DNA from: Lentibacillus persicus
Lineage (GTDB): Bacteria; Bacillota; Bacilli; Bacillales; Amphibacillaceae
Direction: 5' to 3'
Assembly: GCF_900112705.1 (NCBI RefSeq)
Contig: NZ_FOMR01000007.1
Span: 62,001 to 126,000 of the forward strand
Length of the DNA: 64,000 nt
Positions 1-64,000 of this stretch are shown here, in pieces; positions within the stretch are counted from its first letter, which is position 1; each line of letters begins with the position of its first letter. Made by a program: the position numbers and the translations under genes. Below the pieces are notes generated by a model, which worked only from the letters and a program-made list of their open reading frames with translations, was not told where the DNA came from and did no database searches.

Positions 1-117
1 AGCCTGTACCTCATCATAGCTTGCTGAAAATGCAGCAGGGCTGTTAAGCAGGGACTCAAGCCGCAAATTTTTATATGATTCTGCATCTTCAGGTTCCAGC
101 AACCGTATGTCGATCAT
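1..117 (-). CDS. GNAT-family N-acetyltransferase, N-terminal part
   Basis: The first 39 codons of a gene that runs off the left edge. The N-terminus reads IRLLEPEDAESYKNLRLESL followed by NSPAAFSASYDE, which is the usual opening strand and helix of GNAT acetyltransferases. These enzymes move an acetyl group from acetyl-CoA to an amine; the substrate cannot be told from this piece. Three ATG codons stand in tandem (115-123). I chose the innermost because AAGGGGG then lies six bases upstream. The acetyl-CoA binding loop is outside the window, so the family call rests on the N-terminal pattern only. Confidence 0.6.
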   Translation of the reverse strand, partial: MIDIRLLEPEDAESYKNLRLESLLNSPAAFSASYDEVQA

Positions 118-194
118 CATCATCCCCCTTATTCAAAAATTGGACTTGCTATGATTATATGATCGGCATACGGCAAATGATGAACATTTAAGGC

Positions 195-229
195 AAAAAC
201 TGCCTCTTCTCTGAAGAACAGCAGTTTTT
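195..229 (-). terminator. Rho-independent terminator after the AI-2E family gene
   Basis: A nine-base inverted repeat, AAAAACTGC and GCAGTTTTT, closes an inner TTCT/AGAA stem and ends in a T run on the minus strand. It sits just past the stop codon of the transporter gene. Confidence 0.7.
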
Positions 230-241
230 GGAGATGATACG

Positions 242-1387
242 TTAAATTTTCTCATATGGCTCATGGTCCTCACCATAAAAACGATTATAGCGGTCTTTAA
301 ATTTCTGAAAGGCATAAACGACGAGGACTTTTAAAATAGCATATCCCGGAATACCGAGAATAACACCGACTACCCCGAACAGGTTTCCGGCCACCAGCAG
401 CACAATGATGATCGTCAGCGGGTGGACCTGCATTGTTTTGCCCATAACGTTCGGTGAAATAAAATTTCCTTCTAAAAATTGTACGGCCGCCCATACGATA
501 CCAAGTTTCACCAGCATAATTGGCGAATCCACAATCGCAATAATAATGGCAGGCGTTATGGCAATCATCGGCCCAATATAAGGTACAACACTGGTCACAG
601 CTGCAACAATCGCAAGTGTAATCGCGTAATCGAGACCGATGATTAAATAACCGATGTAAAGCAGTATACCAATACACGTTGCAACGATAATCTGCCCCTG
701 AATGTAAGAACCAACCTGCACGTCCATATTATGCAGTATCCGGTCAACTTCACCGCGGTATTTAGGCGGCAGCAATTTCACGCAAAACGCTTTGAAACGA
801 TCGCCGTCCTTCAACATAAAGAAAAGTATGAAAGGAAATGTGATAATCGCAACGACCGCACTTGTAATGGTGCTTGCGACGTTCTGGACGCCTTCCATTG
901 CACCTCCGAGCCGTTCGGTAACCATACTTGATATATCACTCAGGTTCGAAGTGAACCATGCGTACCCTTGCTCATAATAGGGAGCAAGAAAAGATGCTTG
1001 AATCCAATTTTCAATCCCTTGACCCATTTGCTGCAAGTAGGTGGGGAATTGCGATGCCAAATCTTTCACCTGTGTCTCAATTGCCGGTGCCGTTAACAGT
1101 ATCAATCCGGTCAACAGTCCGCTGATTCCCAGAATAATAATGATGATGCCCCAGACGCGATGAATATGTACACGTTCCAGCAAATCGACAACCGGGTTCA
1201 ATAAATAAAAGGCTATAAAAGCCAATATCACCGGTGCAATCAAAGTCGAAATGAATGTTAACAGCGGATCAAAAATAAACGAAACTTTTGCGTAAATAAA
1301 AATGGTAATTCCGATTAAAATCAATAGGACAAGGCCATAAAACAAATCACGCCCGCCTATAAACTTCATAAACCGGCTAACTTTCAT
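242..1387 (-). CDS. AI-2E family transporter (UPF0118 membrane protein)
   Basis: A 381-residue polytopic membrane protein of the family that includes E. coli TqsA/YhhT and several Bacillus paralogues (YrrI, YueF, YtvI). Hydrophobic segments at about residues 13-35, 36-60 and 70-95 precede a long soluble stretch (about 100-190), and a hydrophobic second half follows, ending in a charged tail (KFKDRYNRFYG). Motifs such as PFILFFMLKDG and the glycine/proline-rich IIGLDYA..VPYIGPMIA region fit the family. Members have been tied to autoinducer-2 export or Na+/H+ exchange, so the substrate here is open. AAGGAGG stands ten bases before the ATG. The gene appears monocistronic, with a terminator just downstream. 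Confidence 0.85.
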   Translation of the reverse strand: MKVSRFMKFIGGRDLFYGLVLLILIGITIFIYAKVSFIFDPLLTFISTLIAPVILAFIAFYLLNPVVDLLERVHIHRVWGIIIIILGISGLLTGLILLTAPAIETQVKDLASQFPTYLQQMGQGIENWIQASFLAPYYEQGYAWFTSNLSDISSMVTERLGGAMEGVQNVASTITSAVVAIITFPFILFFMLKDGDRFKAFCVKLLPPKYRGEVDRILHNMDVQVGSYIQGQIIVATCIGILLYIGYLIIGLDYAITLAIVAAVTSVVPYIGPMIAITPAIIIAIVDSPIMLVKLGIVWAAVQFLEGNFISPNVMGKTMQVHPLTIIIVLLVAGNLFGVVGVILGIPGYAILKVLVVYAFQKFKDRYNRFYGEDHEPYEKI

Positions 1388-1484
1388 AATACCCGCGCCT
1401 CCTTATTATACAAATTATAGATGATTTTATAAAAAAATTCCATATAGTTCTCATAATCCTATGCATACGAAAAATCGTTAATAC

Positions 1485-1516
1485 AAAAAAGCCAGCTCCC
1501 GTATGGAAACTGGCTT
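1485..1516 (-). terminator. Rho-independent terminator
   Basis: AAGCCAG and CTGGCTT form a stem that also pairs CC with GG near the loop. On the minus strand it is followed by six T. It lies about 40 bases past the 3' end of the probable 6S RNA and could end read-through from that gene and the small gene upstream. Confidence 0.65.
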
Positions 1517-1555
1517 ATCACTTTAGTATTTAGAGCCACAATTGCCGTATTTTTT

Positions 1556-1715
1556 AAATAAAAAGTTTTAAAACCACCACTTCGCTAAGTGGGTGTTTGC
1601 AGGAACCTTCCTGTCTTCCACTCTTTGGAGGCACGACATTTGAGTCCCGATGTAAAACTCCCTATTCATCTGTTAGAGGTTAAAACTTAATTTAAATACG
1701 CACATTGCAGCTTGT
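1556..1715 (-). ncRNA. ssrS: Probable 6S RNA (ssrS-like)
   Basis: A non-coding transcript of about 160 nt with its own sigma-A promoter. The 5' and 3' parts pair through AAGTTTTA and TAAAACTT, giving a closed rod. The 3' end has a strong hairpin (ACCACTT, loop AGCG, AAGTGGT with a bulged C) followed by TTTTAAAACTTTTT. An internal GAGTTTTACATCGGGACTC segment lies about 55-75 nt from the start, where 6S RNAs carry the template for product RNA. The size, promoter, end-to-end closure and GGTTCCTGCAAACACCCACTT-like 3' strand resemble Firmicute 6S RNA as I remember it. This could not be checked with a covariance model. Confidence 0.55.
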
Positions 1716-1721
1716 ATTTTC

Positions 1722-1750
1722 ATAATACACTTCTGAAGGATAAAAATCAA
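1722..1750 (-). promoter_or_regulatory. Sigma-A promoter of the probable 6S RNA
   Basis: TTGATT (1745-1750) and TATTAT (1722-1727) are separated by 17 bases, with a predicted start near 1715. The element lies downstream of the small reading frame ending at 1768, so the RNA has an independent start. Confidence 0.65.
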
Positions 1751-1767
1751 TGTAAAAAATTACCTTT

Positions 1768-1908
1768 TTAAATTTTTGTGTTTTTCTTTTTGGCCCGCTG
1801 TTCAAGCTGACTCTCAGGCTGCTGATCGGCAGTATCTTCACTGAGCCCTTGCTTATTAACACTTGACCTCATCTGACTTTTGTGCCGGCTTTTCTTTTTT
1901 TCACTCAT
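1768..1908 (-). CDS. Small hydrophilic basic protein, 46 residues
   Basis: An ATG six bases after GGAGGTGTTTTG opens a 46-codon frame beginning MSEKKKSRHKSQMRSS and ending QRAKKKNTKI. It has basic clusters at both ends and an acidic, glutamine-rich middle, with no cysteine or hydrophobic segment, so it is probably cytosolic and possibly nucleic-acid binding. I do not recognise the family. It lies just upstream of the 6S-like RNA promoter on the same strand. The strong ribosome site is the main reason for calling it. Confidence 0.55.
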   Translation of the reverse strand: MSEKKKSRHKSQMRSSVNKQGLSEDTADQQPESQLEQRAKKKNTKI

Positions 1909-1964
1909 CAAAACACCTCCGTAAATAGTATTTCTCGGACGGAAGTGTTTTATGCTTGAATGGC

Positions 1965-3569
1965 CTAAGCTTCACTTAATGATTCATACTTGTCCCGCAA
2001 CGTACGCTTCAGCACTTTGCCGCTTGGGTTTTTCGGCATCTCATTCGTGAAATCAACATATTTCGGAACTTTAAACTTGGACAAACGTTCATCGCAAAAT
2101 TCCATAACCGATTCTTTCGTCAGCTTGGCATTCTCTTTTGGCACTATAACCGCAGTGACGGCTTCAATCCAATAGGCATCCGGAATACCAATGACAGCAA
2201 CCTCTGCGACACCGTCAATCTGATAAATCGTTTCCTCGACCTCACGGCTTGATACATTTACGCCGCCTGTGTTAATCATATCCTTTTTGCGGTCTATAAT
2301 GGTAACATAGCCTTCTTCATCCATCACACCCAGGTCGCCGCTGTGAAACCACCCATTTTTAAATACTTCGGCTGTTTTATCCGGATCATGCAAATAGCCT
2401 TTCATCGTATGTGGTGTACGGTGAACGATTTCACCAACCTCGCCGCGTTCCACCTCGTTACCGTTCTCATCCATGATTTTCGTCTGAACATTTAGTGTTG
2501 GAACACCGGCAGAGCCAAGTTTGCGCAGTTGATCTTCAGGCTGCAGTGCCGTTGCCAGCGGTGCTACTTCTGTCTGACCGTAAAAATTCCAGAATTGTGC
2601 ATTTGGCAGGCGGTCAGCAAGTTCTTTTAAAACTTCACGCGGCATAATCGCAGCCCCGTAATAACATTTTTTCAGTGTTGATAAATCCCGTTTATCAAAA
2701 TCAGGGTGCCGCAATAGCGCAATCCATACGGTCGGCGGTGCAAACAATTGAGTCGCACCCTCTTTTTCGATCGTTTCCAAAATAATTTCGGGACTTGCCG
2801 CTCCTAAAATAATGCCACTCGCCCCCAGGTATATGCTCGGTCCTAAAAATACATGGAGCTGTGCGCTGTGGTAGAAAGGCAACGCATGCACGAGCACATC
2901 GCCTTCAGCCATCTTTCCATCGACAATGCAGCTCACGTACTCACTGACCAGACTTTTATGCGACAACATGACTCCTTTCGGCCGCGACTCCGTTCCGCTT
3001 GTATAAAGCACATGTGCAAGATCGTCATCATCAATTGATACCTCGACAGGACCGGGCGGCTGGTCTTCACACGCTGAAGACAGCGACATCCATTCCGCCA
3101 GTTCACCATCATATGTGCCAAGCGTGTCCATTAAATATCGCTGGCGAATATCAAGGTTGCCCGCTGCCTTATCCAAAATTTCTGCATATTCCTCGGAAGC
3201 AATAAAAGCACTGACTTCCGCATGCTCGAGAATATACTGAACATCTTCAATTGAAAGCATATAATTAATTGGAATCATAACAGCACCGATGCGCGCCAAT
3301 GCAAAATTAACGACGACAAAATCCAGGCTGTTCCTGGACATTACCGTAACCATATCGCCTTTTTTCATACCGTCATTCAGAAATGCTCGTGCCGTCTGAT
3401 TAACGATATGGTCGAGTTCTGCATAATTGAGCCGCTGTTCATTATAGCAAAGCGCAAATTTCTCAGGCATTCTGTCACGTGTACGGGCAAGCAAATCTCC
3501 CAGTGTGTTCCGCCTTGCCCTTTCCAGCATCCTGCCAAGATCCTCAGAAACATTTGATTCAATACGCAT
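1965..3569 (-). CDS. AMP-dependent acyl-CoA synthetase/ligase
   Basis: A 534-residue adenylate-forming enzyme of the long/medium-chain fatty acyl-CoA synthetase group. It activates a carboxylic acid with ATP and then transfers the acyl group to CoA. The phosphate loop reads YTSGTESRPKGVM, the A5 motif is YGQTE, the hinge region has WFHSGDLG and IDRKKDMI, and the C-terminal catalytic lysine lies in PSGKVLKRTL. The length matches the family. A GTG 39 bases further upstream is in frame, but AGGGAGTG stands five bases before the ATG at 3569, so I used that. The acid substrate cannot be read from sequence. The gene stands alone, upstream of a repeat-filled gap. Confidence 0.88.
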   Translation of the reverse strand: MRIESNVSEDLGRMLERARRNTLGDLLARTRDRMPEKFALCYNEQRLNYAELDHIVNQTARAFLNDGMKKGDMVTVMSRNSLDFVVVNFALARIGAVMIPINYMLSIEDVQYILEHAEVSAFIASEEYAEILDKAAGNLDIRQRYLMDTLGTYDGELAEWMSLSSACEDQPPGPVEVSIDDDDLAHVLYTSGTESRPKGVMLSHKSLVSEYVSCIVDGKMAEGDVLVHALPFYHSAQLHVFLGPSIYLGASGIILGAASPEIILETIEKEGATQLFAPPTVWIALLRHPDFDKRDLSTLKKCYYGAAIMPREVLKELADRLPNAQFWNFYGQTEVAPLATALQPEDQLRKLGSAGVPTLNVQTKIMDENGNEVERGEVGEIVHRTPHTMKGYLHDPDKTAEVFKNGWFHSGDLGVMDEEGYVTIIDRKKDMINTGGVNVSSREVEETIYQIDGVAEVAVIGIPDAYWIEAVTAVIVPKENAKLTKESVMEFCDERLSKFKVPKYVDFTNEMPKNPSGKVLKRTLRDKYESLSEA

Positions 3570-3780
3570 AGCGCCACTCCCTGTAAAATTTTTCGATGAC
3601 TTATGCACTGAATATTCTATCTATTAGTTTAATTCAGATAATATGATATAGCAAGAGAGAAAATGCGGAACTTCTCGCATAGTTGTTATAACTGCTACGT
3701 ACCAAATGTAAAGTGCGACACAGTGACAGCATTGATTTGCGCTAAGGACAGTCGCTTTTCACAGACCCCCGTGAACCTCT

Positions 3781-3980
3781 GTTTTCGGCCAGATGTTTCT
3801 GTTTCCCGCCCATGTTTCGGCTTTACGGCTCATGTTTCTGTTCTCCGGCACATATTTCGGTTCTCCGGCCCATATTATGGCTCTCCGGCACATATTTCGG
3901 TTCTCCGGCCCATATTCCGGCTCTCCGGCACATATTCCGGCTCTCCGGCACATATTTCGGCTCTCTGGCACATGTTTACT
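3781..3980. repeat. Tandem array of ten degenerate 20-bp units
   Basis: Ten consecutive 20-base units in perfect phase, with consensus near CTCTCCGGCACATATTTCGG. The central seven copies differ by one to four bases and the outer three are more decayed. The gap is otherwise gene-free. Open frames through it exist on both strands, but the unit is not a multiple of three and none has a ribosome site, so I treat it as non-coding. It is one of four 20-21 bp arrays in the window. Confidence 0.85.
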
Positions 3981-4116
3981 TTTTTCCTGGAAGCAGTCTG
4001 TCTTTTCAAGCGTGTGATCACTAGATACGTCGCAGTTTATGGAAACTGCGACGGTTAAAAACGCAACAGTGGAATAGAACCTAAAAAATACGCGCGAAAA
4101 AGATTTAAAAGCAAAT

Positions 4117-4201
4117 AAAAGACGAACGATTTTGAAGAAGGTAAGCGGGATAAACCACTTTCAAAATTTGCTTCGCTAACCCTCGTAATCGCTCGTCTTT
4201 T
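4117..4201. repeat. MITE-like palindromic element, short form
   Basis: AAAAGACGAACGAT at the left end is matched by its inverted copy at the right end with one mismatch. The interior shares AAGCGGGATA and GCTTCGCTaacc with the longer element at 28 kb. No coding capacity is visible. It lies just past the yteJ stop codon and may also act as its terminator, because a T-rich stretch follows. Confidence 0.65.
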
Positions 4202-4220
4202 ATATTAAAACTACCCTTTT

Positions 4221-4673
4221 TTATCGGTCAAACACGACCCGTGTACTGCCAAATATATCGTGAAGTCCTTGTTTTTGATTACTAAAAGCGACAAACAAGT
4301 AAAGCAGATTGGTAAACCAGAAGACACGATGAATGAATCGTCCGACAATCTCCCGGAATATCAAATCACTCCATTCAAGCGGCTTCATGTCTTCCCGCAC
4401 GACCTTTAAACCAAAGATCATCTTACCCAGAGTCTTCCCAAAAAATTTTGTCATAAGTAAAAAGTACAGATAAAATACAATCGCGCCAACGATGCCGGCT
4501 GTCGTCCAAAAACCGATATTAATCGGATCAAAGAATTTAAATGGACTAAGAAGGATGCCGTTGATACTGAACACGATGACTAAATCAACCAGGTATGCCC
4601 AAAAACGCATCCAGAATCCGGCATATCGCTGAGGCGTTACATCTTCAGAGTATGTTTCCAGATTTTCATTCAT
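4221..4673 (-). CDS. yteJ: RDD-family membrane protein, YteJ/SppI-like
   Basis: A 150-residue protein with an RDD domain (PQRYAGFWMRFWAYLVDLVI) and three predicted membrane spans at about 22-45, 57-80 and 115-135. AAGGGGGTGCCGTT precedes the ATG. It starts 12 bases after the sppA stop codon, the same order as B. subtilis sppA-yteJ. There YteJ (also named SppI) is reported to restrain SppA and contribute to lantibiotic resistance. Shared function is inferred from synteny and domain. The C-terminal TRVVFDR tail is typical of the RDD group. Confidence 0.8.
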   Translation of the reverse strand: MNENLETYSEDVTPQRYAGFWMRFWAYLVDLVIVFSINGILLSPFKFFDPINIGFWTTAGIVGAIVFYLYFLLMTKFFGKTLGKMIFGLKVVREDMKPLEWSDLIFREIVGRFIHRVFWFTNLLYLFVAFSNQKQGLHDIFGSTRVVFDR

Positions 4674-4685
4674 AACGGCACCCCC

Positions 4686-5681
4686 TTATTTCGAATATAA
4701 ATACATAGCACGCGGCCCATCCGTTTGCTGAAGTAATTCCTGGATAGCCGATAGCTTAGCATCCTCGCTCCGGAACATGTTTTGGACCTTGCCGTTTATA
4801 TAGGCATTCCAGCCATACCCGGAATTGTATTTCACGACCCGCGCATTCGACCAGTCCTGATCTTCTTGCATGATTGCAGCGGTCTCTTCCAGGTCGCCTA
4901 AATCATCCACAAGTCCATTTTCAGCTGCTTGCCGGCCGGTATACACACGGCCGTCACCAAGATCACGAACTTCGGACTCAGACATATCACGGCCATCGAC
5001 AATCACTTGAACGAAATCGTCATACATGTCATCGATCATCGTCTGCAAAATATTACGCTCTTCATCCGTCATTTCCCTGGTCGGGGACATAATATCTTTA
5101 AACTCCCCGCTCTTGATTGTATTCATATCAACCCCGAGATTATCAGCCAGTTCACTAACGTTATAGCTTTGCATAATAACACCGATTGAACCGGTCAATG
5201 TAGCGGGATGCGCAACGATTTTATCTGCGGGAGCCGCAACGTAATAACCGCCTGACGCTGCAGTGTTACCCATTGAAACATACACTGGTTTATTATATTC
5301 CTCTTTAATTCCCACAATTTTATCGTGAATTTCATCGCTCTCAACAACACCCCCGCCAGGTGTATTGACGCGTAATATGATACCGGAGACAGAATTATCT
5401 TCCCCAACATGCTCTAATTTTTTCAAAAAGCGGTCGTGGTTGTAACCGGCGGAACTCAATATCGAGGATGTTGAGACGTCCTGAATCGTCCCGTCAAGCT
5501 CAACGACAGCGATTTTGTTTCCGGCACCTTCCTGAATAACCTCTTGTTGATACTGCTGATCTGACATGGCAAATAATGATTCCAGATCAGTTGAAAACAG
5601 ACTGCTCATAAATCTGAAGCCAATTGAAAATACCAGTAAAAATACTGCAATTCCTAATGCGAGCCAGCGTTTCTTATTCAA
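4686..5681 (-). CDS. sppA: Signal peptide peptidase SppA (S49 serine protease)
   Basis: A 331-residue membrane-anchored S49 peptidase that degrades signal peptides left in the membrane. It has one N-terminal span (about 6-24) followed by the protease domain, with LRVNTPGGGV, the catalytic serine in ASGGYYVA, and the lysine in GEFKDIMS. The start is a TTG at 5681, with GGAGG eight bases upstream. It gives MNKKRWLALGIAV, close to the B. subtilis N-terminus. Upstream ATG codons in frame lack a suitable ribosome site, and one overlaps this Shine-Dalgarno. It is the first gene of a two-gene operon with yteJ. No clear sigma-W promoter was seen. Confidence 0.88.
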   Translation of the reverse strand: MNKKRWLALGIAVFLLVFSIGFRFMSSLFSTDLESLFAMSDQQYQQEVIQEGAGNKIAVVELDGTIQDVSTSSILSSAGYNHDRFLKKLEHVGEDNSVSGIILRVNTPGGGVVESDEIHDKIVGIKEEYNKPVYVSMGNTAASGGYYVAAPADKIVAHPATLTGSIGVIMQSYNVSELADNLGVDMNTIKSGEFKDIMSPTREMTDEERNILQTMIDDMYDDFVQVIVDGRDMSESEVRDLGDGRVYTGRQAAENGLVDDLGDLEETAAIMQEDQDWSNARVVKYNSGYGWNAYINGKVQNMFRSEDAKLSAIQELLQQTDGPRAMYLYSK

Positions 5682-5777
5682 TCTGATGTCCTCCATTCTG
5701 TAACAAGTACGTATGTATAGAACCATAATACTACATTTTTTGGCAAACCTTAACAAGAAAGTGATTTAGAATTCGAA

Positions 5778-5999
5778 TTAAAGGTCCAGCTTGTTCAGAA
5801 TTCCCTTTAGATTTGTTAAATCATTTTCTGTAAGCGTTACACCTTTTCCCATTTTGGCTTTGTCCGGTGCCCAATCTCTAAGATCATACTTGGGGTCGCG
5901 TCCATTCCAGCTAATTAAGTTCAGTTCCTTTGTCCATCCTTTAGGTGATTCGGACAGTACTCCGACGTGTTCAATAATCTCGTATTTGATATCAGCCAA
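5778..5999 (-). CDS. YdbC-like PC4-family ssDNA-binding protein
   Basis: A 73-residue protein with the single PC4/p15 coactivator-like domain found in B. subtilis YdbC and L. lactis YdbC. The signature ELNLISWNGRDPKYDLRDWA and the following DKAKMGKGVTL are clear. Family members form dimers that bind single-stranded DNA and are thought to help in replication or transcription. The start is TTG at 5999 with GGAGG seven bases before it. A longer upstream extension in the same frame has no homology and no ribosome site. Its neighbours suggest no specific pathway. Confidence 0.82.
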   Translation of the reverse strand: MADIKYEIIEHVGVLSESPKGWTKELNLISWNGRDPKYDLRDWAPDKAKMGKGVTLTENDLTNLKGILNKLDL

Positions 6000-6080
6000 C
6001 TCAATTCCTCCATTCCTCAAGTGACGCCGAGCAGTTGTGAACACAATAAGACACAACCCCTCCAACACTTTAAAAATTAA

Positions 6081-6680
6081 TCAATAAACTTCATAGTTTT
6101 GTCCGGTTTGGGCACCCTCCACACTTTTTACGTATGCTCTGGCAACGCGATCTGCCGGAACAGGATTAAAACCGGCGAAGAAGTCACCCAGTTTTTCCCA
6201 GGATTCCTGGACAACATTTGGACTGACACAATTAATTCTGATTCCCCGCGGTATTTCGATGGCAGCTGCTTTGACAAAGGCTTTGACACCGCCATTTGCC
6301 ATGGCAGCAGAAGCGCCAAGCGGAATTGGGTCATCCATCATAATACCGGTCGTTAATGTAAAACTGCCCCCGTCATTTACATACCCTTGCCCTAAAAGAA
6401 CTAAATTGACTTGCCCTTTCAGTTTGCTCTCAATCCCTTTTTCATTCAGCTCAGGTGTCAAGTCGGGCACCGCTTTAAAATTAGCCCCTCCCGAAGCATT
6501 AATAACAGCATCAACGGCTCCGGTTTTTTCATACATTTCTGTTATACTTTCAGGAGAAGTAATATCAACTGACACATCCGCCCCATTTCTTCCTGCACGA
6601 ACAATCTCGTGTTTCGGTTCCAATGCTTGAGCAACACGTTTTCCAATTGTTCCACTCGCACCAACAACAAGTATACGCAT
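6081..6680 (-). CDS. Short-chain dehydrogenase, 199 residues
   Basis: A compact SDR-type protein. The N-terminal nucleotide motif is VVGASGTIGKRVA, followed by NASGGANF in place of the usual NNAG and a conserved NCVSPNVVQ near the C-terminus. The usual YxxxK pair is not obvious. The segment ASAAMANGGVKAFVKAAA aligns with that helix but has no tyrosine, as in several short SDR members. It resembles proteins annotated as short-chain dehydrogenase/NAD-binding in Bacillaceae. The substrate is unknown. GAGGAGG precedes the ATG. Confidence 0.8.
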   Translation of the reverse strand: MRILVVGASGTIGKRVAQALEPKHEIVRAGRNGADVSVDITSPESITEMYEKTGAVDAVINASGGANFKAVPDLTPELNEKGIESKLKGQVNLVLLGQGYVNDGGSFTLTTGIMMDDPIPLGASAAMANGGVKAFVKAAAIEIPRGIRINCVSPNVVQESWEKLGDFFAGFNPVPADRVARAYVKSVEGAQTGQNYEVY

Positions 6681-6736
6681 ACATATTCCTCCTCTTTTAT
6701 TATGTTTCCAGAAATCTTTGCCAGGAAGATATTAAA

Positions 6737-7348
6737 CTAAAAATATATCCTCCTGCTTTGTTTTATCCGTTTTGATTTTGGCGGAAAATAACCGCGATTA
6801 TAAATTCTTCCCTTTGATATATGGCACTTCCTTAAAAATATATCCAATTCATCGGTGTCATATGTCTGAATGGCTTGTATTAATATTTCAGCTGCCACCC
6901 GGGCATCTTCCAGCGCATGATGGTGTTCAAAACGAATTCCGTGATGGGCGGCAACTGTGTTCAATTTGTGATTGGCAAGATGTGGCCAGACACGTCTTGA
7001 AATATTAGCTGTACAGAGGTAGTCCATCTCAGGGTATATTAAATTGAATTGATCAAGTGTATGCCGGATGACGCTCATATCAAAACTTGCATTGTGGGCA
7101 ACAACTAAGCGGTTTGATAAATAATCCTCAAGCGTTCCCCAGAGTTCCGCAAAAGTTGGTGCATCTGCGACATCTTGTTCTGTAATCCCATGAATACGTT
7201 TATTGAACGAACTGAAATACGTCATTGGATTAATCAGACTATAGTATTCATCAACGATCTGTCCGCCATCCACTACTGCGATTCCGATGGCGCACGGACT
7301 GCTCCGTTGTTCGTTTGCCGTTTCAAAGTCAATCGATACAAATTGCAT
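6737..7348 (-). CDS. DEDDh 3'-5' exonuclease (DnaQ-like)
   Basis: A 203-residue member of the epsilon-subunit exonuclease superfamily. Motif I is SIDFETAN, motif II HNASFDMSVI, and motif III HHALEDARVAAE supplies the catalytic His and Asp, so all four metal ligands and the general base are present. It probably trims 3' ends of DNA or RNA with Mg2+. The basic tail (PKSKRIKQSRRIYF) may bind nucleic acid. GGGGGAGCAGC precedes the ATG at 7348. Earlier in-frame methionines lack a ribosome site. It is a stand-alone proofreading-type protein with no polymerase partner nearby. Confidence 0.85.
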   Translation of the reverse strand: MQFVSIDFETANEQRSSPCAIGIAVVDGGQIVDEYYSLINPMTYFSSFNKRIHGITEQDVADAPTFAELWGTLEDYLSNRLVVAHNASFDMSVIRHTLDQFNLIYPEMDYLCTANISRRVWPHLANHKLNTVAAHHGIRFEHHHALEDARVAAEILIQAIQTYDTDELDIFLRKCHISKGRIYNRGYFPPKSKRIKQSRRIYF

Positions 7349-7503
7349 GCTGCTCCCCCATTTCATGCAGTAATACGGTGACATAACACCCAATGTTTCA
7401 TTTTTTCATATTTTTAATTACATTATCAGAAAAGGCTGCTTTCGTGTAGATAGAAAAAAGAGGCCAACGCCAGCTGACTGACGAAAGCCTATCCTGATAC
7501 ATA

Positions 7504-8922
7504 TTAAACCGCGTTTCGATTATGCTTTGGGTTTTTGACGAAAAAGGCCATAACGATACCGATAACGGCTGTAATACCAGCAACAATAAATGACATATTG
7601 GAGCCGTGAACCAATCCCTGCTTTCCTTCTTCCGGAATGGCAGCATTGGACATAACCGTGACAAGCAATGCCGTTCCGACTGCTCCGGCTACCTGGCGCA
7701 TGGTATTATTCATCGCAGTACCATGCGGCATCAATTTGTTCGGCAATTCGTTAAGACCAGCTGTCGTAATCGGCATCATCACCATTGCCACACCCAACAT
7801 TCGAAAAGCATTCACCGTTGCAATATAAGCAAATGTTGTTTCTGTTGTCAGAACAGCCAGCATGAATGTTGTTACAGTAACAAGAGTCAGACCAATGATT
7901 GCCAAGTATCTGGCCCCGAACCTGTCGAACAGTCGGCCGGTTATCGGGCTCATAATGCCCATGATTGCTGCACCTGGCATCAATGCCAAACCGGATTCAA
8001 GCGCCGTGAAGCCGAGGTAGTCCTGCATTAAAATTGGCAGAACAGTCGCTCCGCCTATCATTGCTATAAACACAACCATTCCCAGCGCTGTCGCCAGTGT
8101 GAACATTTTATACTTAAATATCCGAAATTCAAGAATCGGCTGTTCAAGTCTCAGCTGACGCAGTATAAAGAACGTCAGCGACACAGCACCGACAGCCATG
8201 GAAATCATCACTTGACTGCTTCCCCAGCCTTCCTGAGCTGAACCGGCAACACTAAACCCATACAAGAGACCGCCAAAACCAAATGTCGACAGAATGATTG
8301 AGGGTACATCCACTTTTGGAAACGTGCGCTCGGTAACGTTTCGCAGCAAAAAGTATGCAATTGTGACATCGATAACTATGATTGGGAATATGACATAAAA
8401 TAAGCTTCTCCAAGGAAAATGCTCAACCAGATAACCTGATAACGTCGGTCCGATTGCCGGTGCAAAGGCAATAACAAGACCGAACATCCCCATTGCAGAG
8501 CCGCGTTTTTCGATTGGATAAACAAGCATTAATATCGTTTGCATCAGCGGCATGATAATCCCTGCACCTGAAGCCTGGATAACCCTGCCCACCATCAGGA
8601 TTGTGAAATTTGGGGCAAATGCACAAATGATGGTACCTGCTCCAAACAGTCCCATAGCTGTCAGAAACAGCCCCCTTGTTGTGAAACGGTTAATCAACAG
8701 GGCTGTTATTGGTATCATGATGCCATTAACGAGCATGAAAATGGATGTCAGCCATTGAGCCGTACTTTCACCAAGGTCCAAATCCGCCATAATTTTCGGA
8801 AGTGCAGTCGCCAATAAGGTTTGATTCAATATAGCAACAAACGCACCGGATATTAGCACGAGCATGAGCGTTGTCCGTCTTGCTCTATTTTCAGTATGTT
8901 GATATTCGTGATTCTCAGACAT
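7504..8922 (-). CDS. MFS drug exporter, DHA2 (EmrB/QacA) subfamily
   Basis: A 472-residue transporter predicted to have 14 spans and to export drugs or metabolites in exchange for protons. The MFS motif C version GAFVAILNQTLLATALPKI and motif A-like segments, then LVIAFAPAIGPTLSGYL (motif C, antiporter signature), are visible. The length and the DxxxxxA start (MADLDLGESTAQWL) match LmrB/MdtP-like proteins. The start at 8922 has AAGGAAC five bases upstream. A 56-codon in-frame extension upstream has no homology. The drug spectrum cannot be predicted. Confidence 0.87.
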   Translation of the reverse strand: MSENHEYQHTENRARRTTLMLVLISGAFVAILNQTLLATALPKIMADLDLGESTAQWLTSIFMLVNGIMIPITALLINRFTTRGLFLTAMGLFGAGTIICAFAPNFTILMVGRVIQASGAGIIMPLMQTILMLVYPIEKRGSAMGMFGLVIAFAPAIGPTLSGYLVEHFPWRSLFYVIFPIIVIDVTIAYFLLRNVTERTFPKVDVPSIILSTFGFGGLLYGFSVAGSAQEGWGSSQVMISMAVGAVSLTFFILRQLRLEQPILEFRIFKYKMFTLATALGMVVFIAMIGGATVLPILMQDYLGFTALESGLALMPGAAIMGIMSPITGRLFDRFGARYLAIIGLTLVTVTTFMLAVLTTETTFAYIATVNAFRMLGVAMVMMPITTAGLNELPNKLMPHGTAMNNTMRQVAGAVGTALLVTVMSNAAIPEEGKQGLVHGSNMSFIVAGITAVIGIVMAFFVKNPKHNRNAV

Positions 8923-9104
8923 TTTATGTTCCTTCTTTCCATTTAATGAAAAATAGCCCCACAAATCAGGACCTATTTTTTTAGGCATATTTCCATAGTC
9001 TAGCATAATTAATTTCCCGATGGAATCATTCTGCTTTCCTATTTTTCTTTCGACCAGCCGGAAACTTCCTATTAAGATGAAATACCACACCTACGATAAT
9101 TTAA

Positions 9105-9131
9105 GTTTCATTTTGGCTTCAGGCAGGGAAT
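9105..9131 (+). promoter_or_regulatory. Possible sigma-B-type promoter
   Basis: GTTTCA (9105-9110) and GGGAAT (9126-9131) with a 15-base spacer resemble the general-stress consensus GTTTAA/GGGTAT. They sit 38 bases before a general stress protein gene, which supports the reading. Confidence 0.5.
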
Positions 9132-9168
9132 ATGAACTATGGAGAATTTCTAAATGGAGGTGTTGTTA

Positions 9169-9588
9169 TTGGCAGAAGAAATTTACGGTCTTTATGAATC
9201 AGTTGAGGAAGTTGTAAAGACAGTCGATATTCTGGAATTGGAAGGAAAGAGCAACGGTTCAATCACGATTTTCTCACATGGCAAATACGCTGATGAAATT
9301 AATGAAAAAACGGACGTCAGCGTCACCAGCACAGAAACGTCAAAAGACCGGGAGAGATCATTCTTAGATAAAATTACCAAGGTCATATTTAACGGCGTCG
9401 ACGAAACAACTGACTTGCCCGCTCGTTTGCGTGAAAAAGGTTTGACGGAACAACAGGCAGCGTACTATACGGAAGAAATTAAATCAGGAAAGCTCATTGT
9501 AACTGTGACCAAGGATTTAAAAATGAGCAATGACGCTGCTTACGATTTAGATACCTATGGTCAACGCGCTAACCATTTAAACAATTAA
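9169..9588 (+). CDS. General stress protein with YflT/heat-induced trace domain
   Basis: A 139-residue protein carrying the general-stress-protein 17M-like domain (YGLYESVEEVVKTVDILE at the N-terminus and LREKGLTEQQAAYYTEEIKS near the end). B. subtilis relatives such as YflT belong to the sigma-B regulon; their biochemical role is unknown. The start is TTG at 9169 with GGAGG eight bases upstream. The ATG at 9154 overlaps that ribosome site and is unlikely. A sigma-B-like promoter lies directly upstream. It is monocistronic. Confidence 0.8.
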   Translation: MAEEIYGLYESVEEVVKTVDILELEGKSNGSITIFSHGKYADEINEKTDVSVTSTETSKDRERSFLDKITKVIFNGVDETTDLPARLREKGLTEQQAAYYTEEIKSGKLIVTVTKDLKMSNDAAYDLDTYGQRANHLNN

Positions 9589-9657
9589 TCATCAATTCAC
9601 TCGGTTGGAAGTTGACATCGATGCAGGCTATAATAAAAGAAAAAAGGATTGTGCAGA

Positions 9658-10428
9658 ATGTGTCTGATCAACTTTCATTTACATGATCACCCAAATTACA
9701 AATTAATCATAGCTGCCAACCGGGACGAATTCTATAAGCGTCCAAGCGCTCCGGCTCAATTCTGGAATTCTCACCCTGACATACTCGCCGGCCAGGATTT
9801 AGTCGGTATGGGCACCTGGCTGGGCATTACTAAAACCGGCCGGGTTGCCGCTTTGACAAACTATAGGGATCCCGAAGAAGACAGTAGCAATAAAAGATCG
9901 CGCGGACATATTGTGAGAGGGTACCTGGAGTCAGATGTTTCACCACAAAACTTTTTACACCAGCTTAAAAACGAAAAAAATGCCTACTCCGGCTTCAACT
10001 TTATTGCTGGGACGCCTGAAGAAATATATTATTACAGTAATATTCAAGACGACATTTTATCGGTCTCGGCAGGGACACACGGATTAAGCAACGAACTTCT
10101 CGATTCCCCATGGCCTAAAGTTGTCAAAGGTAGAAAGCGCTTGGCCGATTATGTGCAACAAAACGCTGTGGTAGAGACCGATTCGCTCTTCGATATTATT
10201 GCTGACGCAGAAGAGGCCCCGGACGAAGAGTTGCCTGATACCGGTGTAGGACTCGACTTTGAACGGAAATTGTCACCACTTTTCATCCAGACCTCGGATT
10301 ACGGCACCCGTTGCTCAACCGTCCTTCTGGTGGATCATCAAGACCAGGTGACATTCGTTGAACGGCGTTTTAATAAAGGTGTATTTGCAGACGAAAATCG
10401 TTTTTCATTTAAACTTCATTATACCTGA
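9658..10428 (+). CDS. NRDE/TANGO2-family protein
   Basis: A 256-residue protein with the NRDE domain, starting MCLINFHLHDHPNYKLI and containing the diagnostic AANRDEFY, then GGQDLVGMGTWLG-type and ALTNYRDPE segments. The cysteine right after the start methionine is conserved and has been proposed as an N-terminal nucleophile. Members are linked to haem trafficking or lipid homeostasis in eukaryotes; the bacterial role is unsettled. I used the ATG at 9658, with AAAGGA nine bases before it. A TTG three codons earlier would place the cysteine internally. Confidence 0.82.
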   Translation: MCLINFHLHDHPNYKLIIAANRDEFYKRPSAPAQFWNSHPDILAGQDLVGMGTWLGITKTGRVAALTNYRDPEEDSSNKRSRGHIVRGYLESDVSPQNFLHQLKNEKNAYSGFNFIAGTPEEIYYYSNIQDDILSVSAGTHGLSNELLDSPWPKVVKGRKRLADYVQQNAVVETDSLFDIIADAEEAPDEELPDTGVGLDFERKLSPLFIQTSDYGTRCSTVLLVDHQDQVTFVERRFNKGVFADENRFSFKLHYT

Positions 10429-10465
10429 AAAAAGCGATCGGCACTGAGTATGCCGGTCGCTTTTT
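10429..10465. terminator. Bidirectional terminator
   Basis: A 15-base stem, AAAAAGCGATCGGCA with TGCCGGTCGCTTTTT, and a seven-base loop sit between two converging genes. A and T runs flank it on both sides, so it can stop transcription from either. Confidence 0.85.
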
Positions 10466-10471
10466 CTAAGT

Positions 10472-11950
10472 TTATTCATCCTTCTTATGCATTTTTCGCA
10501 TCTCATCAGCCACAAACTGGACTTGTGTTCCGACCACGACTTGGATATTGTGCTTACCGACGACATTTATGCCCGGAACGCCAGTTGCTTTAATTTTATC
10601 CTGATTGACTTTATCCATGTCATCGACTTCAAGTCTCAGACGGGACACACAATTATCAACGGTCAGGATGTTTTCGTCGCCGCCAAGACCCTCATAAATT
10701 TCTTCAGCCATCACTGCTGTTTCATCTTTATCCGATTCAGAAGCAAGGGTTCCCTCATCAACACTGTAGGTTTCATCAACTTCGCCTTCACCGGGATCTT
10801 CATCCTCCCTGCCTGGTGTTTTTAGATTGAATTTCACAATCAAAAAGCGGAAAATGAAATAGTACAGAACCGCAAATACGAGCCCCTGCAGAATGAGCAT
10901 GTACGGCTGATTAGCTATCGGAACACCGAGACTCAGCGTGTAGTCAACCAGACCTGCACTGAAACTGAAGCCCGCAGTCCATTCGAACATTGCTGCAACA
11001 GCGAGGGAAAGTCCTGTCAGCGCTGCGTGCACAACATACAATAACGGGGCAACAAACATAAATGAAAATTCAAGTGCTTCCGTAACACCTGTGAAAAAGG
11101 ACGCGAATGCTGCTGCCATTAGTAAGGATGCTGCCTGCTTTTTACGCTTCGTCTTGGCTGTATGATACATAGCAAGTGCCGCAGCCGGAAGACCAAACAT
11201 CATGATTGGAAAGAACCCTGCTAAATAACGGCCGGTGACACCCTTCTCACCTTCACTGGCCCAGAAATTTGCGATGTCATTAATACCTGCAAGATCGAAC
11301 CAAAAAACATTGTTCAGCGCATGATGCAAGCCTGTTGGAATAAGCAACCGGTTAAAGAAACCATACAACCCGGCACCGAACGCTTCCAGCCCAATAATAG
11401 CTTCACCGAAAGAAACCAGAGCATTATAAACAATAGGCCAAACAAAGAATAGAACAACTGAAACAATCATCATAGCCGCAGCACTCATAATCGGCACAAG
11501 CCGTTTTCCGCTGAAGAATGCGAGCGCATCCGGCAGCTTAATATGACTGAATCGGTTGTACATAATCGAAGCTACGATACCTGAAAGGATACCTATAAAG
11601 ACGTTTTCAATATTTTCAAAAGCCGGATCAACTGCACTCTCCTCGATGCCCTGAAGTCCGGCGACACCGCCGACACTTAAAACGGTCGTGGCAACCAGCC
11701 AGGAGACAAGACCGCTCAAGCCTGCTGCCCCATCCTGTTCTTTTGACATCCCAATCGCTACACCAACCGCAAAAAGAATTCCGAGGTTTGCAAGAATAGC
11801 ATCACCGCCGCTCGTCATATAATTGGCAATCACACTATTTTCATCAACATTCAGAATCCAGTTACCGATACCCATGAGAATCGCTGCAGCCGGCAACACA
11901 GCTACCGGAAGCATTAAAGAACGGCCTAGATTCTGCAAATATTTCATCAT
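10472..11950 (-). CDS. PTS sugar transporter IICB, N-acetylglucosamine type
   Basis: A 492-residue permease/phosphotransferase. The IIC domain spans about residues 1-375 (FNRLLIPTGLHHALN, FFPIMMFGLPAAALAMY, FTGVTEALEFSFMF), a linker starts at KTPGREDED, and a IIB domain has the phospho-cysteine in CVSRLR. It imports and phosphorylates a hexose using phosphate passed from the adjacent IIA. The GLHHALN region resembles NagP/NagE more than PtsG, so GlcNAc is the likelier substrate, but glucose is not excluded. GGAGG lies eight bases before the ATG at 11950. It is the last gene of a three-gene operon. Confidence 0.83.
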   Translation of the reverse strand: MMKYLQNLGRSLMLPVAVLPAAAILMGIGNWILNVDENSVIANYMTSGGDAILANLGILFAVGVAIGMSKEQDGAAGLSGLVSWLVATTVLSVGGVAGLQGIEESAVDPAFENIENVFIGILSGIVASIMYNRFSHIKLPDALAFFSGKRLVPIMSAAAMMIVSVVLFFVWPIVYNALVSFGEAIIGLEAFGAGLYGFFNRLLIPTGLHHALNNVFWFDLAGINDIANFWASEGEKGVTGRYLAGFFPIMMFGLPAAALAMYHTAKTKRKKQAASLLMAAAFASFFTGVTEALEFSFMFVAPLLYVVHAALTGLSLAVAAMFEWTAGFSFSAGLVDYTLSLGVPIANQPYMLILQGLVFAVLYYFIFRFLIVKFNLKTPGREDEDPGEGEVDETYSVDEGTLASESDKDETAVMAEEIYEGLGGDENILTVDNCVSRLRLEVDDMDKVNQDKIKATGVPGINVVGKHNIQVVVGTQVQFVADEMRKMHKKDE

Positions 11951-11986
11951 GTTATTTCCCTCCAAATCACTTATAAGTTATTACTA

Positions 11987-12805
11987 TCATTGGGTACGTA
12001 ATCGCTCAATATGCAGCGTAATATACCCCAACTCTTCTTCAGGCAAGTACACCCCGTAAGAAGCGTATGCTTCATCGGCCACTTTTTTGGCACAATGATA
12101 CGATACCATGTATTTCTGTTTTATCATGTCAAACATATCCTCATCCATAACATGACTGTTCTGGTGCTTCGCCCGCGTCAACGTAAATTGGAGATGAGTG
12201 ACGAGACGTTCGTAAGCGATATCACTCACATCAATGGCGATATTCAGGTACTCTCGTATTCGCTTCACCATTGTCTGCACCATCGTTGTCTGCCGTACCG
12301 TCTCGTGGATATCACCTCCCTGAACTTTCATCGTATGAACATAAAGCGCTATAAACGCTGCTTCATCAACCGGCATCTCAATACCTATCTCATTTTTGAT
12401 GCGTTCAATCGCCCACAAGCCAATCTCAAACTCTTGCCTATACAACACCTTAATCTCACGCAGCAGCGCATTTTTAAGCTGGATCCCGTTTTGTTCACGT
12501 TCAATAGCAAATGATATATGATCCGCAAGCTGGACCCGAATATGTTCATTCAGCTCAGTATTCAGCTGTTTTTCTGCATGCGTAATTATTTCTTCGGACA
12601 CCGTGAAATGCTTTTCAGGAATCCGGAGCAGCAGCTGCTGCAATTTCTCATTTTCCTTTAAGACAAATAATTTCTCGATTTTTTGAGGGTTGATAACGTC
12701 GTTTTTCTGCTTCTCAAAACCTAATCCTGAGCCGATTGCTATTTTTTCTTCGCCCTCATCATTCACAATGACTGCATTGTTGTTCAATATCTTCCTGATT
12801 TTCAT
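11987..12805 (-). CDS. glcT: BglG/GlcT-type transcription antiterminator
   Basis: A 272-residue RNA-binding antiterminator. The CAT RNA-binding domain covers about 1-55 (MKIRKILNNNAVIV, GSGLGFEKQKND). It is followed by two PRD domains (about 70-170 and 175-272) with the four regulatory histidines His96, His157, His204 and His265 all present. PTS phosphorylation of these controls dimerisation. The leader upstream of the operon carries a matching RNA site overlapping a terminator. AAAGGAGTG precedes the ATG. The gene lies between IIA and IICB, so it probably autoregulates the whole operon. The glcT symbol rests on the GlcT-like target site; LicT/SacT-type specificity is the alternative. Confidence 0.8.
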   Translation of the reverse strand: MKIRKILNNNAVIVNDEGEEKIAIGSGLGFEKQKNDVINPQKIEKLFVLKENEKLQQLLLRIPEKHFTVSEEIITHAEKQLNTELNEHIRVQLADHISFAIEREQNGIQLKNALLREIKVLYRQEFEIGLWAIERIKNEIGIEMPVDEAAFIALYVHTMKVQGGDIHETVRQTTMVQTMVKRIREYLNIAIDVSDIAYERLVTHLQFTLTRAKHQNSHVMDEDMFDMIKQKYMVSYHCAKKVADEAYASYGVYLPEEELGYITLHIERLRTQ

Positions 12806-12831
12806 CAGAAAGCACTCCTTTCATCCGGAAA

Positions 12832-13326
12832 TTATTTGTCCTGAGACGTAATAATCACGGTTTCACCAGCCTTGCCCTCTTTTTCATTCGTCATTGTGTA
12901 CTGCTTTCCGGTTTCCTGTGCATTCGTTATAACAATTGGTGTTACGTCACTTGAAGCATTCTCCCGGATATATGCAAGATCGAACGTCATGAGCTCCTGA
13001 CCCGTTGACACACGGTCACCGGTACTGACAGAAACAGTGAAACCCTCCCCTTCCAATGAGACTGTTTCAAGCCCAATGTGAATCAATATTTCTGTCCCAT
13101 CGTTTGCTCGCAGTCCAATCGCATGCTTCGTCTCCGGGATTTGGATAACTTCCCCATCAGTCGGTGCAAAAACTTTTCCTTCAGATGGTTTGACAGCAAC
13201 CCCGTCTCCCATCATTTTCTGACTGAAAACGGGATCGGGCACTTCGTCCAATTGAACAATTTCCCCATTAACCGGCGCAAATATATCCGTTTTCGCGTCT
13301 CTTTTTTTAAATAAATTTTTTAACAT
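12832..13326 (-). CDS. PTS IIA component, glucose (Crr) family
   Basis: A 164-residue soluble IIA protein. It accepts phosphate from HPr and passes it to the IIB domain encoded downstream. The phospho-histidine is His83 in ILIHIGLETVSL, with the partner His68 in ETKHAIGL. The N-terminal FAPVNGEIVQLDEVPDPVFS is standard for the family. The ATG at 13326 is preferred because GAGTG lies six bases upstream. Two upstream in-frame starts (GTG, ATG) sit on top of that site. As first gene of the operon it directly follows the antiterminated leader. Confidence 0.85.
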   Translation of the reverse strand: MLKNLFKKRDAKTDIFAPVNGEIVQLDEVPDPVFSQKMMGDGVAVKPSEGKVFAPTDGEVIQIPETKHAIGLRANDGTEILIHIGLETVSLEGEGFTVSVSTGDRVSTGQELMTFDLAYIRENASSDVTPIVITNAQETGKQYTMTNEKEGKAGETVIITSQDK

Positions 13327-13390
13327 ATCCATCACTCGCTTTCGATTTTTAATTATCTGCTTGTCTTACCATTCCCCAAATGAACCAAAT

Positions 13391-13445
13391 AAAAAAGCAT
13401 GGCGGTATACAGAAGAAAGGCCCCTCCTGTAACATACCACCATGC
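13391..13445 (-). terminator. Leader terminator of the PTS operon
   Basis: Arms GCATGGTGGTAT and ATACCGCCATGC form a 12-bp stem with one wobble pair, followed on the minus strand by TTTTTTATTT. It lies between the promoter and the IIA gene, so it is an attenuator, with its 5' arm overlapping the antiterminator site. Confidence 0.85.
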
Positions 13446-13470
13446 CTAATCAAGTCAGTAACATGTGATC
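13438..13470 (-). promoter_or_regulatory. RAT antiterminator site (GlcT-type)
   Basis: The segment CACATGTTACTGACTTGATT followed by AGGCATGGTG resembles the ribonucleic antiterminator of B. subtilis ptsG as I recall it (CACGTGTTACTGATTCGATC then AGGCATGAGTG). It overlaps the first arm of the leader terminator, so binding of the antiterminator would block terminator folding. Confidence 0.75.
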
Positions 13471-13489
13471 AATATTCATTTCTATCGTT

Positions 13490-13518
13490 ATATTATCATC
13501 TCAATAACTTGAACGCAA
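13490..13518 (-). promoter_or_regulatory. Sigma-A promoter of the PTS operon
   Basis: TTGCGT (13513-13518) and TAATAT (13490-13495) are 17 bases apart. The predicted start is near 13483, about a dozen bases before the RAT site, as in known antiterminated PTS leaders. Confidence 0.7.
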
Positions 13519-13540
13519 AATTTTTCTCTATTTAAAGGCC

Positions 13541-14149
13541 TTACGCTTCCAACCGATAAACCAGAAATCGATCATAATCATCACCATTAAATAGTTTTGA
13601 TAAGTTAATGTCATGTATTAAATCAAAAGCTGTATCTTTTCTCAAGAAATCAACATACTCGTCCGATCCGTAATAAAGAATCAAATCGATATCCCGTTTA
13701 TGCTGCTTTACTGAACATTCAATATTCTGAATCACTTTCTGAAAAACGTCGACAGAAAAGGGATTAAAAAAATAGAACCGGTTATCAAATGGAGTAACCC
13801 GGTATTCCTCAGCGTAACAACAATGAAAATGCACCTTATCCGTTCCTTCCATCGTCTGGCTCAAATACCGCATGCGATTTCTCAGTGCCTTCTTATGAAG
13901 CGTCGTGTTCATTTCAACACCGGTCACCGTTGCATTGAAGAAATAATAAATATAAAACCCGAGGCGTCCTTTTCCTGAGCCAAAATCAACAATACAATCA
14001 GAGTTTTTTATTTGATAGACTTCAAACAATTTTTCAAGTGCGCTGTAAGGGGTCGGCTGATAAGGATGGTGATGCCTTGAGCCTGCGGAAAGCGTTTGCG
14101 ATCCCCGAGTGTGAATGTTCAGCAGTTTATCATAAAAATACTCTTTCAT
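13541..14149 (-). CDS. Class I SAM-dependent methyltransferase
   Basis: A 202-residue protein with the SAM-binding motif I VDFGSGKGRLGFYIYY, a motif II acidic position in VTGVEMN, and a FFNPFSVDVFQKV segment where motif IV lies. The family resembles small Bacillaceae methyltransferases annotated only as SAM-dependent; the substrate is unknown. The histidine-rich stretch RHHHPYQPTPY near residue 27 is a notable feature. AAGGAG precedes the ATG at 14149. The gene follows the PTS promoter region on the same strand but ends before it, so it is a separate unit. Confidence 0.78.
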   Translation of the reverse strand: MKEYFYDKLLNIHTRGSQTLSAGSRHHHPYQPTPYSALEKLFEVYQIKNSDCIVDFGSGKGRLGFYIYYFFNATVTGVEMNTTLHKKALRNRMRYLSQTMEGTDKVHFHCCYAEEYRVTPFDNRFYFFNPFSVDVFQKVIQNIECSVKQHKRDIDLILYYGSDEYVDFLRKDTAFDLIHDINLSKLFNGDDYDRFLVYRLEA

Positions 14150-14239
14150 AACCATTCTCCTTAAGCGGGTTACACATTCTGCCTCTATTATACATCATCA
14201 CGTGTCTTTGTCAGCCATCGTCGATTAATGCTGACTGTT

Positions 14240-14273
14240 AAAAAATGAGGCTAACCAATGCATGGGCAGCCTC
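14240..14273 (-). terminator. Terminator after the ring-cleaving dioxygenase gene
   Basis: GAGGCT and AGCCTC enclose a 15-base loop and are followed by ATTTTTT on the minus strand, just past the stop codon at 14284. Confidence 0.65.
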
Positions 14274-14283
14274 AATTCGTGAT

Positions 14284-15267
14284 CTATTCATATTCTTTTT
14301 CAAATGTCTTCGTACTTCTCACCGTATCAATCGGACGGACAAATTCCTCAATTTGCTCGCGCTTCGGTTCCAGTTTTGGCGGGAGTGCTAATGCTTCACC
14401 CAATGTTTCATATGGTTCATCACCCATAAATCCTGGGCCGTCCGTTGCAAACTCAAATAATATTTGTGGAGCGACCGGCACATACAGCGACTCAAAATAG
14501 AAACGATTCACATAGCCCGACGTACGGAAGCCGAATTTATCCATACGTTCAATCCATTCTTCCAGAACCGAACGATCTTCAACACGAAAGGCGGAGTGGT
14601 GAACGGTTCCGTAGCCTTGCTGGGCGTTCGGCATAACCGAGTTATACTCAACCACCACACGGGCACCATTGCCGCCCTGACCGACTTCAAACAAGTGACG
14701 GTCGCCTTCCTGATCGATCTCTTTGAATTGAAGAACTTTTTCCATCATTTCTTTAAAGTAATCGAAGTTGGCTATACGTACATGAATCGGTCCGAGTCCT
14801 GTAATTGCAAACTCAAGCGGGATGGGACCATCCTGCCACGGGATTCCGGGCGCCACGCCTTCAAGATTTTCATCTGATACGAGCTGATATTTCTGGTCGT
14901 CAAAATCAGAAAATGAGAGTGTTTTAACACCGAATTCCTCTTTAATACCTTCATGCTGCACCTTTAGACGGTCGAAACGTTTTACCCAGTAATCAAGCGC
15001 CGCATCGCTTGGCACGCGAAACGCTGTTTTAGCAATTTCATTTGTCCCGTGCGTTCCCTGTGGTATTCCGGGAAAATCAAAAAATGTCATATCGGTGCCA
15101 GGGTTCCCTTCATCATCCGCGAAAAATAAATGATACGTCCGGATATCATCCTGGTTAACGGTCTTCTTAACGAGACGCATGCCGAGAACATACGTGAAAA
15201 ATTCATAATTCTTTTCCGCACTGCTCGTAATGGCAGTCACGTGGTGCATGCCTTTTATACCATTCAT
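14284..15267 (-). CDS. Ring-cleaving dioxygenase, MhqO-like (glyoxalase fold)
   Basis: A 327-residue protein of two glyoxalase/extradiol-dioxygenase modules. The first begins GMHHVTAITSSAEKN with a metal-ligand His; the second has GTVHHSAFRVEDRS and ends with a glutamate in PQILFEFATDGPG. These supply the 2-His-1-carboxylate metal site. B. subtilis MhqA/E/O relatives take part in resistance to hydroquinones and catechols and are controlled by MhqR. Function here is by homology, and no clear MhqR palindrome was recognised upstream. TGGAGG precedes the ATG, and a sigma-A promoter (TTGACA) lies about 85 bases upstream. Confidence 0.82.
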   Translation of the reverse strand: MNGIKGMHHVTAITSSAEKNYEFFTYVLGMRLVKKTVNQDDIRTYHLFFADDEGNPGTDMTFFDFPGIPQGTHGTNEIAKTAFRVPSDAALDYWVKRFDRLKVQHEGIKEEFGVKTLSFSDFDDQKYQLVSDENLEGVAPGIPWQDGPIPLEFAITGLGPIHVRIANFDYFKEMMEKVLQFKEIDQEGDRHLFEVGQGGNGARVVVEYNSVMPNAQQGYGTVHHSAFRVEDRSVLEEWIERMDKFGFRTSGYVNRFYFESLYVPVAPQILFEFATDGPGFMGDEPYETLGEALALPPKLEPKREQIEEFVRPIDTVRSTKTFEKEYE

Positions 15268-15327
15268 GGTAAAACCTCCATAGTTTTTCTTTATTACTCT
15301 AAATTAATTTATCTTTAATTCAAACTA

Positions 15328-15357
15328 AATATAATATATTTGAACGGTTCGTGTCAA
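15328..15357 (-). promoter_or_regulatory. Sigma-A promoter of the dioxygenase gene
   Basis: A perfect TTGACA (15352-15357) is followed after 17-18 bases by TTATAT/TATATT. An AT-rich inverted stretch around AAATTAATTT lies between it and the gene and might be an operator. Confidence 0.65.
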
Positions 15358-15378
15358 TTTATACGTTTTTAAAAGCAC

Positions 15379-15425
15379 AAAAAAACCGATGCCTCTCGAT
15401 TAATTAAACGAGCGAATTGCATCGG
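15379..15425 (-). terminator. Terminator after the coiled-coil gene
   Basis: CCGATGC and GCATCGG form an outer stem around an inner CTCG/CGAG hairpin, followed by seven T on the minus strand. It ends the gene whose stop codon is at 15439. Confidence 0.8.
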
Positions 15426-15438
15426 CCAAACGACAAAC

Positions 15439-15729
15439 TTAATTCAACAGTCTATTCAGCATCACACTATGCTCACCGTACATCCTTGAAAGAAAGTTTA
15501 TGTCATTCTCAATCGCAACCATTCTTTCTTCCATTTTATCCATGCGTTGTTCGAAACCATCCATGCGTGTCTCCAAACCGTCCATGCGTGTCTCCAAACC
15601 ATTCATCCGCTGTTCCAGCCCATTCATTCTCAATTCAAGCTTGTCTATTCGCCCATTTACAGCCGAGAATGCTTCATGCATCTCTTTAAATCCTTGCTGA
15701 ACAATTCCAGCCAGTTCATTTAAATCCAT
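15439..15729 (-). CDS. Small heptad-repeat coiled-coil protein
   Basis: A 96-residue protein made largely of a predicted coiled coil. From about residue 33 the heptad MNGLEQR/MDGLETR/MDGFEQR/MDKMEER repeats six times, with matching 21-bp DNA repeats. The N-terminal MDLNELAGIVQQGFKEMHEA is amphipathic helix, and the tail NDINFLSRMYGEH continues the heptads. It probably forms a trimer or longer bundle. Similar short proteins occur in Bacillaceae without known function. AAAGGGCGG lies before the ATG at 15729. The 21-bp repeats make copy-number change by slippage likely. Confidence 0.72.
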   Translation of the reverse strand: MDLNELAGIVQQGFKEMHEAFSAVNGRIDKLELRMNGLEQRMNGLETRMDGLETRMDGFEQRMDKMEERMVAIENDINFLSRMYGEHSVMLNRLLN

Positions 15730-15935
15730 CCAAATCACCGCCCTTTGCACTTTAATAAAATTATACCACAGGGCAGGCAAACTGGTTAAATGACTAAAAA
15801 TTAGTTTTACTTTATATTTTTTCACAAAATGGTCTACAAAACAATGGAATATTCGTTTTCATAAACTTTTCTCCTTTTAGAAATCAGCGATGCCATATCA
15901 TCATACAATTTCAGCCAATTTTCACACACGCAAAT

Positions 15936-16271
15936 TCAGCCGGCGATAACGCCTTTAAAAATCAATCCTTGGCCAAGATCAATCACCTTAAGCATTTTAT
16001 TTCGCTTTTCGTAAATACTCCGGAATTGCACGCGTCCGCTTTCATCTTTCAATAAAATGATTCGTACCTCTGAATTATTAAGTACAACCTCCACCTGATA
16101 GTCATTCGAGTCGACCTGTTCATCTAATATGTCATTTTCGGGATACAACCCTGAAGAGACACGGTCGTTTGCGGTATGCGTCATAATTGGTGGTGTGGTC
16201 GCAATCTTTTCCGCTGTTGAGGCTGGTGCTAAATTTCTATTAACGGAATTTCTTTTAAACAGTGATTTCAT
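15936..16271 (-). CDS. Hypothetical protein, 111 residues
   Basis: The N-terminal 45 residues (MKSLFKRNSVNRNLAPAST and a threonine-rich stretch) look disordered. The second half (about 55-111) alternates hydrophobic and polar residues as in a small beta-sheet domain, with YQVEVVLNNSEVRIILLKDE and KVIDLGQGLIFKGVIAG. I do not recognise a family; a resemblance to FlaG-like proteins was considered but the conserved C-terminal pattern is missing. AAAGGGG precedes the ATG. No signal peptide or membrane span is seen. Confidence 0.6.
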   Translation of the reverse strand: MKSLFKRNSVNRNLAPASTAEKIATTPPIMTHTANDRVSSGLYPENDILDEQVDSNDYQVEVVLNNSEVRIILLKDESGRVQFRSIYEKRNKMLKVIDLGQGLIFKGVIAG

Positions 16272-16450
16272 TCTGATACCCCTTTCTTTATGTGGGTTAT
16301 AATTAGCATAACGATAGATTGTGATAAGGCGATTGGAAAGACATTAGAAATCACTGAGAAATTCGTGGAAATTTTACGGCAACTATGTAATACAATTGAT
16401 ACAATAGAGAAGTACTGCCTCGATTCAATCCTCCCGCTTATGCGCTTTAA

Positions 16451-17461
16451 TCACTTCTTCTTTTTGGCCAGTTCATCTCGATCCAAAGCCCTTGGCGGTT
16501 CTTCCATCCAGCCATTTTTAATCATAATATTCGCGCCGTCCTCCGCATATTTCAGAATTTCATTCAATAACCGATTATACATTACACCCAAATCTCTTCT
16601 TGGACTCATCGCCATGCTATTTCCGTAAAAACCAACACTAAGAGCAATTAATCCCGTGCTGTAATACATCATTAATTTGTCGGAAAATGTATATGTGGTG
16701 GAGTCTGTTACAGAATCTTCCATCCTTGTTGACGCAGGCAGATCATCCTCATGTAACACGGATCCGAAAATCTCACAATGTTTCTGGGCAATTTCTTTTC
16801 CTCTCACGAGATATTTGCGGACATCGTTATTAGTTGCGACTTGGCTAAAACCAATTAACGTGGCCGACCCCAGCGCATTCCGGAAATAATTCCCGTACAA
16901 ATTGTTAATTTCGGTACCTGTTAACGGTCTTCGCTCACCAAAATAACCGGTCAGAAAGCTTTGATTTTGCACAAAGTCATAGCTTTCCGGTGTCGGAAGC
17001 ATTGGGTATGCCTTATATAGAGCCTTCGTCTGTAAAATGTCATGAACCATTTTGATAAACGAAATCTGCTCCTGTAAACAATCAGAGAATAAGTCATAAA
17101 CATCTTCTCTGCCTGCCAGACCAAGACTTACACTATGCGCCTGAATAGCTACTTGTGCGCCCTGGTGAAGATAATAAAGCAAATACGAATCGGAAAATAG
17201 TCTCGGGGCATTCACATCGACATCTTCTTTTAACTTAAAGCTGTAGGGAATCGGATAATCTTCTTTATTAAAAATATCCTCTATTTTATTTATATGGGAC
17301 TGCGCCAACTCTAAACCATGCATGGCAGCCTGTTTAATCGCTTCATCTTCAGTTTGTGCCGTGAAGTACTCAAGTTGGCATATCAGCCCGGCATCATTCA
17401 TATAGGTTGTCCAAAGTTGTGTGATTTCTGCAGATGTTAGTGATTGATTAGCATTACTCAA
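16451..17461 (-). CDS. DUF3231 family protein
   Basis: A 336-residue protein made of two related halves of about 165 residues. Each begins with a QSLTSAEI/RPLTGTEI-type segment, has LWTTYMNDAG / LYGNYFRNALG, and ends with SDSYLLYYLHQG / SDKLMMYYSTGL. This duplication is the hallmark of DUF3231, a helical bundle family common in Bacillaceae and sometimes compared with ferritin-like folds. Function is unknown. The start is TTG at 17461 with AGGAGG nine bases upstream. A longer in-frame extension would overlap the uspA gene and was discarded. It lies downstream of uspA on the same strand with a terminator between. Confidence 0.78.
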   Translation of the reverse strand: MSNANQSLTSAEITQLWTTYMNDAGLICQLEYFTAQTEDEAIKQAAMHGLELAQSHINKIEDIFNKEDYPIPYSFKLKEDVDVNAPRLFSDSYLLYYLHQGAQVAIQAHSVSLGLAGREDVYDLFSDCLQEQISFIKMVHDILQTKALYKAYPMLPTPESYDFVQNQSFLTGYFGERRPLTGTEINNLYGNYFRNALGSATLIGFSQVATNNDVRKYLVRGKEIAQKHCEIFGSVLHEDDLPASTRMEDSVTDSTTYTFSDKLMMYYSTGLIALSVGFYGNSMAMSPRRDLGVMYNRLLNEILKYAEDGANIMIKNGWMEEPPRALDRDELAKKKK

Positions 17462-17529
17462 TTCCAGCCACCTCCTGACTTCAATACGCTTATATTTCTC
17501 CCGAACTTCGAATAATATGTAACGTATTT

Positions 17530-17566
17530 TAAAAAAAGCCGATCCATAATGGACCGACTTTTTCAT
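17530..17566 (-). terminator. Terminator after uspA
   Basis: AGTCGGTCCA and TGGATCGGCT pair with wobble positions around a two-base loop, followed by seven T on the minus strand, eight bases after the uspA stop codon. Confidence 0.75.
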
Positions 17567-17573
17567 ATCATAT

Positions 17574-18008
17574 TTATTTAATAACGAGCACCGGACAGCC
17601 TGCTTCCTGGACAATTCTGTTGCTGACGCTGCCAAGAAAGATTTTTTTAACGCCGCCAAGTCCTCTGCTTCCGACAATGATTAAATCAATATCGTGTTCC
17701 TCAGCGTATTCGCATAATTTTGTACCTTCATTACGATGGATTTCTTCTATAATGACATCCGTTTTAATTGTTACATCATCAGCTTCAAAGTCTTTTTTGA
17801 TTTCTTCCATCTCCGAGCGAATCTGCTCAGCGAGCTCCCACTGGATGTTTCTCGCAATTGCAATGTTTGTGGTTGGTCCTGCCTGTGACACGACCGATAC
17901 CACGTGTACTTCCGTTTCCGGGACACCGGCTGCCTGTAACCTTGCCTCCTGAAGCGCTTCTTTGCTTAAAGCCGACCCGTCATAAGCTACTAAAATTTTT
18001 CGTTTCAT
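17574..18008 (-). CDS. Universal stress protein (UspA family)
   Basis: A 144-residue single-domain Usp protein. It starts KRKILVAYDGSALSKEAL and ends with the ATP-binding loop GSRGLGGVKKIFLGS plus VSNRIVQEAGCPVLVIK, so it is of the ATP-binding subclass. Such proteins are cytosolic dimers induced by stress or growth arrest. AAAGGGGCGTGCAGGT precedes the ATG. It is monocistronic with its own terminator. The divergent gene to the right encodes a GltS-like carrier. Confidence 0.87.
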   Translation of the reverse strand: MKRKILVAYDGSALSKEALQEARLQAAGVPETEVHVVSVVSQAGPTTNIAIARNIQWELAEQIRSEMEEIKKDFEADDVTIKTDVIIEEIHRNEGTKLCEYAEEHDIDLIIVGSRGLGGVKKIFLGSVSNRIVQEAGCPVLVIK

Positions 18009-18245
18009 ACCTGCACGCCCCTTTCTCAGATTTAAGGAAACAGTAACCTTTTCCCTATTTATATTATAACATCGATTTGTAGTAGATCCTGCATAATTTT
18101 CAAACTTTTTGTGAAATCACAACGTTATCAACAAAAATGATATAATATTTGTTTGAAAGTAATTTTCATATAGTACGGTTTAGCGATTTAAGCAACGGGG
18201 AAAAGAATAGGAATTGATTTTATCTAACAGAAAGGAGCCTGAAAC

Positions 18246-19649
18246 ATGACACCCAATCAAATAGGATTTGCACTATTATATCTGGGATTATTTTTACTAA
18301 TTGGTAAATGGATCAGAGTCCGTGTCAAGTGGATGCAAAATTTATTTCTGCCTTCTGCTGTTATAGGTGGTTTCCTCGCACTGCTTCTGGGACCGCAAGT
18401 ACTAGGCAATATTATGCAGAATTTCACAGGTGAGGACTCTTTTTGGGCGACAGGCCTTCTATCCCAGACAATTCTTGATGTATGGACGCCACTGGCGGGC
18501 TTAATGATTAATGTCGTCTTCGCTTCATTATTTCTGGGAACCATACTCCCCAATTTAAAAAAGATTTGGAACATCGGTGGACCACAGCTTGCCTTTGGCT
18601 GGACGCTCGGCTGGGGACAATATGTTTTTGGTTTGCTGCTGGCTATTCTGGTTTTAGTACCGTTTTATGACATGCCGCCATTTATTGGGACACTCATTGA
18701 AATAGGATTTGAAGGCGGACATGGAACAGCTGCCGGTCTTCAAGGTACATTTGAAGATCTCGGATTTACTGAAGCCTATGATTTGGCGATCGGATTAGCA
18801 ACCGTCGGCATTCTGTCCGGTGTCATTATTGGAATTATAGCGATTAACTGGGGTGTGCGACGAGGTAAAACCAAGGTCATCTCAAATGTGCAAGATGCAC
18901 CTGCTTTGAGAAAAGCCGGCATCATTGAATTTGAAGATCGTGATGCCGCAGCAAAAATGACAGTCAGACCCGAATCGATTGAACCGCTTTCCTTACATTT
19001 TGCGATGATTGGACTTGCAATTCTGGTTGGTTATGCGCTGCTCCAAGGCATTACTTGGCTGGAAGGTGTATTGTTCGGTTCCGAATTCATGACCTATGTA
19101 CCGCTCTTTCCATTAGCGATGGTCGGTGGTATTCTGGTACAGATTACCGCAATGAAATTTGATAAGGTAAATATATTAGACAGACAGATGGTCATGCGCA
19201 TTCAGGGATTTGCACTTGATATTCTTATACTGTCGGCAATTGCGACCGTTTCACTAGACGTCATCGGCGAATATATTGTCCCATTCCTGTTGCTGGCAAC
19301 CGTCGGGATTTTATGGAACGGTTTTGGACTCTTTTACCTGGCACCGCGCATGATTCCATCCTACTGGCTTGAACGCGGCATCGGCGACTTTGGCCAGTCA
19401 ATGGGTATAACGGCTACAGGACTTTTGTTAATGCGTGTTGCCGACCCGGAAATGAAATCACCTGCATATGAAGGTTTTGGCTATAAACAACTTATCTTTG
19501 AACCGTTCCTTGGCGGGGGACTCGTTACAGCGTTATCAGCACCGTTGGTTGTCCAGCTTGGCCCAATACCTTTTCTCATCCTGGCAGCAGTAATGCTTGT
19601 CCTCGGGCTGGCATTTGGATTGTTTTATTTCGGGAAAATGAAGTCCTAA
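18246..19649 (+). CDS. Sodium/glutamate symporter family protein (GltS-like)
   Basis: A 467-residue membrane protein with two inverted halves, each with five to six predicted spans. Motifs characteristic of GltS include FLPSAVIGGFLAL in the first half and the glycine-rich FEGGHGTAAGLQGTFEDLG loop, echoed by GDFGQSMGITATGLLLMR in the second half; these loops form the substrate/Na+ site. It probably imports glutamate or a related dicarboxylate, useful as an osmolyte in a halophile. AAAGGAG is eight bases before the ATG. A tandem-repeat array and a bidirectional terminator follow the gene. Confidence 0.82.
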   Translation: MTPNQIGFALLYLGLFLLIGKWIRVRVKWMQNLFLPSAVIGGFLALLLGPQVLGNIMQNFTGEDSFWATGLLSQTILDVWTPLAGLMINVVFASLFLGTILPNLKKIWNIGGPQLAFGWTLGWGQYVFGLLLAILVLVPFYDMPPFIGTLIEIGFEGGHGTAAGLQGTFEDLGFTEAYDLAIGLATVGILSGVIIGIIAINWGVRRGKTKVISNVQDAPALRKAGIIEFEDRDAAAKMTVRPESIEPLSLHFAMIGLAILVGYALLQGITWLEGVLFGSEFMTYVPLFPLAMVGGILVQITAMKFDKVNILDRQMVMRIQGFALDILILSAIATVSLDVIGEYIVPFLLLATVGILWNGFGLFYLAPRMIPSYWLERGIGDFGQSMGITATGLLLMRVADPEMKSPAYEGFGYKQLIFEPFLGGGLVTALSAPLVVQLGPIPFLILAAVMLVLGLAFGLFYFGKMKS

Positions 19650-19680
19650 TCAATGAGTTGACTGGATCGAGATGAGTAAG

Positions 19681-19892
19681 TATCAACACATGACTGGAGT
19701 TATCGACAGAAGAATGAATATATCGACACATGAGCTAAGTTATCGACAGAAGAATGAATTTATCAACACATGAGCGAAGATATCGACAGAAGAATGAGTA
19801 TATCAACACATGAGCGAAGATATCGACAGAAGAATGAGTATATCAACACATGAGCGAAGATATCGACAGAAGAATGAGTATATCAACACATG
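19681..19892. repeat. Tandem array of 20-bp units in two alternating types
   Basis: Eleven units of exactly 20 bases alternate between TATCAACACATGAGCGAAGA and TATCGACAGAAGAATGAGTA, giving a 40-bp higher-order repeat. The last three pairs are identical, whereas the first copies have diverged. The array fills the gap between the converging gltS-like and BCCT genes and shows no ribosome site or plausible reading frame. Confidence 0.9.
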
Positions 19893-19919
19893 CTCCGGCA
19901 AAGCACATTTCTAAATAAA

Positions 19920-19958
19920 ACGCATGGCACTTTCCGTTCAGTGCCATGCGCTTTATTT
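19920..19958. terminator. Bidirectional terminator
   Basis: GCATGGCACT and AGTGCCATGC form a perfect 10-bp stem with an eight-base loop, flanked by A-rich and T-rich runs, between two converging genes. Confidence 0.82.
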
Positions 19959-19970
19959 TTCGTTTAGTTT

Positions 19971-21602
19971 CTATTTTCTCAGCTGCTTGCCAAGTTCAAT
20001 ATTCTTTCTGATTTCTCTTCCTTGTTCACGTCCTTTATTTTCTTGCTTATCAGGCCGAATGTTGTAATAGAACGCTTCATCCTGATCAATCATTTTCTTG
20101 GCAGCATAAATCGTTAAGAACTGAATGATGATGATTGGAATACCCATTAAACCTGAAAGAACTTCAAGTGGCGGCAGTCCGCCGATTCGCATCATCAACA
20201 GTGCCAGCACCGTAATAATTGCTGCAACGAGTATTCTCAATGTTCTTGAAGGCTCTGCCTGACTCATGTTCTCCGTTCCCGTATAAGACGCGATGGTGTA
20301 CGTTGTGGAATCCAACGTTGTGGTCAGGAAAACTGTTGCAATGATAATAAATATAATTAACACAAGCGACGAAAACGGCAATGAATTTAAAATCGCAGGT
20401 ATCGCCGCCATCGCATCTTCCCTCACAATATCCAGTACAGGCACGTCACCCGACAAGTAACGATCGGCTCCCAAGCCGCCTAATATGCCTGTAGCAATCC
20501 ACGACAGAAAAGTCGGCGCCAATAAATACGTTAAAATCATTTCCTTGATAGTTCTGCCACGCGATATTTTAGCGGCAAAGACACTGTGAAGCATCGCCCA
20601 CGTCGCACTGTATGCGAACCAGAACACCGTGTTGCTGACGATGTACGTTGACCCGTCCGGATTCATCGAGTCTGTGTTGATTGAAAAACTCAAGTAATTT
20701 TTAAGCAAATGACCAATACTGTCAGTGAAAAAGTTAAAGATGAAAATGCCCGGACCGACAACGACAACAAACAGACCAAATAGTGCCGCTAAATACATGT
20801 TAAATGTACTTAACCGCTTGATCCCTTTTTCAATTCCCAGATACGCACTTACCGAGAACAGCAGCACCCATACGATTGTTACGATTAATGTCAGGGTAAA
20901 GTTCAGCTCAACCCCAAGTAATTCCGCTACGTTGTACGTAACAATCGGTGCGCCGAGACCTAATGTAACCGCTGCACCTGAAAGTATACTGACGAGAAAG
21001 ATAATATCGAGAATTTTTCCCCCAATCCCGTCCGTGAACTTATCACCGAAAATAACACGGCAAACTTCCGATATCCGCATAAACGGCCGTTTGCGAACGT
21101 GCAGCACATACGCCATAGCCGGGGCCGCCATAACGAAAATCGCAAACACCTGAAAACTCCACATAAACATACTGTAGGCATTTCCCCATAACAACGCCTG
21201 GTTTGAACCTTCTTCAACGCCGAATGGCGGCTGTATAGCCACGTTTGCCCACTCTGTCATACCCGTACGCATGATTGTTGAACCGAGCCCCATTGCAATT
21301 AAAATGGAAGCATATTCAAATAAATTAAAACGCGGTTTTTCATTTGGGTCACCCAGTACAACATTACCGTACTTGGAAAATGACAAATACAACCCTGCCG
21401 CGACAAGTATAATCGCGTACCAAATATAGCCCCAGGTGAACATATCCACAATCTTATCGAAAATACTATTAAGTAATTCCAAAGATTGATCTTCATACAT
21501 GGCAAAAGGAATACAGATTAAAATAACAATAATTAAAGATGGGGCAAAAATTCGATGGTCAATTAACCTGCTGCCGAGTCCCTTACTGCTATTCCCTTTC
21601 AT
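19971..21602 (-). CDS. BCCT-family transporter with altered substrate-site aromatics
   Basis: A 543-residue protein with 12 predicted spans and the BCCT hallmark AKISRGRTIKEMI after span 8. Family members import betaine, choline, carnitine or ectoine, usually with Na+. The span-8 aromatic box, normally with two adjacent Trp, reads TVFWFAYSATWAMLHSVF here, so the tandem tryptophans are replaced. The span-3 motif is GLGSTIMRTGMTEW (about 105-118) instead of one ending in YG/WG..EP. The compound carried is therefore uncertain. A charged tail (EQGREIRKNIELGKQ) follows the last span. TTGGAGG lies before the ATG. Confidence 0.82.
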   Translation of the reverse strand: MKGNSSKGLGSRLIDHRIFAPSLIIVILICIPFAMYEDQSLELLNSIFDKIVDMFTWGYIWYAIILVAAGLYLSFSKYGNVVLGDPNEKPRFNLFEYASILIAMGLGSTIMRTGMTEWANVAIQPPFGVEEGSNQALLWGNAYSMFMWSFQVFAIFVMAAPAMAYVLHVRKRPFMRISEVCRVIFGDKFTDGIGGKILDIIFLVSILSGAAVTLGLGAPIVTYNVAELLGVELNFTLTLIVTIVWVLLFSVSAYLGIEKGIKRLSTFNMYLAALFGLFVVVVGPGIFIFNFFTDSIGHLLKNYLSFSINTDSMNPDGSTYIVSNTVFWFAYSATWAMLHSVFAAKISRGRTIKEMILTYLLAPTFLSWIATGILGGLGADRYLSGDVPVLDIVREDAMAAIPAILNSLPFSSLVLIIFIIIATVFLTTTLDSTTYTIASYTGTENMSQAEPSRTLRILVAAIITVLALLMMRIGGLPPLEVLSGLMGIPIIIIQFLTIYAAKKMIDQDEAFYYNIRPDKQENKGREQGREIRKNIELGKQLRK

Positions 21603-21757
21603 CCTGATACCTCCAATTTCTGAATATAAGCGTCCAGGTCAGATTTTCCCTCATTTTCTAAATTCAAACCAATGAATCAGACGCTGGCCCTGCTAATTTA
21701 AATACAGCTAAATATATTGTACCTATTACCACGCAATTTAATTAATCAAACGTACCA

Positions 21758-21786
21758 GGGACAGAGGGACGGGATCGTTGTCCCCC
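21758..21786. repeat. Short GGGAC/GTCCC inverted repeat
   Basis: GGGACAGAGGGACGGGATCG followed by TTGTCCC forms a short hairpin of a type scattered in many Firmicute genomes. It lies in the divergent region between the BCCT and SDR genes. No transposase is near. Confidence 0.4.
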
Positions 21787-21878
21787 CAATTTTTTCCTCC
21801 CAAAAACACCTCGGTTGATAGAGTTGATTGGCGTCTCACATACGAATTGATAGAATGACACTAATGAGAGGTGAGAAA

Positions 21879-22745
21879 ATGGCTCTTCCAACAAAAAACA
21901 AATCTGTCGTGCTGATCACCGGTGCTTCAAGCGGCTTCGGTCTGCTGATGAGTCTCGCTTTTGCAGAAGCCGGGTATTTCGTCATCGCATCGATGCGCCA
22001 TTTAACAAAGAAAGAATTTGTGTTGAAGCCTGCTAGGGACAAAGGGGTTGAAAAAAATATCAGCTGCATGAAATTGGATATAACCCATCAGGAAGAAATC
22101 GATTCAGTGGTTCCTGAAATTATTGAATGCTACGGTGGGGTTGATATACTGATCAACAATGCCGGATATGCTGCCGGGGGATTTGTTGAGGAGGTTCCGC
22201 TGGAAGATTGGCGCGGACAATTTGAAACGAACGTATTTGGATTAATAGCCCTTACCAAAGCTATCCTGCCTCATATGCGAAGGAAAAAGCACGGCACAAT
22301 TATCAATCTTTCAAGTGTCAGCGGAAAAATGGCTCTGCCGGGACTTGCACCCTATGCGTCTTCCAAGTTTGCTGTTGAAGGGTTCAGTGAAGCGTTGAGG
22401 CTGGAGATGCTTCCTTACGGTGTCCATGTCGTATTGATTGAACCGGGCTCCTACCAAACAGATATTTGGTCAAAAGGAATGAATGAATTAAATGTTCGCC
22501 CCGACTCCCCATATAACGCGGATACCCAAACGTTAATGAAAATGGTCAGCCGTATCGCACAAACCGCCGACAACCCGGAGGAAGTAGCACAATTGGCGGT
22601 AAAACTTGCCCAGATGGACGAGCCAGACCTTCGCTATCCAGTCGGTCGTCGTACTAAAAATGCAATACGGCTTAAGAGTCTGCTGCCTTGGAAATGGTTT
22701 GAGCGGGCAACCTTAAAAAAGGTTGGTTTTCGAAATAAAACCTAG
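21879..22745 (+). CDS. Classical SDR oxidoreductase
   Basis: A 288-residue short-chain dehydrogenase. Cofactor motif TGASSGFG, then NNAGYAAGG, catalytic serine in LSSVSGKMA, and the YASSK catalytic tyrosine/lysine (APYASSKFAVEGFSE) are all present. The C-terminal part has IEPGSYQTDIW. The basic residue pattern after strand 2 (ASMRHLTKK) suggests NADP(H). It resembles Bacillus YusZ/YhxD-type oxidoreductases acting on unknown carbonyl compounds. GAGAGGTGAG precedes the ATG at 21879. Earlier in-frame starts lack a ribosome site. Confidence 0.85.
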   Translation: MALPTKNKSVVLITGASSGFGLLMSLAFAEAGYFVIASMRHLTKKEFVLKPARDKGVEKNISCMKLDITHQEEIDSVVPEIIECYGGVDILINNAGYAAGGFVEEVPLEDWRGQFETNVFGLIALTKAILPHMRRKKHGTIINLSSVSGKMALPGLAPYASSKFAVEGFSEALRLEMLPYGVHVVLIEPGSYQTDIWSKGMNELNVRPDSPYNADTQTLMKMVSRIAQTADNPEEVAQLAVKLAQMDEPDLRYPVGRRTKNAIRLKSLLPWKWFERATLKKVGFRNKT

Positions 22746-22750
22746 TTTTG

Positions 22751-23947
22751 TCAAAGCGTTATAAGCTGCAAAATATAACCGCCTGCTACACCTATAAGCA
22801 CAATGAGCCACGCCGGCACTTTCCAAATATTTAAAAGCGCAAACAGAATGACAGCAAGTGCAAAATCGGTTGTGCCGGTGATCGAACTGCTGATAACCGG
22901 ATCATAGAACGCCGCCAGCAATATTCCGACCACACTTGCGTTCACACCCATCAGCACCCCTTGAAACGATGCACGTTTACGTAACTCACTCAGAAACGGC
23001 AAAGCTGCGATAATAAGTAAAAATGACGGGAGGAAAATCCCAATTGTTGCAACGATTGCTCCGACAACACCTTCCATCATCGTTCCGAGATAACTGGAGA
23101 ATGTAAACAACGGTCCCGGGACAGCTTGGGCCATCCCGTAGCCTGCCAGGAATTCATTTGCTGACAACAAACCATTTGGAACGACTTCCCGCTCAAGCAT
23201 CGGCAATACGACATGCCCGCCGCCAAATACAAGCGATCCAACCCTGAAAAAGATATCGAAAATATTAACAAGCGGGTTATTCGAAGCGCTGTTTAACAAC
23301 GGCATTATAATAAGCAAACTAATCAAGATACCTAACGATGTGATGCCGAACTTTTTTGAAATATTAATTGAAAACGGCTGAACGTTTGACTCGGCTTTAT
23401 CTTTAAAAAAGACGAACCCCAGCAGGCCAGCCGCCGCAATAATTAAAATTTGCATCCAGGCAGTCGGATACAACAACATGACAATAGCGGCCGTCACAGC
23501 TATTGCCAGCCGCGATTTATCGGGCGTCAGCTTTTTACCTAAGCCAATCAGCGCGTGCAGGACGACGGCTGCCGCCACAATTTTCAAGCTATGTATGAAT
23601 TCCGCGTCAGCCAGTGCAAATGTTTGATACATCATCGCAAATACCACCAGCACGATGACCGATGGCACGGTAAATCCAAACCACGAAATGAGACCGCCCA
23701 AGAGACCCCCACGCATCATTCCAATTGATATGCCGACCTGGCTGCTGGCAGGACCAGGAAGAAATTGACACAAAGCAATAATATCGGCATACGTCTTGTC
23801 ATCGAGCCATTTTCGACGGTCGATGTATTCATCTTTAAAATAAGCCAGATGTGCAACCGGGCCGCCGAATGACGTCAGGCCTAATTTAGTTGATGTCAAT
23901 AAAATTTCGGTAAGTGTTCTGAATTTACTTTGACGATTATCTGTCAC
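22751..23947 (-). CDS. chrA: Chromate transporter, ChrA family (long form)
   Basis: A 398-residue member of the CHR family with two homologous halves. The first has GLTSFGGPVAHLAYF and FLPGPASSQVGI; the second has FGGGHVVLPMLEREVV and AQAVPGPLFTFSSYLG. These FGGP/PGP motifs are diagnostic. ChrA proteins expel chromate, probably with protons or sulphate. The start is GTG at 23947 with GGAGG seven bases upstream. A PadR-type regulator gene ends 31 bases before it on the same strand, so the two form an operon that is probably autoregulated. Confidence 0.85.
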   Translation of the reverse strand: MTDNRQSKFRTLTEILLTSTKLGLTSFGGPVAHLAYFKDEYIDRRKWLDDKTYADIIALCQFLPGPASSQVGISIGMMRGGLLGGLISWFGFTVPSVIVLVVFAMMYQTFALADAEFIHSLKIVAAAVVLHALIGLGKKLTPDKSRLAIAVTAAIVMLLYPTAWMQILIIAAAGLLGFVFFKDKAESNVQPFSINISKKFGITSLGILISLLIIMPLLNSASNNPLVNIFDIFFRVGSLVFGGGHVVLPMLEREVVPNGLLSANEFLAGYGMAQAVPGPLFTFSSYLGTMMEGVVGAIVATIGIFLPSFLLIIAALPFLSELRKRASFQGVLMGVNASVVGILLAAFYDPVISSSITGTTDFALAVILFALLNIWKVPAWLIVLIGVAGGYILQLITL

Positions 23948-23978
23948 AACGTATCCTCCTCTCCTATCAAAAGCAGTT

Positions 23979-24284
23979 TCACTTGATCTCTTTAAACAGT
24001 TCATAAGCTTTGGCTCGTGCTTCGTTCAACACTTCATCACCCTTGTCTGTTATGCGGTAATATTTTCTTACCTTGCCACTGACATTCACGTCTTTTCTCG
24101 CGAGCAGTTCATCTTCCTGCATACCATGCAGTATTGGGTAAAGCGTTCCGGCACTTATTTCGTATCCGTGACTGCGCAGTTCATCAAGCATCCACGATCC
24201 ATAAATCGGCTCTTCTTTGGCATGGTGAAGAATGTGAATATGGATAAATCCCAGAAAAAGTTTCCGTAATACTTTATTATCCAC
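23979..24284 (-). CDS. PadR-family transcriptional regulator
   Basis: A 101-residue winged-helix repressor of the PadR subfamily. The DNA-reading helix lies in GYEISAGTLYPILHGMQED, and the wing in KVRKYYRITDKGDEVL. The start is GTG with AGGAGGGGG upstream. A perfect 9-bp inverted repeat overlaps its own promoter start site. As the first gene of an operon with chrA it probably represses both and responds to chromate or oxidative stress; the ligand is inferred only from context. Confidence 0.85.
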   Translation of the reverse strand: MDNKVLRKLFLGFIHIHILHHAKEEPIYGSWMLDELRSHGYEISAGTLYPILHGMQEDELLARKDVNVSGKVRKYYRITDKGDEVLNEARAKAYELFKEIK

Positions 24285-24308
24285 TAGCCCCCTCCTTCAT
24301 AATCGGAA

Positions 24309-24333
24309 TTCAATATCGGAATTCGATATTGAA
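24309..24333. promoter_or_regulatory. Palindromic operator for the PadR regulator
   Basis: TTCAATATC and GATATTGAA are perfect inverted repeats around a 7-base spacer, located three bases downstream of the -10 box and covering the expected transcription start of the padR-chrA operon. Confidence 0.7.
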
Positions 24334-24336
24334 TTT

Positions 24337-24365
24337 ATCTTAAATGATTTTAATTATTAATACAA
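24337..24365 (-). promoter_or_regulatory. Sigma-A promoter of padR-chrA
   Basis: TTGTAT (24360-24365) and TAAGAT (24337-24342) with a 17-base spacer, just upstream of the palindrome. Confidence 0.65.
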
Positions 24366-24447
24366 GTTAAATGTATGTAAATTGCTCGGGTACACATTTT
24401 GGTCCATTCGCATACACTGGGCATAAAACCAGAAGAAGGTGAAGCAA

Positions 24448-25068
24448 ATGCCGAAACCAATGCCCGTTTGTATTGTGCCGAATCAGATTACCGGCGGACC
24501 GGGGAAAAATGTAGTCTACCCACGGGCTTACGCGATGCCTGATGAAGGAATGGAGCAGTTTATCAACCAGCAAATTGTTTTTGAAACACAGCAGCTGATT
24601 GATCAACAATCAGGCGAAATGCCATCCCCTCTCATCGAAATGGATGGGTCTTTTGAAATTAAAAACAATCAGCGTGACGTTCTAAGCCTGTCACTATCAA
24701 ACTATGCTTATCACTACCAGGCGGCTCATGGCATGACTTACATTCAATCGTTAACATTTGATCTTGAAAAACGAAAGCGATGTAACCTGAGTGATTTATT
24801 CAAGGCAGGAAGCAATTATGCAGAACGGCTGACAGAACTCGTTAATGCACAAATTAAGCGGCGGGATATTCAGACTTTCGAGGAGAGCGTTGAAGTACAG
24901 CCTGAGCAGGATTTTTACATTGCTGACAAAACGCTCGTCATCTATTTTCAGCTATACGCCATAACACCATACGTGTTCGGTTTTCCAATGTTCCCCATCT
25001 CCGTTTATGACATTCAGGATATTATCGATGAGGAGGGACCGCTCGGCCGTATGGCGGTTAATAACTGA
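24448..25068 (+). CDS. DUF3298/DUF4163-domain protein
   Basis: A 206-residue protein of the PdaC/RsiV-like fold. An N-terminal part (about 25-110, YPRAYAMPDEGMEQFINQQI) matches DUF4163, and a C-terminal DUF3298 part reads FTFDLEKRKRCNLSDLFKAG-like and LVIYFQLYAITPYVFGFPMF. Unlike RsiV or PdaC it has no signal peptide or membrane span. It begins directly with MPKPMPVCIVPNQITGGPG, so it seems cytosolic; that is odd for the family. Similar stand-alone proteins occur in Bacillaceae. GAAGGTG lies before the ATG at 24448. A tandem-repeat array follows the stop codon. Confidence 0.72.
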   Translation: MPKPMPVCIVPNQITGGPGKNVVYPRAYAMPDEGMEQFINQQIVFETQQLIDQQSGEMPSPLIEMDGSFEIKNNQRDVLSLSLSNYAYHYQAAHGMTYIQSLTFDLEKRKRCNLSDLFKAGSNYAERLTELVNAQIKRRDIQTFEESVEVQPEQDFYIADKTLVIYFQLYAITPYVFGFPMFPISVYDIQDIIDEEGPLGRMAVNN

Positions 25069-25088
25069 CATTAAGAATAATGGAAATT

Positions 25089-25236
25089 TGCGCTGTAGAT
25101 TAACGTGTTATCGCTGTAATCTACAGCGCTCCGCTGCAGACTAATCTGGAATCGCTGTAGATTATGCAAAAATCGCTATAGACAAGCCCCTGATCGCTGT
25201 AGTTTAAGCCACAATCGCTGTAGACTCCCCAAAAAG
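25089..25236. repeat. Tandem array of seven 21-bp units, CGCTGTAG family
   Basis: Seven copies of a unit starting TCGCTGTAG begin at 25091, 25112, 25132, 25153, 25174, 25195 and 25216, spaced 21, 20, 21, 21, 21 and 21 bases. The second unit is a near palindrome, CGCTGTAATCTACAGCG. The remainder of each unit varies. It lies between two genes on the plus strand with no open frame of its own. The same motif and spacing recur at 36.1 kb. Confidence 0.88.
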
Positions 25237-25343
25237 TGCTTTAAAAGCTCATCAGATTTTCCTCGTAATAAACGCCAACCCGATGCCCTTTCCATGTTAT
25301 ACTAATAAAGATTATTAGAATTTTTGAACAGGAGTATCGACAG

Positions 25344-26294
25344 ATGGTTTATTTTAAATTTAATCATGACATTATAAACAATAAAGACTTGCCATCGTTT
25401 TCCCTTACCATTGATGATACAGTGGCAACTTCGATCTATAGTGACATCGATATGCAGTCTGAACTTGTCACCGCCCTTCGCAGTGACCACCGAATTACCA
25501 TATTTGATCAGCAGGAAGGGTTATACAAACGCCTGACAATCGAAGCCAATCTCGCTTTCTATCACAAATGGTTCAATTGCCAAACACCTTTGCCTGAAAT
25601 TGTGGTGCTGTTTGAACTGCAGAGCGTAGCCCGCACACCGCTTCACAAATGTTCGGATTCAGAGCTGCGCCGGGTTTATTTTGCCAAGTACTATATGAGC
25701 GGGGTTGCTCCGGTCGTCTTTCGGGAACCGATTCATGGTGTCGATGTCCGAACAGTTAAGACATTCCAGAACATGCTTCAGAAACTTAAAGAAGATGGGC
25801 GCCCTGCGCTGGTGCTCGTATCCAATATGGAACATGCGATGCTAGTGAGTGATTCAGCATACAAGCTTCAGGCAAGCGGACTGCATACAATCGAAATTGA
25901 TGAAGATAATGAAAAAAATTCAGATACAGGACAATCTGACGTAACGATGAATGCAAATTTATTTAAAATCCCGGCGAAAGTTGACGACAAGATGATTTTA
26001 TTTGACCCGCCTGAAATCGACTACATAGAAAGTCAGGATGGTAAAGCCATGCTGGTCATTAACAATGAAACATACGCCATGGATGCAACGCTTGCAGAAA
26101 TTGAAAAGAAACTTGAAATTTACGGGTTCTACCGTTGTCACAGATCCTATATCGTTAACTTACAGAAAGTGCGTGAAATCATTACATGGTCGAAAAACAC
26201 CTACTCCCTTAAAGTTGACAATAAGATTCAGTCGACCATTCCGCTTTCCCGGACCAAAATTCAGGACATTCAGGAAAAATTCAGCCTGAAATAA
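25344..26294 (+). CDS. LytTR regulator with degenerate ABC-ATPase-like N-terminal domain
   Basis: A 316-residue protein. The C-terminal 100 residues form a LytTR DNA-binding domain (IDYIESQDGKAMLVINNETY, YRCHRSYIVNLQKVREI, IPLSRTKIQDI). The N-terminal 190 residues follow the order of an ABC ATPase without its catalytic residues. There is no Walker A; SDSELRRVYFAKYY stands where the signature helix would be, PVVFREPIHGVDVRTVKTF at Walker B/D-loop, and LVLVSNMEHAMLVSD at the H-loop. It is probably a non-hydrolytic sensor or partner-binding module. The gene directly precedes an ABC ATPase/permease operon that has LytTR-like boxes in its promoter. AGGAG lies ten bases before the ATG. Confidence 0.8.
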   Translation: MVYFKFNHDIINNKDLPSFSLTIDDTVATSIYSDIDMQSELVTALRSDHRITIFDQQEGLYKRLTIEANLAFYHKWFNCQTPLPEIVVLFELQSVARTPLHKCSDSELRRVYFAKYYMSGVAPVVFREPIHGVDVRTVKTFQNMLQKLKEDGRPALVLVSNMEHAMLVSDSAYKLQASGLHTIEIDEDNEKNSDTGQSDVTMNANLFKIPAKVDDKMILFDPPEIDYIESQDGKAMLVINNETYAMDATLAEIEKKLEIYGFYRCHRSYIVNLQKVREIITWSKNTYSLKVDNKIQSTIPLSRTKIQDIQEKFSLK

Positions 26295-26296
26295 GT

Positions 26297-26390
26297 ACAG
26301 TTCAGCAAAAATGCATGACGAACACGTTTTTCAGAACACCTTTTTCACCATTTTATCGGTACATTTCAGCTTTCTGAGGGTACATTCCGT
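26297..26390 (+). promoter_or_regulatory. LytTR-type binding boxes upstream of the ABC operon
   Basis: ACAGTTCAG (26297-26305), ACATTTCAG (26361-26369) and ACATTCCGT (26382-26390) resemble the ACAGTTAAG-type half-sites of AgrA-like LytTR proteins. The last two are spaced 21 bases apart, two helical turns, and lie just upstream of TTGACT at 26397. Binding is inferred. Confidence 0.5.
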
Positions 26391-26458
26391 TCAAATTTGA
26401 CTGCAGCACCTCCCTTTTCAAGCTATGATTGAAGCAGTTAAGCAAAGGAGGTTTCCAG

Positions 26459-27307
26459 TTGGAAAATGCAATTGAGGTACAAGGAATGCAGAAAGTTTTC
26501 GGTCAAAACACAGCGATTAATCACGTCAGTTTTAATGTGAAAAAGGGGGAAATTTTTGGGCTGCTCGGTCCAAGCGGCTCAGGTAAGACGACAACGATTA
26601 AAATTTTAACAGGTGAACTCGGTCCGACAGCCGGGAAGGTAAACGTTCTCGGTTATAACACGAACCAATTAAAAACATCTGCTTTTAAATCGAAAATCGG
26701 TATTCTGTCAGACAACAGCTCGCTCTATGAACGACTTACGGTTTATGACAACCTGAAATTATTTTGTAAATTATATGGTGCACCACTCAAGGAAATCGAT
26801 AGGATTCTGCGTGATGTAAATCTTGAAAATGATCGAAAGAAGACCGTCTCGAAACTGTCAAAAGGTATGAAGCAACGCGTCCTGCTCGCCAAGGCGCTTA
26901 TTCATAAGCCTGACCTGGTGTTTCTCGACGAACCGACTTCTGCGCTGGATCCGGCCAGCATGGCGCAGGTGCATCGCGGGCTGCAGAGACTGAATGAATC
27001 GGGGACAACGATATTTGTAACGACCCATGACATGGAAGAAGCGACCGTTTTATGCGACCGGGTAGCATTTTTGAATTATGGTGACATTCAGGAAGCCGAT
27101 AGCCCTGCAGCATTACGCTACAAGTACTCAACACATGCTTTTCATGTCGAAACGTTTGCCGGTGACCGGCTCGTCATTGAAAATACCCCCAAGAATGGCG
27201 AACAGCTGAAAGAATTGATTGAAACCGGGCAAGTTAAAATGATGCATACAGACAATCCAACGCTTGGTCAGATCTTTTTAAAGGTCACCGGAAAGGAGCT
27301 CGTATGA
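26459..27307 (+). CDS. ABC transporter ATP-binding protein
   Basis: A 282-residue ATPase with Walker A GPSGSGKTTT, Q-loop region SDNSSLYERLTVYDNL, signature LSKGMKQRVLLAK, Walker B LVFLDEPTSALDP and H-loop TTHDMEEA. A C-terminal extension of about 60 residues is typical of CcmA/YhaQ-like ATPases. It powers the permease encoded by the overlapping next gene. The start is TTG at 26459 with GGAGG seven bases upstream. The cargo is unknown. The LytTR regulator gene 165 bases upstream probably controls it. Confidence 0.85.
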   Translation: MENAIEVQGMQKVFGQNTAINHVSFNVKKGEIFGLLGPSGSGKTTTIKILTGELGPTAGKVNVLGYNTNQLKTSAFKSKIGILSDNSSLYERLTVYDNLKLFCKLYGAPLKEIDRILRDVNLENDRKKTVSKLSKGMKQRVLLAKALIHKPDLVFLDEPTSALDPASMAQVHRGLQRLNESGTTIFVTTHDMEEATVLCDRVAFLNYGDIQEADSPAALRYKYSTHAFHVETFAGDRLVIENTPKNGEQLKELIETGQVKMMHTDNPTLGQIFLKVTGKELV

Positions 27308-28002
27308 TGAACGTTCAGCGAATTAATGCCATTTTTGAAAAAGACATAAAAGACTTCATGAAAAACATGATGCTCTTAATGATGCCACTGATCCCAATCG
27401 TGCTGGCTCTAATATACACCAGAATCAGCGATGGTGAAAGCCTCCCTATTTTCTTGATTTATCTGGTGGTCGGGGTTACGTTCTCCGCCGTCACATCCAG
27501 TAGTATGATGACCATGATGGCTGAAGAAAATGAGAAGAAAACGTTGCGCGGCCTGATGTTATCACCTGCTTCTTTTCTGGATATCATTATTGGAAAAAGC
27601 CTTGTTACCGGCCTGATCACGTTCACAGCGCTTATCATCTCTTTAGCAATTATGGGGATTGACCCATTTTTGAATATCAAAGCCATCATCGCCTTAATAT
27701 TATTATTTTTGTTCTTTCTTTTTCTGGGAATCGGCATCGGGCTCTTTTCAAAATCAATCGCAGCTACGTCGGCTTATTTAATGCCTGTCATGTTCTTGTT
27801 CGGTTTCACTCCGATGGTCGACTCGTTCGGTTTGGCAGAGGATGGCATCGCCATGGCCGTGTTTGAAACCTTCCCGATTATGCAGGCGATTGAATTGCAT
27901 GACGGCAATTCCTGGCTGCCGCTTGGCGTGATTTTTATTTGGGTAGCAGCAGCCGCTGTGTTTATGTATAGTTGTTTCAAAAAAACAAGGACAGATGATT
28001 AA
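27304..28002 (+). CDS. ABC-2-type permease
   Basis: A 232-residue membrane protein with six predicted spans, the partner of the ATPase whose stop codon overlaps its ATG (ATGA). The N-terminal INAIFEKDIKDFMKNMMLLM is the usual cytosolic coupling helix leading into span 1, and MMTMMAEENEKKTLRGLML is the conserved inter-span loop of ABC-2 exporters. Such pairs act in antibiotic or peptide export, or in resistance. Regulation by the upstream LytTR protein is inferred from the promoter boxes. Confidence 0.82.
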   Translation: MMNVQRINAIFEKDIKDFMKNMMLLMMPLIPIVLALIYTRISDGESLPIFLIYLVVGVTFSAVTSSSMMTMMAEENEKKTLRGLMLSPASFLDIIIGKSLVTGLITFTALIISLAIMGIDPFLNIKAIIALILLFLFFLFLGIGIGLFSKSIAATSAYLMPVMFLFGFTPMVDSFGLAEDGIAMAVFETFPIMQAIELHDGNSWLPLGVIFIWVAAAAVFMYSCFKKTRTDD

Positions 28003-28011
28003 CGAGGACAC

Positions 28012-28256
28012 AGAGGCTGGGGCAAAAGGTTTGAAAGTAAAGGAAAAGACGAACGATTATTAGGAAAGGAAGCGGGATACACCGCTCCGGAAATATGCTT
28101 CGCTTTCCGCGGGCGGCTGGTGAGCCAACTCGTGCCAAGGCACTTCGTTGACTCACCTATGCCTCTCTTCCCGCAGGAGTCTACGCATATTCCCTCCGCT
28201 AACCTTGATGATCGTTCGTCTTTTATATTGGATATATAAGTTATGTCCCAACCTCT
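28012..28256. repeat. MITE-like palindromic element, long form
   Basis: Outer arms AGAGGCTGGGGCA and TGTCCCAACCTCT pair imperfectly and end in TTATTTTTT, so the element also looks like a terminator for the ABC operon. Inside are perfect 14-bp inverted repeats AAAAGACGAACGAT (28044-28057) and ATCGTTCGTCTTTT (28211-28224). The core contains the CTTTCCGCGGGC ... CCCGCAGGAGTC hairpin seen in many Bacillaceae intergenic regions. No reading frame is supported. Confidence 0.75.
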
Positions 28257-28470
28257 TATTTTTTGTGCACCGGCACATGTTCCACCCTCCTGCCTGCCCC
28301 CTGAAGCAAAAGACACCTGTCTTTAACAAAATATCACAATTTCTTGACCTTTTTTTAACGAATGATTGACAGCTCACAAAAAAGGGAAACTCTCTACTAT
28401 GATTGTACATAGGTTAACACAACCTTCATGGTAAAAACGTATCTCCCACAGATTGCAGAGGTGTTATTTC

Positions 28471-29421
28471 ATGAGACATAGGATGAGACATCTGAACAAA
28501 TGGGCAATTTTTGGGCTCATTGGTCTTATATTATTGCTCAGCGGATGCAGTGAGCTGACTGTCATGGATCCTAAAGGCCCGGTAGCGGAAAGTCAACGGG
28601 ACTTAATTCTGTATGCACTGATATTCATGCTCGGGATTGTGGCTGTTGTCTTTTCCCTTTTCATCTTTATGGTCGTGAAGTACAGGGATAAGCCCAACCG
28701 GAAAGCTGAATATAAACCGGAGCTTCATGGCAACAAAGCTATTGAAACAATATGGACAATTGTGCCGGTTATGATCGTTACCGCATTGTCCATTCCAACC
28801 ATCAGCACGCTGTTTGATCTGGAAGAACCACCGGCATCGTCAAACGACCAGGACCCGCTTGTTATTCATGCAACGACGGCGGATTGGAAGTGGTTTTTCA
28901 GTTATCCCGAACAGGACATTGAAACGGTCAATTATTTGCACATCCCAACGGATCGCGCCATTGAATTCCGCTTGTCTTCAGCCGATTCGATGACAGCCTT
29001 ATGGATTCCTGCCTTAGGCGGCCAAAAGTACAACATGGCCGGCATGGAAAACATACTTTACCTGCAGGCTGATGAAACAGGTGTTTATCAAGGGCGCAAT
29101 TCCAACTTTAATGGTGAAGGGTTTGCGGAACAGACGTTCAAAGTGCATGCCGAAAGCAGCAGTGATTTCCAGGACTGGGTGGCATCAACACAGAACTCGG
29201 CACCTGAATTGACACAGGAGAAATATGATTCGCTGCTGGAGCCGGGGCTTACCGACACGATGGCATTCTCATCTACCCATCTTGAGTGGGTCGACCATGG
29301 CACCAAAGATGGCATGACCTATTCCATTGAACGCCACCGTGAAGCATTTAACGAACAGCTGCATTTGAAAAACGGCAAAGATCATGAACATGGACCATCC
29401 GGGAAAGAAGGTGAACAATAA
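28471..29421 (+). CDS. qoxA: Cytochrome aa3/bo3-type quinol oxidase subunit II
   Basis: A 316-residue lipoprotein. The lipobox LLLSGC places the acylated cysteine at residue 26. Two membrane spans follow (about 47-70 and 90-112), then an extracellular cupredoxin domain. The copper-A ligand motif of cytochrome c oxidases is absent: the region reads GRNSNFNGEGFAEQTFKV, so the enzyme oxidises quinol, not cytochrome c. It is the first gene of qoxABCD; it overlaps qoxB by one base. AGAGGTG precedes the ATG at 28471. Confidence 0.9.
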   Translation: MRHRMRHLNKWAIFGLIGLILLLSGCSELTVMDPKGPVAESQRDLILYALIFMLGIVAVVFSLFIFMVVKYRDKPNRKAEYKPELHGNKAIETIWTIVPVMIVTALSIPTISTLFDLEEPPASSNDQDPLVIHATTADWKWFFSYPEQDIETVNYLHIPTDRAIEFRLSSADSMTALWIPALGGQKYNMAGMENILYLQADETGVYQGRNSNFNGEGFAEQTFKVHAESSSDFQDWVASTQNSAPELTQEKYDSLLEPGLTDTMAFSSTHLEWVDHGTKDGMTYSIERHREAFNEQLHLKNGKDHEHGPSGKEGEQ

Positions 29422-31355
29422 TGTCGCTTGATGAATTGCTCGTAACCGGCGAACCGCTTATATACGCCGGGATGGTCTCCATTGTACTCGTTACGGGGGC
29501 TATCATTTTCCTATTAACCTATTTTAAAAAATGGAAATGGCTCTGGCGTGAATGGCTGACGACCGTCGACCATAAAAAAATTGGTATCATGTATATCTTA
29601 AGCGCACTCGCCATGCTGTTCCGTGCCGGCACTGACGCACTGATGATCAGGACGCAGCTGGCTTTTCCGGATATGAATTTCCTGAATGCTCAGCATTACG
29701 ATGAAATTTTTACCACGCATGGAACCATTATGATATTTTTTATGGCAATGCCGTTCCTGATTGGTTTGATGAATATCGTTGTGCCACTCCAAATCGGGGC
29801 GCGTGACTTTGCCTTTCCATACTTGAACGCATTGAGCTTCTGGTCCTTTTTCTTCGGGGCGATGCTGTTCAACATTTCATTTGTTATCGGCGGCGCACCT
29901 GATGCGGGCTGGACCAGTTATACACCGCTCGCCGGTGATATCATGAGTGAAGGCCCCGGGCAAAACTTCTATCTGCTCGCACTGCAGCTATCAGGGATTG
30001 GAACACTTGCCACAGGCATTAATTTAATGGTGACAATACTGAAAATGCGTGCACCAGGCATGACCTTATTCAAAATGCCGATTTTTACCTGGTCAACGCT
30101 TATCACCATGTTTATTATCGTTTTTGCCTTTCCGATTCTGACCGTAGCGCTGGCACTTATGACCATCGACCGGATATTTGGTTCGCATTTCTTTACGCTT
30201 GCCGGTGAAGGCCTGCCAATGATGTGGGCGAACCTGTTCTGGATGTGGGGCCACCCGGAAGTTTATATCGTGATACTGCCGGCTTTCGGTATCTTTTCAG
30301 AGGTGATTGCAACATTTGCCAGAAAGCGATTATTCGGTTACAGCGTCATGGTCTGGTCAATTATCCTGATTGCCGGACTGAGTTTCCTTGTCTGGGTACA
30401 CCATTTCTTTACAATGGGCGCGGGAGCATTTGTCAATTCCGTATTCTCCGTGACAACGATGGCGATTGCGATCCCGACAGGCGTGAAAATATTCAATTGG
30501 CTGGCGACCTTATATAAATCCAGAATCAGAACAACCACCGCGATGATGTGGGCACTGGCATTTATACCAAGTTTTACAATTGGCGGTATAACAGGCGTAA
30601 TGCTTGGCATGGCTGCGGCCGATTATCAGTTCCACAATTCGTATTTTCTGATTGCACACTTCCATTACGTGCTGATTGCAGGCACCGTTTTCGGCTGTTT
30701 TGCCGGCCTTGTGTACTGGTATCCAAAAATGTTCGGACACAAGTTAAACGAACGAATCGGAAAATGGAGTTTTTGGCTGTTCGTCATTGGCTTTCACATC
30801 ACGTTCCTGCCGCAGTATTTTTTGGGACTCGACGGCATGCCACGAAGAGTGTTCCATATTGTTCCGGAGTGGTTTAATCTGAACGTGCTATCAACCATTG
30901 GTGCATTTGGCATGGGACTTGGTTTTGCCGTATTTGTCTATAACATTTACTACAGCTACCGGTACAGCCCGCGGGAGCAAAACGGTGATCCATGGGACGG
31001 CCGGACGCTTGAATGGGCAACACCAACACCGGTTCCGGAGTACAATTTTGCCGTCGTGCCGAATGTGACGTCACACGACGCATACTGGGATATGAAAGCA
31101 AAAGGCGAAACGGGCTATGATGAATCAAAAGTTGAACCAATTCATATGCCTAACAGCACAGGACAACCGTTTGTCATGTCAGCTATCATGTTCTTTGCCA
31201 GTTTTGCACTCGTTTTTGAATGGATTTGGCTGGCAGTTGCCGGACTGATTGCTGTACTCGTAACAATGGGTATGCGGTCATTTGACTATAATGAAGGGCA
31301 TCACATCAGCGCAGATGAAATCAAGCGGACCGAGCGCTCGGCAAGGGGGTTATAG
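29421..31355 (+). CDS. qoxB: Quinol oxidase subunit I
   Basis: A 644-residue haem-copper oxidase core subunit with about 14-15 spans. Haem and copper ligands are visible in FTTHGTIMIFF, WMWGHPEVYIVILP (His-Tyr crosslink region), WVHHFF and LIAHFHYVLIAGTVF. It reduces oxygen to water at the binuclear centre and pumps protons. The length matches B. subtilis QoxB. Its start is translationally coupled to qoxA by a TAATG junction. Confidence 0.95.
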   Translation: MSLDELLVTGEPLIYAGMVSIVLVTGAIIFLLTYFKKWKWLWREWLTTVDHKKIGIMYILSALAMLFRAGTDALMIRTQLAFPDMNFLNAQHYDEIFTTHGTIMIFFMAMPFLIGLMNIVVPLQIGARDFAFPYLNALSFWSFFFGAMLFNISFVIGGAPDAGWTSYTPLAGDIMSEGPGQNFYLLALQLSGIGTLATGINLMVTILKMRAPGMTLFKMPIFTWSTLITMFIIVFAFPILTVALALMTIDRIFGSHFFTLAGEGLPMMWANLFWMWGHPEVYIVILPAFGIFSEVIATFARKRLFGYSVMVWSIILIAGLSFLVWVHHFFTMGAGAFVNSVFSVTTMAIAIPTGVKIFNWLATLYKSRIRTTTAMMWALAFIPSFTIGGITGVMLGMAAADYQFHNSYFLIAHFHYVLIAGTVFGCFAGLVYWYPKMFGHKLNERIGKWSFWLFVIGFHITFLPQYFLGLDGMPRRVFHIVPEWFNLNVLSTIGAFGMGLGFAVFVYNIYYSYRYSPREQNGDPWDGRTLEWATPTPVPEYNFAVVPNVTSHDAYWDMKAKGETGYDESKVEPIHMPNSTGQPFVMSAIMFFASFALVFEWIWLAVAGLIAVLVTMGMRSFDYNEGHHISADEIKRTERSARGL

Positions 31356-31356
31356 C

Positions 31357-31965
31357 ATGAATGCCTATAAAGAAGAAAACGCCACACCGCTGGAATATCA
31401 GACCGAAGAAAACCAGATGACGATTGTTGGCTTTTGGATCTTTCTCGCAGCTGAAATGGCACTGTTCGGCACATTATTTGCCACCTATGCTGTGCTGTTC
31501 GGCCGCACAGCGGAGGCCCCGCCCCCTGCTGAGTTATTTACAGCCGGAACAACACTGATCATGACGCTTCTTCTGCTCACAAGCAGTTTCACAAGCGGCA
31601 TTGCCATTCATGAAATGCGGCGCGGGGCACAAAAAGGCATGATGACATGGCTCATCATTACACTCGTTCTCGGTTTAAGCTTCCTTGGCTTTGAAATTTA
31701 TGAGTTTTATCATTATGCCACGTTGGGTGCAACGCTTACATCCAGTGCCTACTGGTCAGCATTCTTTGTCCTGGCAGGCACACACGGCGTGCACGTGACA
31801 TTTGGGATTGGCTGGTTGATCCTGCTTTTAATTCAACTCAAGCAGCGGGGGATCACGCAGGTAACAAGCCGAAAAATTTTCGTCCTTGGATTATACTGGC
31901 ACTTTTTAGATGTCATCTGGATATTCATTTTTACAGGTGTTTACTTGATAGGGATGGTGATTTAA
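31357..31965 (+). CDS. qoxC: Quinol oxidase subunit III
   Basis: A 202-residue protein with five predicted spans; TLGATLTSSAYWSAFFVLAG and GTHGVHVTFGIGW are typical of subunit III (CyoC/QoxC). It stabilises subunit I and supports proton uptake. AAGGGGG lies eight bases before the ATG at 31357, and an earlier in-frame ATG lies inside qoxB and is not used. The start is one base past the qoxB stop codon. Confidence 0.92.
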   Translation: MNAYKEENATPLEYQTEENQMTIVGFWIFLAAEMALFGTLFATYAVLFGRTAEAPPPAELFTAGTTLIMTLLLLTSSFTSGIAIHEMRRGAQKGMMTWLIITLVLGLSFLGFEIYEFYHYATLGATLTSSAYWSAFFVLAGTHGVHVTFGIGWLILLLIQLKQRGITQVTSRKIFVLGLYWHFLDVIWIFIFTGVYLIGMVI

Positions 31966-31966
31966 T

Positions 31967-32263
31967 ATGGCAAATCAATCGAAAAATATTCCGGTCAAGC
32001 ACATTATAGGATATGTGACGTCAGTTGTTCTGACGCTTGTCGCAGCATGGGCAGCGCTTGGATCCAATTTGCCGGTCATGTGGATCATTATTTCGATCTT
32101 CGCACTGGCGATTCTCCAGGCAGTCATTCAGCTCTTTTTGTTCATGCACTTGACTGAACGGGGAATGGGCCACGCACCCTGGAATATGATGTTCCACGGT
32201 GCCGTCGTATTCGCCATCCTTATTGCCGGCTCCCTGTTTACCATGTCATTCGGCTTTATGTAA
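31967..32263 (+). CDS. qoxD: Quinol oxidase subunit IV
   Basis: A 98-residue protein with three spans, containing QLFLFMHLTERGMGHAPWN, the conserved loop of CyoD/QoxD. It is the last gene of the oxidase operon, one base after qoxC, and a strong terminator follows. It assists assembly of the copper site. Confidence 0.9.
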   Translation: MANQSKNIPVKHIIGYVTSVVLTLVAAWAALGSNLPVMWIIISIFALAILQAVIQLFLFMHLTERGMGHAPWNMMFHGAVVFAILIAGSLFTMSFGFM

Positions 32264-32286
32264 AAATGAATAGCATCGTTAATAGC

Positions 32287-32321
32287 AAAAAAACCTCTTT
32301 CCGTTCTGGAAAGAGGTTTTT
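32287..32321. terminator. Bidirectional terminator after qoxD
   Basis: AAAACCTCTTTCC and GGAAAGAGGTTTT form a perfect 13-bp stem with a five-base loop, flanked by A and T runs. It lies between qoxD and a converging small gene. Confidence 0.9.
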
Positions 32322-32604
32322 ATATGCGTTTACCGGTCAGCCCTCTGTACGTTTCTGATGTGTTAACCATGTTAATGATGAACATCACCCATCCGACTGC
32401 TGATAAAAACAGGCTTGCATAAAACATCAGCCATGTTATCGAAAATGCGCCAGGTACGACTGACATGAACATCACCTGAATAAAGTAAAGCCACATGCCG
32501 ATCAGCAGAATGGTCTGCACTGCAGCAAGGGATTTCTTCTTTAAATACAGGAAAATAAATGGCGTGACCGTACCCAAAACCATAAACATCAATGTGATAG
32601 CCAT
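32320..32604 (-). CDS. Small membrane protein, 94 residues
   Basis: Three hydrophobic segments (about 2-20, 27-50 and 57-80) with a positively charged YLKKKSLA loop and a short polar tail (NTSETYRGLTGKRI). The family is not recognised; its position next to the oxidase operon may be chance because the gene is convergent. TAGGAG precedes the ATG by about nine bases. Confidence 0.65.
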   Translation of the reverse strand: MAITLMFMVLGTVTPFIFLYLKKKSLAAVQTILLIGMWLYFIQVMFMSVVPGAFSITWLMFYASLFLSAVGWVMFIINMVNTSETYRGLTGKRI

Positions 32605-32810
32605 TTATATCATCTCCTATCTTTAATGAAAGCGTATTCTTATTATAACAGATTGTTCGCCGTTTTGTCACACAATCGTCACAAATTAGGCTCAAGTGCT
32701 GTATAACCGCTCTGAGAAGGAAGAGATTGTTTCATTATCAGCGTTCCCGTTATACTCAATGGAAAAACTTATGCCAGATTCAGTTGGATTAATTTTTCAC
32801 GGCTTAATAT

Positions 32811-33296
32811 TCAATCGAAAAATTTGAGTTCTGCGTGGATTACTTCGGTGAGATTGAGGATCGCAAATGAATAATATGGGAGCGCCCGTTTAGCTGTCGG
32901 GGAACCCGGGTTAACAAGCAGCTGTTTTTTAAAATAACGAATCATCGGAATGTGCGAATGACCGAAAATGATAACATCGGGATGATCTTCAGTAAATGCT
33001 TCGATTGCGCGCTTTTCCGTTGTCTTCTTCGCACCGTGACCATGAACGACACCGATCCTGAATTTACCGATATCGAGCAGTTGTGTCCCCGGGAGCCGCC
33101 CTCGAATTGCTTCATCATCAACATTGCCATATACGCCGGTCACTTCACCATATTGGGAGAGCTCATCTAAGACATCCACCGATTGCCAGTCACCCGTATG
33201 GATAATCCGATCAGCCGCCGAACACGCTTCCGTCAAACGAGCCGGCAGTTTCTCCGCTTTCTTCAAATGCGTATCGCCAGTCACAACCATTCTCAT
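32811..33296 (-). CDS. YfcE/MJ0936-family metallophosphodiesterase
   Basis: A 161-residue calcineurin-like phosphoesterase. The metal-binding motifs are GDTHL, HTGDW, YGNVD, VVHGHG and FGHSHIP, in the usual order. B. subtilis YsnB is the close namesake. Members hydrolyse phosphodiesters with Mn2+; the cellular substrate is unknown. AGGACGGGGTGTAACTT precedes the ATG. It starts 24 bases after a large membrane protein gene on the same strand and may be co-transcribed with it. Confidence 0.85.
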   Translation of the reverse strand: MRMVVTGDTHLKKAEKLPARLTEACSAADRIIHTGDWQSVDVLDELSQYGEVTGVYGNVDDEAIRGRLPGTQLLDIGKFRIGVVHGHGAKKTTEKRAIEAFTEDHPDVIIFGHSHIPMIRYFKKQLLVNPGSPTAKRALPYYSFAILNLTEVIHAELKFFD

Positions 33297-33320
33297 AAGT
33301 TACACCCCGTCCTCTCCTCA

Positions 33321-34748
33321 CTACACCATCGACTGGACATAAACTTGCACGAGTACGTACAGAACGATGGCGAATTTGTAGTTGAATTTCAGACCGTTTT
33401 TAAATGGGCTTACACCGTTTGCTGCGCTTAATACAATGACCGGCATGATCAGTGGTGAAAGCAATATGGAGATTGCACTGCCGGACGTGACGGCCAGAAC
33501 AATCAGTTCAGGCGGATATGGCAGCGAAATGCTTTCCAAAATACCAGCAACGAGAACCATGACAGTCAGCGGTCCCAGCCCCATGAATCCTAGAATAATA
33601 AGTATAAGCGGCAAAAAGTAAAGCATATTAAAGAAAGGCAGCACTTCCTGAAACGCATAAACACCATCAATAATCACTGTGCCGATGCCGGTCTGATTCA
33701 AGCTGTGTATCATGACACCGGCCGATGTCAGCACACTGAATTGGTATGCTTTGCTTGCCAGCCCGCTCCGGTAATATTCTTTCACCTCATGTCCAAGCCG
33801 TCCAATGCGTTTCTTAACGAGAAAATAAATACCTGCCCATATGACAATAACAATCGGAATCAAAATCATCAGCCCAAAATCAGTCACTTCATACATAAAA
33901 AAAATCGAGCCGAACAGTGTAATGAACAAAAAGCCGAATTCTATTGTCCGGCGTTTTTGTATTTTCGGGTTTGAAGCGTGCTTAAGCACAACCGCTATCT
34001 CACTTTTAATGGCAGCCGTCACATCAATGCCGTATTTCTTTTCTTCAAAATAAGAAAAAACGACCGCAATCAAAAGGCCCGCCAAAGCGATTATAAACCC
34101 TTGCAAAATGGCTATCGGCAACGACGCGTTCATTGCTTCGACCGCATAAGCAAAACTCGGAATGCTGATGACCCACAACGTTGACAAGGCAAACGACCGC
34201 AATAAAGCCGTGCCTTTAAAGTGTTCCCACGCCTCTCCGCGCTGATTTTTCAAAATGTCATCCACAAACTGATACATCATCGGAATCGCACCGAACAACA
34301 GAAAATATGAAATAATATGCGTAAATGACAGGACGCCGAAATAAAACTTGCGGCTTGTGTCGAGCCAATTATGTGCAAACCCGATAATATCCTCAATGTA
34401 GGGCTCCGATCGCAGGACCCAACCGATGACGGGAACGACCGCAAGCAGGCCGATGATATTACTCATCTGTCGCAAGCCGATCGCCATGTTTTCCAGAAAC
34501 GGGCCACCTGAAACGAGCATGATGAGGAAACCTGTGCTAAACAGAAACAATGGCAATTTAATATGACGAACGTTTACATGCACAACAGCCAAAACGAGCA
34601 GCATAAACCCGAGTATGGCGTGCACCGTCACCAGAATGCTGTTATCCACGAAAAATGTTATGAAATAAAGCAGTGCATATAAAGCTATAACGACCCGCAA
34701 TCCGCGTGCGACTAAGTTCACGATAATGCGCTCCCTACGACGATTCAT
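33321..34748 (-). CDS. Uncharacterised polytopic membrane protein, 475 residues
   Basis: About 11-12 hydrophobic segments are spread over the whole length, with basic loops (RRRERIIVN at the N-terminus, FEEKKYGID, KKRIGRLGHEV). The last third, LPYPPELIVLAVTSGSAIS then LLSPLIMPVIVLSAANG, resembles the re-entrant loop regions of ion-transporter (IT) superfamily carriers, so a transport role is possible. No family could be named. GAGGAG precedes the ATG. It is divergent from the Na+/H+ antiporter gene and shares that promoter region. Confidence 0.65.
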   Translation of the reverse strand: MNRRRERIIVNLVARGLRVVIALYALLYFITFFVDNSILVTVHAILGFMLLVLAVVHVNVRHIKLPLFLFSTGFLIMLVSGGPFLENMAIGLRQMSNIIGLLAVVPVIGWVLRSEPYIEDIIGFAHNWLDTSRKFYFGVLSFTHIISYFLLFGAIPMMYQFVDDILKNQRGEAWEHFKGTALLRSFALSTLWVISIPSFAYAVEAMNASLPIAILQGFIIALAGLLIAVVFSYFEEKKYGIDVTAAIKSEIAVVLKHASNPKIQKRRTIEFGFLFITLFGSIFFMYEVTDFGLMILIPIVIVIWAGIYFLVKKRIGRLGHEVKEYYRSGLASKAYQFSVLTSAGVMIHSLNQTGIGTVIIDGVYAFQEVLPFFNMLYFLPLILIILGFMGLGPLTVMVLVAGILESISLPYPPELIVLAVTSGSAISILLSPLIMPVIVLSAANGVSPFKNGLKFNYKFAIVLYVLVQVYVQSMV

Positions 34749-34861
34749 TTACTCCTCATTTTAAGCCTCTTCAGGGCAAAAAGACAATAGGATGCTCCTA
34801 CGTTTATAATTTTGCAACAGGGGTACCGCGCTTAAGAATACCTGTACAAGGAGAATAAGTC

Positions 34862-36049
34862 ATGGCTTCATCCCAAATTATTTTACTTTTACTGATTGGT
34901 TATCTTATCTTCACTTTGGATAAAAAACAGAGCTATTTGCCGGTGCCCGTTTTATTGGTCGTACTTGGGCTCGGTTTGTCCTTTATCCCTTATTTTTCGT
35001 CCGTCGACGTGACTGCCAAGATGATTTATCATGTTTTCCTGCCGGCAATTCTGTTCACGTCCGCTTATAACTTCTCGTCGGACAATTTTAAGAAAAACGC
35101 CGGGATTATCACCTTTCTGGCAACCGTCGGCATCATGGCCACCGTTGCCATTCTTGGTTCGGTAATATTTGCGGTGAGCGGTCCGTTCGTTTCACTGTCA
35201 TTCATTGGTGCGCTGGCTATTGCCTCAATTCTTACACCGACTGATCCCGTTTCAGTCGTGTCGATACTTGAGGAATCCGCCGGCAGCAAAAAAATCTCTG
35301 CCGTTGTGGAGGGTGAATCGCTGATCAATGACGGGACGAGTATTGTGATTTTTTCGTTTCTTGCCGGCATGCTCACGCAAAACCAATCGTTTACCGTCTC
35401 CAATTTTGTAACGAACTTCTTAGTTGTTTCAATCGGCGGCGCAGCACTTGGTTTGGCTTTCGGCTGGCTGATGAGCAAGGCGGTGCATTTCACCCACCAC
35501 CGGGAATACCAGGTAATGTTGAGTATTATCATTGCTTACGGTTCCTTCAATCTTGCTGAAGCAATCGGGGTCTCAGGCGTCCTTGCAACGGTTTCCGCCG
35601 GCATTATGCTGTCATTTGAGTACGGCCGGACGGTAAAAGAGGATCATTTCAAAGACACTTTGGACGGATTTTGGGGCATAGCTGAATTATCGCTCCTGTC
35701 ATTATTGTTTTTATTAATCGGCATTGAAGCGGCAAAATTTCTGCAATTTAACGCTTGGGGATTTGCATTTATTATTTTTGCACTGTCCTTAGCAGTCCGG
35801 TTTAGCATCATTATGGGCACGACACAGTTTTTCAAAGAATGGCGCCAACATATTAGCTGGCGTGAATCCGCCTTAATTTCATGGTCAGGCTTAAAAGGTT
35901 CGATGTCGGTTTATTTAATTCTGGAACTCCAGGCAAAAAGCTCCGGTAACAGTGATATGATCATCTCACTGGCGTTTTCCGCGGTGCTCATTTCGCTTGT
36001 CGTGCAAAGCCTCGGCGTCTCACCGCTTAGCAAGTGGCTTGCGAAGTGA
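34862..36049 (+). CDS. Cation:proton antiporter, CPA1 (NhaP-like)
   Basis: A 395-residue carrier with 12 predicted spans. The CPA1 motifs ILTPTDPVSVVSILEES and VVEGESLINDGTSIVIFSF hold the acidic residues of the ion site, and LISWSGLKGSMSVYLIL is the conserved span-11 segment. It probably exchanges Na+ or K+ for H+, which fits a halotolerant host. It lacks the long cytosolic tail of NhaP/NhaG. AAGGAG lies eight bases before the ATG. A 21-bp repeat array follows. Confidence 0.85.
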   Translation: MASSQIILLLLIGYLIFTLDKKQSYLPVPVLLVVLGLGLSFIPYFSSVDVTAKMIYHVFLPAILFTSAYNFSSDNFKKNAGIITFLATVGIMATVAILGSVIFAVSGPFVSLSFIGALAIASILTPTDPVSVVSILEESAGSKKISAVVEGESLINDGTSIVIFSFLAGMLTQNQSFTVSNFVTNFLVVSIGGAALGLAFGWLMSKAVHFTHHREYQVMLSIIIAYGSFNLAEAIGVSGVLATVSAGIMLSFEYGRTVKEDHFKDTLDGFWGIAELSLLSLLFLLIGIEAAKFLQFNAWGFAFIIFALSLAVRFSIIMGTTQFFKEWRQHISWRESALISWSGLKGSMSVYLILELQAKSSGNSDMIISLAFSAVLISLVVQSLGVSPLSKWLAK

Positions 36050-36095
36050 TGGCTACTGACGTACGCGCATCATTAATTGTTAAAATTTGGAATTA

Positions 36096-36238
36096 TGCGC
36101 TGTAGATACTGGCAAAATCGCTGTAGTCTATAGCGCATCGCTGTAGTTTGGCTGATTATCGCTGTAGATCACCCTGAAATCGCTGTAGTTTGAACGGTAA
36201 TCGCTGTAGATGCCCGCAAAATCGCTGTAGTTTAAAAA
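36096..36238. repeat. Tandem array of seven 21-bp units, CGCTGTAG family
   Basis: Unit starts (CGCTGTAG) lie at 36098, 36119, 36139, 36160, 36181, 36202 and 36223, giving the same 21, 20, 21, 21, 21, 21 spacing as the array at 25.1 kb. The second unit is again palindromic, CGCTGTAGTCTATAGCG. The variable halves differ between the two loci. It lies between converging genes. Confidence 0.88.
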
Positions 36239-36279
36239 TTCACCGCCCCGTCCCATAGCCGGGTCAACGCGTCCCGCAT

Positions 36280-37212
36280 CTACTGCTCATTTTTCTTCCG
36301 TCGTCTGATGAGCCAAAAAACTGCAAAACCAAGCAGCGCTAAAATCAACAGCACCGGTGAACTCCCTGCTAAAAATACAACCAGTCCCGAAACCGCTGAG
36401 CGCAGAAAATTAATACTTTGCATAAACTGCTGCTTTGTTTTTTCCCACGTGTTTAAATCGTCTTCGTTTGAAAGCGATACGTTATTTTCTTCAATGTAAA
36501 TTGTGACTGTCGCCAGGTCGACCTTGTTGTCCAAATAATTCATCCGCCCCGTTATTTCTTCAATCTCCTGCTGCACCGTCGCCAGGTCATCTGAGATCTC
36601 CAACAGATCTTCTGTCTTCTCGGCCTGCTCCATAAATGACTGCAGCCGCTCTTCCACGACCTGTTTCGACTCAAGCCGTGACTCCAGATCAACGTATTCC
36701 TCTGTCACATCCCGGCCCGAGGTTGAACTTTCCAGCACACGATTGCTGCTGTCTTCCACGGTCTGCACAAACACCTCGAATTCTTCTTGCGGCACACGCA
36801 CTGTCACTTGTCCGGTCGTCGTTCGGTCCTCATTGCCTTCACGCATATTTGATTCAACTATGTAACCGCCGCGGTCGGTAACCTCGGCGTTAATACCTTC
36901 CACCGTCGCTTGATAATCCTTCACCTCAATACGAAGATTCGCCGTATATATAATTTTCCGGTCTGAATCGGTCATTTCTTTTGCCTCCGAAGTTGTATCA
37001 CCTTCACTTTGGCCACTCGCTGCTTCTTCGGACGACTCGGACGCCTGTCTGTCAGCCGGACTCTCGGAGGTCTGGCTGTTTTCCGTCGTGAATTGTTCGG
37101 TCTCGACATTTGCCTGATCAGAAGATTGATCGCTATTTTCTGTATCATTACTGCAAGCTGCCACGATTACGCCAAAAACTATTATCGTCAAATATAAAAA
37201 ACTTTTTCGCAT
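36280..37212 (-). CDS. DUF4349-domain lipoprotein
   Basis: A 310-residue surface protein. The lipobox VAAC puts the acylated cysteine at residue 20, followed by about 60 residues of Ser/Glu/Gln-rich linker. The DUF4349 region (about 80-265) has KIIYTANLRIEVKDYQATVE, TVRVPQEEF and a coiled coil ending in TIYIEEN. A C-terminal span (about 280-300) is followed by RRRKKNEQ. Such proteins are membrane-tethered at both ends; their role is unknown. The ATG at 37212 follows AAAGGCGGG. Confidence 0.8.
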   Translation of the reverse strand: MRKSFLYLTIIVFGVIVAACSNDTENSDQSSDQANVETEQFTTENSQTSESPADRQASESSEEAASGQSEGDTTSEAKEMTDSDRKIIYTANLRIEVKDYQATVEGINAEVTDRGGYIVESNMREGNEDRTTTGQVTVRVPQEEFEVFVQTVEDSSNRVLESSTSGRDVTEEYVDLESRLESKQVVEERLQSFMEQAEKTEDLLEISDDLATVQQEIEEITGRMNYLDNKVDLATVTIYIEENNVSLSNEDDLNTWEKTKQQFMQSINFLRSAVSGLVVFLAGSSPVLLILALLGFAVFWLIRRRKKNEQ

Positions 37213-37383
37213 CAAAAAACCCGCCTTTTCTTTTTAATATAGACGCGAATCCAAGGAAAAATGTTACATATTTAAAAAAATATTTGACACTTGCCACGTG
37301 TCAGTCAGCCTTTTGATTTAGTCTGCCACGTGCTATGATAATAGGATAAATAGCGAATTCAAAAGCGAAGGCCGGTGATCACC

Positions 37384-38112
37384 ATGCCCACTCTGAAATA
37401 CGGTACAACCCCCATCGACTACATACTCTACCGGCAGGAACGCGATGACTTAATCATATCGGTAACGCTCGTAAATGGTGTTGAAGTCTATGCACCTGAA
37501 AAAACCGATACGTCAACAATAAATCATCACCTTAACAAAAAAGCACCCTGGATCTATGAAAAAATTAAAAGCCTCAAACAAGTGGAAACGAGCATCCAGC
37601 CCAAAGAATTTGTAAGCGGTGAGAAGCTGCCCTACCTTGGCCGTCATTACCGCTTAAAAGTTAACCGGGAACCTGTCAGCGCGGCCAGACTTACTTTTTA
37701 CCAAGGCAGGTTCATCGCAACGGTTCCGAAAAATTGGCCGCAAAAAAACGTCCACGACAGTTTGGAAGAACAGCTCGTTCAATGGTACCGTAAACAAGCA
37801 GCTAAAAAACTGCGTGAACGTTCAGCTCATTATGCGAAACTGCTCAACACCCGGCCTGCTTCCATCAGCATCCGCACGCAGCATAAACGCTGGGGGACCT
37901 GTACACCGGAAGGCGACATTTATATTAACTGGCGGCTGATTATGGCGCCGTTAAAAATAATGGATTATGTAATTGTTCATGAACTGGCCCATTTAATTGT
38001 TCAGGACCATTCGCCGGAATTCTGGAAAATTGTAAAGTCAATTCTGCCCGACTATGAAGAACGGAAAGAGTGGCTGCGAGTTAATGGCATGGGGCTGCAT
38101 TGTATTGGTTAG
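37384..38112 (+). CDS. YgjP-like (DUF45) zinc metallopeptidase
   Basis: A 242-residue protein with the zinc site HELAH in VIVHELAHLIVQDHSPEFW, where the third ligand is the downstream His, and the conserved TQHKRWGTCTPEGDIYINWRL. Members of this M48-like group are often found beside type I restriction-modification operons, and one lies 2 kb downstream here on the opposite strand. The reaction it catalyses is unknown. The ATG at 37384 is used because AAGGCCGG stands upstream. A GTG three codons earlier sits within that site. Confidence 0.82.
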   Translation: MPTLKYGTTPIDYILYRQERDDLIISVTLVNGVEVYAPEKTDTSTINHHLNKKAPWIYEKIKSLKQVETSIQPKEFVSGEKLPYLGRHYRLKVNREPVSAARLTFYQGRFIATVPKNWPQKNVHDSLEEQLVQWYRKQAAKKLRERSAHYAKLLNTRPASISIRTQHKRWGTCTPEGDIYINWRLIMAPLKIMDYVIVHELAHLIVQDHSPEFWKIVKSILPDYEERKEWLRVNGMGLHCIG

Positions 38113-38145
38113 CCTGACGAATGGACCAGGGCCTCGCCCCTAATC

Positions 38146-38343
38146 TCATTCGTCCGCTATTTCCTTTACGCGCCCCACTGTCCCATCCTCAAGCTTAACT
38201 TTAATGCCGTGCGGATGTGTCGCTGAGTTGGTCAAAAGTCGTGCCACAACCCCTTCCGTCAATTTTCCGGTACGCTGATCCTGTTTTCGGACAACTTGGA
38301 CCTTTTGGCCAATTTTTATATTCTCTCTTCTCGTTCCAGACAT
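38146..38343 (-). CDS. ywbE: YwbE family protein
   Basis: A 65-residue protein matching B. subtilis YwbE: RRENIKIGQKVQVVRKQDQR, LTEGVVARLLTNS and THPHGIKVKLEDGTVGRVKE. The fold looks like a small beta-barrel resembling KOW/SH3-type nucleic-acid domains. Function is unknown. AAGGAG is nine bases before the ATG at 38343. It stands alone. Confidence 0.85.
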   Translation of the reverse strand: MSGTRRENIKIGQKVQVVRKQDQRTGKLTEGVVARLLTNSATHPHGIKVKLEDGTVGRVKEIADE

Positions 38344-38673
38344 ATCATGCATCTCCTTTATTTAGCTTTGACGAATTTTTAAGGAAAAACTGAAAATCCC
38401 CGCAGTAAATTGATTTCCTGATGGAAGCTGCTGTGCTCCGATTTAATTTTTCCATTAAATGGTGTTCACACTAAATAGTATAACAAGTTTGTGATTAACT
38501 CGTATGTATCTTAGTATAATGCACAAATTTGAAGAACGCGCTTTTTAAATATTGATATGACAAACTAACTTCTATATTCACCCGAAAACAGGACAAAACG
38601 GGATTTGGTTTTTCTATAACCCTTTTTTATAATGGCATGCGTTGACTTTACAAAAGGAGTGGTTGATTCATAT

Positions 38674-39603
38674 ATGCAGAAAACATATCGTTTGTTAGGC
38701 ATCATGATTATTGTTCTGGCAGGCATGGCTTTAGCAGCATGCGGCGGCCAGGGAAATGAAAGTAACAATGCTGATAACCAAAATGAAAACGGAAACCTCG
38801 GGGAAGAAAGCCTTACATTAGGTGTCGACAGTTATGTGTCCAACACGTCAAACACATATCTGGCAAAATTATTGCTCGAAGAAATCGGTTATAACGTCGA
38901 AATAAACCAAACAGACGTGGGTGTCGAATATACCGGCTTAAACGATGGATCAACAGATGCGATTGTTGGTGCATGGCTCCCAACAACACACGAAAGCTAC
39001 TGGGAAGAATATAAGGATAACCTTGAAAAAATAAACACGGTTACTGAAAAAGTGGAACTCGGTTTAGCCGTTCCAGCGTATATGGAGGATATTAATTCGA
39101 TTGAAGACTTAGCACAAAATACGAATAATGTTGGCGAAAAGCTGGAATGGACGATCACCGGCATCAGTCCCGGAGCAGGTGAAATGGAACTTATGGAAAG
39201 TGACGTCATGCCCGGGTACGGTTTGAAGAAAAATTGGGACCTGCTTGAAAGCTCCGGTGCAGCTATGTCCGCAGCTTTATCAGACGCAATCGAGCAAAAC
39301 GAACCGATTGTTGTGACGTTGTGGACGCCACACTGGACATTCAATGCATTTGATATAAAGATCCTGGACGATCCAAAAGGAACATTTGGCGAACCGGATG
39401 ACGTTTTCTCTGTCGCCGGAAAAGATTTTAAAGAACAATCACCTGCAGCTTATGAATTCCTTGAACAATTTTCGATTACGAAAGAAAATACACAAAGCAT
39501 GATGCTTGATATTAAAAATGGCATGGATGAAGAAGATGCCGCACAAAAGTTTATTGACAACAATCCCGATCTAAAAGAAAAATGGCTGGATGGTATTGAG
39601 TAA
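38674..39603 (+). CDS. Glycine betaine-type ABC substrate-binding lipoprotein
   Basis: A 309-residue OpuAC/ProX-like protein. The lipobox ALAAC has its cysteine at residue 23, followed by a GGQGNESNNADNQNENG linker. The binding domain begins ESLTLGVDSYVSNTSNTYLA. Trp residues in VGAWLPTTHESYWEE and VTLWTPHWTF probably cage a quaternary ammonium. No ATPase or permease gene is adjacent, so it must work with a transporter encoded elsewhere. The only suitable ATG is 38674, with AAGGAG 14 bases upstream, a long spacing. A terminator follows. Confidence 0.85.
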   Translation: MQKTYRLLGIMIIVLAGMALAACGGQGNESNNADNQNENGNLGEESLTLGVDSYVSNTSNTYLAKLLLEEIGYNVEINQTDVGVEYTGLNDGSTDAIVGAWLPTTHESYWEEYKDNLEKINTVTEKVELGLAVPAYMEDINSIEDLAQNTNNVGEKLEWTITGISPGAGEMELMESDVMPGYGLKKNWDLLESSGAAMSAALSDAIEQNEPIVVTLWTPHWTFNAFDIKILDDPKGTFGEPDDVFSVAGKDFKEQSPAAYEFLEQFSITKENTQSMMLDIKNGMDEEDAAQKFIDNNPDLKEKWLDGIE

Positions 39604-39617
39604 TAGCCCGCACAGCA

Positions 39618-39656
39618 ACCAACCTTCCTACTGTATGCAGGAAGATTGGTTTTTTA
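39618..39656 (+). terminator. Terminator after the betaine-binding protein gene
   Basis: ACCAACCTTCCT and AGGAAGATTGGT form a 12-bp stem with one mismatch, followed by TTTTTT. Confidence 0.82.
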
Positions 39657-39718
39657 TTGATCAGGTAAGATTGACGTCATGACTTACATGATAAAAATCC
39701 AAGACTCACCTTTCATGC

Positions 39719-40294
39719 TCAATATGCAATTTGCTTATAATGCACTTCTGCAAGTTCCATCAGCTGACGTGCGAGACTTTCAACCTGTTTTGAGGGGCAG
39801 TTGCTCGCACGGAGCTGGCGCTTGATGCGTTTGCGCATTTCGCGTTTGACGTCGTCTTTAAACGTCCAATCAATCACACGGTTTTCCTCGATGATTTCGG
39901 TAATAATATGGGTCAGTTCCTTCACGTTGTCATCTTCAAAGCCTTCCAATTCGCTCGCAAGCATCTGATAAAACGGATATTGCTCGGGTTCAAAGCCATG
40001 CGCGGCGCCTTCTTCGGCATTCGTGCGCATTTTTTCCATCACATCGCGGTATTCCTCAAGCAGTTCTTCAATCGTCAGCTGACGCTCCTTGCGCCTGGCG
40101 ATCAGTTCTTCAAGCCGTTCCTTCAAGGACGTGTACAGCACCGGATTTTCATCGAGCTTCACCCGGATTTCATGCTTGATCGCATGCTCCATTTCCGCGG
40201 CTTTCGCTTCCGGTGTCTCGATTTCGTCCAGCTTATCATCAAACCGGGTTGATAAAATATCAATCGGCTCCACAAGCACGTGCGGTGTTGTCGC
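39719..40294 (-). pseudogene. hsdR: C-terminal domain of HsdR, cut off by an amber codon
   Basis: This 191-codon stretch is in the same frame as hsdR and directly follows its stop codon: reading through TAG gives EEHI, stop, ATTPHVLVEPIDILS. It covers the helical C-terminal domain that in EcoR124I-type HsdR docks onto the methylase core (MEHAIKHEIRVKLDENP, LKERLEELIARRKERQ, IKRQLRASNCPSKQVESLA). No ribosome site precedes the in-frame GTG at 40279, so independent translation is unlikely. It is probably untranslated unless the amber is suppressed or is a sequencing error. Confidence 0.75.
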
Positions 40295-42667
40295 CTAGAT
40301 ATGCTCTTCAATCAGCTGTTTCACCTTTTCCCCGCAATCGGAAATGTCCATGCCGGCTTCAACGTGATAGCGTGATTTTGCGAGTTTGCGAATCTTACCC
40401 AGCCATTTCAGATCATCAATGTAAGGTTCGGCTTTTGGATTCGGCAGCACCATATCCATGCTCTCGGAAAACTTCTTGAACGCTGTATCGAATTCATTTC
40501 GAATATCTTCCGGCTCAAGTTTTTTCAAACAGGCTTCTGAATTTTCCTTGTTAACGTAATCAAAGAAGCGCATTGCCTGCCGGTGACGGGATTCAAGCCG
40601 TGGCATTTCTTCATCAATCTCATGCATGGCACCTTTAATATCATCTTCATGAAAAATATCGAGCGCTTCCTCAAGAAAACGGGAAACCCCGTAATAGTCA
40701 ACGATCAAGCCGTATGATTTTTTATCATACGTCCGGTTCGTCCGGGCGATGGCCTGCAGCAGGTTATGCTCCTTCAACGGCTTATCGAGATACATCACTT
40801 GTTCAATCGGCGCGTCAAATCCGGTTAAAAGCTTGTCACAAACAATCAGAAAACTGAGTGCGTCTTCTTTCATTGGCTGCTTAAACCGCTTAATGACCTG
40901 CTTTTCCTCCTGCTTTGATAAGTGATGGGCTTTCATGTCTTTTTCGTCATTATGGCCGCCGGAAATAATCACCTTAGACTCAAAATCACTCATCTCATCC
41001 AGCATCTGCTTGTACAGGACAGCCGCTTCTCTGGAAACCGCGACAACCTGTGCCTTGAAGCCATTCGGCCGGATATAGTGTTCATAGTGTTCAATCATAT
41101 CCAAAACAATCGAACGAATCCGTTTCGGTGATGCCGTGATCGCTTCATCGGTCGCGTACTTCTGTTTAATCCGCTCCCGGTCCTCTTCAGAGTAATCACG
41201 GAAATAGCGGTCAAACAACGCATCAATCGATTCACCCTGCACATGCAAGTCGACCATGCGCGCTTCGTAAAAAATCGGAACCGTCGCACCATCTTCCACT
41301 GCCTGTTCAATTGGATACTTATCAATATACGGCCCAAACGTCCGGAATGTGCTCTTATCATCTTTATCAATCGGAGTGCCGGTGAATCCGATATAGGTAG
41401 CATTCGGCATCGCCAGCCGCATGTTCATCGCAAGCGTGCTGTATTGGGTGCGGTGGCTTTCATCGACCATAACGATGACATTTTCAGAGGTCGTCAATTC
41501 GGGATAGCGTTCTTCATCGTCCGCTTCCTGGAACTTCTGAACAAGCGTCATGACGGTCGTTCCGGGGCCCTGCTGCAGCATTGACTTCAATTCATCGACC
41601 GATTCGGCCTGCTGCGGGTTGGGAAAGCCGCACACGCGGAATGTATTGGTAATCTGCCGGTCCAGATCCTGCCGGTCGGTCACAATGACTATCGCCGGGT
41701 TCTCAAGCCGTTCAATCCGCCGCAGTTTCGTCGCCAAAAAGACCATCGCCAGACTTTTGCCGGAACCTTGTGTCGCCCAGACAACCCCGCCGCGATGTTT
41801 CGGGTCATCAGCATGCAAAATACGGTCAACCGCCTTATTCACCGCCCGGTATTGCTGGTAGCGCGTCATTTTCTTGATGATTTTACCGTCTGCCGGTTCG
41901 TACACGATAAAATTTTGGATAATATCGAATAAGCGCTCTTTTTCCAGAACGCCTGTCAGCAAAATATCCTGTGCAGACGGATTGGCACCAATATCGGTCA
42001 CTTTCGTTGGATACGGGTCTTTCCATTCACTAAAGTGCTGTAGCCGCGCACCAATCGTTCCGGTTCTTGCCCGGTCATTGCTCGAGGCAATCAAAAACTG
42101 ATTATAGTAAAACAGCTGCTCGTTCTCACGCTGATAGCGCAGCAGCTGTTTCACCCCTTCTGACATCTGTTCATCCGGCGCAAGTGTCGGACTCTTGCAT
42201 TCGATTACAACGAGCGGAAGCCCATTGACAAACACCATCACATCCGGCCGAATCGTCCCAATTGCGTTCGTAATGGAAAACTGATCCACGACCAGAAATT
42301 CGTTGTTGTCGATATCATCAAAATCAATCAGCTTCACCGTCTGGTTTTTCCGGCCTTTTCCCAAATCCTGTTGTACCGACATCATGTTAATGAGCAGTCC
42401 ATGAAAAGCCTGATTCGCTTCCATCACATTCGTTGCATCCATATGCGTCACCGAACGCGCGACTTTATTGAGGTTATTCTCCGACAGCCACGGATTCAGC
42501 CGCTTCAGTGCATCCGTGAACCGCCCGCGCAGCACCACATCCGACTGCATACTTCGCTCTGCATCAAGCGTGGCTCCGTTGACATGCGTATACCCAAGAC
42601 GTTTCAAATGATCAATCACACGATCCTCGACTAATCCTTTTTCATTCCAGTCTTGCGTCATACTCAT
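40295..42667 (-). CDS. hsdR: Type I restriction enzyme R subunit, truncated
   Basis: A 790-residue product ending at an in-frame TAG. It has the endonuclease domain (RPDVMVFVNGL then ECKS, residues 141-158), the helicase motor with Walker A TQGSGKS, DESH, FTGTP and IARTNR, but lacks about 190 C-terminal residues encoded beyond the stop. A normal family length is about 980-1050. HsdR cuts unmodified DNA after ATP-driven translocation. It is the last gene of hsdM-hsdS-hsdR and its ATG overlaps the hsdS stop codon. Loss of the docking domain would probably leave a modification-only system. Confidence 0.85.
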   Translation of the reverse strand: MSMTQDWNEKGLVEDRVIDHLKRLGYTHVNGATLDAERSMQSDVVLRGRFTDALKRLNPWLSENNLNKVARSVTHMDATNVMEANQAFHGLLINMMSVQQDLGKGRKNQTVKLIDFDDIDNNEFLVVDQFSITNAIGTIRPDVMVFVNGLPLVVIECKSPTLAPDEQMSEGVKQLLRYQRENEQLFYYNQFLIASSNDRARTGTIGARLQHFSEWKDPYPTKVTDIGANPSAQDILLTGVLEKERLFDIIQNFIVYEPADGKIIKKMTRYQQYRAVNKAVDRILHADDPKHRGGVVWATQGSGKSLAMVFLATKLRRIERLENPAIVIVTDRQDLDRQITNTFRVCGFPNPQQAESVDELKSMLQQGPGTTVMTLVQKFQEADDEERYPELTTSENVIVMVDESHRTQYSTLAMNMRLAMPNATYIGFTGTPIDKDDKSTFRTFGPYIDKYPIEQAVEDGATVPIFYEARMVDLHVQGESIDALFDRYFRDYSEEDRERIKQKYATDEAITASPKRIRSIVLDMIEHYEHYIRPNGFKAQVVAVSREAAVLYKQMLDEMSDFESKVIISGGHNDEKDMKAHHLSKQEEKQVIKRFKQPMKEDALSFLIVCDKLLTGFDAPIEQVMYLDKPLKEHNLLQAIARTNRTYDKKSYGLIVDYYGVSRFLEEALDIFHEDDIKGAMHEIDEEMPRLESRHRQAMRFFDYVNKENSEACLKKLEPEDIRNEFDTAFKKFSESMDMVLPNPKAEPYIDDLKWLGKIRKLAKSRYHVEAGMDISDCGEKVKQLIEEHI

Positions 42668-43896
42668 GTCTCCACCACCTCTTCATTATCGATTGGCACA
42701 CGGACTTTACCGGTTAGGAGTTGTTGCATAAGGCCTTGTTTGATTTCTTTTAATTTATCTTGTTTTAAATTTTCATTTTTCAACCTTTCTTCCACATTGC
42801 CTATAATATCTATTATTTTCTTCTGTTCGTCTAGTGGAGGGACTGGGATTAAGAATGGATCTAAATCTTTTCTATTTACTTTTGGTATTCCAGTTCGACC
42901 AGATACCGACGTGGTGTAAGATATGAAGCGGTGACTCAACAAAACCTCTTTTAAATACATTGGCAAAATACCCTCGGATGGTTCAATAGGGTATACGTCG
43001 GCACTACAAATACCGTTAAATCCTGGGTAAGCAACTTTTCCAAAATGTGGATTTATCTTACCATATAGGACATGTTTGTGATCAAACAAATATTTACCGC
43101 TTGTTTGCCCTTCTTGTTTAGCAGTTTTATATGACAACACCTCTCCAGTAAACTTCTCAATATTAGCATTACCAATATGAGGCATGTGGGAGTATGGCAT
43201 TTGCTTAGGATCAACTTGGCCATTAACAATTCTGCAAATATCTTTAAACCTTTTGAGTTCCCAACTATCTGGTATGTTACCAATTAAAGTTTTCTTAAAA
43301 TTCTTATGCCCAACCCCTTTTGTCAAAAGCTGCTGCATTAATCCCTTTCTCACTTTTTCTGTTTGCTCGATGATTTGCTCGGTTTTCTCAATCGCCTCAT
43401 CGACAGAAGAAAGAATGGCTGCTATTTTTTGTTGTTCTATTATTGGCGGTAAGTCTACAACAAATGATTTCAACTCACCCTTACTTATTTCTTTAAATGT
43501 GCTCCCAGACCCCAGTTGTTCAAACTTTTTAGCTTTTGAATTTAACAAATATAATAAGTACTCTGAACGAACTTTCTCTCGATTGCATATAAAATTAGCA
43601 AATCCTTGATTAGTAGTCATAGGAATTTTATTGATGATGCTTTTTCCTATTGTTGCTCTGCTAGTCATTAAAACATTATTTTCCGGTATTAATTTTGCTG
43701 AACTATTTCTTAATCCAACCGCAGTAATATAATTTTCTGTTTCGCTTAAATGATTTTTATTATTTCGAGTTACATCTGTTGGAGTCAGCCAAGGAATATC
43801 ACCATTCCAATAGTCTTCATTTGATCTTGTTGGTGTTCCTCCGCCTGTTATTTCAGCAATTTCCTCTAATTTTACTCTGTTCCATTCACTCACCAT
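42664..43896 (-). CDS. hsdS: Type I restriction enzyme specificity subunit
   Basis: A 410-residue protein with two target-recognition domains (about 1-145 and 200-345). Each is followed by a helical conserved region: LPPIIEQQKIAAILSSVDEA and VPPLDEQKKIIDIIGNVEER, each ending in GLMQQLLT. The first TRD opens VKLEEIAEITGGGTPTRSN. The two halves read unrelated DNA half-sites, so the target is bipartite; it cannot be read from sequence. The TRD parts are more AT-rich than the flanking hsdM and hsdR, as expected for exchanged specificity modules. AAGGAG lies before the ATG, which overlaps the end of hsdM. Confidence 0.9.
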   Translation of the reverse strand: MVSEWNRVKLEEIAEITGGGTPTRSNEDYWNGDIPWLTPTDVTRNNKNHLSETENYITAVGLRNSSAKLIPENNVLMTSRATIGKSIINKIPMTTNQGFANFICNREKVRSEYLLYLLNSKAKKFEQLGSGSTFKEISKGELKSFVVDLPPIIEQQKIAAILSSVDEAIEKTEQIIEQTEKVRKGLMQQLLTKGVGHKNFKKTLIGNIPDSWELKRFKDICRIVNGQVDPKQMPYSHMPHIGNANIEKFTGEVLSYKTAKQEGQTSGKYLFDHKHVLYGKINPHFGKVAYPGFNGICSADVYPIEPSEGILPMYLKEVLLSHRFISYTTSVSGRTGIPKVNRKDLDPFLIPVPPLDEQKKIIDIIGNVEERLKNENLKQDKLKEIKQGLMQQLLTGKVRVPIDNEEVVET

Positions 43897-45370
43897 ACCC
43901 CAACTCCTTCAAATACCCGTACATCTTGTCTTCAATCTCGTCACGTTTGTTTTCCAGTTTTCGGAGTTCGGTCAGTGCCTCATTAACATCAATCTGTTCT
44001 TCTTCCTCAGTCGTATCAATATAACGGGCGATGTTTAGGTTATAGTCATTCTCTTTAATTTCTTCGAGGTCAACAACCCGGCAATATTTCTCCTTGTCTT
44101 CCCACGCATCATAAGCTGAGACGATTTTCTCAATATCTTCATCACGCAGCAGATTTTGATTTCGGCCCTCTTCGTAATCCTTGGATCCATCGAGGATAAA
44201 CACCTTGTTTTTATTCTCAGTCGTTTTATTACGATTAAAAATCAGAATGCTCGCCGGGATTCCCGTTCCATAAAAAAGATTAGTCGGCAGACCAATCACC
44301 GCTTCTAATAAATCGTCTTCCAATATGCCCTGTCGGATTTTCCCTTCCGCACCGCCGCGGAAAAGCACACCATGCGGCATAACGACACCGGCTTTGCCTT
44401 CATGATTAAGCGTTGCAATCATGTGCTGGACAAAACCGTAGTCGCCGGCGTTTTTCGGCGGAATGCCAAACCGGAAACGACCGTACTCATCACTTTCCGC
44501 TTCCTCACGTCCCCAGTTTTTCAATGAAAACGGCGGATTGGCAATGACGCGGTCATAAAGCAATAATTCCCCGTTTTCTTCAAGCAATTTTGGATCACGA
44601 ATCGTATCACCGCGTTCAATGCGGTGATCACTCAGTCCGTGCAGCAGCAGATTCATCTTCAGAATAGACCACGTATTCAAGTTCCGCTCTTGTCCATGCA
44701 GCGACAAATTCCGTGCATCGCCGCCTTCACTTTTTACATGATCGACGGACTGAATCAGCATACCGCCGGACCCCGCTGTCGGATCGCAGACACGCATGCC
44801 TTCTTCAGGCTTAATCAATTTCACAATCAATTCAACGACTTTGCTTGGTGTGTAGAATTCGCCGCCCTTTTTACCCGCATCATCCGCAAATTGTTTAATC
44901 AGGTATTCATAGGCGCGCCCCAGCATATCCGGTTCGGAAAGATTCGCATTGGAAAGGTCAATCGAAGAAAAATGCTGAACAAGCTGCAACAGCAATTTGT
45001 CCGGAATCTTGTCCTTTTCATTGAAGTCAATATTGGCCAAAACACCTTCAAGGGAGGTGTTTTCTTCCTCAAGCGCTTCAAACGCCTTATTGATGCTGTT
45101 GCCGATATCCTGCGTCTGGCTCTGAATATTCGCCCACCGCGCACGTTCAGGGACGAAAAACTGATGCTCATCACGGTCATGCCAGGCAAAATCATCGCCC
45201 TCTTCGTGCTCAACCGCCCTCGCATGCTCCACAAACACATCATTCAACCGTTTCAGAAACAATAAACCAAATATGTAATTCTTATAATCAGAGGAGTCAA
45301 TACTCCCACGTAATATATTCGCCGATTCCCATAAGTGGGATTCGAGTTCATGTAATGTCAATTTCCCCAT
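43886..45370 (-). CDS. hsdM: Type I restriction enzyme M subunit (N6-adenine methylase)
   Basis: A 494-residue adenine methyltransferase. The N-terminal helical domain (about 1-150) is followed by the SAM motif VCDPTAGSGGMLIQS and the catalytic NPPF in VIANPPFSLKNWG. It needs two copies plus one HsdS to protect host DNA. The ATG at 45370 has GGAGG nine bases upstream. It is the first gene of the hsd operon and appears intact. Confidence 0.92.
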   Translation of the reverse strand: MGKLTLHELESHLWESANILRGSIDSSDYKNYIFGLLFLKRLNDVFVEHARAVEHEEGDDFAWHDRDEHQFFVPERARWANIQSQTQDIGNSINKAFEALEEENTSLEGVLANIDFNEKDKIPDKLLLQLVQHFSSIDLSNANLSEPDMLGRAYEYLIKQFADDAGKKGGEFYTPSKVVELIVKLIKPEEGMRVCDPTAGSGGMLIQSVDHVKSEGGDARNLSLHGQERNLNTWSILKMNLLLHGLSDHRIERGDTIRDPKLLEENGELLLYDRVIANPPFSLKNWGREEAESDEYGRFRFGIPPKNAGDYGFVQHMIATLNHEGKAGVVMPHGVLFRGGAEGKIRQGILEDDLLEAVIGLPTNLFYGTGIPASILIFNRNKTTENKNKVFILDGSKDYEEGRNQNLLRDEDIEKIVSAYDAWEDKEKYCRVVDLEEIKENDYNLNIARYIDTTEEEEQIDVNEALTELRKLENKRDEIEDKMYGYLKELGYGE

Positions 45371-45402
45371 GTTGCACATCCTCCAAGACGAGTCATATAG
45401 GT

Positions 45403-45483
45403 CTATGATATCAGAAAACTGGGGTGGGGACTATATGTTTGTATATTATCGGTCGCTTGCTTATCAACCCTTAGTTCATACAT
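45403..45483 (-). pseudogene. RelE/ParE-type toxin stub
   Basis: The ATG overlaps the end of the upstream antitoxin gene as in intact RelE-type pairs and opens MYELRVDKQATDNIQTY, matching the usual toxin N-terminus (MYEL.VDK). It stops after 26 codons; intact toxins have about 85-95. The rest seems deleted, with the hsdM promoter region following directly. Confidence 0.45.
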
Positions 45484-45688
45484 CCCGGGTTTCCTCTAAT
45501 AGTTCATTCAGTGTAACATATTTCCCGTCTTTGACGCGTTCACGGGCTTCGTCCAATTCCTTTTTTGTTTCATCGTTCAATTCCAATTCCTCTTCATCAA
45601 ATAAATGACGAAAAAAGTCATTCATGCGAGGCAATTTTTCCTCTGGTAATTTATCCACTAACCGATGTAATTCTTTCCTGTCAATCAT
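45476..45688 (-). CDS. Small antitoxin-like protein
   Basis: A 70-residue acidic, helical protein: ELHRLVDKLPEEKLPRMNDF, then KKELDEARERVKDGKYVTLN. This pattern, with a YVTLNELLEE tail, is common in antitoxins paired with RelE/ParE toxins in Bacillaceae. The gene ends overlapping a 26-codon remnant of such a toxin. It therefore looks like an orphan antitoxin. GGTGATTAGTT precedes the ATG, a weak ribosome site. Confidence 0.6.
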   Translation of the reverse strand: MIDRKELHRLVDKLPEEKLPRMNDFFRHLFDEEELELNDETKKELDEARERVKDGKYVTLNELLEETRDV

Positions 45689-45721
45689 AACTAATCACCA
45701 TCCTTAATTTATTATACCATG

Positions 45722-45793
45722 TTAAAAGGTAGGTCGTTCAACTTTTCTAATTCTGTCAACAAATACTCTCAGCGTTTCATTTTCCTCGTTCAT
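45722..45793 (-). pseudogene. Possible PIN-domain toxin stub
   Basis: A 23-codon frame overlapping the end of the AbrB-type gene contains TLRVFVD, similar to the start of PIN/VapC toxins (VFVDTNVL), and then diverges to RIRKVERPTF and stops. The position right after a SpoVT/AbrB antitoxin supports the idea. The homology is only seven residues, so this is tentative. Confidence 0.3.
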
Positions 45794-46040
45794 CCCACAT
45801 GTCCTCTCTTACTTTTTCCAGTTCAATTTGTAAGTCATCTTCTGTAATGCCTGCTTTTTCGGCCTCTTGACCAATTTCTTTTTGTAATTCACGAAAAGCT
45901 AAAATACTGGCCTTCGTGATGACAATCTTTCCATTATCCTCAATAAAAGCTACACGGTCTCCTTCATCCAGTTTCAGTTTTTCTCTAATCGATTTTGGTA
46001 CTGTTACTTGGCCTTTGGAACTCATTCTTGATACTTCCAT
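45777..46040 (-). CDS. AbrB/MazE/SpoVT-family antitoxin
   Basis: An 87-residue protein with the swapped-hairpin DNA-binding domain SRMSSKGQVTVPKSIREKLK then DEGDRVAFIEDNGKIVI. A helical C-terminal toxin-binding tail follows (about 50-87, ending REDMWDERGK). This layout is that of VapB-type antitoxins. No intact toxin follows. It may still repress its own promoter. A GTTAGATT stretch lies upstream of the ATG, with GGGGTG further up. Confidence 0.75.
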   Translation of the reverse strand: MEVSRMSSKGQVTVPKSIREKLKLDEGDRVAFIEDNGKIVITKASILAFRELQKEIGQEAEKAGITEDDLQIELEKVREDMWDERGK

Positions 46041-46208
46041 AATCTAACACCCCTTTACATTCTTACTTCTTTACACTTATTATATCACAATCAATCCGGC
46101 AATAGCTAAATCATCCAAAAGCGTTAACAGAAGCAGTTAATGTTTTATCAAACAAAGCCATGGGAAAACATCTATATACCGAAAATAGACAGATAAGGAG
46201 CGATAAAT

Positions 46209-46988
46209 ATGGGACGATTGGATGGTAAAGTCGCAATCATTACAGGTGCTGCTGGAAACTTGGGCAAGACAACAGCACAACTCTTTTTGAATGAAGGTGC
46301 CAAAGTATCATTAGTTGATATGGATAAGGAAAGATTGGAACAAGCTAAAAATGAATTATCAAGCGACAATGTTATGACCGTTGAAGCAAATGTAACGAAA
46401 GAAAATGATGTAAAAAACTATGTGGATCAGACAGTCGATAAATTTGGTTCAGTGGACATTTTCTTCAATAATGCAGGCATCATCGGCGAAGTCGGACCGC
46501 TTGATGAACAGTCATTGGATAATTTCAATAAGGTGCTGTCCATTAATGCAACCGGAATCTTTCTTGGCATGAAATATGTTCTCCCGGTCATGAAAAACCA
46601 ACAAAGCGGAAGCATTATTAACACTTCCTCGGTAGATGGATTAAGAGGAAGCCCGAATATGACACCGTATGCCACATCGAAACATGCGGTTGTCGGTTTG
46701 ACTAAAACAGCTTCATTAGAAGTCGCAGAAAACAACGTCCGGGTTAACTCGGTACATCCCGCACCGGTTTCAGGCGAAATGATGCAAACCGTCCATAAAG
46801 GTCAAGGCGAAAGCCAAGGGAACGAAGTAGACAAAGTAGAAGAAGAAATTAAGAAAAGCATTCCTCTGGGACGCTATGCAGATTCAAATAACATTGCAAA
46901 TTTAGTTCTGTTTTTAGCTTCAGATGAAAGCGAGTTTATTACAGGTGCGGAATATCGCGTCGATGGCGGAATGGGCGCGACAAGTTAA
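46209..46988 (+). CDS. SDR-family oxidoreductase, FabG-like
   Basis: A 259-residue classical SDR. The cofactor motif is ITGAAGNLGKTT, then NNAGIIG, the catalytic Ser in INTSSVDG, and YATSKHAVVGLTK with the Tyr/Lys pair. The C-terminus FITGAEYRVDGGMGA is the standard FabG-type end. The acidic residue after strand 2 (LVDMDKER) favours NAD(H). The substrate is unknown. AAGGAGCGATAAAT precedes the ATG, and a strong terminator follows. Confidence 0.87.
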   Translation: MGRLDGKVAIITGAAGNLGKTTAQLFLNEGAKVSLVDMDKERLEQAKNELSSDNVMTVEANVTKENDVKNYVDQTVDKFGSVDIFFNNAGIIGEVGPLDEQSLDNFNKVLSINATGIFLGMKYVLPVMKNQQSGSIINTSSVDGLRGSPNMTPYATSKHAVVGLTKTASLEVAENNVRVNSVHPAPVSGEMMQTVHKGQGESQGNEVDKVEEEIKKSIPLGRYADSNNIANLVLFLASDESEFITGAEYRVDGGMGATS

Positions 46989-47028
46989 ATTTTTCTTATA
47001 CTCGCACAGATTGGTGCTGAGCATATGT

Positions 47029-47066
47029 TGAGCCCATTTTGATAAATATTCATCAAAATGGGCTCA
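47029..47066. terminator. Bidirectional terminator
   Basis: TGAGCCCATTTTGAT and ATCAAAATGGGCTCA form a perfect 15-bp stem with an eight-base loop between converging genes, followed by a T-rich stretch. Confidence 0.85.
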
Positions 47067-47110
47067 TTCTTTTCGTTACATCTTAGTATAAATGACTGTA
47101 CAGGAAACCT

Positions 47111-47995
47111 TTAATGATTGTTCAAGTGATTTTTTAACATATTAGAGGTCTTTTCTAATAAATGTTGATTAATTTCTATATAATAGACGTCGTTAATGAT
47201 TGTTTCCTCTGCCCCTTTTGCCATATCGGTCACATGTGCATTTTCCACGTTCATGTCCGCCAATTGATTTAATGAATCTCTTGTCATATTGGTTTGACTG
47301 CTTTCTTCCAGAAGTTCTTTTATATCTGATGCAGATAATTGCTCTTTAATTAAATCACCCATTTCACTCATTAATTTCCGATTCCCCTGCACTTCCTCCC
47401 TGCCAATTCCTAACTTCTGATATAGCTGCTCTTCAGAAAAGCTGGCATAATAGTCGATTGGAATATCCAAAAGGTTCGAAACTGTTGTGACAGCGGCTGC
47501 AGGATCCGGCTCATAAGCAGAGGCATGCATTAACTTATCTTTATCGATTATTTCGCCTTCAGAATTATAAATGTCGACACGCGCTTCATGGGGGATGGAC
47601 ACGACATTCATACTGTTGTCATCGCTGTTGTAAGTCAGTACGATGTTAATATGGCTTCTGCGATTCGTTTCACCAGCAGAATTTTTCCCCATTAATAACA
47701 CCGAAAAAGATGAAACCTCTTGTTGAGATGCCTGCCGTTCGTTTTCCTGAACCATTACATTGCCACCGTTCAGATTCGGCAGCAGCAGAACAATTGCTAA
47801 GATTACTGCCGTTACAGAACCTAATACAGGAACGGCATAATGTTTACCTATGTTAAGTAACGTTTTATTGCTGTCTTGTTTTTGATTTTTCCTGTTCTGA
47901 ATTTTATTTAACGTTTCAATCCTGTCTTCTTCCGTGAAGGTCAAATCCCCATTTTCCAAATACGAAAAAACCTCCTTCTTAAATTTATCATCCAT
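47111..47995 (-). CDS. Anti-sigma factor with degenerate LytR-CpsA-Psr domain
   Basis: A 294-residue single-span protein. The N-terminal 55 residues are cytosolic and charged (FKKEVFSYLENGDLTFTEED), the span lies at about 60-80 (YAVPVLGSVTAVILAIVLLL), and the outer part (about 95-215) follows the LCP fold: RRSHINIVLTYNSDDNSMNV, SIPHEARVDIY and IPIDYYASFSE. Catalytic LCP residues are lost (RSD became RSH, SIPRDT became SIPHEA), so it is likely a sensor, not a teichoic-acid ligase. It starts within the end of the sigma gene with GGAGG nine bases upstream, indicating coupling. Confidence 0.72.
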   Translation of the reverse strand: MDDKFKKEVFSYLENGDLTFTEEDRIETLNKIQNRKNQKQDSNKTLLNIGKHYAVPVLGSVTAVILAIVLLLPNLNGGNVMVQENERQASQQEVSSFSVLLMGKNSAGETNRRSHINIVLTYNSDDNSMNVVSIPHEARVDIYNSEGEIIDKDKLMHASAYEPDPAAAVTTVSNLLDIPIDYYASFSEEQLYQKLGIGREEVQGNRKLMSEMGDLIKEQLSASDIKELLEESSQTNMTRDSLNQLADMNVENAHVTDMAKGAEETIINDVYYIEINQHLLEKTSNMLKNHLNNH

Positions 47996-48512
47996 AAGCA
48001 TTACCCTCCTCAATTAAAACTTTCAGCTTTTGCTTTGCTCTTCTTAATCTTGTTTTAACTGTATTGTTGTTGAGTTTTGTTACTTCGGATATCTCATTAA
48101 TGGATAAAGACTCATAGTAATACAAAAAGATAACTTCCCTATAATTTTGGGACAAAGAGAAGATTAGACGCTTCATTTCTTCGGATTCGGCATTTTTAAT
48201 CAGTTTATCTTCTGCTGAAGGTAAAATAGTTCCAATCGCGCTTTCCAGAAAACTTTTGGCCTGCACTTTTCGAAAGTGCCAACTTCTTAAATAATCCTTA
48301 CACTGATTAATTGTAATTCTGTATAGCCAGGTTTTTACTGATGACTCCGAACGAAAGTTATCCAGGTTTTCATAGCATTTGATAAAGGTGTTCTGAACCA
48401 TATCCTTTGCAGTTTCCTGGTCTTTGACGTAACTAAATGCCAGTCTGACGAGTTCACTCCCGTAGTCGATCATAACCCTCTCTAAAATCTCTTCCTTCTT
48501 TCCCTCTTCCAT
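47988..48512 (-). CDS. ECF-type RNA polymerase sigma factor
   Basis: A 174-residue sigma-70-family factor with region 2 (LVRLAFSYVKDQETAKDMVQ, VKTWLYRITINQCKDYLR) and region 4 (LSQNYREVIFLYYYESLSIN, TVKTRLRRAKQKLKVLI). The downstream overlapping gene encodes its membrane anti-sigma factor. A promoter of the ECF type lies upstream, so it is probably autoregulated. GGAGG precedes the ATG. The stimulus is unknown; a cell-envelope signal is likely because of the LCP-type sensor. Confidence 0.88.
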   Translation of the reverse strand: MEEGKKEEILERVMIDYGSELVRLAFSYVKDQETAKDMVQNTFIKCYENLDNFRSESSVKTWLYRITINQCKDYLRSWHFRKVQAKSFLESAIGTILPSAEDKLIKNAESEEMKRLIFSLSQNYREVIFLYYYESLSINEISEVTKLNNNTVKTRLRRAKQKLKVLIEEGNAYG

Positions 48513-48554
48513 GACGCCTCCTCATTTCAGCTTGATTTAATTAGTTTGCCTTTA

Positions 48555-48581
48555 GACGGCAGCTGATTCAAAATCGTTTCA
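48555..48581 (-). promoter_or_regulatory. ECF-sigma autoregulatory promoter
   Basis: TGAAAC (48576-48581) and CGTC (48555-48558) with a 17-base spacer match the ECF consensus of SigM/SigW-type promoters and lie about 45 bases before the sigma gene. Confidence 0.65.
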
Positions 48582-48758
48582 ATAATTGTGAAAAAACATT
48601 ATATACAAGAAAACCCAACCTTGAAATAAGCTCTGGTTTTTATTGACGAGGTGGTAATTTTGAATTGTACCACTTAATCGCCCCAATCCCAATGTTTGAT
48701 TCAGAATATTTAGGGTATTAGAATTAAAGTATGTAATTTAGAGAAGGAGGAGATTGTT

Positions 48759-49184
48759 ATGTCTGAAAAATCTTTGTACGAACGCCTTGGGGGAATCTAT
48801 AATATTTCAGCTGTCGTTCACCATTTCGCTAAAGAATTGGCGAAAGATCCGGTGGCAGGAGAAAGTTCTTCCAATCCCTTTCTCAAAGACTGGTATGCCA
48901 ATCGAAAATGGAGAGAACCAGGTTTTATCGTTTTGACAACTTTATGGGTTGCCGAAAAAGCTGGGGGGCCTTATGAATACGTCAGCACAATCCCCAATGA
49001 TGACAGCCTGGACTTGGAGCCAACGCATTACCACATGAAGCTGTCTGAGGAAGAATTTGATGCAGCGGGGAAAGTGTTGGCTAACACGCTCGATCATTTC
49101 AATGTGCCTGAGAAAGAAAAGAATGAAGTTCTCGGTGCCTTCACGGCTCACAAAGAAGAGGTCATCAGCGGAACAATCAAATAA
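48759..49184 (+). CDS. Truncated haemoglobin-like protein
   Basis: A 141-residue protein with the truncated-globin start SLYERLGGIYNISAVVHHFA, a WVAEKAGGPYEYV loop and the proximal-histidine region THYHMKLSEEEFDAA (His92 probable). The spacing is somewhat longer than in standard group I globins (inserted NPFLKDWYANRKWREPG). It should bind haem and could handle oxygen or NO. AAGGAGGAG precedes the ATG. It stands alone; its neighbours suggest no pathway. Confidence 0.78.
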   Translation: MSEKSLYERLGGIYNISAVVHHFAKELAKDPVAGESSSNPFLKDWYANRKWREPGFIVLTTLWVAEKAGGPYEYVSTIPNDDSLDLEPTHYHMKLSEEEFDAAGKVLANTLDHFNVPEKEKNEVLGAFTAHKEEVISGTIK

Positions 49185-49199
49185 TGAACAAATAATAAA

Positions 49200-49232
49200 A
49201 CAGGCACTCCGCCAAGTCAGCGGTATGCCTGT
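49200..49232 (+). terminator. Terminator after the globin gene
   Basis: ACAGGCA and TGCCTGT with an inner CCGC/GCGG stem, followed by ATTTC. The T run is weak. Confidence 0.5.
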
Positions 49233-49286
49233 ATTTCATTAAGATCTAATTCTTAAGCGCATTTTTACGTGCTTTTTTCGTACGTA

Positions 49287-49655
49287 TTAAGACTCACTAT
49301 CGGCTTTTAAATCCTCAATTGACTCAACGTCCATATATTCAGGAACAACGAGACCATTTCTTGTCCCGGTCAAGTTAACGCCTAGGTCTTCAAAGTCGCC
49401 TTCATACTTTTCATAGTAGTCAGCATGTGTTGATGGCAGCCACGCACCGACCATGGCGTCCGCACTGCCATCTGCAATACTTGCGAACATTAGACCCGGT
49501 TCCACTTGCATCAATTCAACTTTGTAGTCCAACTCGTTTTCCAATACATATTTGACTACATTCGAGCTTGCAATGACGTCAGCCCAGGATTTCGCCCTCC
49601 CCCTTCTTTCGCACATCGTTCCTCTATTACGGACAATTTTTTCAAAATTACACAA
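49287..49655 (-). pseudogene. Remnant of a glycine-betaine-type binding protein
   Basis: The readable part, from about 49595 down, has WADVIASSNVVKYVLENELD and DAMVGAWLPSTHADYYEKYE, clearly the first lobe of an OpuAC-like protein related to the one at 38.7 kb. There is no signal peptide, lipobox or ribosome site, and the frame stops after SIEDLKADSES, losing more than half of the protein. It is therefore a decayed duplicate. Confidence 0.75.
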
Positions 49656-49790
49656 CTTTCGAATTATATAGTGGCCTTAATCGTTCTTTCGTTTCAGCAA
49701 TTTTCGCATAATAATCACTTCGTTCGCTCTATTGTGTATATGGAATAAAATAGTAGAATAATAAATAACATAACGAAGGGAGGAAAATTT

Positions 49791-51206
49791 ATGCAAAACA
49801 AGTTAGCGTATCTGATTGTGGCCGCTTTGTTTCTAACATTCAATGCTACTTCTGTCCTTGCACAGCCTGTGAAAGTGCAGGATGCTGAGTCGATTCACTT
49901 TAACTCGACTGTTGTCGATGGCCACAGCGACACGATGATGAACGTGATCGATGACGAAACATGGCTGCCGGTAAACGATATCGGGGAGGAAACATCATTC
50001 CACCTAGACATACCCAAAGCTCAGACGGGCGGAATTGATGCACCGTTTTTTGCAGCCTATACATCAGGTTATTATGACAACAACCCCCGTACGATCAGCC
50101 GAACGTTAGCTTTGATTAACGCATTATATTGGACAGAAGAACAAAACCCCGAAGACTTCAACATCTCATCCACCACCAAAGAAATCCAGCAGACAGTCAG
50201 GAATAATAAAATAGCAGCTATCCCGACCATTGAAGGTGCCTACTCATTGCAGGAACACAATGCCATCGAGCTGCTGCATCAATATAACGACCTTGGCATA
50301 AAGGTTCTCGGTTTCAATTGGAACTATTCAAATGCTCTCGGTGAAGGTACTGACAGAGTTTATGGTGATCCCGAAAGAACACCATCGGAAGGCGGCCTCA
50401 CAGAACTGGGTGCTGACGTCGCACGCGAAATGAATACTATTGGTATGGCAATCGACGTATCGCATATGTCACGCAATACGTTCTTTGATGTGCTCGACGT
50501 GACTGATGCACCTGTTATCGCATCCCATTCTGGAGTAGATGCTGTGAAAGCACATCCACGCAATCTTACGGATGAACAGCTTCTGGCGCTTGAAGAGAAT
50601 GGCGGGCTCATCAACATTGTGTTCTATCCGGCCTTCTTGACAAATGATGAAACAGGCTCTGTTGACGATATCGTCGATCATATCGATCACGCTGTTAATT
50701 TGATTGGGATTGACCATGTCGGGCTCGGCTCTGATTTTGATGGGGCTTCGATGCCTGAAGACTTGCAAAATGCAGCAGAAATGCCTAAAGTTACCGAGGA
50801 ATTGGTCGAGCGAGGCTATTCAAGCCGAGAAATTGAAAAGCTGCTTGGCGGAAACGCACTGCGTGTTCTTAATGAAGTCGAAAGTGCGGCAGAACATGAT
50901 GCATCGAAACGTGGTGTAAGTCCTGTTGTTAAGCCGGATCTTGAAATGGGAGAAGCTGTCAGCAGCAGAACACCGCTACTGGAGGCTGAAATTGCAACAA
51001 AAAGAGGCGCACCAGTTGACGCAGACAGCTTTAACGTAATCGTGGACGGCATCGACTACGAACCCGAGTACGACAGCGAAACATCGACAGTGTCTCTGCA
51101 ACTGTCTGAAGAACTGCAGGAGCGATTCCATGTCGTGACATTTGAAGCTAAAAACAGGGCAGGCAAAGTCACGCGCGAAACCAGAATCTTTTACATTGAG
51201 GATTAA
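49791..51206 (+). CDS. Secreted membrane dipeptidase (peptidase M19)
   Basis: A 471-residue protein. The signal peptide is about residues 1-24 (YLIVAALFLTFNATSVLAQ, cleavage after ALAQ-like VLA). The M19 catalytic domain has the zinc ligands DGHSD (His45, Asp47), IPTIEGAYSLQ (bridging Glu), DVSHMS, ASHSG and GSDFDG. Renal-dipeptidase relatives cleave dipeptides, including D-amino-acid ones. The last 100 residues (after about 365) are an unrelated extension with a beta-rich domain (FNVIVDGIDYEPEYDSETST). GGGAGG lies before the ATG. A terminator follows. Confidence 0.85.
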   Translation: MQNKLAYLIVAALFLTFNATSVLAQPVKVQDAESIHFNSTVVDGHSDTMMNVIDDETWLPVNDIGEETSFHLDIPKAQTGGIDAPFFAAYTSGYYDNNPRTISRTLALINALYWTEEQNPEDFNISSTTKEIQQTVRNNKIAAIPTIEGAYSLQEHNAIELLHQYNDLGIKVLGFNWNYSNALGEGTDRVYGDPERTPSEGGLTELGADVAREMNTIGMAIDVSHMSRNTFFDVLDVTDAPVIASHSGVDAVKAHPRNLTDEQLLALEENGGLINIVFYPAFLTNDETGSVDDIVDHIDHAVNLIGIDHVGLGSDFDGASMPEDLQNAAEMPKVTEELVERGYSSREIEKLLGGNALRVLNEVESAAEHDASKRGVSPVVKPDLEMGEAVSSRTPLLEAEIATKRGAPVDADSFNVIVDGIDYEPEYDSETSTVSLQLSEELQERFHVVTFEAKNRAGKVTRETRIFYIED

Positions 51207-51240
51207 CATAAAACAGCAGAGTGATAACAATATAATAAAA

Positions 51241-51267
51241 GCGCTCAGACATATGCTGAGCGTTTTT
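51241..51267 (+). terminator. Terminator after the dipeptidase gene
   Basis: CGCTCAG and CTGAGCG with a six-base loop, then TTTTTATTT. Confidence 0.78.
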
Positions 51268-51331
51268 ATTTAACGACTTAATTAGAGATTACTATGGTTT
51301 AAAACACAATGTTGCATGGGTGTATGATAAA

Positions 51332-52042
51332 TTAAATTGTTATTTTACCTCGTATCATTTTAATACTAATAATTAAAATCCATACCATAAACAGCAAACC
51401 CACGCCTTCATTAAAATCGTGCATATTCTGATTTGCTTGCATTAAAAAGAACCAAGAGATTAAATACCCAATAATTTGTAAAAATCCAACTATATAACCA
51501 AACATACTAAGCTTCCGAGAAGAATCCAAAATATGTAAACCACGAGAATGAATGATCACCCATGCAGCTAAAAATAGATTCGCTATTATATAAATACTGA
51601 CAGAAAGACCGCCTTCAAGCATCGACCATTCGTATAAAAAAACAGAAAATGAGCGTGCGAAAACATCATCACTTGAACCGTATAAATTAAAAGCATATTC
51701 AGCAGCGGTTGCTTGAAGCATAAGTGATGCTCCATAAAACGCAAAACCTATACACCCTGCAATTAATGCTATTAAATTAAGTAACATAAAATCTTTCTTT
51801 TTCTTTAAATACATAAATAAGCCAATGGGTAATAAAACAGATGTTAACATTACCAGCGCTTTACTGCCATGATCCAATCCTAAAAAACCTGGGAAATTAA
51901 TATAATACGAAACGCCTATTTCTGCATTTGAATCGCCTTCACCTAATGTTACAGGATTTAAAATACCAAAAATAACATTTATTACCATCCAAGCTACGAT
52001 AAAAACAACGTGCAATACCCCTATCCAGCCAATAACCCTCAT
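51332..52042 (-). CDS. DUF4386-like membrane protein
   Basis: A 236-residue protein with seven predicted spans; the N-terminal MRVIGWIGVLHVVFIVAWMV and the SMLEGGLSVSIYIIANLFLA segment recall DUF4386 proteins, although I cannot confirm the family. AAGGGGGAGCCC precedes the ATG at 52042, and an earlier in-frame start overlaps that ribosome site. No operon partners. Function unknown. It lies just downstream of the bacteriocin cluster and may be unrelated to it. Confidence 0.6.
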   Translation of the reverse strand: MRVIGWIGVLHVVFIVAWMVINVIFGILNPVTLGEGDSNAEIGVSYYINFPGFLGLDHGSKALVMLTSVLLPIGLFMYLKKKKDFMLLNLIALIAGCIGFAFYGASLMLQATAAEYAFNLYGSSDDVFARSFSVFLYEWSMLEGGLSVSIYIIANLFLAAWVIIHSRGLHILDSSRKLSMFGYIVGFLQIIGYLISWFFLMQANQNMHDFNEGVGLLFMVWILIISIKMIRGKITI

Positions 52043-52105
52043 GGGCTCCCCCTTCCACATGGACGCGAAATTATTATTGTCATATCTCGCATTTTGAATT
52101 TATCA

Positions 52106-52157
52106 CCTTACACTGATTAATTGTAATTCGATATAGCCAAGTTTTTCTTGAGCATCC
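52106..52157 (-). pseudogene. Fragment of an ECF sigma-factor gene
   Basis: Read on the minus strand this 52-base piece encodes RKTWLYRITINQCK, nearly identical to region 2 of the sigma factor at 48 kb (VKTWLYRITINQCK), with about 33 of 37 bases matching. No start or extended frame remains. It is a relic of a second ECF sigma gene next to the end of the bacteriocin cluster. Confidence 0.6.
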
Positions 52158-52169
52158 AAACCCATTAAG

Positions 52170-53360
52170 TCATTCATACCGCAATGATGCAATTGGGTCC
52201 AATTGCGATGCCTTGTTAGCCGGTATAATACCAAAGAGAATACCAATAAACATCGAAAAGATCAACCCGCCAAACATCACCGGCAGGGATACTTGAACCG
52301 TCCAGCCAGCCAGCTGCGAAACGAGTATAGCGGATGCTTGCCCGAGCGATATGCCAATCAACCCTCCAATCACCGTCAGTGTAACCGATTCAATTAAAAA
52401 TTGCGTTAAAATCTGTCCCCGTGTTGCACCAAGTGACATTCGAATGCCGATTTCTCTTGTACGTTCCGTTACCGATACGAGCATAATATTCATAACACCG
52501 ATGCCGCCCACTAACAGGGACACACCGGCAACGCTTCCAATTACAATCGTCATTACGCGTGTTACCTGACCAATACCGGTCATAATTTCGTCCATATTGA
52601 CGACCTGATATTCGTTTTCCGTTCCGTGGGTTTGATTCAGTAAACTGGCTGCTTTTGTCCCGGCGACCTGTAAATCATCAGCGCTATCTGCCTTCAAGGT
52701 AACCTGATTAATGTTGCGCTTGCTAAACACATTGCGCCATGTATTCCGTGACAGAAACACTTCAGTTTCACCTAAGTCCATTAAACCTTCCTGTTCCGTC
52801 AGTACCCCAACAACTTTCACTGGACTGGAATTGATATACATAATTTCCCCAATCGGGCTTGTGTCAGCAAATAAATCATCACGAACGACTGCACTGATCA
52901 TGGCATGGTTGCCGGCACCCAGAAAATCAGCCGCTTGCAACAGCCGTCCTTCCGCCGCTTCCATTCCATGCACCTGGATATGGGCCTGATTAATGCCTTT
53001 CACCGAAGCACCGAGCACCTCCTCATGGAAGCGCACATTGCTGAACTCGGAGCTAGTGGCAACTACTTCCGTTACTTCTGGAATCTGTTCGATTGTGCGG
53101 ATATCTTCCTCGGTGAAAGGGTCTGTCACAGGAGTGGCATTATGTTGCAGATCGCCTTCATCCGGCATGTTTAAGAGTTCAACCGTGTGTTCGGTCCCTG
53201 CGATTTGGGATTTCAGCGTTTCCTCACCAGCTTGTCCGATGGCTACAATGGCCATTACAGAACCAACGCCAATAATGATACCGAGCATCGTTAACACGGA
53301 ACGCATTTTATGCGAGCGAAGAGAAGAAAGCGCCAATTTTACATTTTCCAGCACACTCAC
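52170..53360 (-). CDS. MacB-type ABC permease of the bacteriocin exporter
   Basis: A 396-residue permease with four spans: one near residues 20-40 and three after about 270. A large outer domain lies between them (about 45-265). MRSVLTMLGIIIGVGSVMAI and VTERTREIGIRMSLGATRGQ are the FtsX/MacB signatures. With the ATPase and adaptor encoded upstream it forms an AS-48FGH/YknXYZ-like exporter. The GTG start overlaps the end of the ATPase gene (GTGA). In AS-48 the equivalent genes add immunity and secretion. Confidence 0.85.
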   Translation of the reverse strand: MSVLENVKLALSSLRSHKMRSVLTMLGIIIGVGSVMAIVAIGQAGEETLKSQIAGTEHTVELLNMPDEGDLQHNATPVTDPFTEEDIRTIEQIPEVTEVVATSSEFSNVRFHEEVLGASVKGINQAHIQVHGMEAAEGRLLQAADFLGAGNHAMISAVVRDDLFADTSPIGEIMYINSSPVKVVGVLTEQEGLMDLGETEVFLSRNTWRNVFSKRNINQVTLKADSADDLQVAGTKAASLLNQTHGTENEYQVVNMDEIMTGIGQVTRVMTIVIGSVAGVSLLVGGIGVMNIMLVSVTERTREIGIRMSLGATRGQILTQFLIESVTLTVIGGLIGISLGQASAILVSQLAGWTVQVSLPVMFGGLIFSMFIGILFGIIPANKASQLDPIASLRYE

Positions 53361-54055
53361 GTTAACGTCTCCCTCGATCGTCCGATATCATTTCCGTCCA
53401 GAAGCAAACCGTCCTGGATTGTAATGACCCGATCAGCATATCCGGCTATTCCCGGCTCATGCGTTACCACAATAATCGTCGTTCCTTCTTTGTTAAGCTG
53501 CTTAAAATGGGCCATGACCTGCTTGCCTGTCGTCGTATCAAGAGCGCCCGTGGGTTCATCAGCCAGTATCAGATCCGGTTGGTTCACAATAGCTCTGGCA
53601 ATGGCGACACGCTGTTTCTGACCGCCTGACAATTCATTAGGGGCGTATACCGCATAGTCCGATAACCCCACTTGATGCAACGCATCCCTGGCTTTTTGCC
53701 GGCGCTCTTTCTTTCGGATACCCGCATAAATCATCGGAAGCTCTACATTTTGCAATGCACTGAGGCGAGGCAAAAGGTGGAATTGCTGAAACACAAAGCC
53801 GATGTCCCGATTCCGTATATGTGCGACTTCCTTCTCGCTATAACCAGTAACCAGTTTTTCGTTTAAGTAATAACTGCCGCTTGTGGCATGATCAAGACAG
53901 CCTATAATATTCATTAAAGTTGTTTTGCCTGATCCCGACGGTCCCATTATGGCCGCAAATTCGCTCTGTTGAATTATCAGATCAATGTCTTTCAACACTT
54001 CAGTAACATTACGTCCGACTGGATAGCTTTTACTGATAGATTGCAGTTGTATCAT
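53357..54055 (-). CDS. MacB/LolD-type ABC ATPase of the exporter
   Basis: A 232-residue ATPase with Walker A GPSGSGKTTLMNIIG, signature LSGGQKQRVAIARA, Walker B LILADEPTGALD and H-loop VTHEPGIAGYAD. It belongs to the MacB/LolD group that pairs with FtsX-like permeases. Its ATG overlaps the adaptor stop codon (ATGA), so the three exporter genes are translationally coupled. Confidence 0.9.
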   Translation of the reverse strand: MIQLQSISKSYPVGRNVTEVLKDIDLIIQQSEFAAIMGPSGSGKTTLMNIIGCLDHATSGSYYLNEKLVTGYSEKEVAHIRNRDIGFVFQQFHLLPRLSALQNVELPMIYAGIRKKERRQKARDALHQVGLSDYAVYAPNELSGGQKQRVAIARAIVNQPDLILADEPTGALDTTTGKQVMAHFKQLNKEGTTIIVVTHEPGIAGYADRVITIQDGLLLDGNDIGRSRETLT

Positions 54056-55146
54056 TCCACCGACACGTCCATTCCATCATTCAGTTGAGCATCAGGCTGT
54101 TTAATAACCGGATCATCGGTCCTGAGGCCGTCTGTTATTTCCATCGCATTTTCAGTCATAGTACCGACCTGGACTTCACGTCGCATCGCTTGTCCACCCT
54201 CCACTACGTAGGTGTAATAGGCGTCCTCTTCGCGTATGACCGCTTGTGGCGGCAGTGTTTTCGCTTCATATTCGTTTGTTTGAATCTCGGCAACAATCTG
54301 GAACCCTGCTTTTAACCCTTTCATATCATCTTCTACAGCAATTTCCACTGGGTATTGGACGACATCTGAATCCTGCTGGTTCGTCTGATTCGGCAATGAG
54401 GAAATCGCACTGATTGTCCCTTCCCACGATTGATCAGGAAGAGCATCGGATGTAAAGATGACCGTTTGACCTTTCTGGACTTTCATTGTTTCATATTGGG
54501 AGATGGTCGTTTCGACGCGCAAATCATCTAACGTACCAATCTCCAGGAGCGGTTTCTGCTGAGACTGATCCGAATTTAAATGGGCAGGATCATGGACTGT
54601 CAGTACCGTTCCCTCTATTTGGCTCGTGACGTTTAAATCTGCGATATCCTCTTCAAGAGCCTCCTGCTGCAGGCGAGCCTGCTCCTTTTCCAAGCTCGCT
54701 TGTTTTTCTTGCAAAGAAATGTCATCATGTTCCCGTTGAAGCTGTTCATTATCGTCATCTTCTTCCAGCTCTTCATCCAATTTACGGTGTTGCTCGTATA
54801 GATCATTGTGCTGCAGTTGCAACGATTGAATTTGCAAGTCATTCTGTTTCTTTTCAAATTCCAGCTCTTCGTTTTCATAACGGAAGAGGACAGTGCCTAT
54901 TTCTACTTCATCCCCTTCCTCAACCATGATTTCATCGATCACGCCCTGTTCGGGTGAATAAAAGACAGATTGCTGCTCGGCGAAGGTCAGTGTGCCTGAA
55001 GTCATCACTGTATCCGAAATGGTTTGCTCCTGTAATGTCGTGACCTCCACCGGATGATTTTCTTTTGCATTGCTGATGGCCAAATTGAATCCTGCAGCTA
55101 TCAGAACCACCAGGACAACTGCAGCTATCACGACTTTTCGTTTCAT
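54052..55146 (-). CDS. RND-type adaptor (HlyD/YknX-like) of the exporter
   Basis: A 364-residue adaptor protein. It has one N-terminal span (about 3-22), a barrel-lipoyl part (SPEQGVIDEIMVEEGDEVEI), a long coiled-coil hairpin (about 100-180, very rich in Glu/Gln/Leu) and a C-terminal barrel and MP domain. It would link the MacB-like permease to the cell wall side. The start is uncertain: the ATG at 55146 lacks a good ribosome site, while a TTG five codons upstream abuts AAAAGG. First of the three exporter genes. Confidence 0.82.
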   Translation of the reverse strand: MKRKVVIAAVVLVVLIAAGFNLAISNAKENHPVEVTTLQEQTISDTVMTSGTLTFAEQQSVFYSPEQGVIDEIMVEEGDEVEIGTVLFRYENEELEFEKKQNDLQIQSLQLQHNDLYEQHRKLDEELEEDDDNEQLQREHDDISLQEKQASLEKEQARLQQEALEEDIADLNVTSQIEGTVLTVHDPAHLNSDQSQQKPLLEIGTLDDLRVETTISQYETMKVQKGQTVIFTSDALPDQSWEGTISAISSLPNQTNQQDSDVVQYPVEIAVEDDMKGLKAGFQIVAEIQTNEYEAKTLPPQAVIREEDAYYTYVVEGGQAMRREVQVGTMTENAMEITDGLRTDDPVIKQPDAQLNDGMDVSVE

Positions 55147-55209
55147 GTTCGTTTGACACAACCTTTTATACGACTGTAATAGTTATTCCGGCATGAGTAG
55201 ATCATCTGT

Positions 55210-55305
55210 CTACATTAAGAAATAATTAATGACCACGTACCCGAACAAAATTAAGCAAATAACTAGAATGATAATACTGGCATAAAGGGATGTTTTTGAT
55301 GACAT
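55210..55305 (-). CDS. 31-residue hydrophobic peptide, immunity candidate
   Basis: Too short for routine gene calling but well supported: GGAG stands eight bases before the ATG. The peptide begins MSSKTSLYASI and is one continuous membrane span to its end. It sits inside the bacteriocin cluster, between the five-span protein and the exporter, where AS-48-type loci place a small cationic membrane peptide that gives immunity. It is smaller than known immunity proteins (about 50 residues), so the role is inferred from position. Confidence 0.65.
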   Translation of the reverse strand: MSSKTSLYASIIILVICLILFGYVVINYFLM

Positions 55306-55356
55306 CTTCATCTCTCCTTTTTTGTTTATATTTTTTAAACTTCCGGATTTCGGAAA

Positions 55357-55890
55357 TTATAAAAATGTGATTAAAATAAAGTTTGGTATATATAGAACAA
55401 TAACGTAAATACCGCCTACAATAATCCAATCAAGGATATTTTTGGATATCAAATCCTGCTTAAATAATAAATAACAAATAATGAGCGGTTTTAGAGCATA
55501 ATTAACCGGCGAACTTAGAACCAGCTGATAAATGGAGTTCACGTCCTGAACAGATGATAGATAAAAAAAGGCAACTGTAACATTGAGCACATTGGCGACC
55601 AGAGTCCCGATCAAGACCGGTTTTAAAAAGTTTCGGATGTACGTCTCCTTCTTCAATGCTATCCTGACTATAAAAAATAAAATCAGCATTTCCAACAGCA
55701 GTACTACAAGCAATGTGAACAGTTGGAAAACAACGAGAATAATAAACAATGACGTTTTGTGTGTGACAATAAATTCACTGTACTCCGGAAGTGTATTGCC
55801 AGCCCACGTTAAATTGATATAGGTTGATAGAATCATCAGTACGACCAGACTGATGAAAATGTAACGGCCTTTCACTCTTGTTACTATCAC
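55357..55890 (-). CDS. Five-span membrane protein of the bacteriocin cluster
   Basis: A 177-residue protein with five hydrophobic segments (about 10-28, 45-75, 90-115, 128-145 and 152-172), resembling YIP1-like membrane proteins. The start is GTG at 55890 with GAGG eight bases upstream. It follows the SpoIIM-family gene by ten bases, so it is part of the same operon. In AS-48-like clusters an unassigned membrane protein occupies this slot. Function is unknown. Confidence 0.65.
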   Translation of the reverse strand: MIVTRVKGRYIFISLVVLMILSTYINLTWAGNTLPEYSEFIVTHKTSLFIILVVFQLFTLLVVLLLEMLILFFIVRIALKKETYIRNFLKPVLIGTLVANVLNVTVAFFYLSSVQDVNSIYQLVLSSPVNYALKPLIICYLLFKQDLISKNILDWIIVGGIYVIVLYIPNFILITFL

Positions 55891-55900
55891 AGGCAGCACC

Positions 55901-56419
55901 TCAAACTTTCATAAATATTGGTGACACAAACGCCTCCAGTACAGCAGCGGCCACAATCAGCAGGATAATAATGCCGATCAGCGCTGGTATTTTTTTCAGT
56001 TCGGCGATGATTGGCTTCTTTTTTATCAGCAAATATACAATTTTGACTGGTATATAAAGCCCCAGTGATGCTGACATCAGCATAGCGGGAATTTCAAATA
56101 TCCCATGAATTACAAACGTACTGAGCGTATTCCATACGGAATGCTCGCTGTTCAAATGAGAGATAATCATCGCCATGGATAAGAAATTTTGCAATAAATA
56201 CATTAAGTAATAAAAACCAAGCGTCAGCCCGCCAAAGATGATAACGGAAAGGCTTACTTTTAAATTATTTGACAGTAATTCGCCAAAACTCATCCGGTCT
56301 GCATACATATCGGATGAGTTTTCGGCTCCGGACGGTTCCAGCGGTATGAAGTAACCTGTAATAAAGATAATGGCAGCCAGAATGGACGTAAGCCATAACG
56401 TATGTTTATAGGTAATCAT
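55901..56419 (-). CDS. SpoIIM/DUF95-family protein of the bacteriocin cluster
   Basis: A 172-residue stage II sporulation protein M-like membrane protein with five spans. LLSNNLKVSLSVIIFGGLTL and FVIHGIFEIPAMLMSASLGL are characteristic. Homologues (As-48C, CclC and others) are core members of circular-bacteriocin loci and are needed for production or immunity. GGAGG is 12 bases before the ATG at 56419; the gene overlaps the end of the ATPase gene by 14 bases. Confidence 0.8.
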   Translation of the reverse strand: MITYKHTLWLTSILAAIIFITGYFIPLEPSGAENSSDMYADRMSFGELLSNNLKVSLSVIIFGGLTLGFYYLMYLLQNFLSMAMIISHLNSEHSVWNTLSTFVIHGIFEIPAMLMSASLGLYIPVKIVYLLIKKKPIIAELKKIPALIGIIILLIVAAAVLEAFVSPIFMKV

Positions 56420-57075
56420 TCGCTTTAACTGCCTCCACAGATTCAATTTGCTTACTGCCGATAATATGAATATTGTGCGATACCAGTTCTTTGATTTGAT
56501 TATATTGCAAGTGCGTTGAAAAGATAACAGTGGCCTTGGTATCGTTTATGTAGTCACGAATAAACGCTAATATCACACTTAATGAATGTTTATCAAAATT
56601 TACGAAAGGTTCATCGATCAACACTAGCTTCGGTTCATTCATCACCGATGTGATAAAAGATACTTTCTGTTTCGTCCCCAATGACAGGTTTTTCACCAAT
56701 TCCGCTTCATATCTTTCCAGCTCCAAATTTTTCATCAGGTTCATTGCATTCTCTTTAATATCAGCTCGTTCCGCTATATCTGCAACCAGATCAATCGACT
56801 CACGAACGGTTAAGTAATCATAGAGAAACGGGTGATTAGGAATTAGTGATGTATGCTTGATATAGGCTTCAAAATCTTCTTTCAAACGCCATTCATCCAG
56901 CCGTATATCACCTTGAAAGGGGGTCAGACCCCCCCAATATATTTAACAGAGTTGTTTTTCCAATTCCATTTTTGCCGGTGAGCGACACAAAGGAGGCATC
57001 CGGTACCTCGAACGATATACCGTCAAATATGGTTTGAGTGGCATAACGTTTTGTCAGATTATCGACTGTTAACAT
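56406..57075 (-). pseudogene. Bacteriocin-cluster ABC ATPase, frameshifted at a G7 tract
   Basis: The N-terminal part is intact: MLTVDNLTKRYATQTIFDGI and Walker A TGKNGIGKTTLLNIL. It then meets seven G (complement of 56929-56935) and runs to a stop at SDPLSR. With six G the frame continues GGLTPFQGDIRLDEWR and on through LSLGTKQKVSFITSVMNEPK and VLIDEPFVNFD to ISVEAVKANDYL. All ABC motifs are otherwise present, so the break is recent, phase-variable or a sequencing error. The start at 57075 has GGAG seven bases upstream and overlaps the preceding membrane-protein gene. Confidence 0.82.
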
Positions 57076-58606
57076 ATACATGCTCCTTACTCTTTGCAGT
57101 ATAAAGAGCCGCTGTCACATACAGCAACATATAGAAAGTGTAGACCAGAAAATAAACATGCGTATACAAAAGATTATCCTGTATAATTTGTACGGTTAGC
57201 GTCGGGCCGACAAGCACGATCGGCAGTCCAAACAGGAAAATATTATCGGGCAATTTGGAAATAATCACTTTCGGATCAAGCGCCATCAGTTCTTCTATCG
57301 AAAATCGCTCTGTTTGATAGATGCGCAATACAATAATCCGGACACTAGCAAAGTAAACGATCAAATAGCAGCCAAGTGCCACAGCCAGATTCATCGGCTG
57401 ATATATGAGTACAAACAGAAGCCCTGGCAAAAGCAGATAAAATGCCGTTCGATAGACAGTCCAGTTATACGTTAATTTGGTTATGTACGGCTTAAGACGA
57501 TAACGTTTCTGCAAATAATAGGTTGTATAAATATTATTTTTGCTCAATAAGTCCTCATATAAATAATAAGAGTACGAAAATACATAAAGCCATGGCAAAT
57601 AACAAAATAGCAGCAAATTGATTGCAGCTGATACTGCAGGCTGTTCATGTAAAAAAGGGTAAGCAACCATCACACCGGTAATTAGGATAAGCGACATGAT
57701 TTTCAATTTTGTCAGCCGATGATGAAATCGAAATGTCCTTGCCAGCAACTTCTGGTACGGTTTATCGGCCCGGACCAGCCATTTATCCTTTTGCTCACGA
57801 ATCATAACCATATCCCGAACGCTATTAGCCGTTACGGCATAACGTAGCATATAACCAAGTATCCCCACTACCAGCAGGACTAGTAAACTGGATGAAAGCA
57901 GAAATAAACCAGAACCATAATGGGCGGAGATTCCCTCAAGTGTCATATTGACATTTGCAGAATCAAAAGCTCCCACTGCCGTCACCAATAGGACTATCAC
58001 AATGCTTGCGGTAAAAATAATTAGCCCTTTCATATGGGGGAAATCTGATTTTGACAAACGGCCGTACAGCATTAGATACGAAAGAAGATAATTCAAGATC
58101 GCAAACAAAACAGCTACCCCTAACATGCCATACGTTCCAGGGTCGATGAGCAAGATAAACAGGAAAGCCGACAAAAAAGGAAGCGTTGAAAACAGCAGAT
58201 ATTTTTTAATAATCTCATAGGATAATCGTTTCCTAATTAGACTGGTTCCTTTATAATTACCGATTCTTAAAAGATAACTGAATTCGGTTTTAAGATGGTG
58301 CAAGTGCCCCTCCGTCATTTTCGTTATCATTAAATAAACGTGGTGAGCCAAACAAAAGAATCCCAATAAAAAAATAATACCTGCTTCGCCGTATAGAAAA
58401 GATAGCGTCATATACAAAACAATCCCGATCAGCACAAAGAACACTCGCACCATAGTGGACAAGACCAGAAAGGATCGGACAAACCATTTTTTATCCGGTT
58501 CAAGGATCAAATTAAACAGCGTTTTCATGGAAATTTCAATCATATCTTTCATTCTTCGGTATTCCATGAGCTGGTCATATCGAACATACTTCCAAGCTTT
58601 GAACAT
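57059..58606 (-). CDS. Large multispan membrane protein of the bacteriocin cluster (As-48B/CclB-like)
   Basis: A 515-residue protein with roughly 10-12 predicted spans and basic loops, starting MFKAWKYVRYDQLMEYRRMK. It is in the position of As-48B/CclB, the large membrane protein that is thought to process or circularise the precursor. Its sequence shows no protease motif that I recognise. AAAGGAG lies seven bases before the ATG. It starts 65 bases after the precursor gene and overlaps the ATPase gene by 17 bases. Confidence 0.75.
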   Translation of the reverse strand: MFKAWKYVRYDQLMEYRRMKDMIEISMKTLFNLILEPDKKWFVRSFLVLSTMVRVFFVLIGIVLYMTLSFLYGEAGIIFLLGFFCLAHHVYLMITKMTEGHLHHLKTEFSYLLRIGNYKGTSLIRKRLSYEIIKKYLLFSTLPFLSAFLFILLIDPGTYGMLGVAVLFAILNYLLSYLMLYGRLSKSDFPHMKGLIIFTASIVIVLLVTAVGAFDSANVNMTLEGISAHYGSGLFLLSSSLLVLLVVGILGYMLRYAVTANSVRDMVMIREQKDKWLVRADKPYQKLLARTFRFHHRLTKLKIMSLILITGVMVAYPFLHEQPAVSAAINLLLFCYLPWLYVFSYSYYLYEDLLSKNNIYTTYYLQKRYRLKPYITKLTYNWTVYRTAFYLLLPGLLFVLIYQPMNLAVALGCYLIVYFASVRIIVLRIYQTERFSIEELMALDPKVIISKLPDNIFLFGLPIVLVGPTLTVQIIQDNLLYTHVYFLVYTFYMLLYVTAALYTAKSKEHVYVNSR

Positions 58607-58671
58607 GGTGACTCCTTTCCTGATAAAAGAAGGAGATACGGAAAAAGAAACTTTTTCCGTATCTCACTCAT

Positions 58672-58875
58672 TCACAGCGAAATAGCCGCAGCCCTGCCAG
58701 CTGCAGCTTTTGTAGCCAAAATCGTAGCTCTATAAGCCATAATTGTAGCGCCAGCAGCTGCTCCTATACCTGTCAAAGACAGCAGCAAGCCAAGGAAAGT
58801 GGCCACATTGAGATATGCCAGCACAGTTCCTGCAGCTGTGAAAGACAGACCTGTCAGACTCATAATTTGATTCAT
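58672..58875 (-). CDS. Circular bacteriocin precursor
   Basis: A 67-residue peptide without a single acidic residue. It has three basic ones (Arg49, Lys56, Arg61) clustered toward the C-terminus, and is otherwise Ala/Gly/Leu/Ile/Thr-rich and helical. FTAAGTVLAYLNVATFLGLL resembles the AAVAGTVLNVVEAGGWVTT region of enterocin AS-48. A short leader (about MNQIMS) and ring closure between Leu7 and Leu67 would give a 61-residue ring, as in carnocyclin-type peptides. GGAGG is seven bases before the ATG. The gene opens the biosynthetic operon. Confidence 0.8.
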   Translation of the reverse strand: MNQIMSLTGLSFTAAGTVLAYLNVATFLGLLLSLTGIGAAAGATIMAYRATILATKAAAGRAAAISL

Positions 58876-59404
58876 TCGCTCACCTCCCGCGTTTTTAGAT
58901 TGTCTTGCTGTATTTATATATAATTTCTCGGCTGCACAAATTCAGCAAATGATACTCTGGAGTGAAACATACACAATTGGTGTCTAACAACTACCAATTA
59001 AATGAATATGAGTAAAATTATGTTAATTTCAGAATACTACAAATTACATAAAATAAAACAGGCAAAAAGTTTTGTTTTTCACCATTTTCAGTTTAAAAGC
59101 ATGTTTATAGCCCAAAGTGTTTCCATATTTTTCTAAGCAAGCGATGATCTTTGTCACAATATGCCAAGCGCGTTTGATATGGAAAGCTCCTATTTACTTC
59201 CAACAAAAAAAGACACCAGACCTATGATTTAAACATCAACTTTTACAAACAGCAGAAAGAGCATGTTTTGAAAAGTTTTTATCAAAACATGCTCTTTATA
59301 AATCAGCAATGGGGAGCTCTGCTCTCATTAGAGAAAGACGGACATCATAATTGCTGATAAAATGTGTTTCAAATTTGAACCCCTGTTTATGATCTCATCC
59401 GTTA
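58876..59404. other. AT-rich gene-free region upstream of the bacteriocin operon
   Basis: No reading frame with a ribosome site was found on either strand. On the minus strand TTGTGC and TATA-rich boxes lie about 50-80 bases before the precursor gene and are likely promoter elements. Two hairpins occupy the distal half. Confidence 0.5.
59256..59297. terminator. Long perfect hairpin
   Basis: AAAGAGCATGTTTTGA and TCAAAACATGCTCTTT are perfectly complementary over 16 bases with a ten-base loop. It may end transcription of the secreted-protein gene at 59405, 108 bases upstream. A larger ATCAGCAAT/ATTGCTGAT inverted repeat (59302-59358) lies next to it. Confidence 0.55.
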
Positions 59405-60256
59405 TTATTTACCGTTGAAAAGGGATTCGACTTTAGAAGCCTTGTCGCCATTCAATGTATATGTTACGCCATACGTTTCACCTTCACCGTCATGATTAAA
59501 AGCAACGTCAAGGTCGTGAACAATTTGCTTCATATATTCGTATGCTTGACGCATTTCTTCAGGTGTTTCTTTCCATTGGTCTGAACGTTCAACGTCTTCT
59601 TTTGCTTGTCCTTGTCTCCCTAAGTGCGACGTCCTGGAAAACTGATTATGATTGATAATTGCTTTCATATGACCAATATTCCTAAAATCATTTTGCAACG
59701 ATTCGCTTTCACCCGTTATATTAATACTTGCGTCATTCCATGATTCATAAAACTCCTGCACCTTCAAATAATAGTTGAAACCTTCGTCATAACTTGTTTG
59801 TTTCCATTTTGAATAATCCGCTAGCTCCGAAAAACTTTCGGATTGTTCCGCAAAGAATTTGGAAAGTTTTTCTTTAACGTTTTTGATGGATTCTTTATAT
59901 TTCTTCTTATATTCGTCTATGTTTACTGACGGCGCTCCTTCCACTTTTGCGATTTTTTCACCTTCGTCGTTGAACGTCACTTCGACTTCTCTTTCGTAAG
60001 TGTCTCCATATACCATTTTCGTTGTTGTTTCTTCTTCTATCCCGTCAACAAGCTCAAGTAAAGCGGGTTTCGTTGATTTTTCTATTTCCTTTTCCATTAC
60101 TTTTTCGACCGTTTCAATCTTCGGGGCGTTTTTCATTTCTTTTTGCGTTTCCCCACCGCTATCTTGTCCGTTTCCCCCTGCAAATACATGGGCGAATCCG
60201 AACATCGAAGCCGCTAAAACGACAACCGAAACTCCTGCGACAAATTTCTTCTTCAT
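59405..60256 (-). CDS. Secreted hypothetical protein, 283 residues
   Basis: The signal peptide is about residues 1-26 (KKKFVAGVSVVVLAASMFGF, cleavage after HVFA). The rest is charged and Glu/Lys-rich with predicted helices, and ends in a DUF-like beta segment (GETYGVTYTLNGDKASKVES). A similar phrase, YEREVEVTFNDEGEKIAKVE, occurs near residue 90, suggesting two related beta units around a helical middle. No family was recognised. GGGGGGGG precedes the ATG. It lies upstream of the bacteriocin operon but is separated by hairpins. Confidence 0.68.
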   Translation of the reverse strand: MKKKFVAGVSVVVLAASMFGFAHVFAGGNGQDSGGETQKEMKNAPKIETVEKVMEKEIEKSTKPALLELVDGIEEETTTKMVYGDTYEREVEVTFNDEGEKIAKVEGAPSVNIDEYKKKYKESIKNVKEKLSKFFAEQSESFSELADYSKWKQTSYDEGFNYYLKVQEFYESWNDASINITGESESLQNDFRNIGHMKAIINHNQFSRTSHLGRQGQAKEDVERSDQWKETPEEMRQAYEYMKQIVHDLDVAFNHDGEGETYGVTYTLNGDKASKVESLFNGK

Positions 60257-60448
60257 GTAATTGCCCCCCCCTTTTAACTTATACTCCTAGATTAATTGTC
60301 TGTATGGTAACACACTTGTGATATAAAATTTTCAATTTCAGAACATTGAATATTTTAAATCATCCATTGAAATAACTTTGGCCATTTTTATTAAGATTAC
60401 TTTAAGGTAAATACTAAACATACCTCAACTATATTAGGAGGTTACACA

Positions 60449-60469
60449 ATGAGTGAAGGCCCCAAATAG
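60449..60469 (+). other. Six-codon reading frame behind a strong ribosome site
   Basis: AGGAGG stands seven bases before an ATG that opens MSEGPK and stops at TAG. Nothing follows on this strand that would need a leader peptide. It may be the start of a gene lost by deletion. Confidence 0.3.
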
Positions 60470-60488
60470 CCTTGAGTACTGTAATATC

Positions 60489-60524
60489 AAAAAAAGGATA
60501 CTAAATCACTTGCGATTTGCATCC
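60489..60524 (-). terminator. Terminator after the quinone oxidoreductase gene
   Basis: GGAT/ATCC and AAATC/GATTT segments pair in a stem with small bulges, followed by seven T on the minus strand. Confidence 0.7.
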
Positions 60525-60578
60525 CCTAAGGTTTACTTTATTTTATATATTTTCCAAGACTGGACCCATTAGGCCGAT

Positions 60579-61565
60579 TTATCCCAGCTTGACAATTGTC
60601 CGGCCGCGCACTTTGCTTTCCATAATATCTCTCAGGACATCCGGCAGTTCCTCCAACGTGACCTCATTGACCAATTCGTCATGCATATCCGGTTTAAAAT
60701 CGTCCGCCAGAAGCTGCCACACATCCCTACGTTTTTCCATCGGACATTTGACCGAATCAATACCAAGCCAATTGATGCCTCGTGAAATAAACGGCAGGAC
60801 GGAAGTTGCGACATCTGTGCCACCGGTTAAACCGCTTGTCGCGACAGAGCCGCCGTAATCTAATGTGCTCAAAATATATTGAAGCGTCTTGCCGCCCACT
60901 GGGTCAACTGCAGCGGCCCATTGTTTCCTGCGCACCGGTTTTTGTTCGGTATCCTCGACTTCATGACGATCAACCACTTCGCTTGCGCCGATCTTTTTTA
61001 AATAATCTTTTTCATCCGATTTACCGGTGCTGGCTGTTACGTCATAACCACGCTTGGCTAGCATATTGACCGCCAGACTGCCTACACCGCCTGTAGCACC
61101 TGCGACCAATACAGACCCTTGTCCTCGTTCCAAGCCGTTATCTTCCAGTCGCTGCACAGATAATCCGGCTGTGAATCCTGCAGTTCCGAGAATCATTGCT
61201 TCTTTTAAAGAGAGGCCTTCCGGGAGAGGTACAGCCCAATCAGCAGGAACGCGTGCCACTTCACTGAAGCCGCCCCAATGACCTGTTCCCAATTCATAAC
61301 TTGTCACAATAACTTCGTCGCCTTCTTTAAACCGGTTATCCTGAGATCCCATCACTGTTCCAGCTAAATCGATCCCCGGGACTAGCGGGTACGATTCAAC
61401 AAGCTGGTTATTAACGGCCACCATGCCATCTTTGAAATTTACACTCGAATACGCAACGCGGATCGTTAAATCACCGTCCGGCAGGTCATCCTTTTGCAAT
61501 TGTTTAATATCCAAATTCGTTTGCTCGCCCTTTTTGTCGAGCACAAGCGCTTTAAATGTATCCAT
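60579..61565 (-). CDS. YhdH/YhfP-family quinone oxidoreductase (acryloyl-CoA reductase type)
   Basis: A 328-residue medium-chain dehydrogenase/reductase. Its features are YSSVNFKDGMVAV, VPGIDLAGTV, the NADP motif LVAGATGGVGSLAVNML, and the C-terminal LSTLDYGGSVATSGLTGG. No zinc ligands are present, as in the quinone-reductase subgroup. It reduces alpha,beta-unsaturated carbonyls with NADPH. The ATG at 61565 is chosen over upstream in-frame codons: AAAGGAG precedes it at 12 bases and the N-terminus DTFKALVLDK fits the family. A terminator follows. Confidence 0.85.
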   Translation of the reverse strand: MDTFKALVLDKKGEQTNLDIKQLQKDDLPDGDLTIRVAYSSVNFKDGMVAVNNQLVESYPLVPGIDLAGTVMGSQDNRFKEGDEVIVTSYELGTGHWGGFSEVARVPADWAVPLPEGLSLKEAMILGTAGFTAGLSVQRLEDNGLERGQGSVLVAGATGGVGSLAVNMLAKRGYDVTASTGKSDEKDYLKKIGASEVVDRHEVEDTEQKPVRRKQWAAAVDPVGGKTLQYILSTLDYGGSVATSGLTGGTDVATSVLPFISRGINWLGIDSVKCPMEKRRDVWQLLADDFKPDMHDELVNEVTLEELPDVLRDIMESKVRGRTIVKLG

Positions 61566-61665
61566 GACTTCTAATGGCTCCTTTCCGAAAATCTTATATG
61601 TGTAGCATATAACTTGTGCGGTTGTATGTAAAACCTGCAGACCCATGTCAAAACTGAGTTTTACT

Positions 61666-61708
61666 AAAAAATAGACCTCCCGGCCGCTAAACTCAGGGAG
61701 GTCTATTT
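61666..61708 (-). terminator. Terminator after the aldo/keto reductase gene
   Basis: AAATAGACCTCCC and GGGAGGTCTATTT form a perfect stem with a 14-base loop, followed by T on the minus strand, about 50 bases past the stop codon. Confidence 0.82.
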
Positions 61709-61760
61709 GTTCATTTGGCGACACGCTACTTCCTCTCACCCGCAAATGACGAGAAACGAC

Positions 61761-62693
61761 TTATTGGAAGATACCATCAATTTTCGCAACCTCGTCCGCC
61801 GTTAATTGAACATCTAATGTTTTCAAATTGTTAAGTACTTGTTCTGCACGCTTAGCACCAGGAATAACGGCATCAATCGAATCGCGCGTTAAGTACCAAG
61901 CCAGAACAATATGTGCTGTCTCAGCCTGTTTTGCATTTGCAATCTCCCGAAGCTGTGCCACTTTTTCCAAATTCTTTTCAAATGCTTCACCCTGCATGTG
62001 TGGCATGCCGGCACGAAAATCGTTAAATGTCATGTCTTTATTGTATTTTCCTGCCAGTAATCCGGATGCAAACGGGAAGAATGGAATAAATGAAATGTTT
62101 TGTTCAGATGTATAAGGCAATAATTCTTTTTCAGCTGAACGGTTAATTAAATTGTATTCACCTTGATAGACATCGACATACCCATCGGTGTTCGCTTCCT
62201 TTAACTGATCCGGTGAAAAGTTGGATAAACCGATCGCTCTGATTTTTCCTTGATCTTTTAATTCTTTTAAAGCGCCCACAGCCTCATATCCCGGGGTAAC
62301 GCCATCCGGGTAATGAATATAGTACAAGTCGATATAGTCCGTTTGCATCCGTTTCAAACTATTTTCAACTTCTTGTTTTAAAAAGGACGGTGTATTATCG
62401 TTTTGCATTTCCTCGCCGACAAACTTCACAGATCCTTTCGTTGCAAGAATAAGGTCCTTCCTTTTCCCGGTTTCTTTAATTGCTTCTCCAACTAATTCTT
62501 CTGATCTGCCGGGACCATACAGGTACGCTGTATCGATAAAATTCACACCATTTTCAACTGCTGTGCGAACAAGCTCTTTACCTGTTTCTTCATCTAAATC
62601 AGGATAAAGATTGTGCCCTCCAACTGCATTTGTTCCAAGTCCAATTGGATTGATATATATACCTGATTTTCCAAGCTGTGTTTGTTGTTTCAA
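61761..62693 (-). CDS. Aldo/keto reductase, IolS-like
   Basis: A 310-residue TIM-barrel oxidoreductase. The catalytic tetrad is visible: Asp and Tyr in FIDTAYLYGPGRSEEL, Lys in LATKGSVKF and His in YIHYPDG. The C-terminal cofactor motif is VIPGAKRAEQV. The start (GLGTNAVGGHNLYPDLDEET) and the overall sequence are close to B. subtilis IolS. The physiological substrate is unknown, and no inositol genes are near. AGGCAATAGATTGAAAC precedes the ATG, with GGAGG further upstream. Confidence 0.87.
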   Translation of the reverse strand: MKQQTQLGKSGIYINPIGLGTNAVGGHNLYPDLDEETGKELVRTAVENGVNFIDTAYLYGPGRSEELVGEAIKETGKRKDLILATKGSVKFVGEEMQNDNTPSFLKQEVENSLKRMQTDYIDLYYIHYPDGVTPGYEAVGALKELKDQGKIRAIGLSNFSPDQLKEANTDGYVDVYQGEYNLINRSAEKELLPYTSEQNISFIPFFPFASGLLAGKYNKDMTFNDFRAGMPHMQGEAFEKNLEKVAQLREIANAKQAETAHIVLAWYLTRDSIDAVIPGAKRAEQVLNNLKTLDVQLTADEVAKIDGIFQ

Positions 62694-62867
62694 TCTATTG
62701 CCTCCAATTCAATCAAATATATACTTTTAATCTCCTATAGTAGTCATTGTCTAGTTTTACTCTGCTTCTGAAAAAACGGTAAATCGGCTACTGATTTTTC
62801 CTTGTGTATTCTCCTGACGTAATCACCATAGTTACATCAAATTAAAAAGTCAACTCATCCGATCTAT

Positions 62868-63650
62868 TCATCCAAAAGACCTCCCGAATATTTCCAGGTA
62901 ACCCAAATGATACGACAGCACGAATACTGTGATTAAGGCGCCAATCATTAATGTGAAAAACAACCAGTCACGCTTTCCGACAATCATTTTATGATAATGT
63001 GTACGATCAGGATCCCCGGTGAAGCCTTTAGATTCCATTGCTATGGCGACACGTTCGGCTTTACGGATGCCATTAGCTAAAAGCGGGATGGCATAACGCT
63101 GGAATTGATTCACCCTTCCTTTGATACCGCGTGCTCTGGCAACACCGCGGATCCGGTGTGCCTGTTGAAGAATTTTCAGTTCATGCCGAAATATCGGCAG
63201 AAACCGATAACCGGCCAGGATGCCATACGTAAGTTTCGGCGGAAGTTTGCATTGTTGCATAAGACTCAGCATAAGTTTCGTCGAATCGGTTGTCAGAATA
63301 AACATTAAAGACAGCGCACCAAAACAAAGCGACCTGAAACCAACGCTTAACCCGGTTTGAAGGCTCCCGGTTGTCACCTCAAGCATCCATAAACGAAAGA
63401 TTACCTCGCCGCCGGAGAACGCCTGATTGGTATAAAGCATGGTCATCCATGCAAAACCTGCCGCAATGAGAAGAAATGGGCTGAAAAACTTCAGCCAACG
63501 CAACAACGGAATCGTGGTCATCGTAAAAGTAACAACCAGGATAAACATTAAATACACAAGCGGTGTAAAGACATCATAAGTTAATCCGAGGACAATGCCG
63601 GGAATCAACACAGTAAACATCTTGAGGGACGGGTTAATGGATGAGACCAT
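62868..63650 (-). CDS. ECF transporter T component (EcfT)
   Basis: A 260-residue membrane protein with about six spans and the coupling helix motif [12 protein letters not shown], where the Ala-Arg-Gly pairs engage the ATPases. It joins the substrate-binding S protein to the ATPases of an energy-coupling-factor vitamin or metal importer. The ATG at 63650 overlaps the end of the ATPase gene and has AAAGGTG upstream. In-frame extension upstream runs through the ATPase gene and is not coding. The S component is not in view; a YkoCDEF-like thiamine system is possible. Confidence 0.82.
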
Positions 63651-64000
63651 GCAGTTCACCTTTACCTTTTCGTACGCTTGCCGGCATCCGCAACCTCGCT
63701 TCATATAGAAGCCCTTTCTGTTTCCAAAGGGAATCAGGGCTTCCGGAAAATGCCACCTTCCCCTTTTTGAGAACGACAATGTTATCGGCAGTGTCGGCAA
63801 TATTCATATCATGGGTAACAAACACAATTGCTGTCCCCTTTGCCTTTAGGTCCATCACATAATCCATCAATTCACTTGTAGTACCGGCGTCCTGGCCAAA
63901 TGTCGGCTCATCGAACAACAAAATATCCGGTGTCTCATCAAGAACCGTCGCTACACTGAGCCTGCGCTTTTGGCCACCGCTTAAGGAAAAAGGATTATTA
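63634..64000 (-). CDS. ECF transporter ATPase, C-terminal part
   Basis: The 3' end of an ABC ATPase gene that enters from the right edge. Visible motifs are the signature [12 protein letters not shown], Walker [14 protein letters not shown] and the H-loop [13 protein letters not shown]. The 122 codons present overlap the EcfT start, confirming an operon. Walker A lies outside the window. Confidence 0.85.

What the first reader, a model, noticed from the sequence alone, without database searches (positions are those of the whole stretch)
25089..36238. Twin 21-bp repeat arrays with identical copy number and spacing at two distant loci
Arrays at 25089-25236 and 36096-36238 each have seven units led by CGCTGTAG, with intervals of 21, 20, 21, 21, 21 and 21. 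In both the second unit is a palindrome (CGCTGTA..TA(C/T)AGCG). The other half of each unit differs freely between loci. Conservation of architecture but not of filler argues for a constrained function (protein binding on one DNA face, or a structured RNA) or a shared dispersal mechanism.
Basis: seen in the sequence. Interest (0 to 1): 0.7.

Follow-up and report, generated by a model that had tools for sequence, protein, structure and literature searches.

The report
Nuclease-linked repeat arrays scattered through genomes
The two matching repeat arrays belong to an apparently undescribed family of short DNA elements scattered between bacterial genes, and the same repeat brackets the gene for a nuclease-like DNA-binding protein, which looks like the partner that recognises and perhaps spreads it.

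Summary
Both arrays have seven units with intervals 21,20,21,21,21,21 and a palindromic second unit. The same architecture occurs in 15 of 46 related arrays fetched from six Lentibacillus-group genomes. The unit is AATCGCTGTAGWTT plus about 7 free bases. The new finding is a partner gene. In this genome two such arrays bracket a gene for a NERD-nuclease/zinc-ribbon/winged-helix protein. Across the order, 68 of 72 genes of this NERD group that I read carry a 19-23-bp-period array within 600 bp, with many different cores. A sister NERD group gives 0 of 20, antiporter genes 2 of 30, shuffled flanks 0 of 216. Five core patterns (six gene-genome cases) were scanned and all were also found away from the gene. 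Orthologous NERD genes in one syntenic slot carry different cores. Best reading: an undescribed repeat/protein pair that works like REPIN-RAYT but uses a PD-(D/E)XK NERD protein. Recognition is well supported; NERD-driven spread is inferred. Against: five genomes hold CGCTRTAG arrays with no cognate NERD gene found, and no target duplication was seen.

The parts
25091..25223 (+). Array 1: seven units of the CGCTGTAG family, intervals 21,20,21,21,21,21
25112..25128 (+). Palindromic second unit of array 1 (7 of 7 paired arm positions around a 3-bp centre)
36098..36230 (+). Array 2: seven units of the CGCTGTAG family, same intervals
36119..36135 (+). Palindromic second unit of array 2 (6 of 7 paired arm positions)
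19672..19892 (+). A different array of the same kind (20-bp period, core ATCRACAGAAG) whose core matches the arrays flanking another NERD gene of this genome (G000:C12:29437-30399, L163)
3778..3977 (+). A third array (20-bp period, units like GGCMCATATTYCGGCTCTCC); its core resembles, by eye, arrays beside NERD genes of relatives (L155, L161); no NERD gene with this core was seen in this genome among those read

Best explanation
The arrays are dispersed, non-coding copies of the array that brackets a chromosomal NERD gene (G000:C11:160845-161816, outside the window). The encoded 324-aa protein has a PD-(D/E)XK-type NERD nuclease domain, a four-cysteine zinc ribbon and a C-terminal winged helix. 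Proposed working: the winged helix reads the roughly 11-14 bp core; sites repeat every 20-21 bp, about two DNA turns, so several protein molecules line up on one face; the palindromic unit would take two molecules head to head. The protein then promotes copying of the whole array (a fixed 7-unit element here, 5-unit in sister lineages) into other intergenic sites in trans, as a RAYT is thought to spread REPINs. Shown: linkage of gene and array, matching core of flanking and dispersed arrays, dispersal with fixed unit number, change of core between orthologous loci. Inferred: binding, nuclease activity, and the copying step.
For: (1) 68 of 72 NERD genes of this group have a 19-23 bp array within 600 bp (64 of 72 on the strict setting); sister NERD-ribbon-winged-helix group 0 of 20; antiporter loci 2 of 30, one being this window's own array; shuffled flanks 0 of 216. 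(2) Upstream and downstream arrays at one gene share the core in direct orientation at 32 of 33 loci where both could be compared. (3) Prediction test: NERD genes with cores CGCTGTAG (own genome), CGCTRTAG (G003), CGCTAAAG (G001) and CGCCARAT (G004) each have arrays of that core elsewhere in their own genome, while G001 and G004 have 0 CGCTRTAG pairs. Two unrelated cases agree: ATCRACAGAAG in the own genome (7 clusters besides the gene, my count) and GGCCCAAG in G024 (7 places besides the gene, my count; 0 hits in 13 other genomes). (4) The orthologous gene sits in one syntenic slot in G000, G004, V. subterraneus and V. litoralis (in G003 the ABC side was matched) with different cores. (5) Core similarity rises with NERD protein identity, Spearman 0.27, 0 of 300 permutations as high, 61 loci. 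(6) Fixed copy number: 15 of 46 arrays have the identical 7-unit spacing; sister-lineage arrays mostly have 5 units at 21 bp. (7) In the rows that I saw (its output was cut), similarity between arrays at unrelated loci mostly stops within about 26 bp of the array edges, while syntenic pairs align far beyond. (8) AlphaFold2 model, mean pLDDT 87.7, has nuclease, ribbon and winged helix; D83, K98, N99 and the four cysteines are invariant in 20 diverse members and E96 nearly so. (9) The 20-bp units carry the inverted half C/TAGCG in 21 of 28 cases against 1 of 179 21-bp units.
Against: Of the 7 genomes with CGCTRTAG pairs only G000 and G003 were found to have a NERD gene with that core. In the other five I read the flanks of 6 of 7 NERD matches in G007, 5 of 6 in G008, 3 of 5 in G011, 3 of 6 in G005 and 2 of 5 in G006; none has that core. 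G007 (Lentibacillus sp. CBA3610) still has 13 arrays, 6 of them 7-unit with the standard spacing; its syntenic slot holds an array and no such gene. G008 has CGCCARAT arrays, and no NERD gene with that core was seen. The cores are not wholly private: 5 other genomes of 12 also have one to three CGCTAAAG pairs (reversed control 6 in G000), and G007 has three small ATCRACAGAAG clusters. No target-site duplication or precise empty site was found. As far as I recall no transposase-type chemistry is known for NERD proteins, so the copying step is a guess. Core similarity correlates with the nuclease domain (0.27) as well as with the winged helix (0.25), so one search does not single out the reading domain. 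Arrays were found by core similarity, which biases core-versus-filler comparisons; the flanking pair in the own genome shows no difference (3 of 56 against 5 of 77).
Confidence: 0.6

Rival explanations
1. Host-function binding arrays: the NERD protein and its arrays form a chromosomal structural or regulatory system (nucleoid folding, segregation, repair or transcription boundary) kept by selection for the host; dispersal is slow and incidental.
For: Helical-phase spacing; cores more conserved than filler in syntenic pairs (L047/L085: 5 of 56 core vs 24 of 77 filler differences; L043/L092: 0 of 24 vs 8 of 38); the gene is chromosomal and syntenic, with no close relative on plasmids or phages; arrays kept in genomes where no cognate gene was found.
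Against: Sites are gained and lost: at site 1, of 9 other genomes read, 2 have arrays of 5 or so units, 1 a single relic unit, 6 show none; at site 2, of 5 other genomes with the antiporter orthologue, 2 keep two units, 2 none, and G004 has an array of a different core. The core differs between sister species together with the dispersed copies, hard for a host network of dozens of sites.
Confidence: 0.22
2. Decoy or addiction system: the NERD nuclease is harmful when free and the arrays are cheap binding decoys that keep it bound, so that arrays accumulate.
For: Catalytic residues kept; up to 54 units beside some NERD genes; broken NERD genes with arrays kept (L156, L263).
Against: Genomes that hold arrays without the gene gain nothing from decoys; dispersal as a fixed 5- or 7-unit element is not predicted.
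Confidence: 0.07
3. RNA element: arrays act in transcripts, downstream of genes, as a repeated RNA motif or hairpin.
For: The 5' neighbour lies on the array's strand in 25 of 30 resolved cases and 3 are divergent (16 unresolved; orthologous arrays counted more than once); array 1 folds with z -3.2.
Against: Array 2 z -0.5, L089 array z +0.65; no Rfam match; 21-bp DNA phase; partner protein with a winged helix.
Confidence: 0.05
4. Independent tandem expansion of chance motifs, or coding heptads.
For: Some 21-bp repeats in the window look like coding heptads (15538-15606 in ORF 15439-15825). Long arrays beside other NERD genes show higher-order repeats typical of local expansion.
Against: Same core, same unit number and same odd 20-bp second interval at unrelated loci; core shared with arrays at a NERD gene.
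Confidence: 0.02

Closest known systems
REPIN-RAYT (repetitive extragenic palindromes with REP-associated tyrosine transposases; PMC3116915, abstract and passages seen)
   Same: Short non-coding extragenic repeats dispersed in a chromosome; the same repeat flanks a cognate protein gene; more than one family per genome; gene and repeat diversify together
   Different: Protein is a PD-(D/E)XK NERD nuclease-like protein with zinc ribbon and winged helix, not a Y1 transposase; repeats are direct tandem arrays of 20-21 bp units, not inverted doublets; Bacilli
STAR elements of Staphylococcus (PMC3532100, first part of the text and passages seen)
   Same: Intergenic dispersed direct repeats with conserved core and variable spacers, unit number changing, dispersal mechanism unknown, number not following phylogeny
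   Different: Core TNTGTTGNGGCCC with 40-44 bp spacers, so a period above 50 bp; no cognate gene named in what I saw; whether a NERD gene accompanies STAR was not tested
Iteron arrays of plasmid origins and partition sites (recalled)
   Same: Direct repeats of about 20-22 bp on one DNA face near the gene of their binding protein
   Different: Many chromosomal sites; the linked gene is NERD, not Rep or Par
CRISPR arrays (recalled)
   Same: Alternating constant and variable segments
   Different: Constant about 14 bp, variable about 7 bp; linked protein has no PADLOC match in the four members tried

Membership tests
REPIN-RAYT | Repeat dispersed in the chromosome and also flanking a cognate protein gene | tested here: met
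REPIN-RAYT | Cognate protein is a Y1 (HUH) tyrosine transposase | tested here: not met
   Pfam gives only NERD PF08378 above cut-off in six members; model shows nuclease-like domain, ribbon and winged helix
REPIN-RAYT | Unit is an inverted doublet of REP palindromes | tested here: not met
   Direct tandem units with one palindromic unit
REPIN-RAYT | Transposition or excision intermediates | not testable with these tools
   No reads or strain series
Classical IS/MITE | Terminal inverted repeats and target-site duplication | tested here: inconclusive
   None seen by eye at four similar G007 copies; no close empty site available
STAR element | Core TNTGTTGNGGCCC with about 40 bp spacers | tested here: not met
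   Core CGCTGTAG, period 20-21
Iteron replicon | Adjacent replication initiator gene | tested here: not met
   Gene bracketed by the arrays is NERD, with no other Pfam family above cut-off
CRISPR | Repeats of about 23-50 bp with unique spacers of similar length (recalled) | tested here: not met
   21-bp units with a 14-bp constant and 7-bp free part; cas genes not searched for
NERD domain family PF08378 | Profile match above the gathering score | tested here: met
   55.1 to 70.9 bits against 22.1 in six members
Known Rfam RNA | Covariance-model match | tested here: not met
   0 matches up to E 1 in window 24000-37000

The most novel reading that the evidence does not exclude
A previously undescribed class of genomic replicator in Bacilli: a chromosomal NERD nuclease with zinc ribbon and winged helix, bracketed by arrays of its own 20-21 bp site, spreads fixed-length arrays through intergenic DNA. 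Each genome carries several such pairs with unrelated cores, so the family is a natural library of co-evolving winged-helix/DNA specificity pairs and a convergent counterpart of REPIN-RAYT.
Probability: 0.55. Interest if true: 0.88.

Novelty: categorically new. Interest (0 to 1): 0.8.

Why it matters
It would give a large set of unexplained 20-21 bp tandem repeats in Bacilli a partner gene, give one subgroup of NERD-domain proteins a concrete DNA target, and offer a second, unrelated instance of a repeat population living with a single-copy gene. Because orthologous genes at one locus carry different cores, the change of DNA specificity and its spread through a genome can be followed directly. 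It also predicts the binding site of scores of uncharacterised proteins.

Tried and rejected
RNA structure: rejected as the main reading because folding scores are inconsistent and Rfam has no match.

Operator of neighbouring promoters: the second array and seven other resolved ones have the next gene converging on them, so a promoter role is not general.

Plasmid or phage origin: tblastn of the NERD protein found only 4 plasmid and 1 phage records with 22-26% identity, none covering 80% of it.

Transposon ends: looked by eye for terminal inverted repeats at four similar G007 copies and for empty sites in syntenic regions; none clear. The species are too far apart for exact boundaries.

A solved-structure sequence search gave only weak zinc-ribbon matches, E 0.19 or worse. 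Fold searches gave middling matches to restriction-type nucleases and winged helices; no specific relative is claimed.

In-place core change: near one gene's 3' end G011 has CGCTGTAG units, G001 CGCTAAAG/CGCCAAAG units and G008 CGCCARAT units. At site 2 of the window, after the antiporter gene, G004 has a six-unit array of an unrelated core, GAAASTCGCGCG. Conversion in place or repeated insertion at the same spot: not decided.

Distant NERD matches: in the phylum sample, strict arrays were seen at 4 of 8 loci from three further genomes (L268, L279, L283, L285), weak ones at L269 and L280, none at L270 and L281; and at 0 of 7 partial matches from farther genomes (L271-L277).

Literature: the searches listed nothing that, by title, abstract start or the passages I opened, describes NERD genes with repeat arrays. 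The library lacks most subscription journals, so absence from print is not shown.

Rows dropped: the CGCTAAAG chains at L046 and L086 were left out of the CGCTGTAG counts. L151 had no intact NERD frame and L144, L156 and L217 are fragments, left out of the 72 and 20; L131 is the same locus as L205 and was counted once. The NERD loci read were mostly the best-scoring of the roughly 150 places, plus 20 low-scoring ones fetched as the sister group. The two NERD groups rest on a score gap, not on a tree.
Full report
Observation. Window arrays 25091-25223 and 36098-36230 each hold seven units with intervals 21,20,21,21,21,21 and a palindromic second unit. CGCTGTAG is exact in 4 of 7 and 7 of 7 units. 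The window lies at C11:62001-126000 of a 3.31 Mb, 23-contig genome.

Same family genome-wide. Exact pairs CGCTRTAG-N11-14-CGCTRTAG occur 40 times in the own genome, with 0 for the reversed control. In 40 genomes (the own one included) 7 have such pairs, all among the 12 genomes of the genus, and none of the 28 others; the reversed control hit 8 times in G007 and once each in four others. A chaining script over the fetched loci gave 48 arrays, two of them of another core; the same script gave 0 arrays in 1.07 Mb of shuffled sequence. Of the 46 CGCTGTAG-type arrays, 15 have the identical seven-unit spacing: 7 of 16 in the own genome, 6 of 13 in G007, 2 of 5 in G003, 0 of 12 in G005, G006 and G011 together. 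Over 175 21-bp units the conserved part is AATCGCTGTAGWTT with about seven freer bases. The inverted half C/TAGCG is present in 21 of 28 20-bp units and 1 of 179 21-bp units.

Core and site history. Syntenic arrays keep cores better than filler: L047/L085 5 of 56 against 24 of 77; L043/L092 0 of 24 against 8 of 38. Arrays were found by their cores, so this leans in favour; the two arrays bracketing the own NERD gene show no difference (3 of 56, 5 of 77). Site 1 of the window has 7 units here, about 5 in G011 and G005, a single relic unit in G006, and none seen in G001, G002, G003, G007, G008 and G012. Site 2 has 7 here, 2 in G011, 2 in G006, none in G007 and G008; in G004 the same spot, directly after the antiporter stop codon, holds a six-unit array of another core, GAAASTCGCGCG, with steps of 21 and 20. 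So units are lost, sites turn over, and unrelated array families use the same spot.

The partner. Two near-identical arrays of the own genome (C11:160701-160833 and 161914-162046) bracket a 324-aa gene whose product matches the NERD domain (E 1.2e-14). Its orthologue in G003 (68% identity) is also bracketed by two arrays. NERD relatives elsewhere were followed by arrays with other cores, which led to a systematic test. With nine-mers, one mismatch, at least three units, steps of 19-23 bp and 600 bp of flank (plus the last 60 bases of the gene), 68 of 72 genes of this NERD group have an array. On a strict setting (eight-mers, four units) 64 of 72 have one. A second NERD group, shorter (about 300 aa) but with a ribbon and a similar C-terminal part, has 0 of 20. 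Antiporter loci have 2 of 30, one of them this window's own array and the other the G004 array just named. Shuffled flanks have 0 of 216. The longest array seen has 54 units, and 32 of 33 comparable genes have the same core in the same direction on both sides. Cores differ widely, for example CGCTAAAG, CGCCARAT, ATCGATAAA, GGCCCAAG, TTAGACCGAAT, CCGATAGAACC, though related genes often share one such as AAGTTCACA. Related proteins have more similar cores (Spearman 0.27, 0 of 300 permutations, 61 loci).

Dispersal and the gene. I scanned five core patterns, six gene-genome cases. Own genome and G003, CGCTRTAG: found away from the gene in both. G001, CGCTAAAG: 19 pairs in 7 places, one the NERD gene, and 0 CGCTRTAG pairs. 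G004, CGCCARAT: 5 pairs in two places, one the NERD gene, and 0 CGCTRTAG pairs. Own genome, ATCRACAGAAG: seven clusters besides the NERD gene, one at window 19702-19872; three small clusters also in G007, none in G001 and G004. G024, GGCCCAAG: seven places besides the NERD gene, none in 13 other genomes. Five other genomes have one to three CGCTAAAG pairs, and the reversed control of that pattern hits 6 times in G000; G008 has three CGCCARAT pairs. Sister-lineage arrays mostly have 5 units at 21 bp, so a fixed unit number seems to be a property of the element in these lineages; more distant NERD genes have long, variable arrays.

One slot, several cores. The NERD orthologue lies between the same membrane gene (weakly YitT-like, below Pfam's cut-off) and ABC gene in G004, V. 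subterraneus and V. litoralis as in the own genome; in G003 the blast covered the ABC side only, and the G001 gene was not in this slot. The cores there are CGCTGTAG, CGCTRTAG, CGCCARAT and ATCGATAAA. The V. litoralis gene is broken. In G007 and G011 the slot holds an array but no trace of this NERD gene, as expected if the two direct arrays had recombined, or if the gene had never been there.

Against. G005, G006, G007, G008 and G011 carry CGCTRTAG pairs, and I found no NERD gene with that core in them, having read the flanks of 3 of 6, 2 of 5, 6 of 7, 5 of 6 and 3 of 5 NERD matches. G007 arrays are often intact and include similar copies (L087/L089, 87% over 138 bp), so the gene is not obviously needed for keeping arrays, or was lost lately. 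No insertion junction was seen.

Protein. AlphaFold2 with 11 sequences gives mean pLDDT 87.7: a NERD part, ribbon, then helix-strand-helix-helix-strand-strand, a winged helix (the other four models had means of 66-76). VIA-align rows point to restriction-type and cyclic-nucleotide-activated nucleases for residues 7-199 and winged helices for 268-323, all with Z of 8.5 or less, which can be common arrangement only. Invariant residues over 20 members include D83, K98, N99 and four cysteines; E96 is nearly invariant. No close relative on plasmids or phages and no PADLOC match in four members. In a phylum sample 11 of 299 genomes, the own one included, matched at E 1e-20; only three of the others are of the same class, with arrays at 4 of their 8 loci on a strict setting and at none of 7 partial matches from farther genomes.

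Conclusion. Recognition of the core by the linked protein is the reading that best explains linkage, matching cores and helical phase (my estimate 0.8). That the pair is a self-spreading system like REPIN-RAYT (PMC3116915, passages) is my best mechanism at 0.6, with the copying chemistry unknown. It is not a REPIN-RAYT, a STAR element (PMC3532100, passages), an iteron replicon or a CRISPR by the features tested.

Noticed in passing
window 15538-15606: 21-bp repeat inside an ORF (15439-15825, -) that looks like coding heptads, not an array of this kind.
   Followed up: partly
G000:C11:166435-167387 (L156), L263: NERD genes broken into two frames with an array still in place (own genome, core CGCTAAAGTTCACA; V. 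litoralis, core ATCGATAAA).
   Followed up: partly
L113, L133, L255, L138: The end of the NERD reading frame runs into its downstream array, so the C-terminal tail is partly encoded by array units.
   Followed up: no
L039, L078, L189, L201: One intergenic neighbourhood carries arrays with different cores in G000/G011, G001 and G008.
   Followed up: partly
L226: In G004 a six-unit array of core GAAASTCGCGCG lies directly after the antiporter stop codon, where the window has array 2; the cognate NERD gene was not sought.
   Followed up: partly
L182, site 1 of G007: Instead of an array, two copies of a roughly 115-bp GAAACTTCA...GTTACATGCGGG repeat lie upstream of the LytTR gene; another repeat, not identified.
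   Followed up: no
L285, L152: Two NERD loci whose upstream and downstream arrays are inverted relative to each other.
   Followed up: no
L202-L221, L132: A sister group of NERD-zinc-ribbon proteins (about 300 aa) without arrays; function unknown.
   Followed up: partly
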